A stretch of 64,000 nucleotides of DNA from Penicillium oxalicum (Eukaryota > Ascomycota > Eurotiomycetes > Eurotiales > Aspergillaceae), in contig NC_064650.1 in assembly GCF_001723175.1 (NCBI RefSeq), forward strand, positions 3,224,001 to 3,288,000, read 5' to 3'. Below, piece by piece: positions 1-64,000 of the stretch. The translations under genes and the position numbers were made by a program. The notes under the pieces are model-generated. The model saw only the letters and a list, made by a program, of their open reading frames with translations, searched no databases and was not told the origin of the DNA. Position 1 is the first letter of the stretch. Each line of letters begins with the position of its first letter.

Positions 1-2207
1 TTCAGGGGGCGCCTGAGAGCCAAAGCTTCGTACATTGGGGATTTACATTGCCAACTGCTGAAAGTTTGGACACGATCTATGCCAATATCAATCAGGCCGG
101 GCTTCGGAGTCAGACAGGATTGAGCTTGGAAAATTATCAAGCACCCATGCAGCAACAACCGCAAGCAACCGCCCTTCCAACGTCGCATGATCGGGATCAC
201 GAGTCCGACAGTGATGAGGAAAATGAGGCCGAGAACGACGTGATTGAACAGCTTTCACATCGCATTGGAACCCTCAAGCTTGCCGGAGACGGACATTTGC
301 GATTCTACGGCGCGACTTCAAACCTGAATCTTGTCGATGTCTCGGCAACACAACAGCGCCAGCGGCCGGATGCCCGGACAGTGCGCCACGATGGCCAAGA
401 CATCTTGAATCACCTTCGAGTTGGGCAGCCTGTTGATCAGGCATTGGAGGACCATTTGATCGAGCTTTTTTTCACGTGGCATAACCCGAGCATCTACGTG
501 GTAGACAAAGAGATGTATATGACCGCGAGACACAGGTGGCGAAACGAGTATGAGGACACGCCCTTTTACTCGGAGGTACTCACCAACGCAATGTGTGCCA
601 TTGGCAGCGCTTTTGAGGCTCGATATCACCCGACCTTTATCACTTTCCCCAAGTCTCTGGCAGAGTTTTTTGCCGACAGGGCCAAGGCCTTGCTGGAAAT
701 CGAACTTGATTCCCCCTGTGTGGCTACCGTGCAGGCTCTAGTTCTTATGAGTTCTCATGAGGGAGCCTCCAATCGCGATGCTCGTGGCTGGCTGTACAGC
801 GGAATGTCGATGCGACTGACCTTTGACCTCGGTCTGCATCTTGACATGACCTCGTATGTCAATCAAGGCGACATGAGTTCCCATGAGGCTGATGTCCGAC
901 GAGCTGCCTTCTGGGGTAGTTATATCGCCGACCATTTCTGGGGATTCTACCTTGGTCGACCGTTTCGCATGAATGCGGGAGATGTGAGCGTTCCCAAGCC
1001 CGCGTCGGGCCTTGATGCAGAAAGGGATAGCACCTGGCGTCCCTATGGACTGCAAGCGAGCTCTGATATCGCAGCACAAGGGCTGCGGAATCCGGCTGAG
1101 CTGATCAACCGACAATTCGTTATTCTCTGGGAGATGGTGTCTCCAGTGGGTCACATATTATACGGATGTTCCGACATCTCGAGGCACGACCTTCAAAGGA
1201 TCACCTTCCAGGTCACAGAGGACCTTTTCGCCTGGAAAGCTAACCTCCCTTACATGCTGCAAGTTGACTTGGACGACGACTCAACGCCCAAGCTGCCCCA
1301 CTTGCTCATGTTGCACATGCAGTACCACCAAATTATCATCTTCTTTCATCGCCCATGGGTTTCGAAGAACTACATTCAACCGCGAAGCCCACGTCAAGGA
1401 CCAGGGTACCATCATGCCCGGCGCATGTGCATTGAGTCCGCCACGGCCGTCGCCCGCCTGCTGCACATTTATGAAAAACACTATACATTCCGTCGCATGA
1501 ACAACCAAGTCGTTGCGATCATCTTTAGCGCGGCCCTCATGCTCCTCTTCGTGACCGTATCTTCGTCTTCGATAACGCCGTCCAAGTCTGGTGAATCCCG
1601 CACTGCCCATCCCGGTAACGCAGAGATGATCGCTTATCTGAACCTTTGCTTTCGTGCGCTTGATGAGCTGGGTCAATCGTTCGAAAATGCAAAGCGCACT
1701 CGCGACTATCTTGTCACCCTGCAGCGACGCTGGCAAGCACACATGCGCCGCACCGGTTCTGCTGCCAAAAGACAGATCAGCAGTCCAAACCTACCGTCCT
1801 TGACCGTAAAGCCAGCGTCCTTGCACGGTGCTTCAAGCCACGATGCTGCAAGGAAACGGACGCGACTTGTTGATCATTCTTTGCATCAATCAAGAGCTCA
1901 CGGCCCGTCGGTTTCCTTGGCTGGCCGGGAATCCTTCCCAGCTGGCCCTCAATATTCAGTTGACCCACATCAAGCCTTTCAGCAGACTTCTTATCCTTTG
2001 ACCCAGGGGCGGCAGGTGAATGAGCAGCTCGACTGGATTCAGCATTCAGATATGAACGTCATGTCTAGTGTCTCCGACAATCGGACTCCGCCTCAAGCGG
2101 TGGATTCTCTATCACAGGCTCAGTTCCATGAATATTCCAGCATGCTGCCAGACCTGGGAGACATTGAAGGCTGGTGGAGTCCACCGCATGAGACGCCCGG
2201 AATATGA
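1..2207 (+). CDS. Fungal transcription factor, C-terminal part (fungal_trans / middle homology region); 5' end outside window
   Basis: The frame is open from base 3 to the stop at 2207 and has no in-frame ATG near its beginning, so the gene starts upstream of the window. An acidic linker rich in D/E (about residues 65-80 of the visible part) is followed by a conserved stretch with the signature DGHLRFYGATSNL. A long, mostly helical fungal_trans-type region follows, starting around ALEDHLIELFFTWHNPS and containing the typical ARGWLYSGMSMRLTFDLGLH block and RRAAFWGSYIADHFWGFYLGRP. The C-terminus is low-complexity and rich in S, Q and P, as in activation regions. This architecture belongs to Zn2Cys6 regulators whose DNA-binding cluster is N-terminal, so that part is presumably off-window (inference). 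I cannot tell its target pathway. NirA-like and other nutrient regulators share the same blocks. No intron is needed in the visible part. Confidence 0.82.
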   Translation, partial: QGAPESQSFVHWGFTLPTAESLDTIYANINQAGLRSQTGLSLENYQAPMQQQPQATALPTSHDRDHESDSDEENEAENDVIEQLSHRIGTLKLAGDGHLRFYGATSNLNLVDVSATQQRQRPDARTVRHDGQDILNHLRVGQPVDQALEDHLIELFFTWHNPSIYVVDKEMYMTARHRWRNEYEDTPFYSEVLTNAMCAIGSAFEARYHPTFITFPKSLAEFFADRAKALLEIELDSPCVATVQALVLMSSHEGASNRDARGWLYSGMSMRLTFDLGLHLDMTSYVNQGDMSSHEADVRRAAFWGSYIADHFWGFYLGRPFRMNAGDVSVPKPASGLDAERDSTWRPYGLQASSDIAAQGLRNPAELINRQFVILWEMVSPVGHILYGCSDISRHDLQRITFQVTEDLFAWKANLPYMLQVDLDDDSTPKLPHLLMLHMQYHQIIIFFHRPWVSKNYIQPRSPRQGPGYHHARRMCIESATAVARLLHIYEKHYTFRRMNNQVVAIIFSAALMLLFVTVSSSSITPSKSGESRTAHPGNAEMIAYLNLCFRALDELGQSFENAKRTRDYLVTLQRRWQAHMRRTGSAAKRQISSPNLPSLTVKPASLHGASSHDAARKRTRLVDHSLHQSRAHGPSVSLAGRESFPAGPQYSVDPHQAFQQTSYPLTQGRQVNEQLDWIQHSDMNVMSSVSDNRTPPQAVDSLSQAQFHEYSSMLPDLGDIEGWWSPPHETPGI

Positions 2208-2401
2208 AGGCTGGGTGAGTGGATGGCACAGTGAGGAGAAGAACTTGGCCAGAGTGTTGAATCTATTTTGCAATTATTGATGCCGATATAATATATGCTC
2301 CAAACACACCATTGATCTGGAATTGAATCGTATTTACCCAACTCTGGTCTCCTTTGCTGTTCGCCGAGCTCATGTTCTGCGGTTTCCAGCTTGACTTCCT
2401 T

Positions 2402-4173
2402 CTACTCCTCTTGTGTTGTCCCATCAAACTTTGCTCCAAGCCAATGCCCGACATCACCAGCAAGACCCAACCCAACCTGCCCAATCTCTTTCGCCAGAAC
2501 CACCCTCCTCTCCCCAAACCCCTTCTCCTTCCCAAAGAAGCAAGCCCGCCGCATAATGGACACCATCTCCTCGCCTTGGTCTGCAAGCACACTTCTGCTG
2601 CTACCGGCTTCATTTCCACCACTCGTCGTGCCAGTTACGTCGATTCTCACCCAAGGCAAAGTAACCTCTAGTCTACGAACACCGCTTCCGCTCCATCCGC
2701 GTCCCCCAGCACCATAGTCCAGTCCATACGGTGGCCAGCGCGATAAGGCCTTTCGGCGGCGAACCGTCGTCTGACCTGCATCTTCTCCGTCACAATCAAC
2801 GGTCTCATTGGTCTCAGTCAGGGACAATTCATCTAGCACTAGCAAATTGTCGTCCGGCACGCTTCTCGCTTTTTTTGAGCTCTTCAGGACGGGGACAGGA
2901 TACTCGGGCCCAGACAAATATTCCGGAAACACACGCGGGACCTCCCGTCCTGCCGAGCGCAGAAACAACATCGGCGATGCGAACGCATCAAAGCATCGTT
3001 CTGGCGAAGGGAATAGTGCCCGGCGAGCGTCAAGTAGTGGAAGCAGGTCTGCCGGGGCAACCGCGACCAGCGAGGATTTCCTGTTCCTTTTCCTGGTAGA
3101 GCCCCGTTTTGTCCCCGTCGATTCTACGCTGGTGTGGTTGGCGGAAGCGATATCGGGGTGTTCGGTCAAACAGTACTCATCCAGACTTGTCCAATCACAA
3201 ATCGGCAGATGAGTCGCCACGGCCTTGACAGATTGTGCTTCGGTGAGAGCGAGCATCAGCGCAAGGGAGCCGCCGATGTGAGAGCCGTAGATTCCCAATT
3301 GAGCTGGAGCAAGATGGGACTGGATCCAATCAAATGCGCATAGAGTGTCGTGGATTGGAGTCGGATACTGGAAGAAGGATTGTTGGGACTCTGGGGCTGC
3401 AGATTGCTCCGACGAGAGCTTTTCTGGCACGGTCTCCGTGGCTGATTGAGTAGAATAATCAATACCATCACGGACGAGACGACTGAATGCACTTTGGCGA
3501 GAGGGCGGGAATGCACCAAGTCGGTAGTTTACCGTCACGACTGTTGCGGAAGTTTGCGCGGCGAGCATCTGCTGAGTCGAAGGACCAGTGTGATCGTTGG
3601 GCCTTTTGAAATGCCATTGAGTTTGGTGAGAGTCTTGTGCGGCATATTCTTTACAGAGCCTTTCATCCTTTCCACGGGGATTGTCGGGGTATCCCTGGCA
3701 CAATGGACCTGGCGGGAGATACACGATGACATTCGACCCCGGTGTAAAGACTTGATTCTGCGTCGAGGTCCCCGGATCCAGCGACCGCGTCAGACTAGGC
3801 AGTTATTAGCATGCGATCGTGGTGTTGCATGGAAGTCGTATCTTATGAATAGGGCGAGCCAGTGGGGAACAGCTTACTTGACAGAGATGCTTCCATTATT
3901 CCCCACGGGAAGATAAACAGTTTCATCGAGCCAGGAGGTGGTTTGAGATGTAGATAGTGGTCGAACAGGAATTAGATTCGGGCTGTGTACTCTGAGCTTG
4001 CCGAATTGTGTCAAGAGGCAGCGACTCAATGGATAGACCGAGGACTGCATCCCATTGCTACAGTAGAAATGATGCAAACGAGGCATGGAATTCGCGTGGG
4101 TTGTGTTCGCATCCCGTGAGGTTATCGAGCCGGGGGAGTCTTGGCGCGCTTGAGAATGGAGGCGCCCGGACAT
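2402..4173 (-). CDS. Alpha/beta-hydrolase-like protein with His in the nucleophile position
   Basis: Two exons: 3878-4173 and 2402-3794. The intron 3795-3877 has donor GTAAGC and acceptor CTAG, and joining keeps the frame to give about 562 aa. The fold-3 hydrolase/carboxylesterase layout is visible: VIVYLPPGP strand-turn, then TVVTVNYRLGAFPP, then TPIHDTLCAFDWIQSHL, then IYGSHIGGSLALMLAL (elbow, about residue 269). In active esterases the elbow is G-x-S-x-G. Here the central residue is His (CAC at 3278-3280), with Ser one place earlier. A Ser/Arg/Lys-rich insertion (residues about 330-350) and a basic tail follow. The first about 90 residues are Ser/Arg/His-rich with few acidic residues, which could be a mitochondrial presequence (weak inference). 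It may be a non-catalytic or altered hydrolase; substrate unknown. The gene is convergent with the upstream regulator, about 195 bp between stops. Confidence 0.8.
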
Positions 4174-4404
4174 TAGCTACGGCTGCCACGGCGCAGCTAC
4201 AACGATAGGGGTTTACGTGAGTGTCCTTGGTGAAAGGAGGATGGTCTTTTTACACATGAGCCACCGTATTGTCATTGAGCATGAATCATTTCTATTGTAC
4301 TGGTAATTAAGCTGATTGATCAATCATGAGATGCATGCCCATTTTACAACAACCGGCAAATCTGGGACATGTCTCCCTTATCCTGGGCGCCTTTTCGTGC
4401 ACTC

Positions 4405-7071
4405 TCAGAACAAAAGAGGGGAGCTCGTCTTCTCCAAAGTGGCCGACGCAGCAGGATCATCTCGATCTAAAGGCGCTTCCGCATCTTCATCCGGCACAGG
4501 CCGCATGACCTGCAAACTCAGCTTTGGGTCCTTGGAGTAGACGCGAAGTCCCACGACGCAAACCGCATTCCACGGATCCCCCGCCGGACTTTCCACGTCA
4601 GCAACTGGCGGACGACTCTTGGGGTCGTCAACGGGCATGTCCAGATCACTGTCGAACTCGAATCCGTCAAGGAGTTCCTGGTCTGTGGGGCTCAACTCAT
4701 GAGTCGCAAGTCGACTTTGCAAGCTCATGCGGCCAAAGTCGATTCTTAACCCGCCTGAACCATTCCCTTGAGGCGTACTCTCCCCGTTGAAATAGATTGG
4801 CGGCATAGAATCGTTTGTGCCTCGGCCGACAGTTGCTTTGCGATCACCGGGACCGCTGGAAATACTTCCCATGTCCGATGGGGACTCGGCGGTCTTGCTG
4901 TCGGACAATATTTGACCAGGGCCAAAGCTGCGATCCTGAGGAACGTCATTTGCCGTTCCAAGAGAACGGCTCGCCGATTGACGTTGCTGGCGCGCGGCCA
5001 TCTTACGCTCTCGGATCCATGCTTTCTGCTTCTTCAACTTGGTCTCTTCGCACAGTTTTCTCCACTCTGCAGCTTTACGACGCTCGGATTCCAGCCTTTC
5101 TTGCTCGGTCTCAGCAACGAGGCCCTTTGCATGAGCCAGATCATACGAGAGTCCCACTTGTACGAGCTTCTCCCGGTGCGTAGAAGCTAAGCGGCGAACG
5201 GTTTCTTCCGTAGACTCCGCATCTTCGTGCCGGTAGGCTGTGATCTTCATCAAGACATGGTAGCGGCCCGGTTCGAGATCAATCTCGGCATTGACAGAGC
5301 GCGTCATAAAATGGCTGCTGTGGCTGCGCACGATGTAGTCTTCGTCGCCCTCGCGCTGCAGGCGGAATTTCAAGATGAAGCTGTACTCTCCGGCGAGGCC
5401 GTTGAAGTATCGGTTGTCCAGCTGTCTTGATCAGTACTCATTTGACTATTGATTTTTCTCATGCCAGGGACTTACCTGAGAAAGAACAATGACCGTGGGT
5501 CCGGCCTGTGTCACCTTCATGACAAACTTGGTGCTGTGGTAGTCAGCTGACCAAGGCACATTGAGAGTCGTCCATTGCTGGGTCACCGTCCATTCATCGC
5601 CGAACAAACGAGTGCGGTCGAAATGTTGATACTGCCTCAGGAGATCTTCATACGTGATCCAAAAGAATCCATCGTCTCCGAATCTGTGCCCGAGCAATTG
5701 CATCCACTCGGCGGTCCACTCCTGTGAGCCATCACTCCAGGGTCCTTGCCATTCCTTCTTGCCCCAAGGGTTTCGCAGTCGTAACAGCCGCTTGCCCTTG
5801 ACTTCTCTTGCTTCCATGATAGAATACGAATGGTTCTCTGAGATGCCCTTTCGATCGCGTGGCGGCGATTGAGAATCCAACCAGTTGGAGAATAAACCAG
5901 TACCGCAGCCGAACAGAAACTCATCATTCACTTTCATAAGCTCCTCCGTCCAGAAGCGGTCCTTGTCGAGGATATCGCTCGACAAGATCTCAGACGTCAC
6001 ACCTCCCGTCATGTCCTCGATTGCTTCACCGACGAAGCCACCCTCGATGGCTGAGTAGTCACCATGCGCCTTGGCAAAGGCCTTTTCTAAAAGAGGCAAC
6101 CAGGTCTCATTGGGATCCACACATTGCGCAAAGTACAAGGCACGAGATCCTGTCTGCCACACACGGCGATACTCTTCTTCGGCGTTGCTTCGATTGATCA
6201 TATCCCAGGCCATTCTCTCATCGTTGGACTCGTCGTAGTTGGCCGCTCGGAGGTAGAGCTTGTCATCGACGATACATTGCTGCCATTCCCCATCTGGTAT
6301 ACTATCGGTTAGATCTTTGGCTCTCTGCTGCCTTCTCACCCTATCGTTCTCCTCATCGCATCCACCTACCGCGATAAAATACGAATCCATAAATTCCAAT
6401 GGTTTCGTCTCGAGCCACGCAGACCTTCTCGATCAACCCTTCCTTGTTCCCCATTGTGCAAAGAGCTGCCATGAGCCAGCAATCACCATCATAGCCCTGA
6501 CGCACATCTGAAGCCGTAGGTCCGTTGACGTAGAACTGAGGGTTCTCGAAGATATCCTTTTTAAACAAAAGAGTATGATCGATTAGTGGTGAGAAGATTC
6601 GCCCATCAAGATCTGGGTATTGACACCTACCGTTACTCTTTTCACCCCACGGGGCTTCATGATATCATTGGGCCGATCTAGCTCATCCAGGTAATGTCGG
6701 CGATTCGATTTGAGATCCATCTCGATATCAAAATGCGGATCCGTATACTTCTGGTTGACACGGCGACACTCCTTCACGATCCGATCCACGGATCTCTGGC
6801 ATTCTTGTCTCGCTTGCTCGTACGATTTCACCGCTGCATGGCCCTGGATCACTCCGTTGGGTACTCGCTTGGCTCTGGTACGCGCGTAGGGATTGCCCGG
6901 CAGCACCGTATACACCTTTCCCGGGTACTTGGTGTTGAACTGTTCCCAGAAGAGCTTGACAGATTCTTGCGGTGCCGATTGACGAACGCGTGGAGATCGC
7001 CGACCATTTGACAGTGATGGCGCTGGAGGCATATTGCTTCCGAAGCCTATCAATTCATCTTCAAACTCCAT
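4405..7071 (-). CDS. Calpain-family cysteine protease
   Basis: Four exons: 6631-7071, 6370-6556, 5476-6293 and 4405-5421. Introns are 6557-6630, 6294-6369 and 5422-5475; phases are consistent and the product is about 820 aa. The papain-like calpain core (CysPc) is complete, with the catalytic Cys in GDCWLMAAL (about C173), His in ENHSYSI (about H364) and Asn in LRNPWG (about N384). A C2-like/calpain III beta-sandwich domain follows (TKFVMKVTQAGPTVIVLSQ to AEIDLEPGRYHVLM). Next comes a charged coiled-coil-like segment (LVAETEQERLESERRK to KMAARQQRQ) and a low-complexity acidic tail. No penta-EF-hand is visible, as usual for fungal calpains. I chose the ATG at 7071 (MEFEDEL); an in-frame extension further upstream reads through a Lys/Arg run and looks like leader. 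Expected cytosolic; substrate not predictable. The first intron ends in AAG rather than YAG. Confidence 0.9.
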
Positions 7072-8870
7072 GGTGACTCGTTTCAAGGTCACGCGGAGAC
7101 TGTGCGATGGGAAATTCTTCTGCCCTTGTGTGGGGAGAATTTCTTTTTTCTTTCTTTTCTTTCTCTTTTTCTTATAAAAAGAGAAATTCACTGCCGCAGC
7201 TGCTGAAAGCAAGTCGACCCCAGATCTAATATGAGAAGCTCAGCGATATGACAGTAGCAAAGAACATTCAGTCGCAAATTGGGGACAATTTCGGCCAGCG
7301 CGTGAGCGGGCGCTCTGTTCTTCTTATAACATGAGCTTCCCGTTTATCTTCAATACGACTCGACCTCTTTACAAAATCTTGAATCGCCCACCCGAAGGAA
7401 AGGCCCTCCTCAACTCCAGCCGCACCCTTTCACACTATACGCCTCGCGAATCATGTTTCGTGTCGAGTGCCCGCAGTCCTGGCTTACTGTCTGTTGGCTT
7501 GCAGCACTCCACTCGGCCAGTCCGACTGGTGCCGAGGCTAGGCCTTGTCCACAAGCATCCCATACAGCCGCTCGATGTGCACACCAGTGATTCGATTCCA
7601 GATTCTTGTTCTCATTGGATTCGATCGGACAAGGCTGCAGGGTAGACGCGTGCGCTAGACTGATAATGAGTGCGCCTATGACTTGATTTCCAATCATCAT
7701 CTGCCGAGTGATACGGTCTTCCAGGCTCGAGTATGTGTATGCCGAAGCTGAGCACCTGGATTTTGGCCCCCAACTTTTTTTTTTCTTTTGAGCCGACTCA
7801 GCTGAGAACGAGACGATCCTGGGCTTAATCCTGCCAGTCGTGAATATAATTGTTGCCTAGTCTATTCTTTATGGAAATCAACTCATTCCAGGTCGATTTT
7901 GATAGAATACGCTTTTCAAACACGTCCCCCGCAGTAAAGACAGATTCTGATCTGTGATCAGTATCATAGACTACCGGCCATACCTCAAGGAAGTGGGGTG
8001 GTAAACACTCAGCTCCAAGTACAAAGTTTGCCTCAGGGGGTTAGGCCAAGCCATGTCGCTTTCATGGCTACTATGCGACGAAGTCTCTTTTCTTTTCCAC
8101 ACACGTTGTCCACTCAACTTTCAGTATGTGGTAAATTGCATACTTGATGAACATATCCAATTAGGCCGAGTACCTGAACTCTTTCTTTTCTCATCAACTC
8201 TGCTCGAATCTCTTGAGACAAGCACAGACTCGGCGGTCCGCATGGGTTGGGATCCACTCGATGGAATGTGGACCCGGCCGTTCCAACGGGTTGGAGCGCT
8301 TGAGGGGAATTGAAACCGTGACGGATTCCCTGGGCCAAGAAAGTTTACCTACGAATGGATCAGAACTTGCTGACGAGCTGAGATGCCTCTCATCCTGTCG
8401 GACTTCTCCGTGCGGATCTGGGTCGGATTTAACAAGGTCCCTGGTGTGACTGGACATGAGAATCTCAATTATCTTTCTCGGGACAGGGAATTCTAATCTG
8501 AAATTGGACGTGATCGTGATGCATGGGCCTTGTAGGGATAGCTAGAGCTACTCTGAGCATTCTCAAATGGCAAAATATCACAGAAAGCAACCAAAGATCC
8601 AAAAAAGGGGGAGGGCGGTAAAATCATTTTCGAATGAAAAAAAAAATGCTATGTACGCCTGACACTAGACTGGAAAGCATGTTGATCGCATAGTTAGTTG
8701 AACACCCATCCTCCAAGTCACACCCCGCCGTAAACGCCAGACATAAAGGAAAGCACGTAATAAGAAAATGACATGACAAGTTTGAGGGACGTATCACCAT
8801 GAACGTGTTGCTACGACACCGTAGGTTGTGTCCTGGGATAAGCGGAAGAAACGATATTGATAGAATCCGC
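7072..8870. other. Intergenic: calpain 5' flank and nimX 3' flank
   Basis: About 1.8 kb between two minus-strand genes. Immediately upstream of the calpain start lies a polypyrimidine stretch in gene sense (7139-7180), typical of fungal core promoters. An A-run sits at 8636-8646. Open frames here are up to about 100 codons and show no recognisable protein family. Confidence 0.5.
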
Positions 8871-10050
8871 TCATGAGTAGCCGTTGCGAGTGGTGCCCAC
8901 GGAGCGGCCCGAGTAGTATGAGCTGCCGTTCTTAAAGTAAGGATGCATGCAGGCTTGCTTGGCAGACAATCGGTGGGCTGGGTCGTATTCGAGAAGCGCC
9001 TCTAGAAGGGCTTGACCGTTCTCCTCCAGGCCAGGGACGATGGGAGTATCGGGGCGCTTCCACTTGGGGAATGTGGGCTTGTAGTCGGGGAATGAGGTGA
9101 CACCGGGCCATTCGACTTCATCGGGAGTGCCAAGGATACTAGCATTCAACCATGTCAGTCAAGGAATTCAATTACCCCGTGGCTTCTCAGAATGACGGTG
9201 CTTACCGGAAGATCTTGAAAATCTCGTCGATCTCAGAGTCACCGGGGAAGAGTGGCTTGCGGGTACACATCTCCGCAAAAATGGCACCGACCGACCACAT
9301 GTCAACGCCGGTGGAGTATTGACGTCCTCCAAGAAGAATTTCCGGTGATCGATACCAGAGTGTGACAACCTAGAAAACAGAGCACTCAGCACCGAGCGCC
9401 AACAGAATTCCACTTGTGGTTATCGACCTACCTCGTGAGTGTAGGTGCGGAGAGGCACACCAAAAGCCCGAGCTAGACCAAAATCGGCCAACTTCAGGTT
9501 GCCATGCCGGTCGATCAACAAGTTCTGGGGCTTGAGGTCACGATGCAAGATACGGTGGCTGTGACAGTAGCGAATTCCTTCGACCAATTGGGCCATGAAC
9601 TTCTTCACCATGGCTTCACCCAGGCCCAGGTTGGCGCTCATCATGGAACCATCAGGAAGGGCTTTGCCGCGGCCACCTTCGCTCACTGGAAGTGCCTCCA
9701 TATATTTCTTCAAATCCAAGTCCAGGAACTCGCACACGAGGTAAAGCTTGTGGCCGTCGGCGTGAACGATATTCAGCAACTCCACAATGTTGGGATCCTG
9801 CATCTCCTTGAGAATCGAGATCTCGCGGATGGCCGTACTGGGGACACCTTCATCCTCGGCCTCGAGGCGAATCTTCTTCAATGCCACAATACGATTGGGA
9901 TGGTTCAGCTCGCGTGCCTTGTACACAACACCATAGGTTCCTGACAAGTAGATTGGTGACGCGTGAGTTGGGAGGGCTCAGTTCAAGGATCTATGGAAGA
10001 GGCAGTAACACACCTTCACCGATTTTTTCGATCTTCTGATAGTTCTCCAT
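8871..10050 (-). CDS. nimX: Cyclin-dependent kinase CDK1 (NimX/Cdc2/Cdc28)
   Basis: Four exons: 10014-10050, 9432-9940, 9206-9369 and 8871-9138, giving 325 aa, close to the size of Aspergillus NimX. The protein starts [20 protein letters not shown] with the inhibitory Thr/Tyr pair in the glycine loop. It carries a perfect PSTAIRE cyclin-binding helix ([13 protein letters not shown]), the [10 protein letters not shown] catalytic loop, the DFGLARAFG Mg-binding motif and [18 protein letters not shown] (activation-loop Thr). It ends in the C-lobe motif [15 protein letters not shown]. Between helix C and the catalytic loop there is a small insertion ([14 protein letters not shown]) as in other filamentous fungi. 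This is the Ser/Thr kinase that drives G1/S and G2/M with B-type cyclins. It shares a 440-bp divergent promoter with the AlkB-like gene. Introns: 9941-10013, 9370-9431 and 9139-9205. Confidence 0.96.
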
Positions 10051-10489
10051 GGCGGACGCTCCTGTTGAAGATTGACTACCCCAGGCCATATTAGTTATGT
10101 TGAGAAAGATGTCAAGACAAGGGTGACTGCCCGAAATTCCGCGGGCTCGGAGAAGGAAGAAATGAGGGAGGAAGCAAGGAGGAGACACGCGGAGAGGAGT
10201 GGCAACCAATGAAACTCACAGGCAAACAAGTTGTGAACGCTTCGATAGCTGTGGTGGTTAGTACCAGGTCGCCACACCCAGGGATCCGGCGATATCGGTT
10301 TGGCGTAATCGAAATTGTCGAGTTTGTCGAATTTGAAGTTGCTGGACCCAACGCTCAGTTTTGCATGGTGGGGAGAAAGTCCATAAAAACAAACAACTCC
10401 CCGCGTTGGCGGAAGGCGGTGAGCGCGTGCTTTTTCCTTTGAATTTCCGCGCGACTCGTCGGGCGTCAAAGGGATTGACATTGGTCGTC
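10051..10489. promoter_or_regulatory. Divergent promoter nimX / AlkB-like gene
   Basis: A 439-bp region between two divergent start codons, so both genes must initiate from it. I see no distinct operator-like repeat in it. Confidence 0.5.
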
Positions 10490-11620
10490 ATGGCTCAGAT
10501 CAAAGGACTGAATGCCCACGAGCGTCCTCCAGAGGCTGTGCGACAATGCTACAAAAAATACAGCAGGTCATCTATTGCAGAGATCGACCATGATCCCGGG
10601 GTTTTGGATCTCCAACGACTGGACGAAGAAAGCCTCCCCGCGGGCATCTCCGTCGCCCAATACATGTCGAGTCAAGACCTTCGTCTGGCATTCGATGATT
10701 TCATCTGCGGAGGACATGCCACGAGCCTTGAGCATGCCCCCTTGACTGAGAATATCCCGGTCTTCACGCACAATGCAGTATCCGGTCAGCATCCGACTCG
10801 CTTCAGCGAACCCTGACACTAACTCGATCGCGCCGTCCAAGCAACCTAACTCCAGACAGGTCTTTTGATGATCCCATCGCTCTTTCCTCCTACAGTACAA
10901 ACCGAGTTGTTATCTCGTCTCCTTCATCGAGATCTTCCCAATCCTGAACACAAAACCAATCTCCACTTGCATTATGATGTGACATACCCGGAGATCTCCC
11001 CCGGCAGCAAACACCATCGGTCCTTCTTTGCGGATGACTCCCTACGGATGCTTCAGCCAAAGGATCCTCAGGTGCATAAACCTCTTAGCATTCAGAACGT
11101 GTTGGAGAAGAAGCTCCGTTGGGTGACTTTGGGAGGCCAATATGACTGGACTGCCAAGGTCTACCCATCAGATCCTCCACCACCTTTTCCACAAGATGTG
11201 GCGAAGCTACTAAGGGCTGCGTTTCCTCAGACCGATGCTCAAGCCGCAATTCTTAATCTTTACTCCCCCGGTGATACGCTCAGCGCCCACCGAGATGTAA
11301 GTGAGGAGTGTGACGTAGGCCTGATCAGCGTAAGTTTCGGCTGCGACGGACTCTTTCTGATCAGCCACGACGATGGTAATGGGGCGGAAGTCATTCGGCT
11401 CCGCTCCGGCGACACTGTGTACATGGACGGCACATCACGCTTTGCCTGGCATGGTGTGCCCAAGATCCTACCAGGCACATGTCCCAGCTGGCTGGCAAGT
11501 TGGCCATGTGTTGACGAGGATCCAAGCGACTTTGGATCTTCCCCCTACGAGATGTGGAAAGGGTGGATGTCTGGGAAACGGATCAATCTCAACGTGCGCC
11601 AGATGACCTTTGGTCCATGA
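10490..11620 (+). CDS. AlkB-family Fe(II)/2-oxoglutarate dioxygenase (ALKBH1-like)
   Basis: Two exons: 10490-10784 and 10860-11620. The intron 10785-10859 has the less common donor GTCAGC, a CTAAC branch sequence and acceptor CAG. Product 351 aa. The double-stranded beta-helix core shows the HxD pair in SAHRDVSEE, the distal His in RFAWHGVPKI, and the 2-oxoglutarate-binding arginines in RINLNVRQM, which matches the family RxNxxxR motif. The region before the core (LRWVTLGGQYDWTAKVYP) is the AlkB nucleotide-recognition lid, ALKBH1 type. Family members demethylate nucleic acids (DNA 6mA, tRNA) or cleave abasic sites; the actual substrate is not decided by sequence. The start at 10490 is the first ATG and gives a continuous conserved N-terminal extension. 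Confidence 0.9.
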
Positions 11621-12246
11621 GAGACCAGACTGCCTTCTTGGTCACCAGCGTCACTTGTCGTCGCTAATGTAGCCAAGTAGTAATTACCGCCCCTTTGGAC
11701 TATGGCTACCTATTTGTCGGATCTGCCAGCGTGCCAGGCAATTCACCATTTCAACTTCATCTTGAACTTGGTGATTGAGCGGTGGTTATCTTCAGCGCAA
11801 ACCCGAGGCTTCTGATGCCGGGGCGTGTTGGAGCAGCGCTGATTATCCGGAGCCTTTGATAGGCCGCTGATAGCGCCCTCTGGAGTTGCAACACTGCGGG
11901 CGACTCCTCTTCCGAAGATGCGCGCGCGCGGAGTTCCGGAGTTTCGCAGTTCGCATGTTTCCGAGTAGATGGAGATCTGACGACAGACTTGTCTCAAATG
12001 CAAGAGTGGCAATCGGAGTATCTCTCTGTTGTTGATGCGAGGCCACCTAAAGTCCTCTGGGAGTTGCAACTATGGTGCCTTCTCCCTGCTCCAATGCAGT
12101 CGCATTCATCACCCAACTTACCCCAACTTTCCCCGCTTCGCATCTACTTAAAGTCCGATTAATTACCGGACACTTCATACATTCAGACCTTCTCAAGTAG
12201 TTATACCCTCACTGTGGAACCAAGAACGTTTCCACGCATTTTCAGT
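11621..12246. other. Intergenic: 3' flank of AlkB-like gene and amidase promoter
   Basis: About 626 bp between two tandem plus-strand genes. I see no further gene in it. The stretch just before the amidase start is pyrimidine-rich. Confidence 0.45.
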
Positions 12247-14164
12247 ATGACCGCACAGTCCAATTGGCAGGCTCTAGCTGAGGCCAAACGTCAAGCCATT
12301 CTGAAGGCGATTCCTGAAAAATGGCGACTACCAACTCCCGTTCCACCGGCCTCCAAAGTCCGCGATGTAACGGGACGCTACATCCAACAGTATCTCAGTG
12401 AGCGGGAAATCGAAATCACCGAGTCGGATGCGGTTGAAATCGCCTCTCGAACGAGTACAGGTCGCTGGTCCGCCGTCGAAGTAACAGAGGCATTTTGTCA
12501 CCGCGCTGCGTTAGCACACCAACTAGTATGTCTTCCCCGTCAAAGGTTCCGTAGGAGGGAACTCGTCTCACGTGGACCATAGGTCAATTGCCTGCATGAG
12601 ATGTTTTTTGAAGCAGCTTTGGAAGATGCACGAAAGTTGGACGCATACTTTGCCGAGCATCAGAGGCCTATCGGCCCTTTGCACGGTCTTCCTGTCAGTC
12701 TGAAGGATCAGTTCCACATCAAAGGTGTAGAAACCACCATGGGCTATGTCGGCTGGATTGGCAACTTTCAGGGCCTGAAGGGGGATCCACGGCACCTCAA
12801 CCACGAAAGTGAGCTCGTGAGGGAGCTGCGTGCCCTCGGCGCTGTGCTCTACTGCAAGACCAGCGTCCCAGCTACTCTGATGTCCCCGGAGACAGTGAAC
12901 AACATTATCGAATACACATGGAATCCCAAGAACCGCTTTTTATCTTGCGGTGGAAGTTCAGGAGGCGAGGGTGCATTGCTTGCTCTGCGAGGATCCCCCG
13001 TCGGCTTTGGCACCGACATTGGAGGGAGCGTTCGAATTCCATCGGGCTTCAATTACCTCTACGGACTCCGTCCATCCTCCGGCCGCACGCCGTACGAAGG
13101 CGCGGCTAATTCGATCGATGGTCAGAGCACGATTCTGTCTGTGATCGGCCCTATGGCACCCACTGCACGCTCTTTGGTGATGATCATGAAAGCAGTTCTG
13201 AGCCAACAACCCTGGTACCACGATCCTCTCGTGCTCGACCTACCGTGGCGCGACGATGTTGTGCAACAAACACGGGCTCTAATCGAACAGTCAAAGGGCG
13301 GCACCCCCAGTCTAGCTTTTGGCATTTTACGCTGGGATGGTATCGCGCGGGTTCATCCGCCCATCGCTCGCGGCCTAAAAATTATAGAGTCGACCCTCAA
13401 ACGTCTGGGTCATAAAGTGATTCCATGGAGCCCACCTTCCCACTCCAAGGCCTTGGAATTAGCAGTCAGTAACCCCTCCCCTATAATCCTGCGGACATTT
13501 TTCTTTTCTTTTTCTTTTCTTCTTTGATTTTGGCGCCCGCCTACGAGGTTCTCCATCAATTAACACCATCGCAGGACAAAGCATACTCCATGGACGGCGG
13601 TGCAGACCTCGCACATCACTTCGGTCTATCCGGTGAACCCCAGCCCAGCCAAGTGATCGCCGGCTCCAACGTTCCCCTCTCTATCACAGAACTCACTGCT
13701 CTCAACGTGGCAAAACGCGAGTACCAGAAAGAATACATGGACTACTGGAACAGCACCTCTGAACTCACTGGAACCGGCCGCCCAGTGGACGGGTTCTTCT
13801 GCCCCGTCGCCCCATACGCCGCGGTCGTTCCGCATGGGTACAAACACGTGGGCTACACTTGTTTTGTCAACGTGTTGGACTATACCAGTGTTACTCTGCC
13901 CGTGACTCATGCCGACAAGAATGTCGACGTGCGATCGGCCACTGACGAACCGGCGGATAATGTTGATTGGGACTGTGAGTTCGCTTTTGACTTCCCGGGG
14001 GGGAGGTAGACGCAACAATGCTAACGCTTTTTTTTGGAATAGATGATGCAGAAGTGTATGACGGGGCACCGGTGGGGATCCAATTGATCGGACGTCGGTT
14101 GCAGGAGGAGAAGATATTGACCTTGGCGGAGTATCTCGGTGACGAACTGGGTAAAACTGCTTGA
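12247..14164 (+). CDS. Amidase-signature hydrolase (acetamidase-like)
   Basis: Four exons: 12247-12525, 12583-13464, 13575-13974 and 14043-14164, giving 560 aa. Introns are 12526-12582, 13465-13574 (donor GTCAGT) and 13975-14042. The amidase-signature triad is visible: catalytic Lys in SLKDQFHIKG, cis-Ser in the GGSSGGEGAL glycine/serine stretch, and nucleophile Ser in GFGTDIGGSVRIP. N- and C-terminal segments (RYIQQYLSEREIEITESDA and APVGIQLIGRRLQEEKILTLAEYL) match fungal AmdS-like general amidases. It hydrolyses carboxamides to acid plus ammonia, so a role in nitrogen scavenging is expected. I started at MTAQSNW (12247); an in-frame ATG at 12214 would add 11 residues. Intron 2 contains a long TTTTC run. 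Confidence 0.9.
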
Positions 14165-14599
14165 GTCTGATATGATCTGAGGGACTCGTGTTGAATTTTG
14201 TCAGATCGAATAAATGGGGAATGTTTTGGGGGAGGGGGGGATCAGAGATAAGTTTCTTTCTGGCTCCACGTTCCTGGAAGGGTTGCCGATTAGAACGAGG
14301 CCAAGCAAGCGCAAGTCAGTGGAATAGGTACTAAAGTACTCAAATTATAGGGCTATCTGCTCAGAGATATGCTAGATTAAATACAATTCCCATCTCCATT
14401 TGACAATCGAAAATACAAGAGAAAGGGAGGATAGCACAAGGGAAATGAGAAGAAACTGAAAAGAGAAGAAAGGGTATAAATTAAGTAAATAGCTTTATCT
14501 TGTACAAACCAAGGTAGACAAACCATGTCGCTTTAGAAAAACCAAATGTCAAATATTCACACACAAAGTCCCATCCGGCGCCTTGACTTGTCATGTCGA
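14165..14599. other. Intergenic between convergent genes
   Basis: 435 bp between two stop codons. It holds only 3' UTR-type sequence; a short G-run lies at 14230-14240. I see nothing else. Confidence 0.45.
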
Positions 14600-16404
14600 T
14601 CAGCCACGCGGTGCAGAAGGCAGTGTCTGTCCCGACGGCGCGGCCAAGTTCGACAGCATCGGGGTGGACGAGGGCCAAGTACCAGGACCCGAAGTCTGAA
14701 TTGTGGACGGGTCTCCGAGGCCGAGACCATCCGATCCATTTGTGAGTCGTTGACGCTTGACTTGGGGCCCTGCGCCACCGCCCACAGGCGGGCTGCGAGG
14801 ATCATGATGCGAATAGGGCGAAGCGTAGTTGGTCGATGAGGCTGGAGTGCCGGCATTGGCAGGATCGGGACTCACCCCGTTGTTATTTGGCTGGAGAGGT
14901 CGCAGTCGATTAGGATGCGGAGAGGACTGGTCCTCACTTGCTCGGGATGGGCGAAAATCATGATGGGTATTGTCCGACTCTCGCAGAAGACTGGGACTTT
15001 GGCTGACTCCGCTCCGGCCGACGGTTTTGTCGTGCATGACGACCCGTTTCCATTTGGATACTACGTGGTCGAAATCCCAGCGCGATGAGTCCGGCCCGAT
15101 CACACTGCCCTGCGCGTCCAATTCGCGAGCCACGTCGCGAGGGATGGGGAGCCGGTCGGGTGGGAAGAGAGCGAATTCACGGGGCCATTGACACGAGCCA
15201 AGTCTTTCTACCTGGGCTCGGAGCTGGTTGGCCTCCTGCTGGACCCGGGCGAGTTGGTCTTCGAGAGATTTGCGCGTCTCTACCTCGCGGGCGAAGGCGC
15301 GTGTGATCTCCAGCTGCCAGGCCTCGCGACGGGTCTCATGCGAGAGCTTATTCCAATGGTTGAAGGCCAACTCCAAGTGCTGAATACTGAGCTCCTCGTG
15401 CTGATGTCCCGTTCGGCTAATGGTTGCACTGTCGAGTGCACCACCATAGGCACCCGGGTAGGCACCGGTGTCCTTGGAGAGTTGTTCTGAGCGCCATTGA
15501 ACGATCTTGGAGCGGATTGCTTGGCGGACGATGTCCAAGTATTCAATACCGGGTGGTTGAATGGGAAAAGATGTGGGCGAGGAAAAGGGATTCGCCGCAA
15601 AGAGGCTCGGTGGAGGCGGCAGAAGCTGGAGACAAAGGGAAGGGAACGTCTGCGATTGAATGTCAAAGTCGAATGGCGACAGGCGTGGACGGTGTCGGGC
15701 ACTAATATGAGAAGACTCGATTAACCCCGGGATTGCAGCAGCGAAAGAAGCAAACAATCACAACAACAAAAAAAAAAGGAAGGTGCTGATCAAGTTGGGG
15801 ATCCTGTCACATACGTTGCCGCCTTGATGTTATCCAGCACCTCGCGCAAAGCCAGCTCAAGCGCTTTCGTAGTATCCGGGTTATTCGCGGTCGCACCTCG
15901 AGTCGCAAATTCTGGCAAGTGTGACGGGGCCGCCCGCGACTGAGAAGATGCCATGCGATTTCCATCTGTCGGGCGACTCGGATCAGGAATATCATTGATG
16001 ACGCCTGTCGCATGCCACGTGGGAGTATTGAACATCATGCGCACGGCGGAATCGCGCGGCTTGGAGGCCGCTTCTCCAGGGATCTGAGTTCCATCATGGC
16101 CTCGTTTAGCTGTTCGCTCGGGCGTGCCATCGTGTTTGCCGGAACTGGTTCGAGCCTGTCGACGAGTGATTCCGCTTCGAATGCGCCGGATTTCTTCCAC
16201 ATCATGAACGCCATCCGGCTTCTTCTTAAAGAGGAATTGGTCGAGATGCCGACCCAGTGAAGAGGAGGTGAATGCCTGTCCACAATACTGGCACTTGCGA
16301 TCTTTGGCTGTCGCGTTGGTCCCGGACTTAGACGCAGACTCTTGATCGTACTTCCGGTCGTCTTGGGAATCCTCGGGCGTATCCCGGGGCACAGACTCGG
16401 TCAT
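14600..16404 (-). CDS. Conserved fungal protein with N-terminal C2HC/UBZ-like zinc finger
   Basis: Two exons: 15815-16404 and 14600-15701. The intron 15702-15814 has donor GTATGT and acceptor TTAG. Product 563 aa. Near residue 35 there is a compact finger, CQYCGQAFTSSSLGRHLDQFL, with two Cys, a His and a hydrophobic tail, resembling C2H2/C2HC or UBZ modules. The centre has a helical, coiled-coil-like stretch (ETRKSLEDQLARVQQEANQLRAQVERL). The remainder is disordered, rich in Ser, Pro and Asn. I recognise it as a widespread Pezizomycotina hypothetical but know no assigned function; a DNA- or ubiquitin-binding role is only an inference from the finger. The ATG at 16404 was preferred to the in-frame 16455 because conserved-looking sequence starts at MTESVPRD. 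Confidence 0.82.
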
Positions 16405-17247
16405 GGTGATGAGCAAAGGGAAGCCAGACAGGCGGCGATTGAAGTGAAAGAGCAACGTCAGAAGAGGATTTGATTCAAGAAAGAAGGCCTGACACGCTTG
16501 CTATGAGAAACGGAAAAGCCGTTGGCGCACGACTTGGTTGTAAGAATTGGCGGCGGGCGGAGCTGCGGGAGAGACAAAGTTCCGAGGAGCCACGCACGCC
16601 AAGCTTCCACGCGCGCGTTCGAGACAGTCAGCGCGGCTGTGTCCGAAGTACCTGATGACGCTGAGGTGAACTATGTAGTGGCTGTTGGGCCCTTTGATAC
16701 AATGTCTGCCACTACCGAAGGGTGAACGTGGGATGGGGAATAGGGAATATCAATCTCTACGCTTGACAGCCCTCTTCTCGGCCGTTTCTTTCCGCAGTTG
16801 GACGTGAGAAACGTGGGCTGGTTGATTGTACACTATACAAGACATACTTCGGCTTGGTGCGGCGTGTATCAAAGTGTGCGTGTGTAACACGCCCCACAGC
16901 CGAGCAGCAGCGATTGCCATCTAGCGATGGACGTGCAGACAAAAAAAGAGATCAATGCTAGGTGCAGGTCATCTTCCTCGAACCACTTCGGTCTGGTCGT
17001 ACATAAAACAGGATATCTTGTACTTAGCGTTCAATAATTCCAGATTTGGAACAAAGATATCAGCTTGAGAATTATAGATAGTAGATGGTAAATACATCAT
17101 GTCCGCAAGACGAAAAATCCAGCGCTGGGCTAGACAGGCAAGGATGAAAGCCACTGCGCATCGGTTCGCATACCACACGGGAGGCATCGCTCTACCCATA
17201 GATGCGCACGTACATCAAAAGCAAAGTGAGGCCGAGACGGAGCTATA
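16405..17247. other. Intergenic: 5' flank of zinc-finger gene and 3' flank of ABC transporter
   Basis: About 840 bp between two minus-strand genes. I see no recognisable gene or repeat. Confidence 0.4.
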
Positions 17248-20200
17248 CTAAGACTGCTCGTGGTTGTCCAGGTTCTTCTGGCGGTCATTCTTCTTCGTCT
17301 TTGCCTTTTGGGACTTTCGTTGGCCCACCCATTTCTTCACATCTTGAACCCCATGGAGATAAATCCACGAGAAGACAAATACCAATGCGAAGTTGAAGAT
17401 GACAAACGCCCAGAAGATACCCTAATTGTCAGATGTTAGACCCATGCAGGCGGTAAACAATGCAGAGAACTTGTGCTGCAACTTACATAATCTCTCCACT
17501 TGTGAGAATAGGAGATGTTGAAGCTTTTAGCCTGTGCAAAAAAAAGGAAGTCATTATAAGTAAGCTGTTCATCTCAACGGGCAGATTACTGTCATATCGG
17601 GAGAAACTTACAAATTGGTCACCCGTTGCATATTGACAGTATCCGCAAAGTCCATTGGCGGCATTGCGAATGGTACCACCAGCTTGTTGTGCGAATGCCC
17701 CGGCATACGACTGACAAGTTTCACCAGCCGGTGCGCTGAAGTATGCCTCTTCCCGATCAAGACAGACAATGGGGACATTGTGCACAAGAACAGAGAGAAG
17801 ACCTTCCACCAGATACGTAAAGGGTGTGAGCCAGTACATCCACGACTGCCAGAAGTGAGGAAGCTGCGCATATGGCACGACGACACCGCAGAAGGACACA
17901 ACAAAGGTGAAGAAGGAAGGCACAAGCAGCGAGGCAAAAAGCTCGTTCGGGGAGAATGCAGCGATAAACTGCCCAAATCCGACGTAGAAGCACTCGAACA
18001 GCATCAGCATCATCCAAGTGTAACCAGAGGAGAATGAGTCCCGTGGGAACCAAATACCCCAGTACCTATGAAGATTCGGGGTCTATTAGTGACTGCTTCA
18101 TTTCAATGATCCGAAAAAGAAAGCGCAATTAAAACTCACCAGCAGTTGAAATAAATGGAGCCAGCAACAATGGAGTAGGGTAACTCAGGGATGATGGTGC
18201 TGACAACAAAGGCGACCCAAGAATAAATCTTAGAATTGGACTCCCGAGACTCATAGATTCCGCGGAAATGCAGGAATTTGGGTTGCAGTTGCTGAATCAA
18301 AGGTGGTGAGATGGTCAATGTCATGAAAATCGAGAACAGTCTCGACTGCATGTCAATGGAGCCATTGCCCAAGTGCCAAAAGGTGAACGTGTTGAAGAGA
18401 CCGGTGAAGATGTGCAACAGCATTTTTCCCTAAAGACGTTATTAGCCTGCGAGACTCAGAGCATGAAAGACAGAGCTTCACTCACGAGAATGTAGTCCGG
18501 AGATCGCCAGTACGCCACAAAAGCCCGCTTTGTGACGGCATAGATTTGCACGTGAAGAGGCATAGCAAACTCGCGATCGTCTTTCACCACGTCACCTTGT
18601 CCCTGGTTCCGTCGAGAAGACACGGTCTTCTCAAGGTCTTCAGACAGCTGCTTCGCCTCCGTTGAACTTTCCCAAACATCTGCCCAGTCTTGTCCCTTGT
18701 AGTCGGGGTTACCTGCGCCAATAACCTCGAGCATGTACTACCAACCCAACCCCCGTTAGAGAAGTGCAAACTGAGAGGGAAAAAAAAAAAGAAGTACTGA
18801 CCTCAGCGGGGTTAGCACTTGGTGAGCATTTTTTGCCGCCGTTGCGCTCAAAATAGTCGATCAAAGTCCTGGAGTCGGAGCCAAGGGCACCGTTGTACAC
18901 CACACGCCCTCCGCTCTTCAGCAGCAGGAGATCATCAAACTGCTCGAAAAGAACTGCCGAGGGCTGATGAATGGTACAGAAAACGGCCTGGCCCGCATCG
19001 GCCAACCGGCGCAGGAAACGAACAATGTTGAACGCTGCCAATGAGTCCAGACCAGACGTAGGCTCATCGAGGAAGAGCAGCAGCTCCGGCTTACTGGCCA
19101 GCTCCACTGCGATCGTAAGACGTTTTCGCTGCTCTTGGTTTAAGCCGGAACCCGCCGTGCCCACAGTAGCACCTGCGATTGAGCGCATCTCAAGTAGATC
19201 AATGATCTTCTCACAGTAGTCATACTTCTCCTGAATAGGAACTTCCTTGGGCTGTCGCAGCAAAGCAGAGAAGCGAAGGGATTCGCGCACGGTGGCAGTC
19301 GGCTCATGGATATCTGACTGCTCAGCAAACCCAGTGGCTCTTTGGAAGCTCTTGGGCAGAGGTCTTGACGATTTGGTCAGTTCGGAAACTTTGCAGCGTT
19401 TCTCTTCCCTGGGACAGACCACTTACTTTCCATCGACCAAAAAGTCTCCGGTAATGACACCAAAGTTTATGCGCTGAGCCAACACATTGAGCAGTGTAGT
19501 TTTTCTTCGATAGATTAGCGACACGTCCAGGGTATCACAGGCAAAAAGAACTTACCCAGCACCCGATGCACCCATCAAAGCCGTAAGTCGACCAGGTTTC
19601 ACAGACCCACTGACATTTTGAAGCAATTTGCGTTCCCCACCCTTGTAGGGAATGGTGTAGTTCACATTTTGCCAGGTGAAGACAGCGGTGTTCTTCGCGA
19701 TATTTTGGGGAGTTTCTCCGCTCTCCTCTCGCTGCTCCTCGGGAGACGGACCATTCTTCTCTGCCGACTCGAGGTCTGCACTGGATTTCTTGCCATCAAT
19801 AGCGTCTTTTACCCCTTGTGGCTCCTCGCCTCTCTTGAAAACAGTCACAGAGCTTCCACCTCCATTGGGCTTTTGAAGTTCCATTCCAAGCATCGTCAAG
19901 GCGACAAAGAAAATGAACCATGCGATGATAATTCCGACATTACGCCACAGGTGAGATCGGGTGTAGGTGAAAGCAGTCTGGATGTAGTTGGCGCCTTGGA
20001 CAATCAAGCTACCCGGCGTACTGCCCTGGATCGCACATGTCTGATGTTCAGGTGAAACATTCGGACCCGAGGGAACAATGTAAGGTGGAACGCATTGAAT
20101 CTGCAGATTATAGAATTCGTTGGCCATCAAGGCTTCGAAGGCATATTGGACGGGATTGATCCATATAAGCCATTTCAGCCATGGGTGCATTTTCCATGGT

Positions 20201-22763
20201 GGAATCAAGTATCCTGTCATCATTCATGAGTCAAAATTTCCAAGAAAAATTCGAAGCTCACGTGTAAATTTCACCTGTATAAACGATCAATGCCTGTATG
20301 GCGACTCCCGTCAGACGTGTAGCTGGACGAATTAGCAACTCTCCATATTTGTCACACAGGTCGAATATGAGCTTACCGACGTCCAATGAAGAACAAAGCG
20401 CTCCACATGCACGGAAGAATGAGTACATGGTCATCGTCAACAAGAAGATGACAAAGAGATTGATGAAGAATTGAGAAGGGGTCCGGGCGAGATTTGACAT
20501 GCTGCCCGGATTCGGTCAGCATCTTTTCCCTCGACGAGAGCAAGGACTGTCGACCTGGAGGAAAAGACACCTACAAGTATACTATGAGATCAAAGAGCAC
20601 CACTTGGATAAATACCAGCGGAACGTCCACGACCACTTGAGCCAAAGCATAAGCCGAAGGTCGATAGAACGAACTGTAATCCGTTAGAGCCTTGTCATCC
20701 AGCAAATATTCGGCAGGTCACTCACAAACTCTTATGCTTCAACAGTACTGGGCGACTCTCAAAAGTAGCCGTCAACTCCGCAAGAGCGAGAAGGGCATTG
20801 AACAAAAGAATGTAGAACAAAACACCGCCTCTGGTGAAGACACCCGCCCTGGAGACAAGAAACAGTAGTAGTTAGTTGGATTATTCAAGAGGCAACACAT
20901 ACGGGTATTATGGGAAGGTCTCCACTCACGCTGTATCAGGGAGATTGTAGAACAGACTTCCAACAATAAGAGCTTGAAAGATCAGAACGAACCACTTGCC
21001 GAACAAAGCGGCCGTGTCGCCGAACATGACCAGGAATTGACGATGCGTGAGGATGGCAACCTGCTTCCAGAATGGAATAGTAAAGTTCTTCTCGGGAGCT
21101 GTCTTCCGCGCGGCCTCTCGCTCCTCTCGGGTTGCCGCAATCTGTTTCTCATTGTGTTCGATATCCCGGAGATTTTTCTGGTGGATTTCACTCTGGCGGT
21201 AGGTGGATCGGAACTCTTCGGCCGTGCGTGGAATCCGGTCTTCCCATCCTTCCTTGACTTTTCTCGCGTTCGGGTCGCTGACGGAGGTCAAGAAGTCCGG
21301 CGTGGTCCATCGAGGTGGACATTCGAAACCTAGATTCTCAAAATAGGCTTTGGCGTCCTCCGTGCGGCCGAAAAAAGCACACTTCCCGTCTTCGATCAGG
21401 ATGACCTTGTCGAAGAGGTTGTAGAGGTTCTCCGAGGCTTGGTACAGAGCGACCAAGGTAGACACATTGGCCGTGTTGGTCAGACTCCTCAAACTTTGGA
21501 CGTATTCTAGAGCGGTACTAGCATCGAGGCCTTTGGTAGAATTGTCCCAGCATTGAGTACTGGCCTTTGTGACCATGGCCTCGCCAATGGAGACTCGTTT
21601 TTTCTCTCTACAAAGAGGGGTGCAAGGGAAAGATGTGAGCTTGATGTGATGGGCATGTCGATATTGAGCCAGAGTGCAGCAAAAACTTACCCTCCTGAAA
21701 CACCCCGAATCAATTCATTTCCCACCTTGGTGCCTAGGGCATGCTCAATCCAGAAGAGCTTAGCGATAGCGGAGAGGAAGGTCTGCTGATAATCCTTTCT
21801 GCTCTCGCCCGGGATTCGCGAGTTTTGGTCTGGGGTGCGCGACTTGAGTGCGAACAGTAAGGTATCCTTCACAGTTAAGGTGGCATAGTGAAGATCTTCT
21901 TCGGGGTTGTATGAGACTGTATTGTTATGCTTTAGCAGACGCTCTGGACGCCTCGTATTGAGGTGACGATGGTGTCTTGCCTACCTTCAGACCGATACTT
22001 CTTGGCCATGGTGATCGCATCCGTACCACCATACAGCACATCGCCCTCGATGCTCTCATATCCATATCGCTGATTGCCAATAACTTTGAGAAAGGTTGAG
22101 CACCCCGAGCCCGGACGACCGAGGACAAGAAGCATTTCTCCCGGATTGACCGCTCCCTTTGCACACAGAAGGTCAGCTCGTTTGTACTTGTTTTCCGAAT
22201 GAGAAAGGCCCATTCGGGCGCCTGCGACATACCGAGAAGTCATCCAAGATGGTCCGCACCTCCGACTTTCCACCACTGGCCCCCTTTCGTCCTCGTGTGA
22301 GAAGGCCTTTGATGAGACGGGGAAGGCCGAGGAAAATATCCCCGTTGGTGGGCTGGAGCGCTGCTCCGAGTCCCACGCCTTTCACCGTCAGGTTTTTCCA
22401 AACGACGCCAGCATGTCTGGTCTTTTCTTCATCCGAATTGGCCTTGCGTTCTGATCCAAACATTCGCGAGATTAACCGCTCAATCTGCGCCCACTCTTCG
22501 CCCTCGTGACCTGAAGCGTGGCTTTTGCGTCGGGATATTGTCTTTTTGATTTCATCGTTGTCTAGACTCTCGCCTTCGTCGGAATATTCCTCGGACTGGT
22601 GATGATCGGTCTTTGGGGATGATTTGGCACTGGCACTGTCGGATGAAATGGACCCCCAGGCGGTACTTGACGCTGCTGGACCGGACGATGGGGACGCCTG
22701 CCCGTTCTGATCATGATAGTCTGAAGACCTCATCTCTGGCTGGGAGACGCGGTCGTGGTCCAT
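17248..22763 (-). CDS. PDR-type ABCG transporter (pleiotropic drug resistance), full-length
   Basis: Sixteen exons with 15 introns of 51-83 nt (first exon 22233-22763, last 17248-17421) join in phase to about 1504 aa. Order is the reverse ABCG one, NBD1-TMD1-NBD2-TMD2. NBD1 has the PDR-degenerate Walker [11 protein letters not shown] (Cys for Lys), signature [14 protein letters not shown] and a divergent Walker B ([11 protein letters not shown]). NBD2 has canonical Walker A GASGAGKTTL, the degenerate signature [11 protein letters not shown], Walker [15 protein letters not shown] and the H-loop IHQPS. This asymmetric pairing is normal for fungal PDR pumps, with a single hydrolytic composite site. 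The N-terminus is Ser-rich and the C-terminus Lys-rich. TMD1 contains the [23 protein letters not shown] block. Expected plasma-membrane exporter of azoles, other toxicants or metabolites; substrate unknown. Confidence 0.95.
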
Positions 22764-25700
22764 CCTGGTAACTCGTAGATAGCACCTCGCAACCTACGTC
22801 GCGACGTCTCTCTTGAGGTCACTCCGAGAATCGCGACTGCTGTGTCACGTACGGTGGCACAGGACTCTCGGTGTGTTACTTCAAGCCAAAGCGGAAAGAA
22901 GCAGCGAATTGCCTTCTAGATGCTAGGAATGATCCGGGGGAAACAATAAAAGAGATCTATCTATCATGAGAGAGCCGCTGGCCAAGGGTCACCATTATTG
23001 AACCAACTGGTAGCAATTACGTCAAATCCCAAGGAATCCAATGTACCGCCTCGACGAGCAAAACCAAGTCCAACCATAGTTGGCGCTCGGTTTCGGTCTC
23101 GGCCTCGGAGACGGAGCAACCTGAGCGTGTTTCCAAAACCCGGACGAGTTGGAGGACGCCAATCCCTTTAGTGGGCAGGGGAACCAATGAGGGCAACAAC
23201 ATACATGACGACGTCTGACCTACTGCTCTCCATGAGTCGGATTCCATCGTGAGCGAGCATGGATAAGGTGAGCTCAGCATCAGAAGGATCCACAGGGTCC
23301 CGATCTGGCCCAGTGCGACCGACCCAATTCCTCGTCCCGCCGCCCTCCGCTCCGTAGAGCCAAGGGGGATCAAAGGGGGACCACTCGTCACGGACGGTGG
23401 CAGCTTCCCGGAAAGCGGGCGCTCATCGGTCGATCGATGAAGTCATTCGGGGGAACAACCTGTCCGAGGCCAAGGCGTCACGCTTGATTCAACCACAAAA
23501 TGGATCGATAGAATGTGGGATGGAGGAAAAGGTGTGGAGAAGGCTCCACGGGCACGATTGATTTGCTGGAGACCAAAAGGGTGCCCCCAGTTCCATCTCT
23601 GGAGCGAAGATCAGATCGAGTCCCAATTCTAGATCTCGTAAAAGATTGGAATCGACTCTTGGTCCCATGAACGCTCAATAATCAATAAATAGATCGCCCA
23701 AGAGGCCTTCATTCATGGTGTCGGAAGGAGAGCCGGAGGAGGGGTAGAGGAGACTTCTAGGAATGAGACACAGAGAGCGGCTCTTGATGATGACGGCGGG
23801 CTTTGGTGCGACTGCGGAGGCGAGATTTTCTTCACGAGAACTGGCATGTTGCATGCGGGAAATCGAAATCGGCGGGTGGCTGCTGGTCCCCGGTCAGGTG
23901 TCGGTTTGACGTGTCGGTTCTTCGGCTGGAAATGACCTTCATGCCCGTCCACAAGGGCACAGAATCTAGTACTACAATCACATTAGTACATAAATGCAAA
24001 TTTACTACGCACGTTGAGGTTTCTTGCTCAGGCAGGTGTGAGAACATAATGGACGGCTCAATGCCCGTGTGACTCGAGCTGACCATCGAAGCTGCTCCAG
24101 TGGGACGACACGGATTACACCAACGCATATAACAGGTGAAAATGATTCTCGGGGGGAGTAAGGTGCATGGTCTTCAAGAGCAGATCAATGTCGGCAAAAC
24201 GATTCATCCTGATCTCTCGGATCCCCCTTCGAGTGAGGAAAACCTCTACCGCACGCATCCACATATTAATATGTCACGAGTCAGGTTATGTGAATATACT
24301 TCCAACCTACTAATCTCTCGCGTGTCATACACCCATACATGACTCAACATGGTTAAGCGGCAAAAAAAAATCCTTGAGCTGTTGATTTTTCACACCTTCT
24401 CACTCCTTTTGCACGTAACCAGTCTACAGCATGGACTAAACACCCATTCCACCACACTCCAGCCTTAATCTATAAATTCCACTGCGCGGCGGAATCACGC
24501 GGGGCATAGTGGAATTGCGATACGTACTAAAGAGTCGCACGCGCAACCACCCGCCGTCTGTGCACGAGATTAACTCGAGCCAATGATTCCCGCCAACGAT
24601 CGGGGGATCCACCTCTCAATTCCAAGGGATACCCATCCATTATCTGGCTCTTCTTTCTGCCCCATCGATCAGAGAAAAACAGCCTTAGCATGGGAGTGCG
24701 CTGCTCTCGAAGAATCACACCAGACCTCACGAATCGCAGCAAGCCTTTGGTACTTGTCTCCGTCCAAATACCGAACTGCGTGAGACCGCATCCTGAGAAA
24801 GTTTTCGTTGGGCTTGGAGGTAGTAGCTTAGATCGGCTTCCGGCCAAGTATATGGCCACATATATAGCCAAACTTGGAGTTGGTACCTGCAGATGACGAC
24901 CCTTATTATGAGTTTCATAGAACGAGAAGAAACCCCAACCGAGAACAGCGAATACCTAAGTAGTTACAACCCTCCCTTTCCCCATGCTAATCAACCGCTC
25001 AACCTTCTCAAATACAAGAGCCACTTGATTTGAAGACTACATGCAATCCATCGGGAGAAAAAAAACAGGAAAAAAAACAGAGCAAACGACTTTTCTCGCA
25101 ATATTGAACATTGTCTCCGTGCAATACCTACCCATGTATTTCCCTCTTATCACACCATGCTTGATTTATTTATGGATCTATTCAGCCATTTCCAGATTGG
25201 GCTATTTAGGCCTCAAACTCCATATTTCGCTCAGATCAAATCTGACCCTTGTTTTTCTCCGACACTTACTAAGGTTATCATGCCCTCGATATCTAATTCG
25301 TTTATATACAATCGAGCTATTTGGATGATTGACCACTTGATCTCGATTGGTTTCTACTTACATCCCTGCATGGGTGTAGGAACCTTCTGGGAGTAGTTTG
25401 GTAGGTAACCGAATAACAGATTATTGATTTCTCAGACAGAACCGTCTCCCTACAAAATCCAATGGATATATAATGATTTCATGCTTTCCATACATAGGCA
25501 TGTCAAATGCTTTAGTAGCCCTATATCCCAAGTACCTACAGCCCCGCCCAGCAGAGCATCTAGGATCTATACTACAGGGAAATAGTACCTGTAGGACCAT
25601 ATCGTCAATTGATGTGACATTGATGAATTTCCACCAACGTACTACTTACCGGACACCGCTGTGTCCTGGGAGACGGCGGAAAGACCAACCTCATGATGAA

Positions 25701-26341
25701 AGACAGGTTCCACAATGGCATTGATATTTATTTTAAGCGAGCTTTTTCATGGGTGTTACATCACTCCAGGCAATGGTCATGCCTGGTGGATCGCAACTAG
25801 GCGTGAAGTACACAGATGTACCTAATGCTCCCGCGAGACCTCCAAAGGTTCCCAAACAGGATGGCGATGTAAGAACGTCGGGTACGGGTCGGATTCCAGG
25901 TGTCGAGCCCAGCCCGGTACTCGTGCGTCGCTCTTGTTGCAATGCAACTATGGAAAGGCGGTTTGATTCTTGATAGAGATTTCTAAGTCTAATCAAATAG
26001 ATTGGATAACTTCAAGCGGAGTGCTGAATATTTGCGGATCAAATTGAGCTTTTTGAGTCTGTATGTAGATCTCAGTCTCCTGTGGAATTGATCGCCCATC
26101 TGGACAAACTAATTTGCTAGATATATACTATTGCGCACTGAACTCTGGTCGAGGTTCAAGAAATATAAAAGTGAGAAGGAGGGGGAATAAGAAAAAAAAA
26201 CCCAAAAGTAACACAGATCCCATCTGTCCATTCATCAACCGTTGGAGAATTACCACCTCATTAATCGTTAACCCCGGTGCAAGAAAATCATCCTGGTCGA
26301 CACAGCACCTTCATCTCCTGCGTAGTATCAACGACATTCAT
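22764..26341. other. Long intergenic region (3.6 kb), PDR transporter 5' flank
   Basis: Only short open frames occur on both strands and none resembles a protein family. The part nearest the transporter serves as its promoter (inference). From about 24.3 to 26.2 kb the DNA is more A/T-rich with A-runs. I found no terminal inverted repeats or transposase-like frame by eye. Confidence 0.4.
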
Positions 26342-27291
26342 CTAGGCAAAGCAAAGCACAGCCATGGACAGTGCAGCCATCATGGCACCGAGGTACCCAG
26401 CCGCGGGACGGGCGGCCGCGTTGGGAGGCGCAGAGGTGACAGCCGCAGGGCTGCCAGATGAGGTCGAAGCGGGAGTGGAAGCAGTCTCACTGGCACCCGA
26501 GCTGACGGGAACGGAGGCAGAGGAGCTCACGAGGGGAGTGCTGGAGATAGGAGAGGGGGTCCAAGCGGGGGTCGAGGCAACGCTGGTGCTGGGCTGGGGC
26601 ACCGGAACGGTGCTCATGGACCATGAAGACCAGGCGGGAGTTGAGGAGCTCTGGACGGGAGACGAACCCCATGGCATGGTGGAGGAGGAAGAGGAGCTCA
26701 TGGCCGTGGAAGAGGTTGCAGACATGGACCACGGGGGGCAGGGGGTCGATGAGGCAACGGGGGCCACGGATGAAGGAGCTGGGGCGGCGCAGTTGGAGTC
26801 GGCCATGAGCTGAACATCGACACACTGCGTGACAGAGTCACTCTCGGTGGTGTAGATGTTGCTTCCACCATTCAGGCCGGTGGCACAAGCAACAAAGTCC
26901 GAGTCACCGTTGAACTCGAGGTGACCCGAGGAAGTGACGGAGAAGCCTGGAGTACCGGCACTGCCCGCATCGCACTGGAATTGGGTGGTTTCACCTGGGG
27001 CAAGTCAGTTATGGGTTGTCATGTAAACGGTGCGGGCGTATATCATCAAGGAGATTGCTTACCAGTGACGACACAAGCACGGCCCTCGCTGTCGGTAATG
27101 ACCCCATTGGACAAGCAGAACTGAGAGGGTGAGAGGGTCCAGTCGTTGACTCGAATCTGACCATCACTCAGCTGGCCCAGCTGGCCCGAGGCACCACCCG
27201 AGGTAGTGATGTGGAAGCAGCAGTCATTGCTGCGGGTCACGAGAGCATTGGCACCAACGGCCAGAGATGCAACGGCAATGGAGCCCTTCAT
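26342..27291 (-). CDS. Secreted GPI-anchored cell-wall protein with PIR1-like C-terminal-type domain
   Basis: Two exons: 27063-27291 and 26342-26994. The intron 26995-27062 has donor GTAAGC and acceptor CCCCAG. Product 293 aa. The N-terminus is a signal peptide (MKGSIAVASLAVGANALVTR). The next about 130 residues hold paired cysteines and the pattern CCFHITTSGG, QLSDGQIRV, FCLSNGVITDSEGRACVV, TTQFQCD, GFSV, NIYTTES and CVDVQL, which I associate with the fungal PIR1-like mannoprotein domain. A Ser/Thr/Pro-rich stalk of about 110 residues follows, likely O-mannosylated. The protein ends in a small-residue omega-site region and hydrophobic tail (AGYLGAMMAALSMAVLCFA), as expected for GPI attachment. 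It probably acts in wall structure; no enzyme motif is visible. The long reverse frame in the stalk is a composition artefact. Confidence 0.87.
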
Positions 27292-29820
27292 TGTAGCGAG
27301 GTGAAGCGGAGATACGGCAGAGGATAATTGTCTGTGAAGCGAAAGCGTATGAGTGGAGGCAGAGGACCACGTGCTCAGCGAGTGTATGATTGATTCAAAA
27401 GTCTGCTACTATAGCACAGGAAATAGACAGAAAGAGAGAAGAGGGAGAGAGTCTCAACAAAGAACCGAAGCAGGACCACATACTTATAGTCAACCCCCAC
27501 TGTGAGAGCAACGGATCATCGTGACAGGGCAAACAAAGCAGACCAGCCCCGGCCACCGGACTGCAGCACTGCAGCAACGGTGGAGAGTGAGGACGTGCGT
27601 GGTGTAGCGTGGACCATGTCCACCAGTGGGCCACCAGGTAGTGACACGGCGACTGCATTGTTGGACTCTGCTGTGGGGGATTCATCCATTACTCCACCCG
27701 TTTTTTTTAAATGGAGACGCATTTTCCACTTTCCTCATCAACTTTGACTCGGACCTTGAACCTTGGGCTGATAGGCGTTGCCAACTTGCCAAGGTGATTA
27801 TCTCCCGATCATTGGCCGAGTGGGCAACGCTTAATCCGCCACGGGGGCCACTCATGGCCGTTAAGAAACAAGGCAACATGGACAGTCTTTGGGATCCTTT
27901 GGGGTGGAAAGGTGAACAGATGGACCAAATGGACAGGCTGACAGCGCTGGAGTGGAGCCCAAGTCCCGAGTTCACTGGAGTAACGAAATGATGCGATGGC
28001 ATCATGGCTGGCCCGAACGCGTGGCTGGTGGAGAGGATCACCGACGAGCGACCTTTGAGGGCATAGTTCCCTTCAGTCCTATTGGGAAACCTTGCCCGGG
28101 AGCAACTACCAGATGCAGGTCCCTGGCCCCAGCCTCCTCGAGTGCCAGCATATCCTCCAGGAGTCGAGAAGAAAGCCTACAGAGGGACTCAAGCACTGCA
28201 TCAAAAGACTGAGTAGTTCTCGGACCACTGACAGACGACCGAGTGGACAGTGTCAATAATCTCTGCCGGGCCATGCCATCACGAGGTAGCTATAGTAACT
28301 GACCGCTCTGCTCGTCCATGGTAGCGTCTCCATCAGAGCTAGTGAGCCCCCTCATTCAAGAGCTTTGCGCTCCAACTGTACCAATCGGACTTGGAATCAG
28401 GCACAATGCAATCGGAAAGCCACACGTTCCAGCCAGGAATACTGGATCATCAGGTCCCACCGTCTATCGATCATGATCAAAACAAACACTTCGCAGCGAG
28501 CAGAGAAATGATGATCCACCTGCCATTAGCAGCAATTCCTTGATGGTTCAGTCTTTTGGTCATATCTATGGTACATAGTCACCACGTTCACGCTATCGTC
28601 ATGCATCATATCGGTTGCACCGAGATTCATTCCAGTACTACATGAAGATACTCGTACCGAGTACAGGGAACACGCACTTGATCACAACCAAAAAAGAAAA
28701 ATAAAGGAAAATAAAGAGGCAGGCCCGGGCAACGCAATAGTGCACAAAGAGTAGCCCGTGGTCAAATCTCCTCCCCCCCCCCCTCATCGTGGCATTGAAC
28801 CTGCTCTGATCCTGGCCCCCGAAAATCAAGAAATTCGACCACCGACTGGCTGTGGTGCCTTTCCTCTCAAGATGGTGGAGCTAGGCACAAGAACCGAGTC
28901 CCTCGCCGGACGATCAATGCGTCAGGTACGAGGACCAACCGACCTCACCCTCTTCCAGTCTTGACCTGTTGGGTGCCGACCGGGCCCGTTCAATAAAAAA
29001 AAACGACTATAGATTGGTGGACTTCTCCAAAGGGCCCAGAGGGTTGAATTTCCAAAGACACTTCTGCTCCAGGAATGTTGACGTCAGTGCTGGGTTGTGG
29101 CACCTTCCGACTACAGTAGTTCAGAGTCTAGACAAGTCGCGACTAGTCCGGTGGATAACAAGACAAGGTACCCAAGTAGGTGAACGGATTATATCTAATG
29201 GGACGGCCCACTGGCCGCTTCTTGCTTCTTTGGGGACGTGATCAACATCAGCGGAGTACGGCACAATCGTGCCTGTGAGAAGGTGGGAACGGAGTTGGAC
29301 TGGTCAGCCTTTTGACTCCAAACGACCCTCGAATGTTCCCCCCACCGCAACTCCCTTCCCCTTGCGATTTGCGGTACCTGAAGGTGGCAAAAACGAGATG
29401 TCCAGGAATAGTAGCCGATTTGAATTGCGGCATCTGGCTCCAACAATCCTAAGTCCTACAGTGCATTGTCATGATGATCGAACGGATGGTGACAGGACAT
29501 AATAGAGAATGGATCAAGTCACAAAAGATCTATAGTCAAGGGCACCGGGGATTGTAAAAGGAGAGGCTGGAAGATTCGGATTGTGGAACAGAGCGAAACT
29601 CACCAGTTGGGTAATTATCGGGCAACCACCATCGTCGGCGCTCGAGGGGCCAAGGCTCGGGCCTCTTCTGGCTAAACGGTGCCGGATTGGCCGGGTAAAG
29701 ACAGAGTTGTTCCAATCCTACTGTCACAAAAAAATAGGTTGATGAGTTCGCACCTTTTGACTCATGCATGACGGACACCCCTCTGCCAGCACGATGTAAT
29801 GCCTCGAGAGATCACAATGA
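27292..29820. other. Long intergenic region (2.5 kb), promoter side of the wall-protein gene
   Basis: It lies between two minus-strand genes. Frames up to about 120 codons occur but are mutually overlapping and unrecognisable. An 11-C run is at 28773-28783. No RNA gene or mobile element is visible to me. Confidence 0.4.
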
Positions 29821-31254
29821 CTAGCCGCTAGCACTATTATATTCCTCATGGAAGACCATCACTCGTTCAATGTCCTCCCCGAGCGGCTCAGGCTCGATCC
29901 AGGCCCGCCACATTCCCCCGCAATTGAAGTCAAAAACCACGTTTCCACGGTAGAGCGGGCCCATCTCTGCCTTCTGGCCCCGGTTCGAGACGCCCATAGT
30001 TGAGGATGAAGACGAGGACGGTAAAATGGCCGTTGCCGTGCTGACTTCGATGCCAATGATTCCCCCTTCGCCTTCGCCGGTCACGCCCCACCGAGAGCCC
30101 GCCGATCGCTGTAGAGCACCGCCTAGTCCAGCGATGGATTGAACCGCCTGGGCAAGAGAGAGGTTCTGGAATCGAGAAAGCGAAGCGACGGAGTGAGCGG
30201 CGGCGATACGGAGGAATGTGTCTCCATCGCCGGTACCTGAAAGTGCAATTGCTTTCCTGTCGCGCCGAGGCTCAAATTCCGAGCATTCCATATCAAGTAC
30301 AGACTTGAGATCGGGACCTGTGACGCAGTGCGCAGAGCGAGGCAAGTAGGGTGGAGGATCATTGTCTCGCGTCTTTGGGCCATGTGCAAACCACCTTGGT
30401 AACATGTGCCTGAAGGGCGAACCCCAGAGGTCCCAACATCCTACATTCTGCGTAGAAAGTGTGGTCTGCGTGTACGCATGGGGAGATACTGCACACTTGT
30501 CGACCAGCAGTCCACCTGGCAAGAACATATCCCACGCCTCAGCCCAGAATCCAGCACCCAAGGTTGGAGTATCTCCGATGCGACCGGGCAGCTTGTTCGT
30601 CTTACCACCCGTACTGGTAGCAACAGCCAGATTGCCCCATTGATCCAGACATACACAACCCACCGTTCCTTGACTCAGTGAGATAGGTTCATCTTTCCCT
30701 TCCAGGCCACGCCGATGCTCATCCCACCGTTTTTGTGTCCAAAACCACTCATCCGGTTTGAATTCGAGACCCCAGTCCCGAGCAAGGTTTTCCACGTGAG
30801 GCCCAGCCAGCTGCGGGTGCATACTCCCCCCATCGGCCCGGGGCGTGCCATCAGGGCTGCAGCCAGTACGTAAGAGTGATTCGCGAGCAAGTTGGATCGG
30901 ATGGCGTACATTGCGGACATTCATGACGGCGGCGGCTTTCTTCAATTCCCCCGGTCGGTTATCGTCGAGGGGTTGAACCGAAGCAACCATCACCGAAGCC
31001 TCCATTTCAATGGTCCCGGCGGAGGTGAAGACGCTGCCCCGTCCACAATTGAAAAGCTCGTCGTCTTCCAGCAGTGATACGGCGTGGACGGCGGCATCGA
31101 GAGCTGTGGCGCCATCGTTGAGGAGTGCATAGGTGGAGCGCAGGTAGGACTGAAGGGATGCACGGTGCTTCTCGTAGAGATCGGGGGGTAATTTGTCACG
31201 TCGAATGTTGCCTGCTCCTCCATGAATGATTAAAGTAGGTTTACAAATTGCCAT
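29821..31254 (-). CDS. Isoaspartyl peptidase / L-asparaginase (Ntn-hydrolase, plant-type)
   Basis: Single exon, 477 aa from ATG 31254 (MAICKPTLIIHGGAGNI). An in-frame upstream ATG would add 44 residues without family similarity. The family hallmarks are the N-terminal IIHGGAG, the ALDAAVHAVSLLEDDELFNCGRGSVF block, and the autoprocessing site SQGTVGCVCLDQWGNLAVATSTGG, in which Thr197 becomes the N-terminal nucleophile of the beta subunit after cleavage behind Gly196. Downstream, GRIGDTPTLGAGFWAE shapes the substrate pocket. The mature enzyme is an (alpha-beta)2 heterotetramer that hydrolyses L-asparagine and/or beta-aspartyl peptides, producing aspartate and ammonia or amino acids. It has an insertion between the two halves (about residues 215-300) relative to compact bacterial members, consistent with fungal homologues. 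Predicted cytosolic; no signal peptide. Confidence 0.93.
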   Translation of the reverse strand: MAICKPTLIIHGGAGNIRRDKLPPDLYEKHRASLQSYLRSTYALLNDGATALDAAVHAVSLLEDDELFNCGRGSVFTSAGTIEMEASVMVASVQPLDDNRPGELKKAAAVMNVRNVRHPIQLARESLLRTGCSPDGTPRADGGSMHPQLAGPHVENLARDWGLEFKPDEWFWTQKRWDEHRRGLEGKDEPISLSQGTVGCVCLDQWGNLAVATSTGGKTNKLPGRIGDTPTLGAGFWAEAWDMFLPGGLLVDKCAVSPHAYTQTTLSTQNVGCWDLWGSPFRHMLPRWFAHGPKTRDNDPPPYLPRSAHCVTGPDLKSVLDMECSEFEPRRDRKAIALSGTGDGDTFLRIAAAHSVASLSRFQNLSLAQAVQSIAGLGGALQRSAGSRWGVTGEGEGGIIGIEVSTATAILPSSSSSSTMGVSNRGQKAEMGPLYRGNVVFDFNCGGMWRAWIEPEPLGEDIERVMVFHEEYNSASG

Positions 31255-32006
31255 TGGGCTGGACGGAATCAAATCGAGCTTGCACGACAAGAGGAAGATT
31301 CGAGCGAAACCGTAGTGCGGGAAAGGTGAAAGCGGAGAAGTTGACCACCTGAGATCTTGAAACCTCGCCCTCTGGATCCCTGTCATGTCAGTCCATTCGC
31401 ACTCCCTGGGTCAGTCGAAGTGAACAAGGACCTCAATCTCAACATCCAGGAGATAATACCTGGCACGCACATGTGCCACTCACTGAGGTGCGAAGAGGGA
31501 TTCCCCAAGGGATTTGATCAGTATCATAATAGATGCAATAAGAGAAAAAATGCGTATTATGCCAGGGCTGTTACCAAATGCATTAATGTACAAGACTCCA
31601 CCGTGTCCTCATTCAAACCGCGCTTTTTTTGCAGCAATGAGCAGATTCGTTCTCTCTCTTTTTTTTTCGGGAAAAAAAACGGCCTCTCCTTGCACCCGCC
31701 AACGGAAACCGAGTGTTAGTCCCAAAGCCTGGGACCCAGTCAACAGGTTTCACCAATGAAATATAACGCTTCGAAATCATAGACCGATAGAAAGGCGGTA
31801 TCAAAAGCGCAAAGGGCGAGAAATCGGAAGGAACAAAGCAGAAACCTCTATGCCAAAGTCGTTTGAACGATGAAAACCCAAGCCAAACACCTGAGAAGGG
31901 AGATTCAATGTGGGAGAGTATTTATGGAGACAGAGATTGGAAGGTGGTTGATTCGGCCACCTGAGAAAGGAGGGGGATAATCGGGTATAGATTCGAGTGA
32001 GAGGAT
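31255..32006. other. Intergenic: asparaginase 5' flank and tim17 3' flank
   Basis: About 750 bp. It contains T/A runs (31623-31630, 31661-31680) and no recognisable gene. Confidence 0.4.
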
Positions 32007-32657
32007 TTAGGCAAGGGCCTTTTGCTCAGAGGGAGGAGGAGGAGGGAGCTAAAGAGAAGTTTGTTATTAGTACGACGCAACTGAGAACAATCCCTTAGGA
32101 GACATCAAAACCAACCTCGAGCTTGGTGTTATCAGCCATCATACGCTGGAAACCAATACCAACACCCTCGATGACACCCAGGAAGACGGCGCACATGATG
32201 GCAGAGTTACGGGCAGCCTTGACACCACCGCGCACGGCCAAAGCACCACCAGTGAAGAAACCAGCAATAACTGGGACACTCGTTAGCAGGAATATCAATT
32301 TTGGCAACCAGGTGATTATGAACGTACTGCTGTTCCAGGGATCTTCGGTCTTGCGAATGCCCTTGATGGCGCAATCAAATGTAGAGAACTGAGTGCAAAT
32401 GTCAGTAAGCCAGCTCCAAGACTCAGAAATGGGATCGCAGATCAATTTACCATGCCACCCCAAACACCAAAGTTACCACCGAGCACAGGAGCGCGAGCCT
32501 TGATGGCAGTCAGGGCACCTATCCGACGCTCGCCATAGGGGCTGTTGCGGAAGCCCTTGACACCGTGCCAGACGGCACCACCAATGGCACCCATACAGAA
32601 AGCACCACCAAAGTCGCTCAGGGCGACCCAGGGGCAGGGATCTCTCGAGTGATCCAT
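32007..32657 (-). CDS. tim17: Mitochondrial inner-membrane translocase subunit Tim17
   Basis: Four exons: 32451-32657, 32328-32388, 32116-32270 and 32007-32048, giving 154 aa. The last intron (32049-32115) has a perfect TACTAAT branch region and leads to a tiny final exon encoding [13 protein letters not shown]. The protein shows [35 protein letters not shown], with the conserved N-terminal DP and Cys positions, and the hydrophobic Gly-rich segments [19 protein letters not shown] and [17 protein letters not shown]. These are the Tim17/22/23-family membrane helices with GxxxG motifs. Tim17 forms the TIM23 presequence import channel with Tim23 and Tim44 and is essential. The length matches other fungal Tim17 proteins. 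Confidence 0.96.
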
Positions 32658-33438
32658 TGTATGTGAAGTTGTGGAGGGTAAAGGTGGAGAAAGGTTGGAC
32701 GAGTTGAGATGATTGTGGACGGGACTGGTTTGTCGCGACCGTCAACAACAGCGATGAGACCGGGAGACCGATGGGAGGGAAGCGCTAACGATGGCTGAAA
32801 GCTCGCCGCAATGGAAACTCTGAACAAGACAACAGCGGTCCTGGTAAAAGAGGCAAATCGACGATGGGATGACGATGTCGGGGATGCGGGTGGATGACTT
32901 TTTCTTCTACTTGGCTGGTCCGGGGGGCCCGTGACCTCACGTGATGATAACTCCGGTCGCCACCGGTGCCATCGGGCGCTTCAGGAGAGGAAAAAGGGCT
33001 TTGGTTGGTGCTGTCACCCGCAAGAACTATGCGGGACGCTGCAAACTTAGCACCGAACTTAATCAAGGATGAATGGCATTGCCCGGGGCAAGGGAACTTC
33101 TCGGGTTGACTTTGGTCACATCCATGTGCAGAAATTTTCCATCCTCGATGATTATGCAGCCTCTCAACCCCTGCAGATGCTAGATATCCGTCGGTGTAAA
33201 CAGAGAGCTGTTTTGCTCTGCTTGATGGCTCACATTTGACTGTGCAGCATGACCGCAACTGCCTATATCTGGGGGCGCGATCAAGTTTCCCAGTGGCTCA
33301 ACTACTTGAATCGCCCATTGCTTTGATTGTTACTCATACACTTCCAGGAAGCAAACATATTAAAAGCAGACTATGAGAGAGCGACCGATTGGGTATCACG
33401 AGGTTCTGTATACATAATTGCGACCGTCAAAGCTATCT
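32658..33438. other. Intergenic: tim17 promoter and hmgR 3' flank
   Basis: About 780 bp between two minus-strand genes. No family-like frame is present; the 157-codon frame 32785-33258 has no recognisable similarity and overlaps the tim17 promoter. Confidence 0.4.
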
Positions 33439-36105
33439 CTATGACGGAAGGTTCCAAATGAAATCTAGCCCCCCACTTTCGTACATTGGAAATTGAACAT
33501 TGTTGTTCATGCTAAACGGCGCCATCGAAGGATCAAATGGCAAAGACAGCCAGTCATCTGCCATATCGTTCAGAGATGGCATAAAGCCCATATCAGAGGT
33601 CAAAGTTTGCGGCGCAGTAGCATTGACCGTGCTCGGTCGTTCGCCATTTTCGGGCCAAGCTGGTGGCCCCATTGAGGATCGACGCGTGGTATCGCGGCTA
33701 TTCTGGGCACTTGAGTTGTGGTTTCTAGTGACTCTCGAGGAAGCAAGAAGATTCCGACGCAGGCGGGACACGTGCATCTCCAAAAGCGTCGCATAGCGAG
33801 TGCTGAGATGCACGTCATCAAGCGCATTGGATTTCAGAGCACTGATGCTTTTCTCGAGGACTTCAAGGGACTCTCGCAGCGTCCCTTGTCGAGTGCCAAG
33901 ACTGAGAGCCTTCATCAAGAATATCGAGGCGCTCGTGATTCGAAGGACGATGCGCACGGGGGAGAACCGCAGGGCTCCCACTTCTGCAAGATTTGTGACC
34001 TTCTGCAGAATCTGGCAGCACCCGTCAATCACTTCCTGGATGTAGTCGTAGTCTGTCGGGTCAATGGTCATGGGGCGGACATCGTCAAGATTGTTTAGAT
34101 CGGCATCCGCCACAGCCCGCTCCACGACGGCTTGCATGCCAACAGAGTGGGTGTATACCCGAACAAAGTGGTATTCGATAAAGAGGTCATTATAAAAGGC
34201 GGTGTCGAGATTGCTTGGGTGAAGATATTTGTCTTTCCATTGATTGAGCAGGGGCCGGAAATGCTCGAGCAGGCCGACGTAGCGACCACTGTGGAGTTGC
34301 TGACGGGCAAATTTGGCCGAGGGGAAGAACATGTCGGTGACTGATTGTGCCAACTTGGTGAGCTCAATCCACGAATCCATAAACACCAGCCATGTACTTC
34401 CGGGCTGACTCAACCCGCGTGGCTTGCGCCCTCCCAGGACTGCGTGGTTGAGTGACTGCGGTATGGGTGACATGCAACCAATGCGCCAAGCTAGCTGATT
34501 GATATACACGTAGAGAAGTCGTTGGACTCTCTGTCGTCGGAGCCTAATCTGCTCTTTCCATTGCTGGTCGTCGGTGTATGGATCACTCTCTTCTGTCTCA
34601 AACAGGCCGAGCTCATGGGCTAGTGAAAGCGCACATCCAAGCAGCATCCACGACATTTGATCAGACCTTCGCGACGGTTCAACCATGTCCTCGATCCATC
34701 GACTTTCTGTTGTTTCCCTCCTGTCGGAGACTTCAGAAGGATTCGGATCAGTCGATATTAAGTCATCATCCCAGCCGTCCGCCTCGGGTGGAAAATGGAG
34801 GGAGCGCGGATGCCACTCTGCCATGAGCAAGAGGGCCTCGACTGTCCCGAGACTCCTGATCTTGGATTTGGTGGACTTTTCTTGGCCGAAAATAAGCCTT
34901 GTTGTCAGCTGCTGACAATATTGCCACAGACGATGATGGATAAAAAAGTTCCTCGACTCTCCACTTGCGCCAGGTAGAATGTGATAGCGAGAGGATATCA
35001 TTAGAATGGTAGAGCACAGAACAGGCTCGCGTGAGATCAGCGAGAAGTGGTTCTGGTGATTGGCGTAGAAGTCGGTCAAGATGGGCGACAGACAGGACAT
35101 GTTCTTATAGAATCTGTCATTCGATATATCAGCCAGCAGTTCCCACCCTGGGTCGCTCATCCGATGAGATGATTGCAGATGATGGACTTACAAGTCGACA
35201 AAAGTCACTGCTTCTCTTGCAGAGAACCACCCCATTTTAACAAAGCGACATGCCCCCCATGTGCGCAAAGTTTCAGCTGATGCCTCTGACAGCTCGACTG
35301 AATGTTTCACACGGGGAAATGACTCCAAAGCAGCCGGACTCTCAAAGCTCTTGGGGGTAGCGTGCAGGTGTCCGTTAGAACCGCCCACTTTGCTGTCTGC
35401 CCCTTGAGATGGACTCTCGTCGCTAGGCGCATTGTCCTCCTGGCCGGCAGTTGCCGCCTCAAAGAGTATGTTTAAAGCATCGTTTCCACTCGCGACAACC
35501 GTTCGCATCATGGAGTTCGCCAAGGTCGACCCGGAGCGGTGGCGATTATCTTGGTATGCATTGGTTGAGGCCGAATTGGCGGGTACCGAGCCATCTGCAA
35601 TTGACTGAGGACTGATTCCCACTTGAGGACTATGCGCGTTGTGTGGTGACTGCTGAGACCGTGCGAATCCCCAGCTATGCTGGAAGGGACTCGTCGAGTC
35701 CTGGCCATATTGAACAGGTCGATGCGCTTGCGAGAATTGGCCGCCCGCCTGGTCAGCGACGGCGTTTGTGCTCTGGTAGTGACGCTCGTTCGGCGATATC
35801 TCGTGATCGTTGTCTTCGGAAGATCGTCCTAGACCAAGTCGATTAGACTAAAAATTGCCCGACGCGGACTACACTGCGTCGATCGACCTCGACTTACCGC
35901 GCTTGCGCGACCTCTCCCAAGCGCGCTTCTCAGGGAAGACGCACTCTCTCATCTCTCTGCGACATCGCGCACATGGTGGGCCGATCGGTAAGCCGTCCGG
36001 ACCCGTCCCTAGATCGCACTTTGCCTTGCGTTGCCGACAAGGAATACATGCCTTGTAGGTGCGCTGATACGGACGGTCGGGACGGGATGGCCTGGCCCCA
36101 TCCAT
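33439..36105 (-). CDS. hmgR: Zn2Cys6 transcription factor, probable regulator of tyrosine degradation (HmgR)
   Basis: Three exons: 35898-36105, 35192-35828 and 33439-35113. Introns are 35829-35897 and 35114-35191. Product about 839 aa from ATG 36105. The N-terminus holds the binuclear cluster with Cys at residues 20, 23, 30, 45, 48 and 55, an unusually long 14-residue loop between the third and fourth Cys ([13 protein letters not shown]). A basic stretch, [10 protein letters not shown], follows. A fungal_trans-like region starts near [33 protein letters not shown] and extends over most of exon 3; the C-terminus is low-complexity. The cluster type resembles Aro80/TamA-like regulators. The symbol rests on synteny: in Aspergillus fumigatus the Zn2Cys6 gene beside maiA-fahA-hmgA-hmgX-hppD is hmgR, needed for induction of that cluster. 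DNA binding to the promoter element described at 37734, 40500 and 43880 is inference. Confidence 0.88.
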
Positions 36106-37029
36106 TGTCACCCACACACTCTTGCAAAGTAGACGACAATCTCAGCCCGGGTGAATCAGGCAATGCCGACTAGCAATGGCAATTTCTTCGGGGTGGGTAT
36201 CTGGCATGAGGAAGTGGATGCGTGAACTGATGGGAGCTCAAAGGCGAGCAAAAAGGCAGGTGGAGAATGCCGCTTCTACCCGGGCGAGGGGCGGGAGACC
36301 GAGGGAGCATCTCGTCCACCCTTAATCAGGTAGTGGATGGGCTGGTGGGAGACTGTTGAAAGTGTGAGTGTGGACAGACTTTTGATTAACAAGAACTGGC
36401 CCACGTGTACTGATTTGGGACGACTTTCTTTCTTTTCTCTCTTCCATCTGAGACTCCCCTTCGAACTAAAAGAGAGGGAAGTTCAGTCGAGGTGAAACCC
36501 CAGTCGCTATTTCTTTTGGAAGCAGCTGCAGGGCGCTTCCGCGGCTCAATCTAGCTGCTGCAGCTGCAACGTCATTTTACATCAGGCCGAATGAGAAAGA
36601 TGCCTCACTGCCTGATGAAATAGGCTAAATGAAAGGTCAATCACCTCTGTTATAACGATTACGCCCTCTGTTATGGATAAGAATGGAGATATATCTAGTG
36701 CTTCGCCTCGTAAAACCAATCTTACTATCTGGAACCGCACATGGACCCTTTGATTGTCTTATCCACCCGCCTAGAAGATGATATCATCCGAGTTCCAGTG
36801 TTGAAATATGCCGGTAGTAGAATGGAATGCTTCAATTCGTATGTTCCTCCAGGCAGCGCCTTTCTGGACGAAAGACTTGCATGCCCTTTCAGGCTCAGAC
36901 ACCAGCTCAAGTAGGAGTTGAATACGCGGGAAATTCTTCATGAATAAATTTTGCCTAATGCCATCCACTGAAAAACGGTCCACCAGATCGAACTTTGTCT
37001 ATGAACTATTTGATAGCAGCAGATTGCGG

Positions 37030-37245
37030 CTAGGCTGATGGATGGGCATTTGGGACAGGTCCCAACGCGACTGCCTGCGCGTTGATTAGATATTGCACCT
37101 TAGCTCGTCGTCCATCTGCCCAGATAGTCGTGTAGAACCCTAAGTTGTCAACATCAATGGAAGTATGATACCTCCGGACGAGGTCAGGCTGACTATGTGG
37201 CTGCAGCGCGTCCGGTATACCTCCAATTGCGCACGGCTTGGTCAT
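37030..37245 (-). other. Unassigned small open frame (71 aa), doubtful gene or relic
   Basis: An ATG at 37245 opens a 71-codon frame with well-mixed composition (YHTSIDVDNLGFYTTIWADG). About 50 bp downstream a second frame continues to 36771 (SVDGIRQNLFMKNFPRI). Both look less random than other intergenic frames, but I found no convincing intron to join them and recognise no family. It could be a decayed gene or chance. Confidence 0.15.
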
Positions 37246-37733
37246 GTCCAAATCCTATCTATGACATGTATATATTATGTCAATCGCCCGAAGGGGTACC
37301 GATAACCGGGACATAGGTAGATTTGGTAGAAGATAGATCTAATCAGAGAAAGCATTAGACATGGAAGCAAAAATCTGAATGAATGCTGGAGGAAGAAAGA
37401 TACAAAACCGGACCAGGGGCATGATAATATTTTTTTTAGGAAATAGCCGTATTCCTCAAAGATCTTTGGTTTAATGTTCGTTCCGGGGTAAGATGTGTGA
37501 TTGTACTGAGTGTATTTCTTCCAACCTCCGATTCTCCAAGTATACAGACGTACACTCGTGGCTTTGACTTGGCGATCTCACAGAATATCAATGCTTCTTG
37601 GTTTTTGATTTTGGTTGGTCGGCATGGAAGTGTCAATATCCTGATCTTTCCTCCGTCGTGTGTCCTCCCCAAGTTGCGGTGTTGAGCCGGTTCTTGTCCC
37701 AGCGCCGACGGAAAGCGGCGGCCGAATTAGCAC

Positions 37734-37752
37734 GAAACAGCGGAATTTCCGC
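37734..37752 (-). promoter_or_regulatory. Candidate cluster operator, maiA copy
   Basis: In maiA sense the site reads GAAACAGCGGAATTTCCGC. It aligns, with two one-base gaps, to the elements in the fahA/hmgA and hmgX/hppD promoters. Its near edge to the maiA ATG is 244 bp, against 246 and 249 bp for fahA and hmgX, in the same orientation relative to the gene. It also forms a CGG-N5-CCG-type palindrome, a plausible zinc-cluster half-site pair. Confidence 0.45.
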
Positions 37753-37995
37753 GCATTCGCCAGTTGAACAGCTCAGGACGGTTTTTTGCTGCTGCATACC
37801 ACCGCATCGCGGAGACCAGAAGGCCCGTGGTAGTGAATTTGCTTATAATGAATGTAGCAGGTGATACGTTGACAGGCATAGACGGGAGCTGGGACTTATA
37901 GCTGCAGGATTCCTCTGGGACTAGGCGCATTCAATATCATCCATTCCATTTCAACCCCTCCATCTGGCATTCCCAACAACCGTTCAAGGACAATC

Positions 37996-38676
37996 ATGTC
38001 GGACACTCAAGTCACGCTCTATACATACTTTCGTTCCTCCTGCTCCGCCCGTCTACGCATTGCCCTGTATCTGAAGGAGATCCCCTTCAAGCCTATATTC
38101 GTCAATCTTCTCCGCGACGAGCAATCAACCCCTTCTCATCGCTCTATCAACCCGTCCGGCACTGTTCCAGCCCTCGTTGTCCAACGCCCAGGCCCTGAGC
38201 AGCACCCAGTCATACTCACCCAATCCCTCGCAGCGCTTGAATACCTGGATGAGACATTCCCCGATCAAGGACCCAAGCTCCTCCCGTCGGATCCAGAAAC
38301 CCGTGCTCTCGTCCGGACTCTGGCTCAAATCATCGGTTGTGATGTCCAACCCGTCACGAACCTTCGAATCCTCAAGCGCGTAGCTCCTTTTGGTGCAGAC
38401 CGAACTGTCTGGTCCAAGGACCTGATTGAAGATGGATTCCGTGCGTACGAAGCGCTCGTGTCCAGCTCGGCGGGGAAGTTTAGCGTGGGAGACCAGATCA
38501 CCATGGCGGATCTTTGTCTGATTCCCGCTGTCTGGGGTGCGGAGAGAGTGGGTATGGATATGAGTACTTTCCCCGTGATTCAAAAGATTGCAAAGAATCT
38601 GGAGATGGAGGAAGCTGTGCAGAAAGGGCATTGGCAGACACAGCCGGATACGCCTGAAGATCTGCGGGCCAAGTAG
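37996..38676 (+). CDS. maiA: Maleylacetoacetate isomerase (zeta-class GST)
   Basis: Single exon, 226 aa from ATG 37996. The N-terminal thioredoxin-like domain carries the zeta-class motif SSCSARLRIALYLK with Ser14-Ser15-Cys16 intact for glutathione activation; the usual bulky residue after the second Ser is Ala here. NPSGTVPALV holds the cis-Pro loop and TQSLAALEYLDETFP the glutathione-binding helix. The C-terminal all-helical domain contains FSVGDQITMADLCLIPAVWGAERVGMD. The enzyme isomerises maleylacetoacetate to fumarylacetoacetate using glutathione, the third step after homogentisate formation (HmgA then MaiA). It converges with fahA (about 290 bp between stops) and is divergent from hmgR. 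A candidate operator lies 244 bp upstream. Confidence 0.95.
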   Translation: MSDTQVTLYTYFRSSCSARLRIALYLKEIPFKPIFVNLLRDEQSTPSHRSINPSGTVPALVVQRPGPEQHPVILTQSLAALEYLDETFPDQGPKLLPSDPETRALVRTLAQIIGCDVQPVTNLRILKRVAPFGADRTVWSKDLIEDGFRAYEALVSSSAGKFSVGDQITMADLCLIPAVWGAERVGMDMSTFPVIQKIAKNLEMEEAVQKGHWQTQPDTPEDLRAK

Positions 38677-38968
38677 ATCCTCTCTCGCAGCTTTACCTTG
38701 ATTTAAGTGACTGCGGCGAATCTACTGTCGAAAATTTGAGACTGGAGCAGGTCCTACCTACCAGTCGCCTATGTCTCTACCTCCGAGGAATATTATTTGA
38801 GCTGGACGAGGAAGAGGATTCGTGTCATTCTCAACTGTCATGTATCATCAATATGTGTGTGTGGTGTCATTCGCAAATGTCTTTGTAAAGCCAACAACAA
38901 AGCATTTTCTAGTTCACTTGATATATAATTCTGTCTCTCCAGATTTTTTGAGGGTGTAGCGTTCTGTT

Positions 38969-40254
38969 CTAGAGAGACAGAGCGGGAAGAATGGTACCAA
39001 CGCAGTCACCAAAGCCGACAAAGTTGCCTTCCGTGCCCGCCATACCACGCAAGACCACGGTATCGCCGTCTTCAAGGAACATTCGCTCTGTCCCATCCGC
39101 TAGCTTGAGCGGCTTCTTACCATTAGTCTGCTCCAGCAGACTGCCCTGGGTGTGGGGCTCTTTGCCGGAAATGGTTCCTGAGCCGAGCAAGTCGCCGGTC
39201 CTCAGGTTACAACCCGTGATTGTGTGATGTGCGACCATCTGCGGGAAAGAGTAAAGCAAGTTACGAGAGCTGGTGTTGGATATGATACTGGGTTGGCCAC
39301 CCTTGTTGGTGATTTCCACCTCGAGCGGGATGTCGTAGACGTTCTCGGCGCGCTTCTCACGGAGGTAAGGAAGCAGAGACTCGCGGTTCTCTGGCTCCAA
39401 GCCTTGGGTACGGAAAGGCTCGAGAGCATCGAGCATGACTACCCAAGGGGTGATCGAGGTGCCAAAGTTCTTGGCGTTGAACGGACCCAGAGGCACGTAC
39501 TCCCAAGCTTGAATGTCACGAGCAGACCAGTCATTCATCAAAACAAGACCGAAGATGTGATCTTCCGCCTCTTCAACCGAGACAGGCTTGCCCAGATCAT
39601 TGGGCTTGCTGATGAAGCAAGCCAATTCCAGTTCAATATCCAGCCTCTTGCAGGGAGAGAAGGTGGGAATCTTGGGATCTGCGGTAGGATTGGCTAGGAT
39701 TTGACCGTTGGGACGGTGCAAATCAGTTCCAGAGGGAACCACAGAGGAAGCACGACCATGGTAAGCCACGGGAGGTGCTTGTAGTTGGGCTGCAGAGCAT
39801 TATCCGGGCCTCGGAAAAGCACGCCCACGTTATAGGCGTGATTTAACCCAGCGTAGAAATCTGTGTAATCGCCAATCTGCATGGGAAGGTGGTTGGTGAC
39901 CTGGGACAACGGCACGAGTGCGGACTTTTGCAGCTCGGCATTATCCTTGAGCACTTGAGGATATTGGGTCTCGACACGGAAGACGTTTTGCAAATATTCC
40001 CGTACTTGGCGATGCACTGGACGGCCCAGGGCCGCGAATGCGTTGAGCGTGGGCTCATTGAAGACGTTCAAGTGTTTTTGAATCGCGGACAGCTGCGAGA
40101 AACCTCCAGACGACGCAAAGAGGCTCAGATTCAAAGCATGGTCACCAATGGCAATAGCCGGGACGCGCGAAGCGGACTGTGAAGAGATGATGCCAAATGG
40201 GATATTGGCCAAAGAGAAGGGGGAGTTCTTTGGGATGGGGAACCAGGAAGCCAT
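38969..40254 (-). CDS. fahA: Fumarylacetoacetase, with apparent one-base deletion
   Basis: Without introns the gene spans 38969-40254 and would encode about 428 aa, but the frame breaks at 39770-39772. The first part (MASWFPIPKNSPFSLANIPFG to NYKHLP) runs from ATG 40254. The rest (VAYHGRASSVVPSG to the stop at 38969) continues in another frame, exactly contiguous with the family sequence NYKHLP-VAYHGRASS. The sequence has CTCCCGTGG where CTC CCN GTG G is needed, so one base (most simply one C of a C-run) is missing. No intron fits there. As written, translation would end after about 186 aa. Family residues are otherwise intact, including YHGRASS, the metal-site region LDIELELACFISKPNDLG, and LVLMNDWSARDIQAWEYVPLGPFNAKNFGTSITPW. 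The enzyme splits fumarylacetoacetate to fumarate and acetoacetate, the last pathway step. Confidence 0.9.
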
Positions 40255-40855
40255 GATGATGCTAATGGTAGCTGTGATCCACAACTATCTGAATCGCAAG
40301 AAGTGTAAAGAGGAGATGTCAGATCCAGAAAAGAAAACACCTGTGCAGAAAGCCTCCGGTGGCCGACTTAAACATGTGAGTCCACGCGCACCCAAGCAAT
40401 CCGCACCTGAAGCAACGCGGAATTGGTCCCGTCCCTCGAGGCCTACCCCGCGTCCAAGCGGCCCCGACTGGTTGTCCCACTGCGGAACTGCCGAGCGGGA
40501 TAATCGCGGATGTTCCACTCAGAAGCACCACAGATGACGTGGGGCTCGCAAGCTTTGAGCCGAACTGCGGGACCGGAAGGGACTGGCTCGACGGAGTAAC
40601 AGTGGAGAGAGTCACCGATCGTACTTTTTGTGCTAGAATAGTACTTGGTCTGTGGGTAGCTACCAGTCCACCAGTAGTAGTGCAATCGAGGAACACAGCG
40701 CCGGCACTCCCCCCACAGCACCGCGGTGATTGAAGCCGTGCGCGCGTCAATTCCGAGGCTTGATAAGGCCGTAGATCGCCAAAGCTGACTGGGAGTCATC
40801 CTTTACTGTTCTTTCTCTTCCCATTTTCACACGAGACGTACATCGACCGCTCACC
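40255..40855. promoter_or_regulatory. fahA-hmgA divergent promoter
   Basis: A 601-bp region between divergent starts. It contains the shared element at 40500-40516, preceded by a CGG-N5-CCG inverted repeat (40483-40493). A related sequence, CCGAACTGCGGGACCGG, lies further on, near 40560. The hmgA proximal leader is pyrimidine-rich (40800-40830). Confidence 0.6.
40500..40516 (+). promoter_or_regulatory. Candidate cluster operator, fahA/hmgA copy
   Basis: ATAATCGCGGATGTTCC on the plus strand matches 43880-43896 at 14 of 17 positions (pattern ATAATNNCGGNTGTTCC). It ends 340 bp before the hmgA ATG and begins 246 bp from the fahA ATG. Confidence 0.5.
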
Positions 40856-42413
40856 ATGCCTGTGACGGAATTCTCGCATCCAGATCCATACACCTACCAG
40901 GTCGGATTCGACTCCTATCATGAGTATGTTATTGGCCGTGGTAACACGTTTTAGCGACCACGAATCCCGCTGATCAGATTCCCGTAGATCCGAAGCTGTC
41001 AAGGGAGCTCTCCCAGTAGCCCAAAATTCACCCCAAAAGGCTCCTTATGGCTTGTACGCTGAAAAGCTGTCTGGAACAGCCTTCACCGCACCACGACACG
41101 AGAACAAACAGACTTGGGTTTATCGAATCATTCCCCGCGGCGCATGGCAACTTCGCGCGGAAGATGCCGACTCTTATCACACGCGCCTGACCACTGAGAC
41201 GCAAAGACTACACCACATTCCCAACCAACTACGATGGGATCCCTTTGACTTTGACGAAACGGTGGACTGGGTCCACGGCTTGCATCTCATTGCAGGCTCG
41301 GGTGATCCTACCTTGAAGCAAGGATTGGGAATTCTCCTCTACGCGGCTGGAAAGGACATGGGCAAAGAAGCTTTCTACTCCGCAGACGGAGATTTCTTGA
41401 TCGTCGCCCAGCACGGTGTGCTGGATATTCAAACGGAACTAGGACGCATGATCGTTCGTCCCAATGAGATTGCTGTCATTCCTCGTGGTATCCGGTAGGT
41501 CGTCTTAGTTGTCCAAATTTGTCATTTTCTTTTCCGTTGCGTGAGTCCGAATTGCTGACAAGGATAAACAGTTACCGTGTCACGCTGCCCGCTGGTCCTG
41601 TACGAGGCTACATCTGCGAGCTTTACCAAGGCCACTACCAGCTCCCCGAGCTGGGTCCTATCGGATCCAATGGTCTGGCTAATGCTCGTGACTTCCAGGC
41701 CCCTGTGGCGTTCTTTGAAGATGAGGAAGAGCCCACGGAATACAAACTGTACAGCAAATTCAACAATACTCTCTTTGCAGCACGTCAGGACCACTCCCCT
41801 TTTGACATCGTCGCTTGGCATGGCAACTACTACCCTTACAAGTACGACCTGGGGCGATTCAACACCATTGGAACAGTATCGCACGATCATCCCGATCCCT
41901 CAATTTTTACCGTTCTCACTGGCCCGTCCGACCATGTGGGCACTGCTATCGCTGACTTTGTCATCTTCCCTCCCCGTTGGCTCGTGGCCGAAAACACCTT
42001 CCGCCCACCATGGTACCACCGCAACACCATGTCTGAATTCATGGGTTTGATTTGTGGCGGCTATGATGCAAAGACCGGAGGCGGCTTCCAGCCTGGGGGT
42101 GCCAGTCTTCATAATGTGATGAGTGCCCATGGCCCCGACTCGGATGCATTTGAGGGCGCCAGTAATGCCGAGCTCAAGCCAAACAAGGTTGGGGAGAACA
42201 GCATGGCGTTCATGTTTGAAAGGTGAGGACCAACAATGGACTACTTTGATACTGGTCGAGCCAATCACTAACACACTACTTTTTTCTAGTTCCCTCATGG
42301 TTGGAGTCTCAGAATGGGGATTAAAGACGTGTCACAAGGTTCAAGAACAGTACAACCAGCACAGCTGGGAACCTCTGAAGCGTCATTTCAAGAATCCCAA
42401 CAAGGCTTCTTGA
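40856..42413 (+). CDS. hmgA: Homogentisate 1,2-dioxygenase
   Basis: Four exons: 40856-40923, 40988-41494, 41572-42222 and 42290-42413, giving 449 aa, the size of Aspergillus HmgA. Introns are 40924-40987, 41495-41571 and 42223-42289. The cupin core is recognisable: [29 protein letters not shown], then [22 protein letters not shown] and [12 protein letters not shown]. The catalytic iron ligands correspond to His and Glu in [14 protein letters not shown] and the His in [19 protein letters not shown] is the conserved segment upstream. It opens the aromatic ring of homogentisate with O2 to give 4-maleylacetoacetate. Its loss in fungi lets homogentisate oxidise to pyomelanin. It shares a promoter with fahA and converges with hmgX. 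Confidence 0.97.
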
Positions 42414-42845
42414 TATGCGTATCGCATAAAATCACAAACTATCAGTTAGCGCAGACATACATACTCGATGCAGTTCCAATAATCTTCATCTAGCGTTCCC
42501 AAGCTCCCCCTTGCATCTAGCGTTCTACTTGAAAGGCGTGGATTAGTAGTCGGTTTTGCAAGTCTGTAGGCTTCCCGCGTGATCTTCTCGATGTCCGGCG
42601 ATTTAATAACGCGGAAACTGTCCAGACACTATGTACGATAGTCTTTCCACTGGCCTGGTACTACTAGCGACCTTGAAACTGAACTCCATTCACGCACATA
42701 TGAATGTATGACTGAGCCGGCGCCACTGGATACCTAATGTGTATGATGCAAGGTTGCTATTGTCACAGTGGAAATTGGGCTGTGTGTTCAACTTTATATT
42801 CTATACAACATCGGAGTTTATAGTCACACTTCAATGACCCAAGCA
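42414..42845. other. Intergenic between convergent hmgA and hmgX
   Basis: 432 bp between two stop codons. It holds 3' UTR-type sequence; I see no further gene or repeat. Confidence 0.4.
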
Positions 42846-43631
42846 TCATGCACCACCCTCGATCTCCTTTCTTATCGCCTCCTTCACAATGGCGCCACAC
42901 ATTTTCGCATACGGATTCGTCTGCACAGCCAATTGCTGAGCCACTTTGTTTCCGTACCGTCCCCCCAAGAAGAAATCCCGACTCGCCATCTCCTCCAACC
43001 GATCCGCGCTGTATTCACGCAGCCGCTCCGGGCCAAGAGCATCCGCTTCTGGCTGTGTACGAGTCTGCTTCACCCGCGCCATTTTCAACAGCAGATACCC
43101 ACGATGTGTGTGTGCATCGGCCAGTAGGCGTGCCTGAACAGGTGAGACCGGATCCGCCGGCGATGCGGGAGTTGCCAATGTGATGGCCTTTCCAAGATCC
43201 ACGAAAACACGAGATGAAATCTCGGCGGCCGCCGGAGTGAATAAAGACTCGTCGGGACTTGATTCGGTGGCATCCGGGTGTTCCTGGGTATATTGGAGAT
43301 CGGCCAGGAGACGCAGTGTTTGTGCGCGATTGGTGTATGCAGGAGGGTACGATGGGTGCTGGTCCACGAGTTTGCTCAGTTCAGAAAGAGCTGATCGAAC
43401 AGTGGCCTCGTCTGGATTTTCGGTGGTTTGAAGCTCGCGGATGATTTGTGTCTCACGGGATTTGAGGACGTTGAGGTCAGCGGGAGAGATATCCACTGTT
43501 GCTGGCCATGAAGGTATTGATGGGCTGACTGTGATGCCTGATGAAGGGGAAGATTCGGCGTCAAACAGTGCCTGGAGGACCGCGGAGTCATTCTTCGTCA
43601 AAGAAGGACGGGCATCGGATATGGTCGTCAT
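42846..43631 (-). CDS. hmgX: HmgX, TPR accessory protein of tyrosine degradation (TTC36-like)
   Basis: Single exon, 261 aa from ATG 43631. The N-terminus is disordered. From about residue 60 there are tetratricopeptide-like helix pairs: RSALSELSKLVDQHPSYPPAYTNRAQTLRLL, then ARLLADAHTHRGYLLLKMAR. The C-terminus has ASRDFFLGGRYGNKVAQQLAVQTNPYAKMCGAIVKEAI. The tail ending in NPYAxxC after a helix resembles vertebrate TTC36. The symbol follows its place between hmgA and hppD, as in A. fumigatus, where hmgX deletion blocks tyrosine catabolism although no enzyme activity was assigned. TTC36 is reported to protect hydroxyphenylpyruvate dioxygenase from degradation, and hppD is the divergent neighbour here, so HmgX may be an HppD partner or chaperone (inference). 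It shares the 610-bp promoter with hppD. Confidence 0.9.
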   Translation of the reverse strand: MTTISDARPSLTKNDSAVLQALFDAESSPSSGITVSPSIPSWPATVDISPADLNVLKSRETQIIRELQTTENPDEATVRSALSELSKLVDQHPSYPPAYTNRAQTLRLLADLQYTQEHPDATESSPDESLFTPAAAEISSRVFVDLGKAITLATPASPADPVSPVQARLLADAHTHRGYLLLKMARVKQTRTQPEADALGPERLREYSADRLEEMASRDFFLGGRYGNKVAQQLAVQTNPYAKMCGAIVKEAIRKEIEGGA

Positions 43632-44241
43632 GCTGGTGAGTAGCTTGGAAGTTGATGAGATCTCGGAACAGAGTCAATGAAGTGAGCGACCAGCACGGCA
43701 CAGAGGGGTAATGAAAATTAAATTAGACAAATGGAAAAGATGAGAAGATCCACCACAAACAAGATTAGAAATGAAGCATCAAAAAAAGAGCAAGTCGGAA
43801 AACATCATGACCAAATTAAGTTGAAGCCGAGCCCGAGCGCGCGTCTCCATGCGGCGTCACTCGGCCCGGTTGTTGGCGGATAATTCCGGCTGTTCCAGGA
43901 AGTGAACCGAAACCCTCACGACTTCCGGATGGCACCTACCAAGAAACGGTGCCGATGATGATGATTGCTGCTTTGAAAGATATCCGCCGCGGTTAATAGA
44001 GGGAGAACGGTGATGCTTGTCGAGATGTTTGGGATATTTAGAGCGCATCTTGCATATGCAAATTTCTTTATTTTGGACCAGGATCTACACCACTTTTCAT
44101 CTCCCTCCCGACGCCACTGAACCAAACAACCTACTCCTGTCGATACTTTTACCTCTCAATTCACTCTCGAGGAAGGTAGAAAAGAAAAAAAAGGAAAAAA
44201 GACCATCACATCTATTTGCCACTACACTCAACACATTCACA
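43632..44241. promoter_or_regulatory. hmgX-hppD divergent promoter
   Basis: A 610-bp region between divergent starts, containing the shared element at 43880-43896. The hppD leader has a purine-rich, A/G-dominated tract (44177-44200) followed by CA-rich sequence just before the ATG. Confidence 0.6.
43880..43896 (+). promoter_or_regulatory. Candidate cluster operator, hmgX/hppD copy
   Basis: ATAATTCCGGCTGTTCC on the plus strand. It is preceded by CGG, so it includes CGG-N6-CCG, and further CGGs lie just upstream (43862-43868). It ends 346 bp before the hppD ATG and begins 249 bp from the hmgX ATG, nearly the same as at fahA/hmgA (340 and 246). Confidence 0.5.
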
Positions 44242-45631
<1,390 letters not shown>

Positions 45632-46065
45632 TGACCGCGCCAGAAAAACTGATAACGTCATGAGAGAAGCTGACGTGAGTTGCGATGTACATACTTTGAT
45701 GATTTTTGGCCCGCGCATCGTTATTGCATAGATAGGCTTTTTAATTCGCTTGATACCTATTGAGCCGTTGTTATTCAAAATTCAAGACAATTTAAGATAT
45801 TCCTATTCGGCAATAGACATAGCTATAGAGGTGCAGTACTGTAGTACACTCCTACACTCCGGGATTCTGATTATTACCAGTATGAGACTTGAGATAGCCC
45901 CCTGGGGCGCAGTGTTGTTATTTTGAGAAACGAGTGCACATGCCACACCTCGCTCATGACATAATCACGTATTTAGATGATGGATGCGACTATTGGGTTG
46001 AGCCCCATCAGCCACGACACAGGTGAGGTCTTTGATGGATATAGCTTTTCTAAGAGGTCATTGCT
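45632..46065. other. Intergenic between convergent hppD and CHY zinc-finger gene
   Basis: About 430 bp. It contains a short palindromic stretch (GTACTGTAGTAC, 45836-45847) and otherwise 3' UTR-type sequence. Confidence 0.4.
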
Positions 46066-49000
46066 CTATTTCTTCTTCGAACTCGATCCACCCGGGACAT
46101 TGGCCCCGCGTCTCTTGTACTTTCGAGGATCTGGTCGATATTAGCACAAGGATGATCCGACGTAACAAGCGCTCTCGTCGGCTCTATAACTCACCCTTTC
46201 GACTCATCAAAGCCCGATTTCTCGTTCCCTTTCCACCCTCCCAGAATCCACTACCAGCTTTGCCTACAAGCCCAGCTTTACAGATCCCACAGTTTTCCGG
46301 TCTGTAGATTTGCTCCCGCGAGCAAAAACCACTGTATTGCGAGTCAGCATCCCGAACATGGAATCGAAAGGGTAAAAAGATCGACTTACCAAATCATACG
46401 GTTGGCATGTTCATTGGGATGATCTGTCTGCGCATCATGGCATCTGATGGTTGGACGTATTAGCAAGCCTCTCTCTGCAGAAGGAAATCAACACTTGACG
46501 CGACTCCCTGGCGCCCGTGACTTACTTATCGCATGGAAAGACTTTAGCACAGCAACTGAACCTGAACCAACGATAACTCTTTCCATAGTGCTGGCATCGA
46601 CCACGACGAGGAAGTTCCTGCCCGGCAACGATCCCAAGGACCTCCTTGGGTCTCCTTTTCAAGGGAAGTGCGGCACGAGATGACATCGCCGCGCTACCAA
46701 CTACCAAGAATTTGGTTTCGGGTAGCTTGAATACCATCTTTCGGTGACAGTGCCGACAAATGGCCATGGCGCTTTCTCCGCGCACCGCCGAAACGCCTGG
46801 AGCGTGGTACGGGGTGGAGCAATCTGAACAGGTCGGAATAAAGTTGCTGAAGTTTCAGATTTTCAAGGTTAGTCAGGAGTTGCAGGGACCCCGCTGATTC
46901 GATAGAGGAGCACATACCTTGGAAGCATGTCGAGAACTGTACAGCCATCCAAATCAAGATAACCAGCACGATTAGCGTGCGAATGCATCAGCTGCTTTCG
47001 GAACCCAAGACTCATGGAATTAGCGCACTTTTTGCAAGACTCAACTTTCGGCACATCTTTCGAATCAGTGAGTTGAGTGACGTTTTTGATGTCCATGGAA
47101 TCCTTGCAGCGTTCGCACTTCACAGTGACGGCAAGATGCGAGATTTCCAGGAGCTCGATACCATATAACTCCATGAAAGGGAAAGAGAGTGCAACGCCTC
47201 GGCCAGGCGTGTCAGGAATTGCAGGAACCGGAGCTCCTCCTTCTTCAGAGTCCTCGGCTTCGTCATCGTACTCATCGGATTCTTCTTCGTCGCTGGAACT
47301 CTCGGTCATGTCGCTGCCACTTTCTTGCTCAGTGACGGACCACTCGGGCGGACGAGGGATGACATGCAAATGCGGTTTGTCTTTGGTAGCCGTAGGAATT
47401 GCTTCTGAATTATCGACTTCTTGTTCCAGGTTATCCTTGTCCTCTGAGACATATTCCTGCTGCGCTTGTTCCGCAACTTGGGGTAGTGGTGTCTTTGCAA
47501 AGTTGAACATGTTGCTTGCCAGATAGTTGATCTGAGAAACAAGATTCATTTGAGGATTCTTGTCAAACCACTGCGCAAATCCGTACTCCACAGATCTCGC
47601 CTCTGGCTCATCTACACCCTGTATCTCAATCGAGCTATGCTCAAGAGGATAGAGTTGAGGGACGATAAGCTTGATGGTGTTTACTCCTTGAAGACACCTA
47701 GGCAAACGGTCTACCTTGGCCGGTTGTATTGGAAGAGTGAAGAGGCTCTCTGAGCGTTTTTGGAAATGGGGAAGTCGGCCAAGTCGAGCCTCGAGCTGTT
47801 TCGTCTCCATTGCCCTTCTCTTCTCCGCTTGGGCCTTTTGTTCGTATGTGTAACTTGGTTTGATAACAAGCGGCCTGGTATACGAACTTGGCTTCGCCGG
47901 GATTGGAGTCACAGGGGCTTGTGCAAGTTGGACAGGTGAGTCCGATACTGGTTTTGCTTTCTCTGTCGAGGCATCCATTGCACTGGCATTACCGGTGTTG
48001 GCAACGAATGTCAGCCGTGGCCCTCTTTCCAGGGATGTCAAGAGCCGTTCGAGTTGCCTGTCCAAGGTGTTCACCCAATTGAGCAAAGTTCCACGGGCAT
48101 TAGTTCGGATCGCAAAGTCCACGATATCGTCAAATCCTCTTGACACGTTGTTCTGGAATGCAGACTCCATCTCAGTATTGGTTACTGAAAGCTTTGGCCG
48201 TCCCTTGGTAGGGTACGTAGCCGGTACATGGAGAACACACTTCAGGGCATCCAACTCAAAGGGAAAGTCGGGGTCTGAGGGGACCAGGTCAAAGCTCAGT
48301 TTAATCCCATCTGTCTCCTCTTGCTCCTGGGGACGGAAGCGCCGCCGCAATTGATTGAGTTGGAACTCTCTGGGGTCATTTTTCTCAACTTTGGACACAG
48401 GTCTTGTAGCTTGTGCTGCAGTAGACTGCGTCACGGCTTGAGTTGCCTTGCTTGAACTCGCTTCTGAAGTTCCAGCTTTGTTGACTGTATCGGATTCCAA
48501 AGCTGCAGCAACCGGAGTTGTGGACTGTGGTCTGGATGACAGATCAAGAGTCTCTTTCTTCTGGAGTGCAGAGGAATCATGAATGAAAGGACATTCCTCG
48601 CCAGCACGACACCCTGAAATCATGCGTCAGCTTTTGTCTGCCTAGCAAATATTCTGTGTCTGAGTTCTTTTCTGGGAGATGGTCTCGACATTGGGGCATT
48701 TGTGCTGCAGCAATAGTGTATCTTGTTCTTCTCAGCAGCTCGCCCTCACGGAACTACATGCCCAACCCTTCACAACACCACTAACTTGGCGGAGATTGCA
48801 TTTTGCGACGAAACCCATCACTAGACAGATCGTGTGGCATGTAGCTTCGATCTGGGCTTGAGCTTACTTCGACGATACACAGCAGATGACCATTTCACGC
48901 TGAGTGACAAAGAACTCTCACAAAGAAAACGTACCCTTTTTGGTGGCAAAATAGCGACACTTGCCCCGTTTCTTCGGGGCTAATTGGCGCTGTTCAGTCG

Positions 49001-49765
49001 TCGAACCCGCCGAATCATCCTGGGTGGCTGGGGCCTGAGTTGCTGTACCTGTACCTATTCCAACTTCTGATGGTGAGCATGTGATCAAAGGGGGTTGCAG
49101 CCGGTTGGGATGCTCCCGCCTGTGGGTTCAGCAGACATGATCGCGATCGATACAAGTAGAGCGCCACATTGGAAGGAAGTCAGAGAAAGAAAATTTCAAA
49201 GCCACTTGCTAGTACATGATGTGACATCTCGATGTACGAGCAGAGGAACAGGCGGCGATGGTTTTCTCCCATGATCCGAGTTCTCTCTATGCAGAGCACG
49301 GCTCAATCTGAAGTCCAAAAAAGATACGCATGTATCACATAATCATCGACGTGGTCGTGACTGTGCGATAGCATCCACAAATAAAAGAAAGAAAAATTAT
49401 CAAGTGTGTAGCCATCACTCACCATGCTGTGCTCGGAGCCGTTGCCCCGCTGCGCTGTCAGTTGACCCGCTGTCCATGCTGAAGTCAAATCCGAACTGTC
49501 GCGGGTCGAACAAGGGGTCAACCTTATCAGACTGAAAGATCGATCGAATAATGTGACTTGCGGGCGCAACTGGCTGATCTGGTGGTTGTGTTGCCAACGC
49601 AGAGATCGGGTGACCTTGAGCTACCTAAGGATCGACAGGACCAGAACCCGACTGTGAGGTCGTGCGCGATTCTCGATAAGCCGCAAAGCAAGACTGGTAG
49701 GGAAAGAGCCGTGAGGAAGAGACCGCTTTCAAGGGAAATCCGAATTCACCGAGCGATAATATCAT
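46066..49765 (-). CDS. CCCH plus CHY zinc-finger protein
   Basis: Exons read from the 3' end: 46066-46130, 46195-46331, 46390-46443, 46526-46846, 46918-48613, 48935-49066 and 49423-49620. A proposed 16-nt first exon is 49750-49765. In this model the product is about 872 aa. A CCCH finger spans the 48614-48934 intron (CRYFATKKG / CRAGEECPFIH). The middle has two RWD-like segments (SFDLVPSDPDFPFELDALKCVLHVPATYP and NTIKLIVPQLYPLEHSSIEI) and an acidic S/E/D stretch. The C-terminal part has extra Cys pairs (CERCKDSM, CKKCANSM) and a full CHY-type finger: RGRCQHYGKSYRWFRFSCC, PCDKCHDAQTDHPNEHANRMICGFC, with a basic tail. CHY proteins include RCHY1/Pirh2 and yeast Hot13; this layout suggests ubiquitin or mitochondrial zinc biology, unproven. 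The last 130 bp at the 5' end are the least certain. Confidence 0.83.
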
Positions 49766-51696
49766 TGATAGTCTTGACTTTTAAGTGGGTGTGGAATATG
49801 CTTGACGGCGGGCTTTGTGTTCTCTATATCCCTCAAGTCGAATCTGCAAGTGCAACAATCCTGCTGCTGACGACAGGTCCCGCGATGCCAAGCATTTGCG
49901 GACCCAAATTGGATGCCGTGACTAAACCTGACTCGCACTGGCTCTCTTTCGTTCTTCTCGCTCACTCAAGCTTTAGGTTGGCCACTCGCCGAGTTGCCAC
50001 GGGGGTTGAGTGGACCATGATTCAATCTGACTCACCTTTGCTTTACGGCTGTGTCCTGCCTGATGCCTTGGCCTGTTTAACTCTCGCGTAGATCAAAGTA
50101 AATCCATGTATTCTGCAATAAAGGCGGTGAGACTTGACCTCGGTCTGTGACTTGTTTACAGTAAATATCGTCCTTCTTAGGTACTATAGGTACAGGTACT
50201 TTCTTACTACCTAAGTAAAGGGTGATACTATCTGCGTTAGTTTTCTCTTTAGATTACAAAAGAAGTTAGTTGACCAGGAAGTCACCAGTGGTCTAAGATT
50301 GTCTCTACAAGAAACCTTCAAAGGAAGAATCTGTGACGGTAGCTTACACACTATAACTCACGGCCTCGGTCCTAAGACAAAAGCGGCAAATTACCACCAA
50401 GAACGCATGGCCGAGCGTTGTCCAAAGGATGAATGAAAAATGCAGAAGCAAAGATTCTGGAAGGGAAAGAACGAAAAGACACACTGTCTGAAAGTTTATG
50501 ACTCACACAATTGCCTGCCATATGACTGATAGAAGGAATGTCTTGAAGGTTATGATTCAGAAGGCCAAATGTCCTTCAGATCAAGTGTGGTAGTGTCTGC
50601 CAGGTGGCAAAACACACCATTATCTTCTCATGTAGGTGGTGAGAATACTAGTTAAACCCCCGATCAAAGGAACAAAAACTCATATCGCTCTTGCCTGACG
50701 AGAATCACATGGCGAAATAGGCTCATGCTAAGCCCTGCAATCGACACGTCTCTGGCCAACCCCAAGACCATATGGCCTATGGTAGTAAAGGGGAATAGCT
50801 TGACGACCAGCCATTTCAAGACTCGAGATAATTTTGTTCCAGGGTGGCGCGGAAGGTATACCCGTTGACAACGTCTGCGGGTTTGATCCCCTTGGAAAAA
50901 AACAACTTTCATCGGTCTACGACAGGGAGACAAAGTAAAAATGTGTTTAGTTGGTGGTTAAGTATCACCACATAACCATTTCTTCACTCGAGTCATTCCA
51001 TTCATTGCGACGAAAGGCAGACGATAACTCCCGCTATCAACGCACCGTGAAGATTCAAGAGTGGCAATTCTGGCTGACATATACATGGCAAAAGAGTTAC
51101 AACCACAATATATGATTGGCCTATGGTAAGTGTCAACCCCCCGGGAAAAAAACAGCGGAGCAACAGTCCAGACAAGCCGACACCGAAGCACATAGGCAAA
51201 GCTTCAGGTGCGTGGCGTGTGGCTACGATAGACGATGTTATCTCTGGATGTGCGAGCGGTCGAGTCTCCCCTCTCCTACCGGATTGCAAACGTAAGATGA
51301 TGCAGCAAACGGACATGCCGAGCAAGGGGACATGTTACATTGTAAAATTTACAGTCCCTGGATCCTCCATGGCAGCCCAAAGAAAGGGGGAAGGGGAAAA
51401 GTAGGCTGACACGTCCCAGTCTCCTGAGTGTTCCGCCGATAATTATGCGTTCGCCGCCGGATGACACTGTGATAGCGCGAAAGCCGCCGAACCTCCATTC
51501 TCCTTTGCACCCTTGTTTGGGTAGGTGAATCTCGACCAGGGGGAGGGCCAGATGAGTGAAAAGGCACGGGAGGCGTCCAACCGATGGGCTACCAAACCGA
51601 ATGAATGGGTCACATTATCTGCCTCGCGGACTCTACCCCGGTCGGTGGCTTGCTTTAGAGTCTGCACGTTGCAGCGGCCGGAAGCTCCTGTGGCCT

Positions 51697-51713
51697 GGGG
51701 GGGGGGGGGGGGG
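51697..51713. repeat. Poly-G run (17 nt)
   Basis: Uninterrupted G run in a non-coding region. The length may be unreliable in sequencing. Confidence 0.9.
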
Positions 51714-54700
51714 AAAGCCCGGCAATGTCCACCGGACGACAACAAAGAACCGAGACGCCTCATTTTCGCTTACGGGAATGGAGAATGGTTTGATTAAGTG
51801 AACCTTCCACCTGTTGGCCTGCCAGATCCTGTGAGCTGAATAGGGACTTTGAACCGCTTGAAGGATGAAACATTTTTCTTCATTCAAGCATGGCGACAGA
51901 CGACTCGCACTGATTTCATCCGCATCGGGTTCCTCAACCTCACGCCTTGATTTTTGAACACATGATCGAACAGTATAAATAATACCGAAACCTCCATGTT
52001 AAATGCACAGGTGTAACTTTCACTTGATAATGTAATACCAACAGACGGGGAACGGTATATTACACCACCGCATCCACTCATACAGTCAGACACGTACAGT
52101 ATGTAATAAATCACCCGAATTCTCGGTGTGTCCGAGCTCAGACTAGCGTCGAATCTGCATTTCGAAAGTCCCAATCCATCCAACCGGATCATCCTTCCAG
52201 AACGCTACCAGGCTTCCAGGCCTTCCAGAAGACCACGGCAAATGTACCATCAGAGGGGACTATTGTCTTTCAGTGAAGAATGCTACGCGAGGTAACTCAT
52301 CTAATTCACCAAGCAAAAGTCACATGCAAGATTACCGCCACCCTCGTAATCTCTTCCGCTCTTTCAACTGAGAAAATACCCCTCGATGGAGATATTTGCG
52401 CAGGAGAGGAGGGGCCCATGGCTGTTTCTCGACTGTTAGATATGCAGCTCGACTTCCCCCGCACGACAAATGGTGGATTCAAGAGTGGCGCTGATTCGCC
52501 GGAGGACAGCGCTCCTCGATGTGGATGCACGTGATGGCACCGACTTCTCCGCATCTTCGTTTCCGAACCAATCATGTCTTCCAACATCTTCAATGCGGAA
52601 CCGCGTCCCATATTACGTGGGATGTTGGCAAGGCGCGCACAGTCAAGTTGACCACGCGTGGCCCATCAGAGTCCATGGATTTTAGATTATCATTTTCTTT
52701 TCTGTCTTTCCCATTTCTGAAACGGTGGAACAGTGCCCCATGAGGACCAGAGGGAACATATCCCTCTGAATTCTTCTAAGCTCCTACCAGGTTACAGTGG
52801 CCCTCTCGGAAAGGTATAGCGTCAAAAAAAATTGCTCTGAAGTTCTTGATTCTTGGGCAGCCAATACCTGTGCCCAACAATTCGGTCGTTTGCCGAGCCG
52901 AATTATTCGGGATCGGGATACCGGTTGGGTCTGTTAGTGGCCGCCATCGTCACATCCTAGGACATTTGCAGGGCCCAGCACTAGTCTAACGCTAGGACGC
53001 GATGATGAAGTCAACATTCCTTCGGGTCATCTGTGGTATCCAAATCGGGTCTCGAAGCACCATTCAATTCATAGCTCGAGGCTCGATGCTCACGAAAGGA
53101 TCATTGAGAAATCACGGTGCGTCAGTCATGGTTGATCCCTGTGCACTGTTCACGTAGAGATGAAATTGACTTTTCAAATGCCGCCAATTTAATCCCTTGA
53201 TCTCTTCCATTCGAGAACAACACAGCAGACAAGCAGATCTAAGTTCTCCTGCAAGGGCTCTAGGAGACCGGTCTCGTCGGTCGAAAGATCCACGAAGAAT
53301 GGAAATGAAACGCTATTGGACCGATCCGTACCCTCCATGGTGGGTATATCCAGAGAAGCAAACCGGACCTTGATAAAAGGCAACGCTCGACGAAAGATGG
53401 GTCGAGATCAGTCTCCTACTGTACTTTTAAGATGCGTACATACTCCATGTAATTTCGTTATATCAATGCATGCTAGGATTATTTCCGGATAGGAACGCAT
53501 AGATGATGTGCATGGTCCATGAACCTTGGGCTCCAATGAAGTTCGAACGTATGCATGGCATCGAGTCCGCTAGGTCAGAAGGGGGAACCTCGCGGACGAA
53601 GCGGTTGAGAATTCTCCGAGACCTAAAATTAAGAGAGAAAAAATAGTCCATATACCGTAGCTTCATGTCAAGTTTCTGTGACGAAGAGGCGTGCTGCGGT
53701 GGCCGAGCTTGAATTAGAACGTCTCGAATGGCCTATGGAGTGTTCTCATGGAATCCACTGCCGATGCGACAACGTTCAATGAGTTAGGCTTGTATGCCCA
53801 GGCATCCAGCATATACCTGTATGCCTGCATACAATAGCTTGGACAAGGAATCGGCTTGCCGACAATTGGAGTCCTCCCCTCCCCGATGATTTTCCGATCG
53901 TACGCTGACAGTTTGACGGTAGCCAGGCCGGAAAACCCACCCTCGAAGTCATTCTTTGTTCCTCGTCGCCATGCTCATCGATGATCTACTTTTCAGCCAG
54001 CACCGAAACTTTGTAGCTACGCTGCGTTTCAAGCACATGGATCTATCGACGTCCACACTTTGCCCACTTCCCGAAGCGCCCGCATCAAACACGTTTGGAA
54101 AGAAAAATCGTATGTCCACACGCTAGGATAGGTAACAGAAAGAAAAAAAAAGGGCTCTCGACGTTCCCCCTTTCTGATACGGTAGCCCTTTTTTTCTCGT
54201 GGGGGTAAACCAAGCCACCGCGAGCCCTGACTGGAGAATCCATTGAGTCACATTCTGAATTTCTCATCTGTGAGCCCAAGCGAGTGGGTGCCGGGATCAT
54301 CTAGTGCCCTAACACGCCCAGAGGGGAAACTACGGCGGACTGGCGGAAGAATTCTCGTGAAGACGCGGGGCCCATCAAGACTTCACAGAATCAAAACTGG
54401 TCCTTGTAAACCGTTTCTGGACCGGTGAGATGATCCTGGAACGCTCGCCGAATCATCAGAGCTTGAAGAAGGGGGCTGCGATCGACTCCACTTGTTGTCA
54501 TCCACTGCTGCTTCATGAGTGGAGCGTAGCTGGAAAGACAGATCTTGGATCACTGCTTTTTGTGCTTCGAGTTTTTGTTTTTTTTTTTAGGAAGGGGAAG
54601 GGGGGGAGGGCAACTTTTTTCCAGAGGCCGTAATGATACAGATACTCTGTTATGTATGGAAATTGATGATCAAAAATCGACCAATCCCGTGCATTCGTGT

Positions 54701-54858
54701 TGGGTGAAGTTATCCTCCCAATTGTCCATGTATGCAATGTAATGTTGAAGGCTTTGATAGTCCCACACGTATACTATTGTTTTCCAAACTGGGAGATGGA
54801 TTTGCAGTTCAGACGCGCATGTGAAATGGAGAATCCTCTCTGAAAATGGCAGGACGAG

Positions 54859-54871
54859 CCCCCCCCCCCCC
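54859..54871. repeat. Poly-C run (13 nt)
   Basis: Uninterrupted C run in the gene-poor region. Confidence 0.9.
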
Positions 54872-57800
54872 TCTGTCTTTGGCCAAATGGAGCGCAATCT
54901 GGAGGTGGCTGGCGCTCAAGTCTCGGCCCCTCCAGTTTTCAGTCAAGCCACAGGGTGATGACAAGTGCGCTTCACCTGCCTATTTGAAACCCACAGAAAC
55001 ACGACCCCCATTAATGGACAGCTACTAAGTACGCGGCTACACACGGTATGGGGTGGCGTTATCTAGTGCGACAAGCCATCATACGGTAGTTTCTCGTCTG
55101 TCACCCGAAATGCCCGTCAGGATAAAGAACAGGGAGAAAGGAAACGCAAAAGGTCATCGACAAGATAAAGAGGTTATGATACGCCAAGAACACTCGGACC
55201 ACAATGCGTGAACAACTACGCATTCCATTCGCGCACTTCCCCTTGATGACCCATTAAGCTCACTGGGCTGTCTGCAATCTCTCTCGAGATGCCAAAGCAT
55301 GATTCGATGTTTCATCAAGGCTTGTGAAGCGCGGATCATCAATCTCTTCTCCAACGTGTCCCCAAGATACTCAGAGTTCTCGTAGGGCAATTGCCCCACA
55401 CCCATCGGGATCAGTCGGAACTCTCGTCCCAGAGATTCATGCGGTTTTCACAGGTCATTTGTTTGAGATCAGATCACTCGTCTGGACTGCTGCTACAGTA
55501 CCACCAAATACTACAGTGTGGACGGTGCTCTTCCTCCCGAATAGGAAACTCGCGTAGTCAGCGTCGGAATTTGTAGGAACACTGTCAAAAAAACAGAGGG
55601 CTGTGTGGGGGTTTAGACTCAGAAATTATTATTATTATTACTGACAATACTACTATACGAACACGCACTCACAGGGTGTGTCCGTGTTTCCCTAAGATGG
55701 CTTTGTGCGAAAAGAACATCACATTTCCCGTTTTGAGCATCTTACCCTTGGAAGCGCTTGGTATCCACTTTTCGGTTTCTTTGATTTTTTTTATTTTTCT
55801 TTTTTTTGGAGGGGCGGAGGGATCCGTGATCCATTTTGGGAAAGCAAGATTTCCGGACTGTATCCCCGGGCGGTTTCCCTTTCAATTGATCTTGCATCAG
55901 TTTGGATTTTTGGGAGCGCGATCGATAGGAATGAATCAAAGCGTCCGGTCATTGAACGCTGAGATCGTTCAGTCTACTCCGAAATGAAGTCAAGTCGCAC
56001 GGACTACCGGTGCCACGGAGAATCCGGCAAGCAAAGATGACCCCGGCTACGTCATTGGAGTCATTCGGAGGCTGGAGGGATTTCGGAGAATTTGCGGATG
56101 AGGATTGTATGGGTGCATGTCTGGCTGATGCGTAGTGAAGTACTGTAGGCTACTGACACTGCGGGCTAAAGGTACACTGTAGAATACTGCAGAGAGTGAT
56201 GGACGAAGAAATGAAATCATGGGGTCGATCGATCTCCTCGAACGAAAGAGGTTCCTTACATTCACGCCCGGACCAATCGTCGCAGGATTGTAGCGAGGAC
56301 ACACGCAGTAATATTGGTCAGGCGCGGCAAGTCAAACGCAAAGCGTCTGTAATTCTGTAGTATGTCTGGGAGAGTTTGCGAACACGGGCAAGAACCTCAA
56401 CGGGCAGCCTTGTGAGTCTAGTTCAATTGCCAGTATGTTGCCGTGCTTCTGGTTGGCGGCCTCGGGCAAATCTCATCTGGTCCGTGGGTGTAGTCCATTG
56501 AAGTAGCCGCGGCGACTCGCATAGTGGTACGCTACCAACTACGCCAGTTAGGAAGTGATGTTGCGCTCTAGCTATTAGACTAGTAGGTAACCTGGGCGGG
56601 TTCTCCTTCGACAAAGTATTTTTGGATATGACATCAAACTTCTCACCGACAGCCCTGCGATGATCGATGATTCCATCTCTACTCACATTGCCCTTCATAC
56701 GTGGTGCAGTCCTTGACTTGCGCTTCTCGACCTCGGTCGAGAAGGTCGAGATCAGTCCGTTCCACTCCATCAATGATCGACCATGCCATACCGATGTTGC
56801 TTTATTTGCACAGGCCAAAAGGCAAGCATGGTCATCATGGGGTGCCGAGATCCAAGGTTGTTTCAAGCCATGCATCATGCTGACCATGATGAGGCTTCAC
56901 CGGAACACGCCCCCCCGAGCCCCTTCCAGACAGGGTGCCCGTCCGAGACACGTCCACTCTCATTTGATCCAGAGCTGGTTGTAGAAGTCTACTGGAGGTG
57001 GATGGAGATCTTTACGAGCCTCTGGTCGGAGGACATTCAACCTTGCTGCAGTCAGCGTGGATCGTGGCCTTTTTCCGACGGAGGCCCCTTGGTGGTGAAA
57101 GTCTAGACTCTAGACCTCATTCCTCTTCATCCGCGAGGTCGAAAACGTAATGTTGACCTCGACGATGTCGTCCACTTTGGGAGGACACACGCAGAATAAG
57201 ATGGTATTGGCGTCTCCCGTCCAAGGAAGAAGAGAACAAAGGGAGAAAAAAAAACACAAAAAAACCCTCCCCCGGATCAAGAATTGAAGCTCTTGGGCCT
57301 CACTTTGAGTTTCTCAAATCCACAAGATGATAGCTATCATACAATCAACCTTTCCCCTTCTCCTTTCGGGCAGAGCAAGCAAGATCTGAGCGCTCTTGCG
57401 GTCGAATCATGTTCGTGTCACCACCACCACCACCACCAGATAGCTAGCAGGAGGGGAGGGGGGAAATACATGTGGAGAAAGATGGAGACCGCGACAGGAT
57501 AGCATCAAACCGCATGTGAAGCGAACAATGCCACCAGCTCCAGATCTTCGAACCTTAGGCCTCGACTGGCGGAGGACTACATCAATGGAGATTGTCGAGT
57601 CGTCCCGTCTCAATTCTAGATCCTCGATTCTGCATCGAGACATATCTTGCATCGCATTGCATGGCGAACCCGGCTTTGCCGCCGTGTGGACTCCGGCCAT
57701 GGATCGCTCACCTGGACATGGTGATAGAGGGGGATGAATTCCCGGGGCGGCGCACGGCCTGTTGGCGCTGGTTGATCCTCGTTGCGCTCTTTGGGGGGGG

Positions 57801-58144
57801 GGTGGATGAGTGGGAAGCATCAGACATCCCCGTAGGCCACAAGATCGAAGGTTCCCACGTTTCGTTCAGTCCAAGTACCTGGAGTACCTGGAGTACTTTC
57901 GTCTTTTTGAGATCAAATTGAATGACGGTCAGCACTTCCAGTCCGCGACGACAATCCTCAATCCTCTCTCGGTTGCGCCCGATCAAATCCACTGGAGCTT
58001 CCATTTCCTGGGCGGTTCCGATCCAAAAGGGAAAAACCGCAACACCCAAAAGCATAAAACACCAAGTCATGATAACCTGCTTGCGTCCAGAGCTCTTCAT
58101 CTCCCCCTCTCCTTGTTGCTTGGCCGACCCTCGCGATGACTTCC

Positions 58145-58161
58145 GGGGGGGGGGGGGGGGG
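58145..58161. repeat. Poly-G run (17 nt)
   Basis: Uninterrupted G run in the gene-poor region, the same length as the one at 51697. Confidence 0.9.
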
Positions 58162-59917
58162 TACTTTTGTCACTCGGACCCAATCTTGTAGCTTTTTGAG
58201 GAGGAGGAAATTCTTTTCATGATTTTTCTTTCTGCCCTCCCACCTGACCAACGCCTCTCCCAGCTCCAGCCTGCATTCCGTTCCCTTCGCTTGAATCCAA
58301 TGAACCCAATGAATCCACCTCAATCTCAATCCAGAGTTTCACGTCCTTGACGCCCCCTCGGTCGGCTCCTTCTGACTGCCGGCTGGACAGTCTCAACCCT
58401 TTGTATCTATCGATCTCTCGATCGGGTGAGAGAATCTACAAGAGAATGTCCTTTTGTCGGGGAGAGTTTTTAAACTTTACCCGTTCACGGATAAGAGTGC
58501 GACAACTTCCATGAGGGCGTAAGGTTTTGCTGTAAACGCCAGCAGATCGGGGGCTCCGTCCCCCATCCCAGTCACTCGGATTTTCCCAGTGACACAAAAA
58601 AACGATCCCCACTAAGCCGGTAGCGTGCAGAACATAGGTTCGTGATCGGTCTCTCCGGCAGATTCTACAGCAGTGGGAATGAGGAGAATGATGGGTCACG
58701 GTACATTTGCCCATGTCGATTCTGACACTCTGTAGTATACCATCACAAGGGCTGGATGAATGGATGAATCGCCAACATTTCCGGAGCGCTATGAGCTACA
58801 TACTATATTCTCAAGACAAAAAGCCTTCTCTGGTATACACTAGGTTTTTCACTGAGCTTCCCGCTTCCCCGAGTCGTGAGTAGTTTTTTTTTCCAGGTTT
58901 TCACCCCCCCCTAGTGTTGACTCGTTCCACATGAGTCCATCTGTAGAGTCCAAAGGTGCATAGGTGACTGGATCAAGAATATCGACCATCCCACACCACG
59001 GATGAATATCACACCGGGGCATCCATCTGGTTCACCAGCAGAGAGTGGCCTGAGGTTCCTTTTCTGCCGCACGGCATCTCAGCGTGGCGCGGCGGGGGAT
59101 CTCTCCATGTAGCCAGTCAGTCCAAGTCCTGTACGGGCAACTGATGCACGGCCATTGCTGCGGTCATCCCACCTGTCCTCCGTTGCTCAAGTCTCAATTG
59201 ATGGGGAATACACCAAGAGATGGTCCGGTCAATCTACCCTTTTGCAAGAATCAGTCGTCTATCAAAATGCTCGTATTAAGTATAAGTTTCACACACACGC
59301 ACACCGACAGATACATTGCACATACCCATTTGGCCGAGCAGCATTCTACTCTCGTTACTTGAAATCCAGCAGCACTCCAAGTACAGGGCACACTCTGATA
59401 ATCTCTTCATTCCATGCTGACGCTTTCCACTCCCGGCCTGATATACCATATCAGATAGACTATATTAATAGTATCTAGTATATAGTAGACCATGATCTTT
59501 GATATCCCAAAGGCCTGGACCTGGGCAAAATTCACACAGAGGCCAAAGTCACCCACCTAAAGAGTACCCCTGTTCGTCCCCTGCTAGGTAATTCCCTGAT
59601 CAATCAAAAATGCACTACGATATGTCCACACACACACCACTGAGACATGGACCCGGACCAGCCCACCCACACCAACTCACTTAACCACCCAACGTTGAAT
59701 AGATACACCCTCCCCAAAACAACACTACTACAGAAAGACCCGTCTAGCCTTTCCAAGTTCCCTTTCCCCTTCCCTTCCTACGTGTCAGCGCCACCTAGCC
59801 AACCTGCAAGAATCAAAAAAAAAATCAATAATAAAACTAACATGATCGCTTTCATGCGTGTGCTTCGGCCAAAGAAACCGGAGATTCTATCGGCCATTCT
59901 GCACGTTGGCCCCGAGA

Positions 59918-59932
59918 CCCCCCCCCCCCCCC
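59918..59932. repeat. Poly-C run (15 nt)
   Basis: Uninterrupted C run in the gene-poor region. Confidence 0.9.
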
Positions 59933-61270
59933 AAAAGAGGTGGATTGGGGGCAAAAGACTCAAGACCCTTCCAGATCTAGAGTGAAATTGATGGGTTGGA
60001 CAATCGTGAAGATTTTAATTCGTCTAGGGAGTCCAGGACGCTGGATCCGCCACGATGAATGTTCTGCAGCATAACTCGAGAGCGCTGGGGCTTGAGCGCG
60101 GGGGAGAGGTCCAAGATCGCAATCCCGGACCTTTCGAACAGGAACTTAAGCTCTGGGTGAGCTGGGGAGATCTAGACCGCTCATTTGTTCAGAGCATCGT
60201 CGAACTACAGTATCTTGAGATCCGATGCCGAGCTCGGCTCCAATGTCTTTCACCAGGCTGGTTGGTCTATCAGGCATCGAGGTTCTCACAGAATGACTGG
60301 GTTTACGGATGACTGTGCAGGGTGGACATATGACGGAAAGACTCGGTTTTGGAGAGCATCAACCTCATTCAAGATTCAAATTATTCTTCTCCCATTTCCA
60401 GTATTAACTTCTTGACTATGACACGGAGAGGGCAACTCCACACCAGAGTTAAACGTACAGAGGGGGGGGAGGAGGAATCTTGAATTGTGCTCCACACCGC
60501 CTGCGCCTGCAATGAAGCAGAACAAGGGGAACAGAGGATTCAAGAAGCAAGTAATGCGCAAGGCATCTGGTATCACAGAAACGAAGAGGAGCAGGAAGTG
60601 GAAAATGGCGTGAGATTCGAAACAAAAAGGAAGCTGGTTCCCCACTTCGAGCGCACTTGCGGGAGAAAGGCGTCAGAAACAAGGTCAGTATGAAAAGGAC
60701 CAGATTGTTTGGTCAAAGAGAAAAAGAAATTTTCTTTTGGGGTGCAAGGAGACGCTTGAAGAGCATAGAATAGAAAACACCGTGGCTTCTCTCCATCCAT
60801 TGGTGGACTGAGAAGCGCAGCACCAAGAAAGCGGAGAACGGTGGAATTGGGAATCATGGTAAGGTGGAAGAGAGGTATAAGGTATGGAAGCTGTACATAA
60901 CGTGGCGTATGGGAAACAACGTTGCGGCTCCGCTAGCAGTAGCACGGGGTGGTGGCGTAAAGCGGGACAAACAAATCCATCCTCAAAGAATCCAAAGGCA
61001 GGAGAACGCCGGGATGAATGCGGTTTCCGGTGGGTAACCCAAGCCTTCCAAGAATATCAATGACCGACCGCCAAGAGAGATCCATAACAGATGCCATGTG
61101 AGATGATGAAACAGAATAAAAATACCAAACCCAAAGAATGCGCCAAGATGCAATGCATGTTCGTGATCGGACGTGTCAGAGAAACCAAGTTGCTGTGACG
61201 AGAGACAAGAAGTTGAGATAGTGAGAGGGTATTCGATGTGGCAGCGAAAGGCCAAAGCCGGTTCATGGGA

Positions 61271-63124
61271 TTACCATCCCTTGACATGATATTCCCATGG
61301 GCCGTAGTCGGTCGCGTAGTTGGACCAGGATCCGTTTTTCGTGGAATCCTTGTCTCTAGCCTGGTTGCTGGACTGGTTATCCTTCGCGATGGGTGCTACA
61401 GCTGCGCCGGGCGGGCGAACTGGTCCCTGAGGGCCGGGATATTCCTGAAGGTTTTTCACGTCGTGGGCAGTGTGACGACGCTTAAGGAAGGCATTGGCTG
61501 TCGCACTCTTCTGCTGGCGTTCCCAAAGAAGATGTCGGCGAAGGGACTCGGTGAGCTCAGTTGCAAGCATGTTTCGACGGGTGGTGCGAGGTGAATGAGC
61601 CACAGACTGAGGATGAGGCGGCTTCATCACGATAGGCTTCGATCGAGGAACATCGGGACCGCGCATGGTGAGGTTCTCCTCATCGTGCTCGGCAGGCGAT
61701 GCGGGCATCGATGGACCATTGGGAGAAGTCAGACGTGACCGTTGAAGGGCGGGACTTGAACGGAATCCATTGCCTTGCATTCTGCCGGGCTGGTGCATCA
61801 TCATGGTCAGTAGAGACCGACGGGACACGAGGTTAGGTCTCGAATCCACACGCTGGAAGAGCTCTGATCGTTCATCGGGTGTAGATCGCCCACTCTCCGT
61901 CACCGAGTCTTCCCAATCAGAATCCTCATCGTCTTCAATGGCGCTTTCCGAAACCTCATCATCCGTCTCAATGGCGTCCTCGTCGCCGTGGAGAGGACTC
62001 TTTGGTGGTCGGATTGTGTCCACATGATCGCTGAAGGAAGCCACCTTCTTCTTAGACTGATTGGGATTGCTGGTTGTGGCCTTCAATCCGCCATTGTTTT
62101 GGTTGTTTTGCGCAGTCTCGGGTGCCATGCGATCTTCAAAACTGCTCTCATCATCGTCACCGGAGGATCCGCCCAGCATGAACATACCACCCTTCTTCTT
62201 CAGAGGAGATGGCTTGGGAGGCTGCACTGTGGGCCCCGCGGGACTCGCTTTGGCGGCGAGGTTGGTGTTGGATCGGAAGGATGACGAGACTTGCATGGGG
62301 GAGAATCCACGGACTCGGCTGGGTGACTTGATCAGGTCGGAACGGTGAGCAAGAACCCCCGAGGAGGAAACACTCGTGTCGGAGGCCGCAGCTTGAGCGG
62401 AGTCGCTATCATTGCCTTCGGGGGCGGTGGTTGAACAGGACTCGGTGGAGGCGCGGGCTTGAGGGCTAGGGCGGGAAAAGGCTGGTGCGTGTCGGACAGC
62501 CAAGGATTGGGGTGTCGGTGTAGGTGTGGAGGGCTGAGGAGTGATGTCGACAACTGGAGCAGCAGGTCGAACCTCGGGTGTCAAAGGTTGCAACTGCTTT
62601 CGTTCCTTAATGTTCAAAACCATGCGCTCAAGATCGAGCGAGGTAATGTGTTTCTCTTTGCCACGACCCAGGCTGGCCAGGGAGTCCTCTCGAACAACGG
62701 CAGGGCGGTAGTCAGAGAACTGAGGGCGCTTGATGTGAGCTTCAATACGCTCAGCTTGGTCGGAAGCAGCCGATTCCACGCTGGCGGAGAGCTCCGGAAG
62801 ATCAGCCGCCTCGCTACGCAGCTTAGGCAGAAGGCAAGCCTCGTTCGACTTCTCTGGTTCGACGCAGAAGGTTTCCCGTGTCCACAATCGCCAGCTCAGA
62901 TTTTCCAGACGCCGACCTTGATCCATGTAATCGGCACATTTTGAAAAGACTATGAAAAGGATTGCCAGTTAGTCTTTCGATGGACATCAAAGTTACGTAT
63001 ACCCAGTGATGCCATCGCAGAATGACTTACCCATCCACATTCCATGGAGGGACTGAGCGTTAGCGGTATCGACCTTGTGGATATTGTCCGCGTCCACCGT
63101 CAAAACCGGTGTTGTCAGAGGCAT
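61271..63124 (-). CDS. AreA-domain / DUF3295 regulatory protein (Mks1-like)
   Basis: Two exons: 63031-63124 and 61271-62949. The intron 62950-63030 has donor GTAAGT and acceptor ATAG. Product 590 aa from ATG 63124 (MPLTTPVLTVDADN). The N-terminus, spliced across the intron, gives SLHGMWMVFSKCADYMDQG and RRLENLSWRLWTRE. This is the short conserved box found at the N-terminus of AreA/Gln3 GATA factors and in yeast Mks1. No GATA zinc finger follows. The rest is disordered but carries the DUF3295 signatures: KKKGGMFMLGGSSGDDDESSFEDRM, the acidic ESAIEDDEDSDWEDS, RRNMLATELTESLRRHLLWERQQK and a C-terminal YGPWEYHVKGW. Such proteins are probably nitrogen or TOR/retrograde signalling factors (inference by analogy with Mks1). 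In-frame sequence upstream of 63124 is leader-like. Confidence 0.88.
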
Positions 63125-64000
63125 GATGAAGAAGCCACGGCTACCTGTGGTACTCTGAGGGGTTGATTGAAATGTCAAGTGTTTCCGGGGTCGCCGTCTT
63201 CCCGAGAGTGGTCGTACGGCGCGTGAAAAACGAGGGTATGAGTTCACGGAAGGATCTGCGGCGAAAGGTTGAAATTTCCAGAGTCGAGTCTGTAGCCTAG
63301 CAAGACAACAGTCAAGAGAGAGAAGGATAAACCCACAGAAGTTGCAGTGGATGTGATGAAGGTGTTGAGGTTGCTGAGAAGTGGAGGCGAAGTGTCGGTG
63401 GTGAGATTGCGGAATTGAGACTTCCTAGTGAGCCAAGTGTTCGTCAAGTTTCCGTCAGGACGCCACCGAGCAGGAAATGCGGAGAGCGGGTGTTGGGTTG
63501 GGAAAGGGGTGGGCTAGAGTTGCAAGACACGCTGAGTGAGGAATTGACACGTCCTCAGCGATGGAGCAACTTCAAAGGGATGTTGAATGGGTGGCTGTGT
63601 GGAGAGATGAGAGGAAGGAGGAAAGAGGGATGGAGAAGAGGCAGTTGCACCGATAATAAGAATGACGGGGGCGGCAGTAGTGAGTGGAGTGGATGTGGAA
63701 AGCGCAGGGAGGGGGGGAGAATAATTGGAACAGAAAATCAAAAAAGAAATCAGAATTATTGGAGAAAAAGAAAAAGGTGAAAAATCAAAAGTAAAAAAAA
63801 GGCCGACCGAAAGAAGAAATCAAAAAATCAAAAAAAAAAATTCAACGCAAGACAGGGACGAAATTAACCCATCCGAAAGGGGAGTCTCACGAAGAACCCA
63901 TCGCAATCGTCTAGGTACCCGATCGCACAATACCGCAATACAAGGAGAAAAGCCGGGCCTCCGTCCAGCTGTGCAGTGGAATAGCCCTGAGAAATGCCTA
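63125..64000. promoter_or_regulatory. 5' flank of AreA-domain gene, to window end
   Basis: About 875 bp with long A/G-rich stretches on the plus strand (63590-63840), that is, T/C-rich in gene sense, typical of fungal promoters and leaders. No convincing coding frame is visible. Confidence 0.45.

Follow-up and report, generated by a model that had tools for sequence, protein, structure and literature searches.

The window analyzed here, a 64,000-nucleotide stretch of a Penicillium oxalicum contig, carries a tyrosine-degradation cluster that includes genes encoding a maleylacetoacetate isomerase of the GST family (maiA, 37996..38676, plus strand), fumarylacetoacetase (fahA, 38969..40254, minus strand, with a frameshift near 39.77 kb that breaks the reading frame), homogentisate 1,2-dioxygenase (hmgA, 40856..42413, plus strand), and 4-hydroxyphenylpyruvate dioxygenase (hppD, 44242..45631, plus strand). 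Both hmgA and hppD contain introns, and their ends were read by eye. The cluster further includes hmgX (42846..43631, minus strand), which has no Pfam match and takes its name from its position beside hppD and from the published cluster order. No HmgX relatives were found in one scan of bacterial and archaeal genome contigs, the biopterin hydroxylase family had no match across the P. oxalicum genome, and in one genome search an exon of the homogentisate dioxygenase gene matched only the cluster's own copy. The presumed regulator of the cluster is encoded within it by hmgR (33439..36105, minus strand; 839 amino acids; inferred exons 36105-35898, 35828-35192, and 35113-33439). Its product matches the Pfam Zn_clus family at 28.1 bits (cutoff, 21), consistent with an HmgR-family Zn2Cys6 regulator, and is 60 to 64% identical to Aspergillus fumigatus entries, including an Af293 homolog whose listed name starts with "Transcription factor hmg" (64% over 80%).

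Clusters with the same genes and a divergent hppD-hmgX promoter occur in A. fumigatus and Talaromyces (Penicillium) marneffei, for which genetic dependence on hmgR has been published. In A. fumigatus, every cluster gene is reported to require hmgR for its induction by tyrosine, and loss of the regulator nearly abolishes cluster transcription, leaving residual expression; hmgR is itself induced by tyrosine, and the genes adjoining the cluster are described as unresponsive (PMC3203155). Loss of HmgR in T. marneffei is reported to remove tyrosine induction in part only (PMC4374905). The Penicillium chrysogenum cluster Pc12g09010-09040 likewise combines the same pathway genes with an adjoining regulator and is coinduced, but it differs in that a published MEME analysis of seven phenylacetate-catabolism genes is reported to have returned no motif acceptable by the authors' criteria (PMC2657799). 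For the HmgR site, a 2015 paper cites a software prediction, the letters of which do not appear in its main text.

The two divergent promoters of the cluster share a 20-bp element, GGATAATNNCGGNTGTTCCA, at 17 of 20 positions. The fahA/hmgA copy (40498-40517) reads GGATAATCGCGGATGTTCCA on the plus strand and TGGAACATCCGCGATTATCC in the fahA sense, and the hmgX/hppD copy (43878-43897) reads GGATAATTCCGGCTGTTCCA on the plus strand. In the fahA/hmgX sense the element takes the form GGAACA-K-CCG-NN-ATTAT-CC[C/G], with the GGAACA flank conserved. The sequence-only reading had paired two 17-mers within these copies; both were correctly placed and agree at 14 of 17 positions, and the match extends beyond them to the 20 bp given here. 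The distances that it listed to the start codons are also right, namely, 246 bp for fahA (A of the ATG at 40254), 249 bp for hmgX (43631), 340 bp for hmgA (40856), and 346 bp for hppD (44242), although the two distances inside one divergent promoter are not independent, given intergenic regions of 601 and 610 bp. The further proposal of a single helical position is not supported, as the offsets of 3 and 6 bp correspond to approximately 103 and 206 degrees and a start codon is no helical reference. Before maiA, a gapped variant does lie on the minus strand (37734..37751), in the same orientation relative to its gene as in fahA and hmgX and at a matching distance, but that distance, counted from the variant's end at 37750, is 245 to 246 bp before the ATG (37996) rather than 244 bp. 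The variant includes the palindrome CGGAATTTCCG. It agrees with the consensus at 7 of 17 positions, a score equaled among the 25 best listed places in the window by at least 18 others, one of them upstream of hmgR; the maiA copy by itself is therefore at background level. An element before every structural gene thus holds for fahA/hmgA and hmgX/hppD and extends to maiA only if this gapped copy is accepted. Consensus scoring of the window found no match above background upstream of hmgR.

CGG triplets are present inside the element, as had been proposed when it was taken to fit a zinc-cluster protein, and the cluster does encode one in hmgR. An identity of 40% is stated between HmgR and Aro80 (PMC3203155), which binds CCG-N7-CCG (PMC12941744, PMC7947893, PMC9142190). 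Like the element, the Aro80 sites (UASaro) of Saccharomyces cerevisiae ARO9 and ARO10 are direct repeats of CCG separated by a seven-base AT-rich spacer, with a triplet array as at hmgX/hppD, and Aro80 also governs aromatic amino acid catabolism, though its targets belong to the Ehrlich pathway rather than to the homogentisate pathway. The spacing is exact in the hmgX/hppD copy, a CGG-N7-CGG (43877/43887) that belongs to a plus-strand array (43852..43889) with CGG at 43852 and 43862 (N7 apart) and then at 43867, 43877, and 43887 (N7 and N7 apart). The fahA/hmgA copy has its CGG triplets at 40496 and 40507 with N8 between them, and at N7 the upstream triplet is GGG, so that in the fahA sense the copy can be read as CCG-N7-CCC or CCG-N8-CCG. 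Unlike UASaro, then, the element has both triplets at N7 in only one copy within the window, the maiA copy having no such repeat, and it carries the additional GGAACA flank. The full Aro80 consensus, WRCCGWSATTTRCCG, is matched at 10 (fahA), 11 (hmgX), and 9 (maiA) of 15 positions and at 11 of 15 by a copy outside the cluster described below; these scores are not above background, for which about 1.5 matches at 11 or more positions are expected per 1,200 strand-bases. The triple CGG-N7-CGG-N7-CGG occurs at 183 places genome-wide against 301 in the reversed control and is thus too common to pick out targets.

As long as distance is left free, the resemblance between the promoters is marginal or absent. 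With the best ungapped match allowed anywhere and in either orientation, the fahA/hmgA and hmgX/hppD promoters gave P = 0.043 (600 dinucleotide shuffles), and unconstrained gapped alignment gave P = 0.073 for fahA-hmgX, 0.17 for maiA-hmgX, and 0.79 for maiA-fahA, where the best alignment was not the element (300 shuffles each). When the distance to the ATG was fixed within 5 bp, the observed scores were reached in 3 of 1,500 shuffles for fahA-hmgX and 5 of 1,500 for maiA-hmgX; between maiA and fahA, the element was again not recovered. In the same distance-fixed test, overlapping tiles of real genomic sequence set against the hmgX promoter reached a score of 12.5 in 5 of 1,590 cases and 12 in 7 of 1,590. 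The sequence-only reading had considered the matched distances unlikely to be accidental but had left this uncomputed; with all four start-codon choices allowed and distance fixed, the pair was equaled in 7 and maiA in 14 of 1,500 shuffles, and the joint three-promoter sum in none. A count of dyads over the three promoters yielded nothing that survived Bonferroni correction for 43,680 dyads.

The exact form of the element is unique to the cluster. Across 30.77 Mb of genome, a search with its 17 fixed bases gave two perfect matches, both belonging to the cluster. No place differs at one base, 3 differ at two, and 48 at three, which makes 53 in total and 51 outside the cluster; since the reversed control gave 62, weak copies are not enriched. 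Searched as its own pattern, the maiA form has one exact match (maiA itself) and six that differ at three positions (reversed control, 1); at three of these six, tblastn found no relatives of cluster proteins.

The neighborhoods of 28 plus 4 of the 51 noncluster matches were surveyed, and Pfam was run on 10 selected neighboring open reading frames. tblastn with the cluster proteins covered 76 of 83 loci, the seven excluded being the cluster's own, and the only relatives found at these 76 were those of HppD, all in a second aromatic-catabolism locus. There, a copy with three mismatches, oriented as in fahA and hmgX, is situated 222 bp upstream of the one additional HPPD gene that the searches found (C1, about 698.0-699.3 kb), and the gene is accompanied by FMN-dependent dehydrogenase, DOPA-dioxygenase, aminotransferase, and phenol-hydroxylase-like genes. 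About 0.001 matches would be expected in a given 600-bp promoter (51 × 600/30.77 Mb). The fahA, hmgX, and HPPD-paralog copies have CCG-NN-AYTAT-CC[C/G] in common, the paralog being CCG-N7-CCC. In alignment, the paralog scored 10.0 against fahA, not above unrelated promoter pairs (shuffle medians, 10.5), and its best alignment with the hmgX promoter was a T-rich run rather than the element. Over 25 kb around the second locus, no Zn2Cys6 motif turned up in a simple pattern search. In T. (P.) marneffei, no detectable expression of the tyrosine paralogs on tyrosine is reported, nor any effect of hpdB deletion (PMC4374905).

Other matches were set aside. A copy at C6:960212 precedes an aminotransferase-family open reading frame that was initially taken for a tyrosine aminotransferase; the frame proved to be bioF-like and was dropped as support for the element. 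This copy, upstream of a biotin gene, has two mismatches, fewer than that of the HPPD paralog, and agrees with the Aro80 consensus at 13 of 15 positions; it is presumably there by chance. A one-mismatch match from a further scan (C7:1133784) falls among sugar-transporter and hydrolase open reading frames and shows no visible link to the pathway. Neither the fahA paralog (C1:348122-349000) nor the closest other relative of the second-locus aminotransferase (C1:4083610) appears in the genome match lists, the best fit within 800 bp around either start having five mismatches in 20.

A rare 20-letter word in two promoters, with weaker copies before maiA and the HPPD paralog, is probably where the cluster's own regulator docks. 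The element is nonrandom and similarly placed and oriented in its copies, and the explanation that we favor, with a probability of roughly 0.65, is a transcription-factor operator common to the tyrosine-degradation genes, most likely the candidate site of the Zn2Cys6 activator HmgR. The agreement of the gene set with the HmgR-dependent set reported for A. fumigatus, the suitability of CCG-N7-CC[C/G] for the Aro80 family, and the presence of a regulator gene in the cluster all argue against a genuine shared operator read by a different factor, such as another zinc-cluster protein or a reader of GGAACA/TGTTCC. Such a factor is unlikely, though in its favor are the GGAACA flank, which in the two exact copies is conserved to the same degree as the CCG triplets and falls outside the Aro80 consensus printed in PMC6461809, and the reports of residual expression without HmgR in A. 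fumigatus and of an induction lost only in part in T. marneffei.

Slightly less probable is a chance similarity of promoters selected after the fact, which fits the unconstrained P values of 0.04 to 0.17, the background score of the maiA copy, the failure of any dyad to survive correction, and the lack of enrichment of weak copies, but not the joint distance-fixed result (0 of 1,500), the confinement of exact copies to the cluster, or the additional copy upstream of the one HPPD gene found outside the cluster. A nitrogen-control (AreA/GATA) site is very improbable: GATAA does occur in both exact copies (40499 and 43879) and GATAG in that of the HPPD paralog, and AreA is reported to affect the T. 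marneffei cluster, but no copy fits HGATAR because a G precedes GATA (GGATAA in both exact copies), GATA is missing from the maiA copy, conservation reaches far beyond GATAA, and no AreA sites are reported close to the predicted T. marneffei HmgR site (PMC4374905). The CGG-N8-CGG given for AmyR and InuR (PMC12941744) describes the fahA/hmgA copy alone of the two exact copies, that of hmgX/hppD being N7, and there is no obvious reason for regulators of starch and inulin use to control a tyrosine pathway, so that such a site has almost no likelihood.

Under control by HmgR, the proposed site, with putative limits, would consist of two directly repeated CCG-like triplets, an AT-rich spacer of seven bases between them, and the conserved GGAACA flank. 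HmgR, as an Aro80 relative, may occupy the element, possibly in a constitutive manner like that reported for Aro80. In response to tyrosine, phenylalanine, or 4-hydroxyphenylpyruvate, it would activate transcription in both directions from each divergent promoter, with one site serving fahA and hmgA, another serving hmgX and hppD, and a degenerate site serving maiA. The further copy would place the distant HPPD paralog under the same control. A regulon of HmgR acting in trans, in which one 20-bp candidate operator, its conserved GGAACA flank lying beyond the triplets, controls both the homogentisate cluster and the unlinked HPPD locus, is a tentative extension with somewhat less than even odds.

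HmgR has been known genetically since 2011, and its upstream activating sequence is still entered as N/A in a 2026 table (PMC12941744). The element supplies a concrete 20-bp candidate for this site, with a predicted spacing, named triplets that can be mutated, and a target outside the cluster, and is thus directly testable. The question of the HmgR site is relevant to pyomelanin formation, to the phenylacetate lost during penicillin production, and to fungal biosensors that respond to tyrosine.

We put at roughly two in three the probability that a genuine, rare element shared by two divergent promoters of the homogentisate cluster is the operator of the zinc cluster regulator HmgR, resembling Aro80 sites in some respects and departing from them in others. 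The cluster lies in a 30.77-Mb genome of 17 contigs and reads hmgR (-), maiA (+), fahA (-), hmgA (+), hmgX (-), and hppD (+), an arrangement whose hppD-hmgX-hmgA-fahA-maiA order is described as conserved across Penicillium and Aspergillus (PMC3914699, accessible text). Pfam matches back maiA (GST), fahA, hmgA, one hppD exon, and the hmgR zinc cluster; hmgX, for which Pfam gave no match, is named by position. The HmgR protein is most similar to those of Penicillium ucsense (85% identity) and of P. brasilianum (82%), which suggests a Penicillium genome. At fahA (38969-40284), FAA_hydrolase_N and FAA_hydrolase fall in two overlapping reading frames with a junction near 39.77 kb, a frameshift that is either real or an assembly error. 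The whole genome gave no match to the biopterin-dependent aromatic amino acid hydroxylases (PF00351), one of which could be concealed by introns.

The sequence-only reading had reported 17-mers agreeing at 14 of 17 bases in the fahA/hmgA and hmgX/hppD promoters. Both were found in place, and the agreement reaches 20 bp (GGATAATNNCGGNTGTTCCA; 40498-40517 and 43878-43897). The copies are TGGAACATCCGCGATTATCCCG in fahA sense and TGGAACAGCCGGAATTATCCGC in hmgX sense, with the second triplet falling outside the original 17-mer. Read on the plus strand, the copy between hmgX and hppD shows CGG-N7-CGG spacing within an array of CGG triplets at 43852, 43862, 43867, 43877, and 43887; the fahA/hmgA copy is CGG-N8-CGG, with a GGG triplet at the N7 position. 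The AreA motif HGATAR does not occur in the element. In the weak variant before maiA (37734-37751), alignment requires two one-base gaps, and the center is the palindrome CGGAATTTCCG. Distances of 246, 249, 340, and 346 bp to the fahA, hmgX, hmgA, and hppD start codons were accurate, and the 244 bp given for maiA is in fact 245 to 246 bp. With intergenic lengths of 601 and 610 bp, the paired distances are not independent. The proposal of one helical position before every structural gene is not supported.

A whole-genome scan, as the same reading had called for, found the 17 fixed bases exactly twice, both times inside this cluster. Matches with one, two, and three mismatches numbered 0, 3, and 48; together with the two exact copies they make 53, no excess over the 62 in a reversed control. 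The exact form thus stands out, and most of the weak copies are background. The maiA copy fits the consensus at 7 of 17 positions, as do 18 further places in the window among the top 25 listed, including one upstream of hmgR. No copy above background was seen within 900 bp before hmgR, whose divergent region with maiA spans 1,890 bp (36106-37995).

To the sequence-only reading, three distances matched by accident had seemed improbable. Position-free p values (0.043 for the best ungapped match anywhere in the fahA/hmgA and hmgX/hppD promoters, 0.073 for the best gapped fahA-hmgX match, 0.17 for the gapped maiA-hmgX match, and 0.79 for maiA-fahA, where the top alignment lay outside the element) would not convince on their own, and a dyad count free of distance constraints gave nothing significant. 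With start-codon distance held within 5 bp, the observed scores were equaled in 3 of 1,500 shuffles (fahA-hmgX) and 5 of 1,500 (maiA-hmgX), and by 5 and 7, respectively, of 1,590 overlapping real 600-bp tiles compared with the hmgX promoter. Permitting four start-codon choices raised the counts to 7/1,500 for the pair and 14/1,500 for maiA; the summed score (24.5) was reached in 0 of 1,500, the top shuffle scoring 22.5.

In Aspergillus fumigatus, tyrosine induces all of the cluster genes, which are nearly silent without hmgR, and adjoining genes do not respond (PMC3203155, accessible text, which also states 40% HmgR-Aro80 identity). The Aro80 target is described as CCG triplets with seven-base spacing, of which ARO9 and ARO10 carry four (PMC7947893, PMC9142190), and its consensus is printed as WRCCGWSATTTRCCG (PMC6461809). 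The element resembles this site in triplets and spacing, whereas the fahA and hmgX copies match the full consensus at just 10 to 11 of 15 positions, which is background. In the portions of the literature available, the HmgR activating sequence is tabulated as N/A (PMC12941744), an RSAT-predicted site is mentioned with no letters found in the text (PMC4374905), and MEME on seven phenylacetate catabolism genes yielded nothing acceptable (PMC2657799). Our search, judged by titles, abstract openings, and accessible text and covering a minority of subscription papers, identified no other account, and the sequence of the element has apparently not yet been described in the literature searched.

Among the 51 noncluster matches within three mismatches, one (C1:699496-699515) lies 222 bp before the ATG of a 4-hydroxyphenylpyruvate dioxygenase (HPPD)-like gene. 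A genome search with one HppD exon recovered two genes, this one and the cluster hppD; its product shares 45 to 50% identity with HppD over two longer aligned stretches, and its partial open reading frame scores 227 bits against the HPPD model (cutoff, 277). The surrounding locus (C1:687001-712000), a second one for aromatic catabolism, also carries genes for an MFS transporter, an FMN-dependent dehydrogenase (with a weak cytochrome b5 match), a DOPA-dioxygenase, a class I/II aminotransferase, and a phenol-hydroxylase-like protein; it holds one copy of the element, and a simple pattern search of the 25 kb found no Zn2Cys6 motif. The copy is oriented as before fahA and hmgX and opposite to hppD, and so was not simply inherited with the hppD promoter. 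Against the fahA promoter the top alignment is the element (16/20, ungapped), with a score by itself typical of unrelated pairs; against the hmgX promoter it is a T-rich run lacking the element. Chance would supply about 0.001 matches per given 600-bp promoter by arithmetic, and we estimate nearer 0.01 as fairer, because the neighbors of 32 of the 51 matches were inspected and several pathway genes would have been acceptable. Chance matches before genes do occur, as shown by an element-like CCG-N7-CCG site (C6:960212-960231) that precedes a bioF-like gene, agrees with the Aro80 consensus at 13 of 15 positions, and has fewer mismatches than the C1 copy. This site is itself probably fortuitous; an AAA_26-domain open reading frame lies close by. 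Control of the C1 gene is further disfavored by Talaromyces marneffei, in which tyrosine paralogues showed no observed expression on tyrosine and deletion of hpdB, which may not be the orthologue, had no effect (PMC4374905, accessible text). If the element is the putative HmgR operator, its occurrence before the HPPD paralogue would offer a testable extension of the regulon to this second locus.
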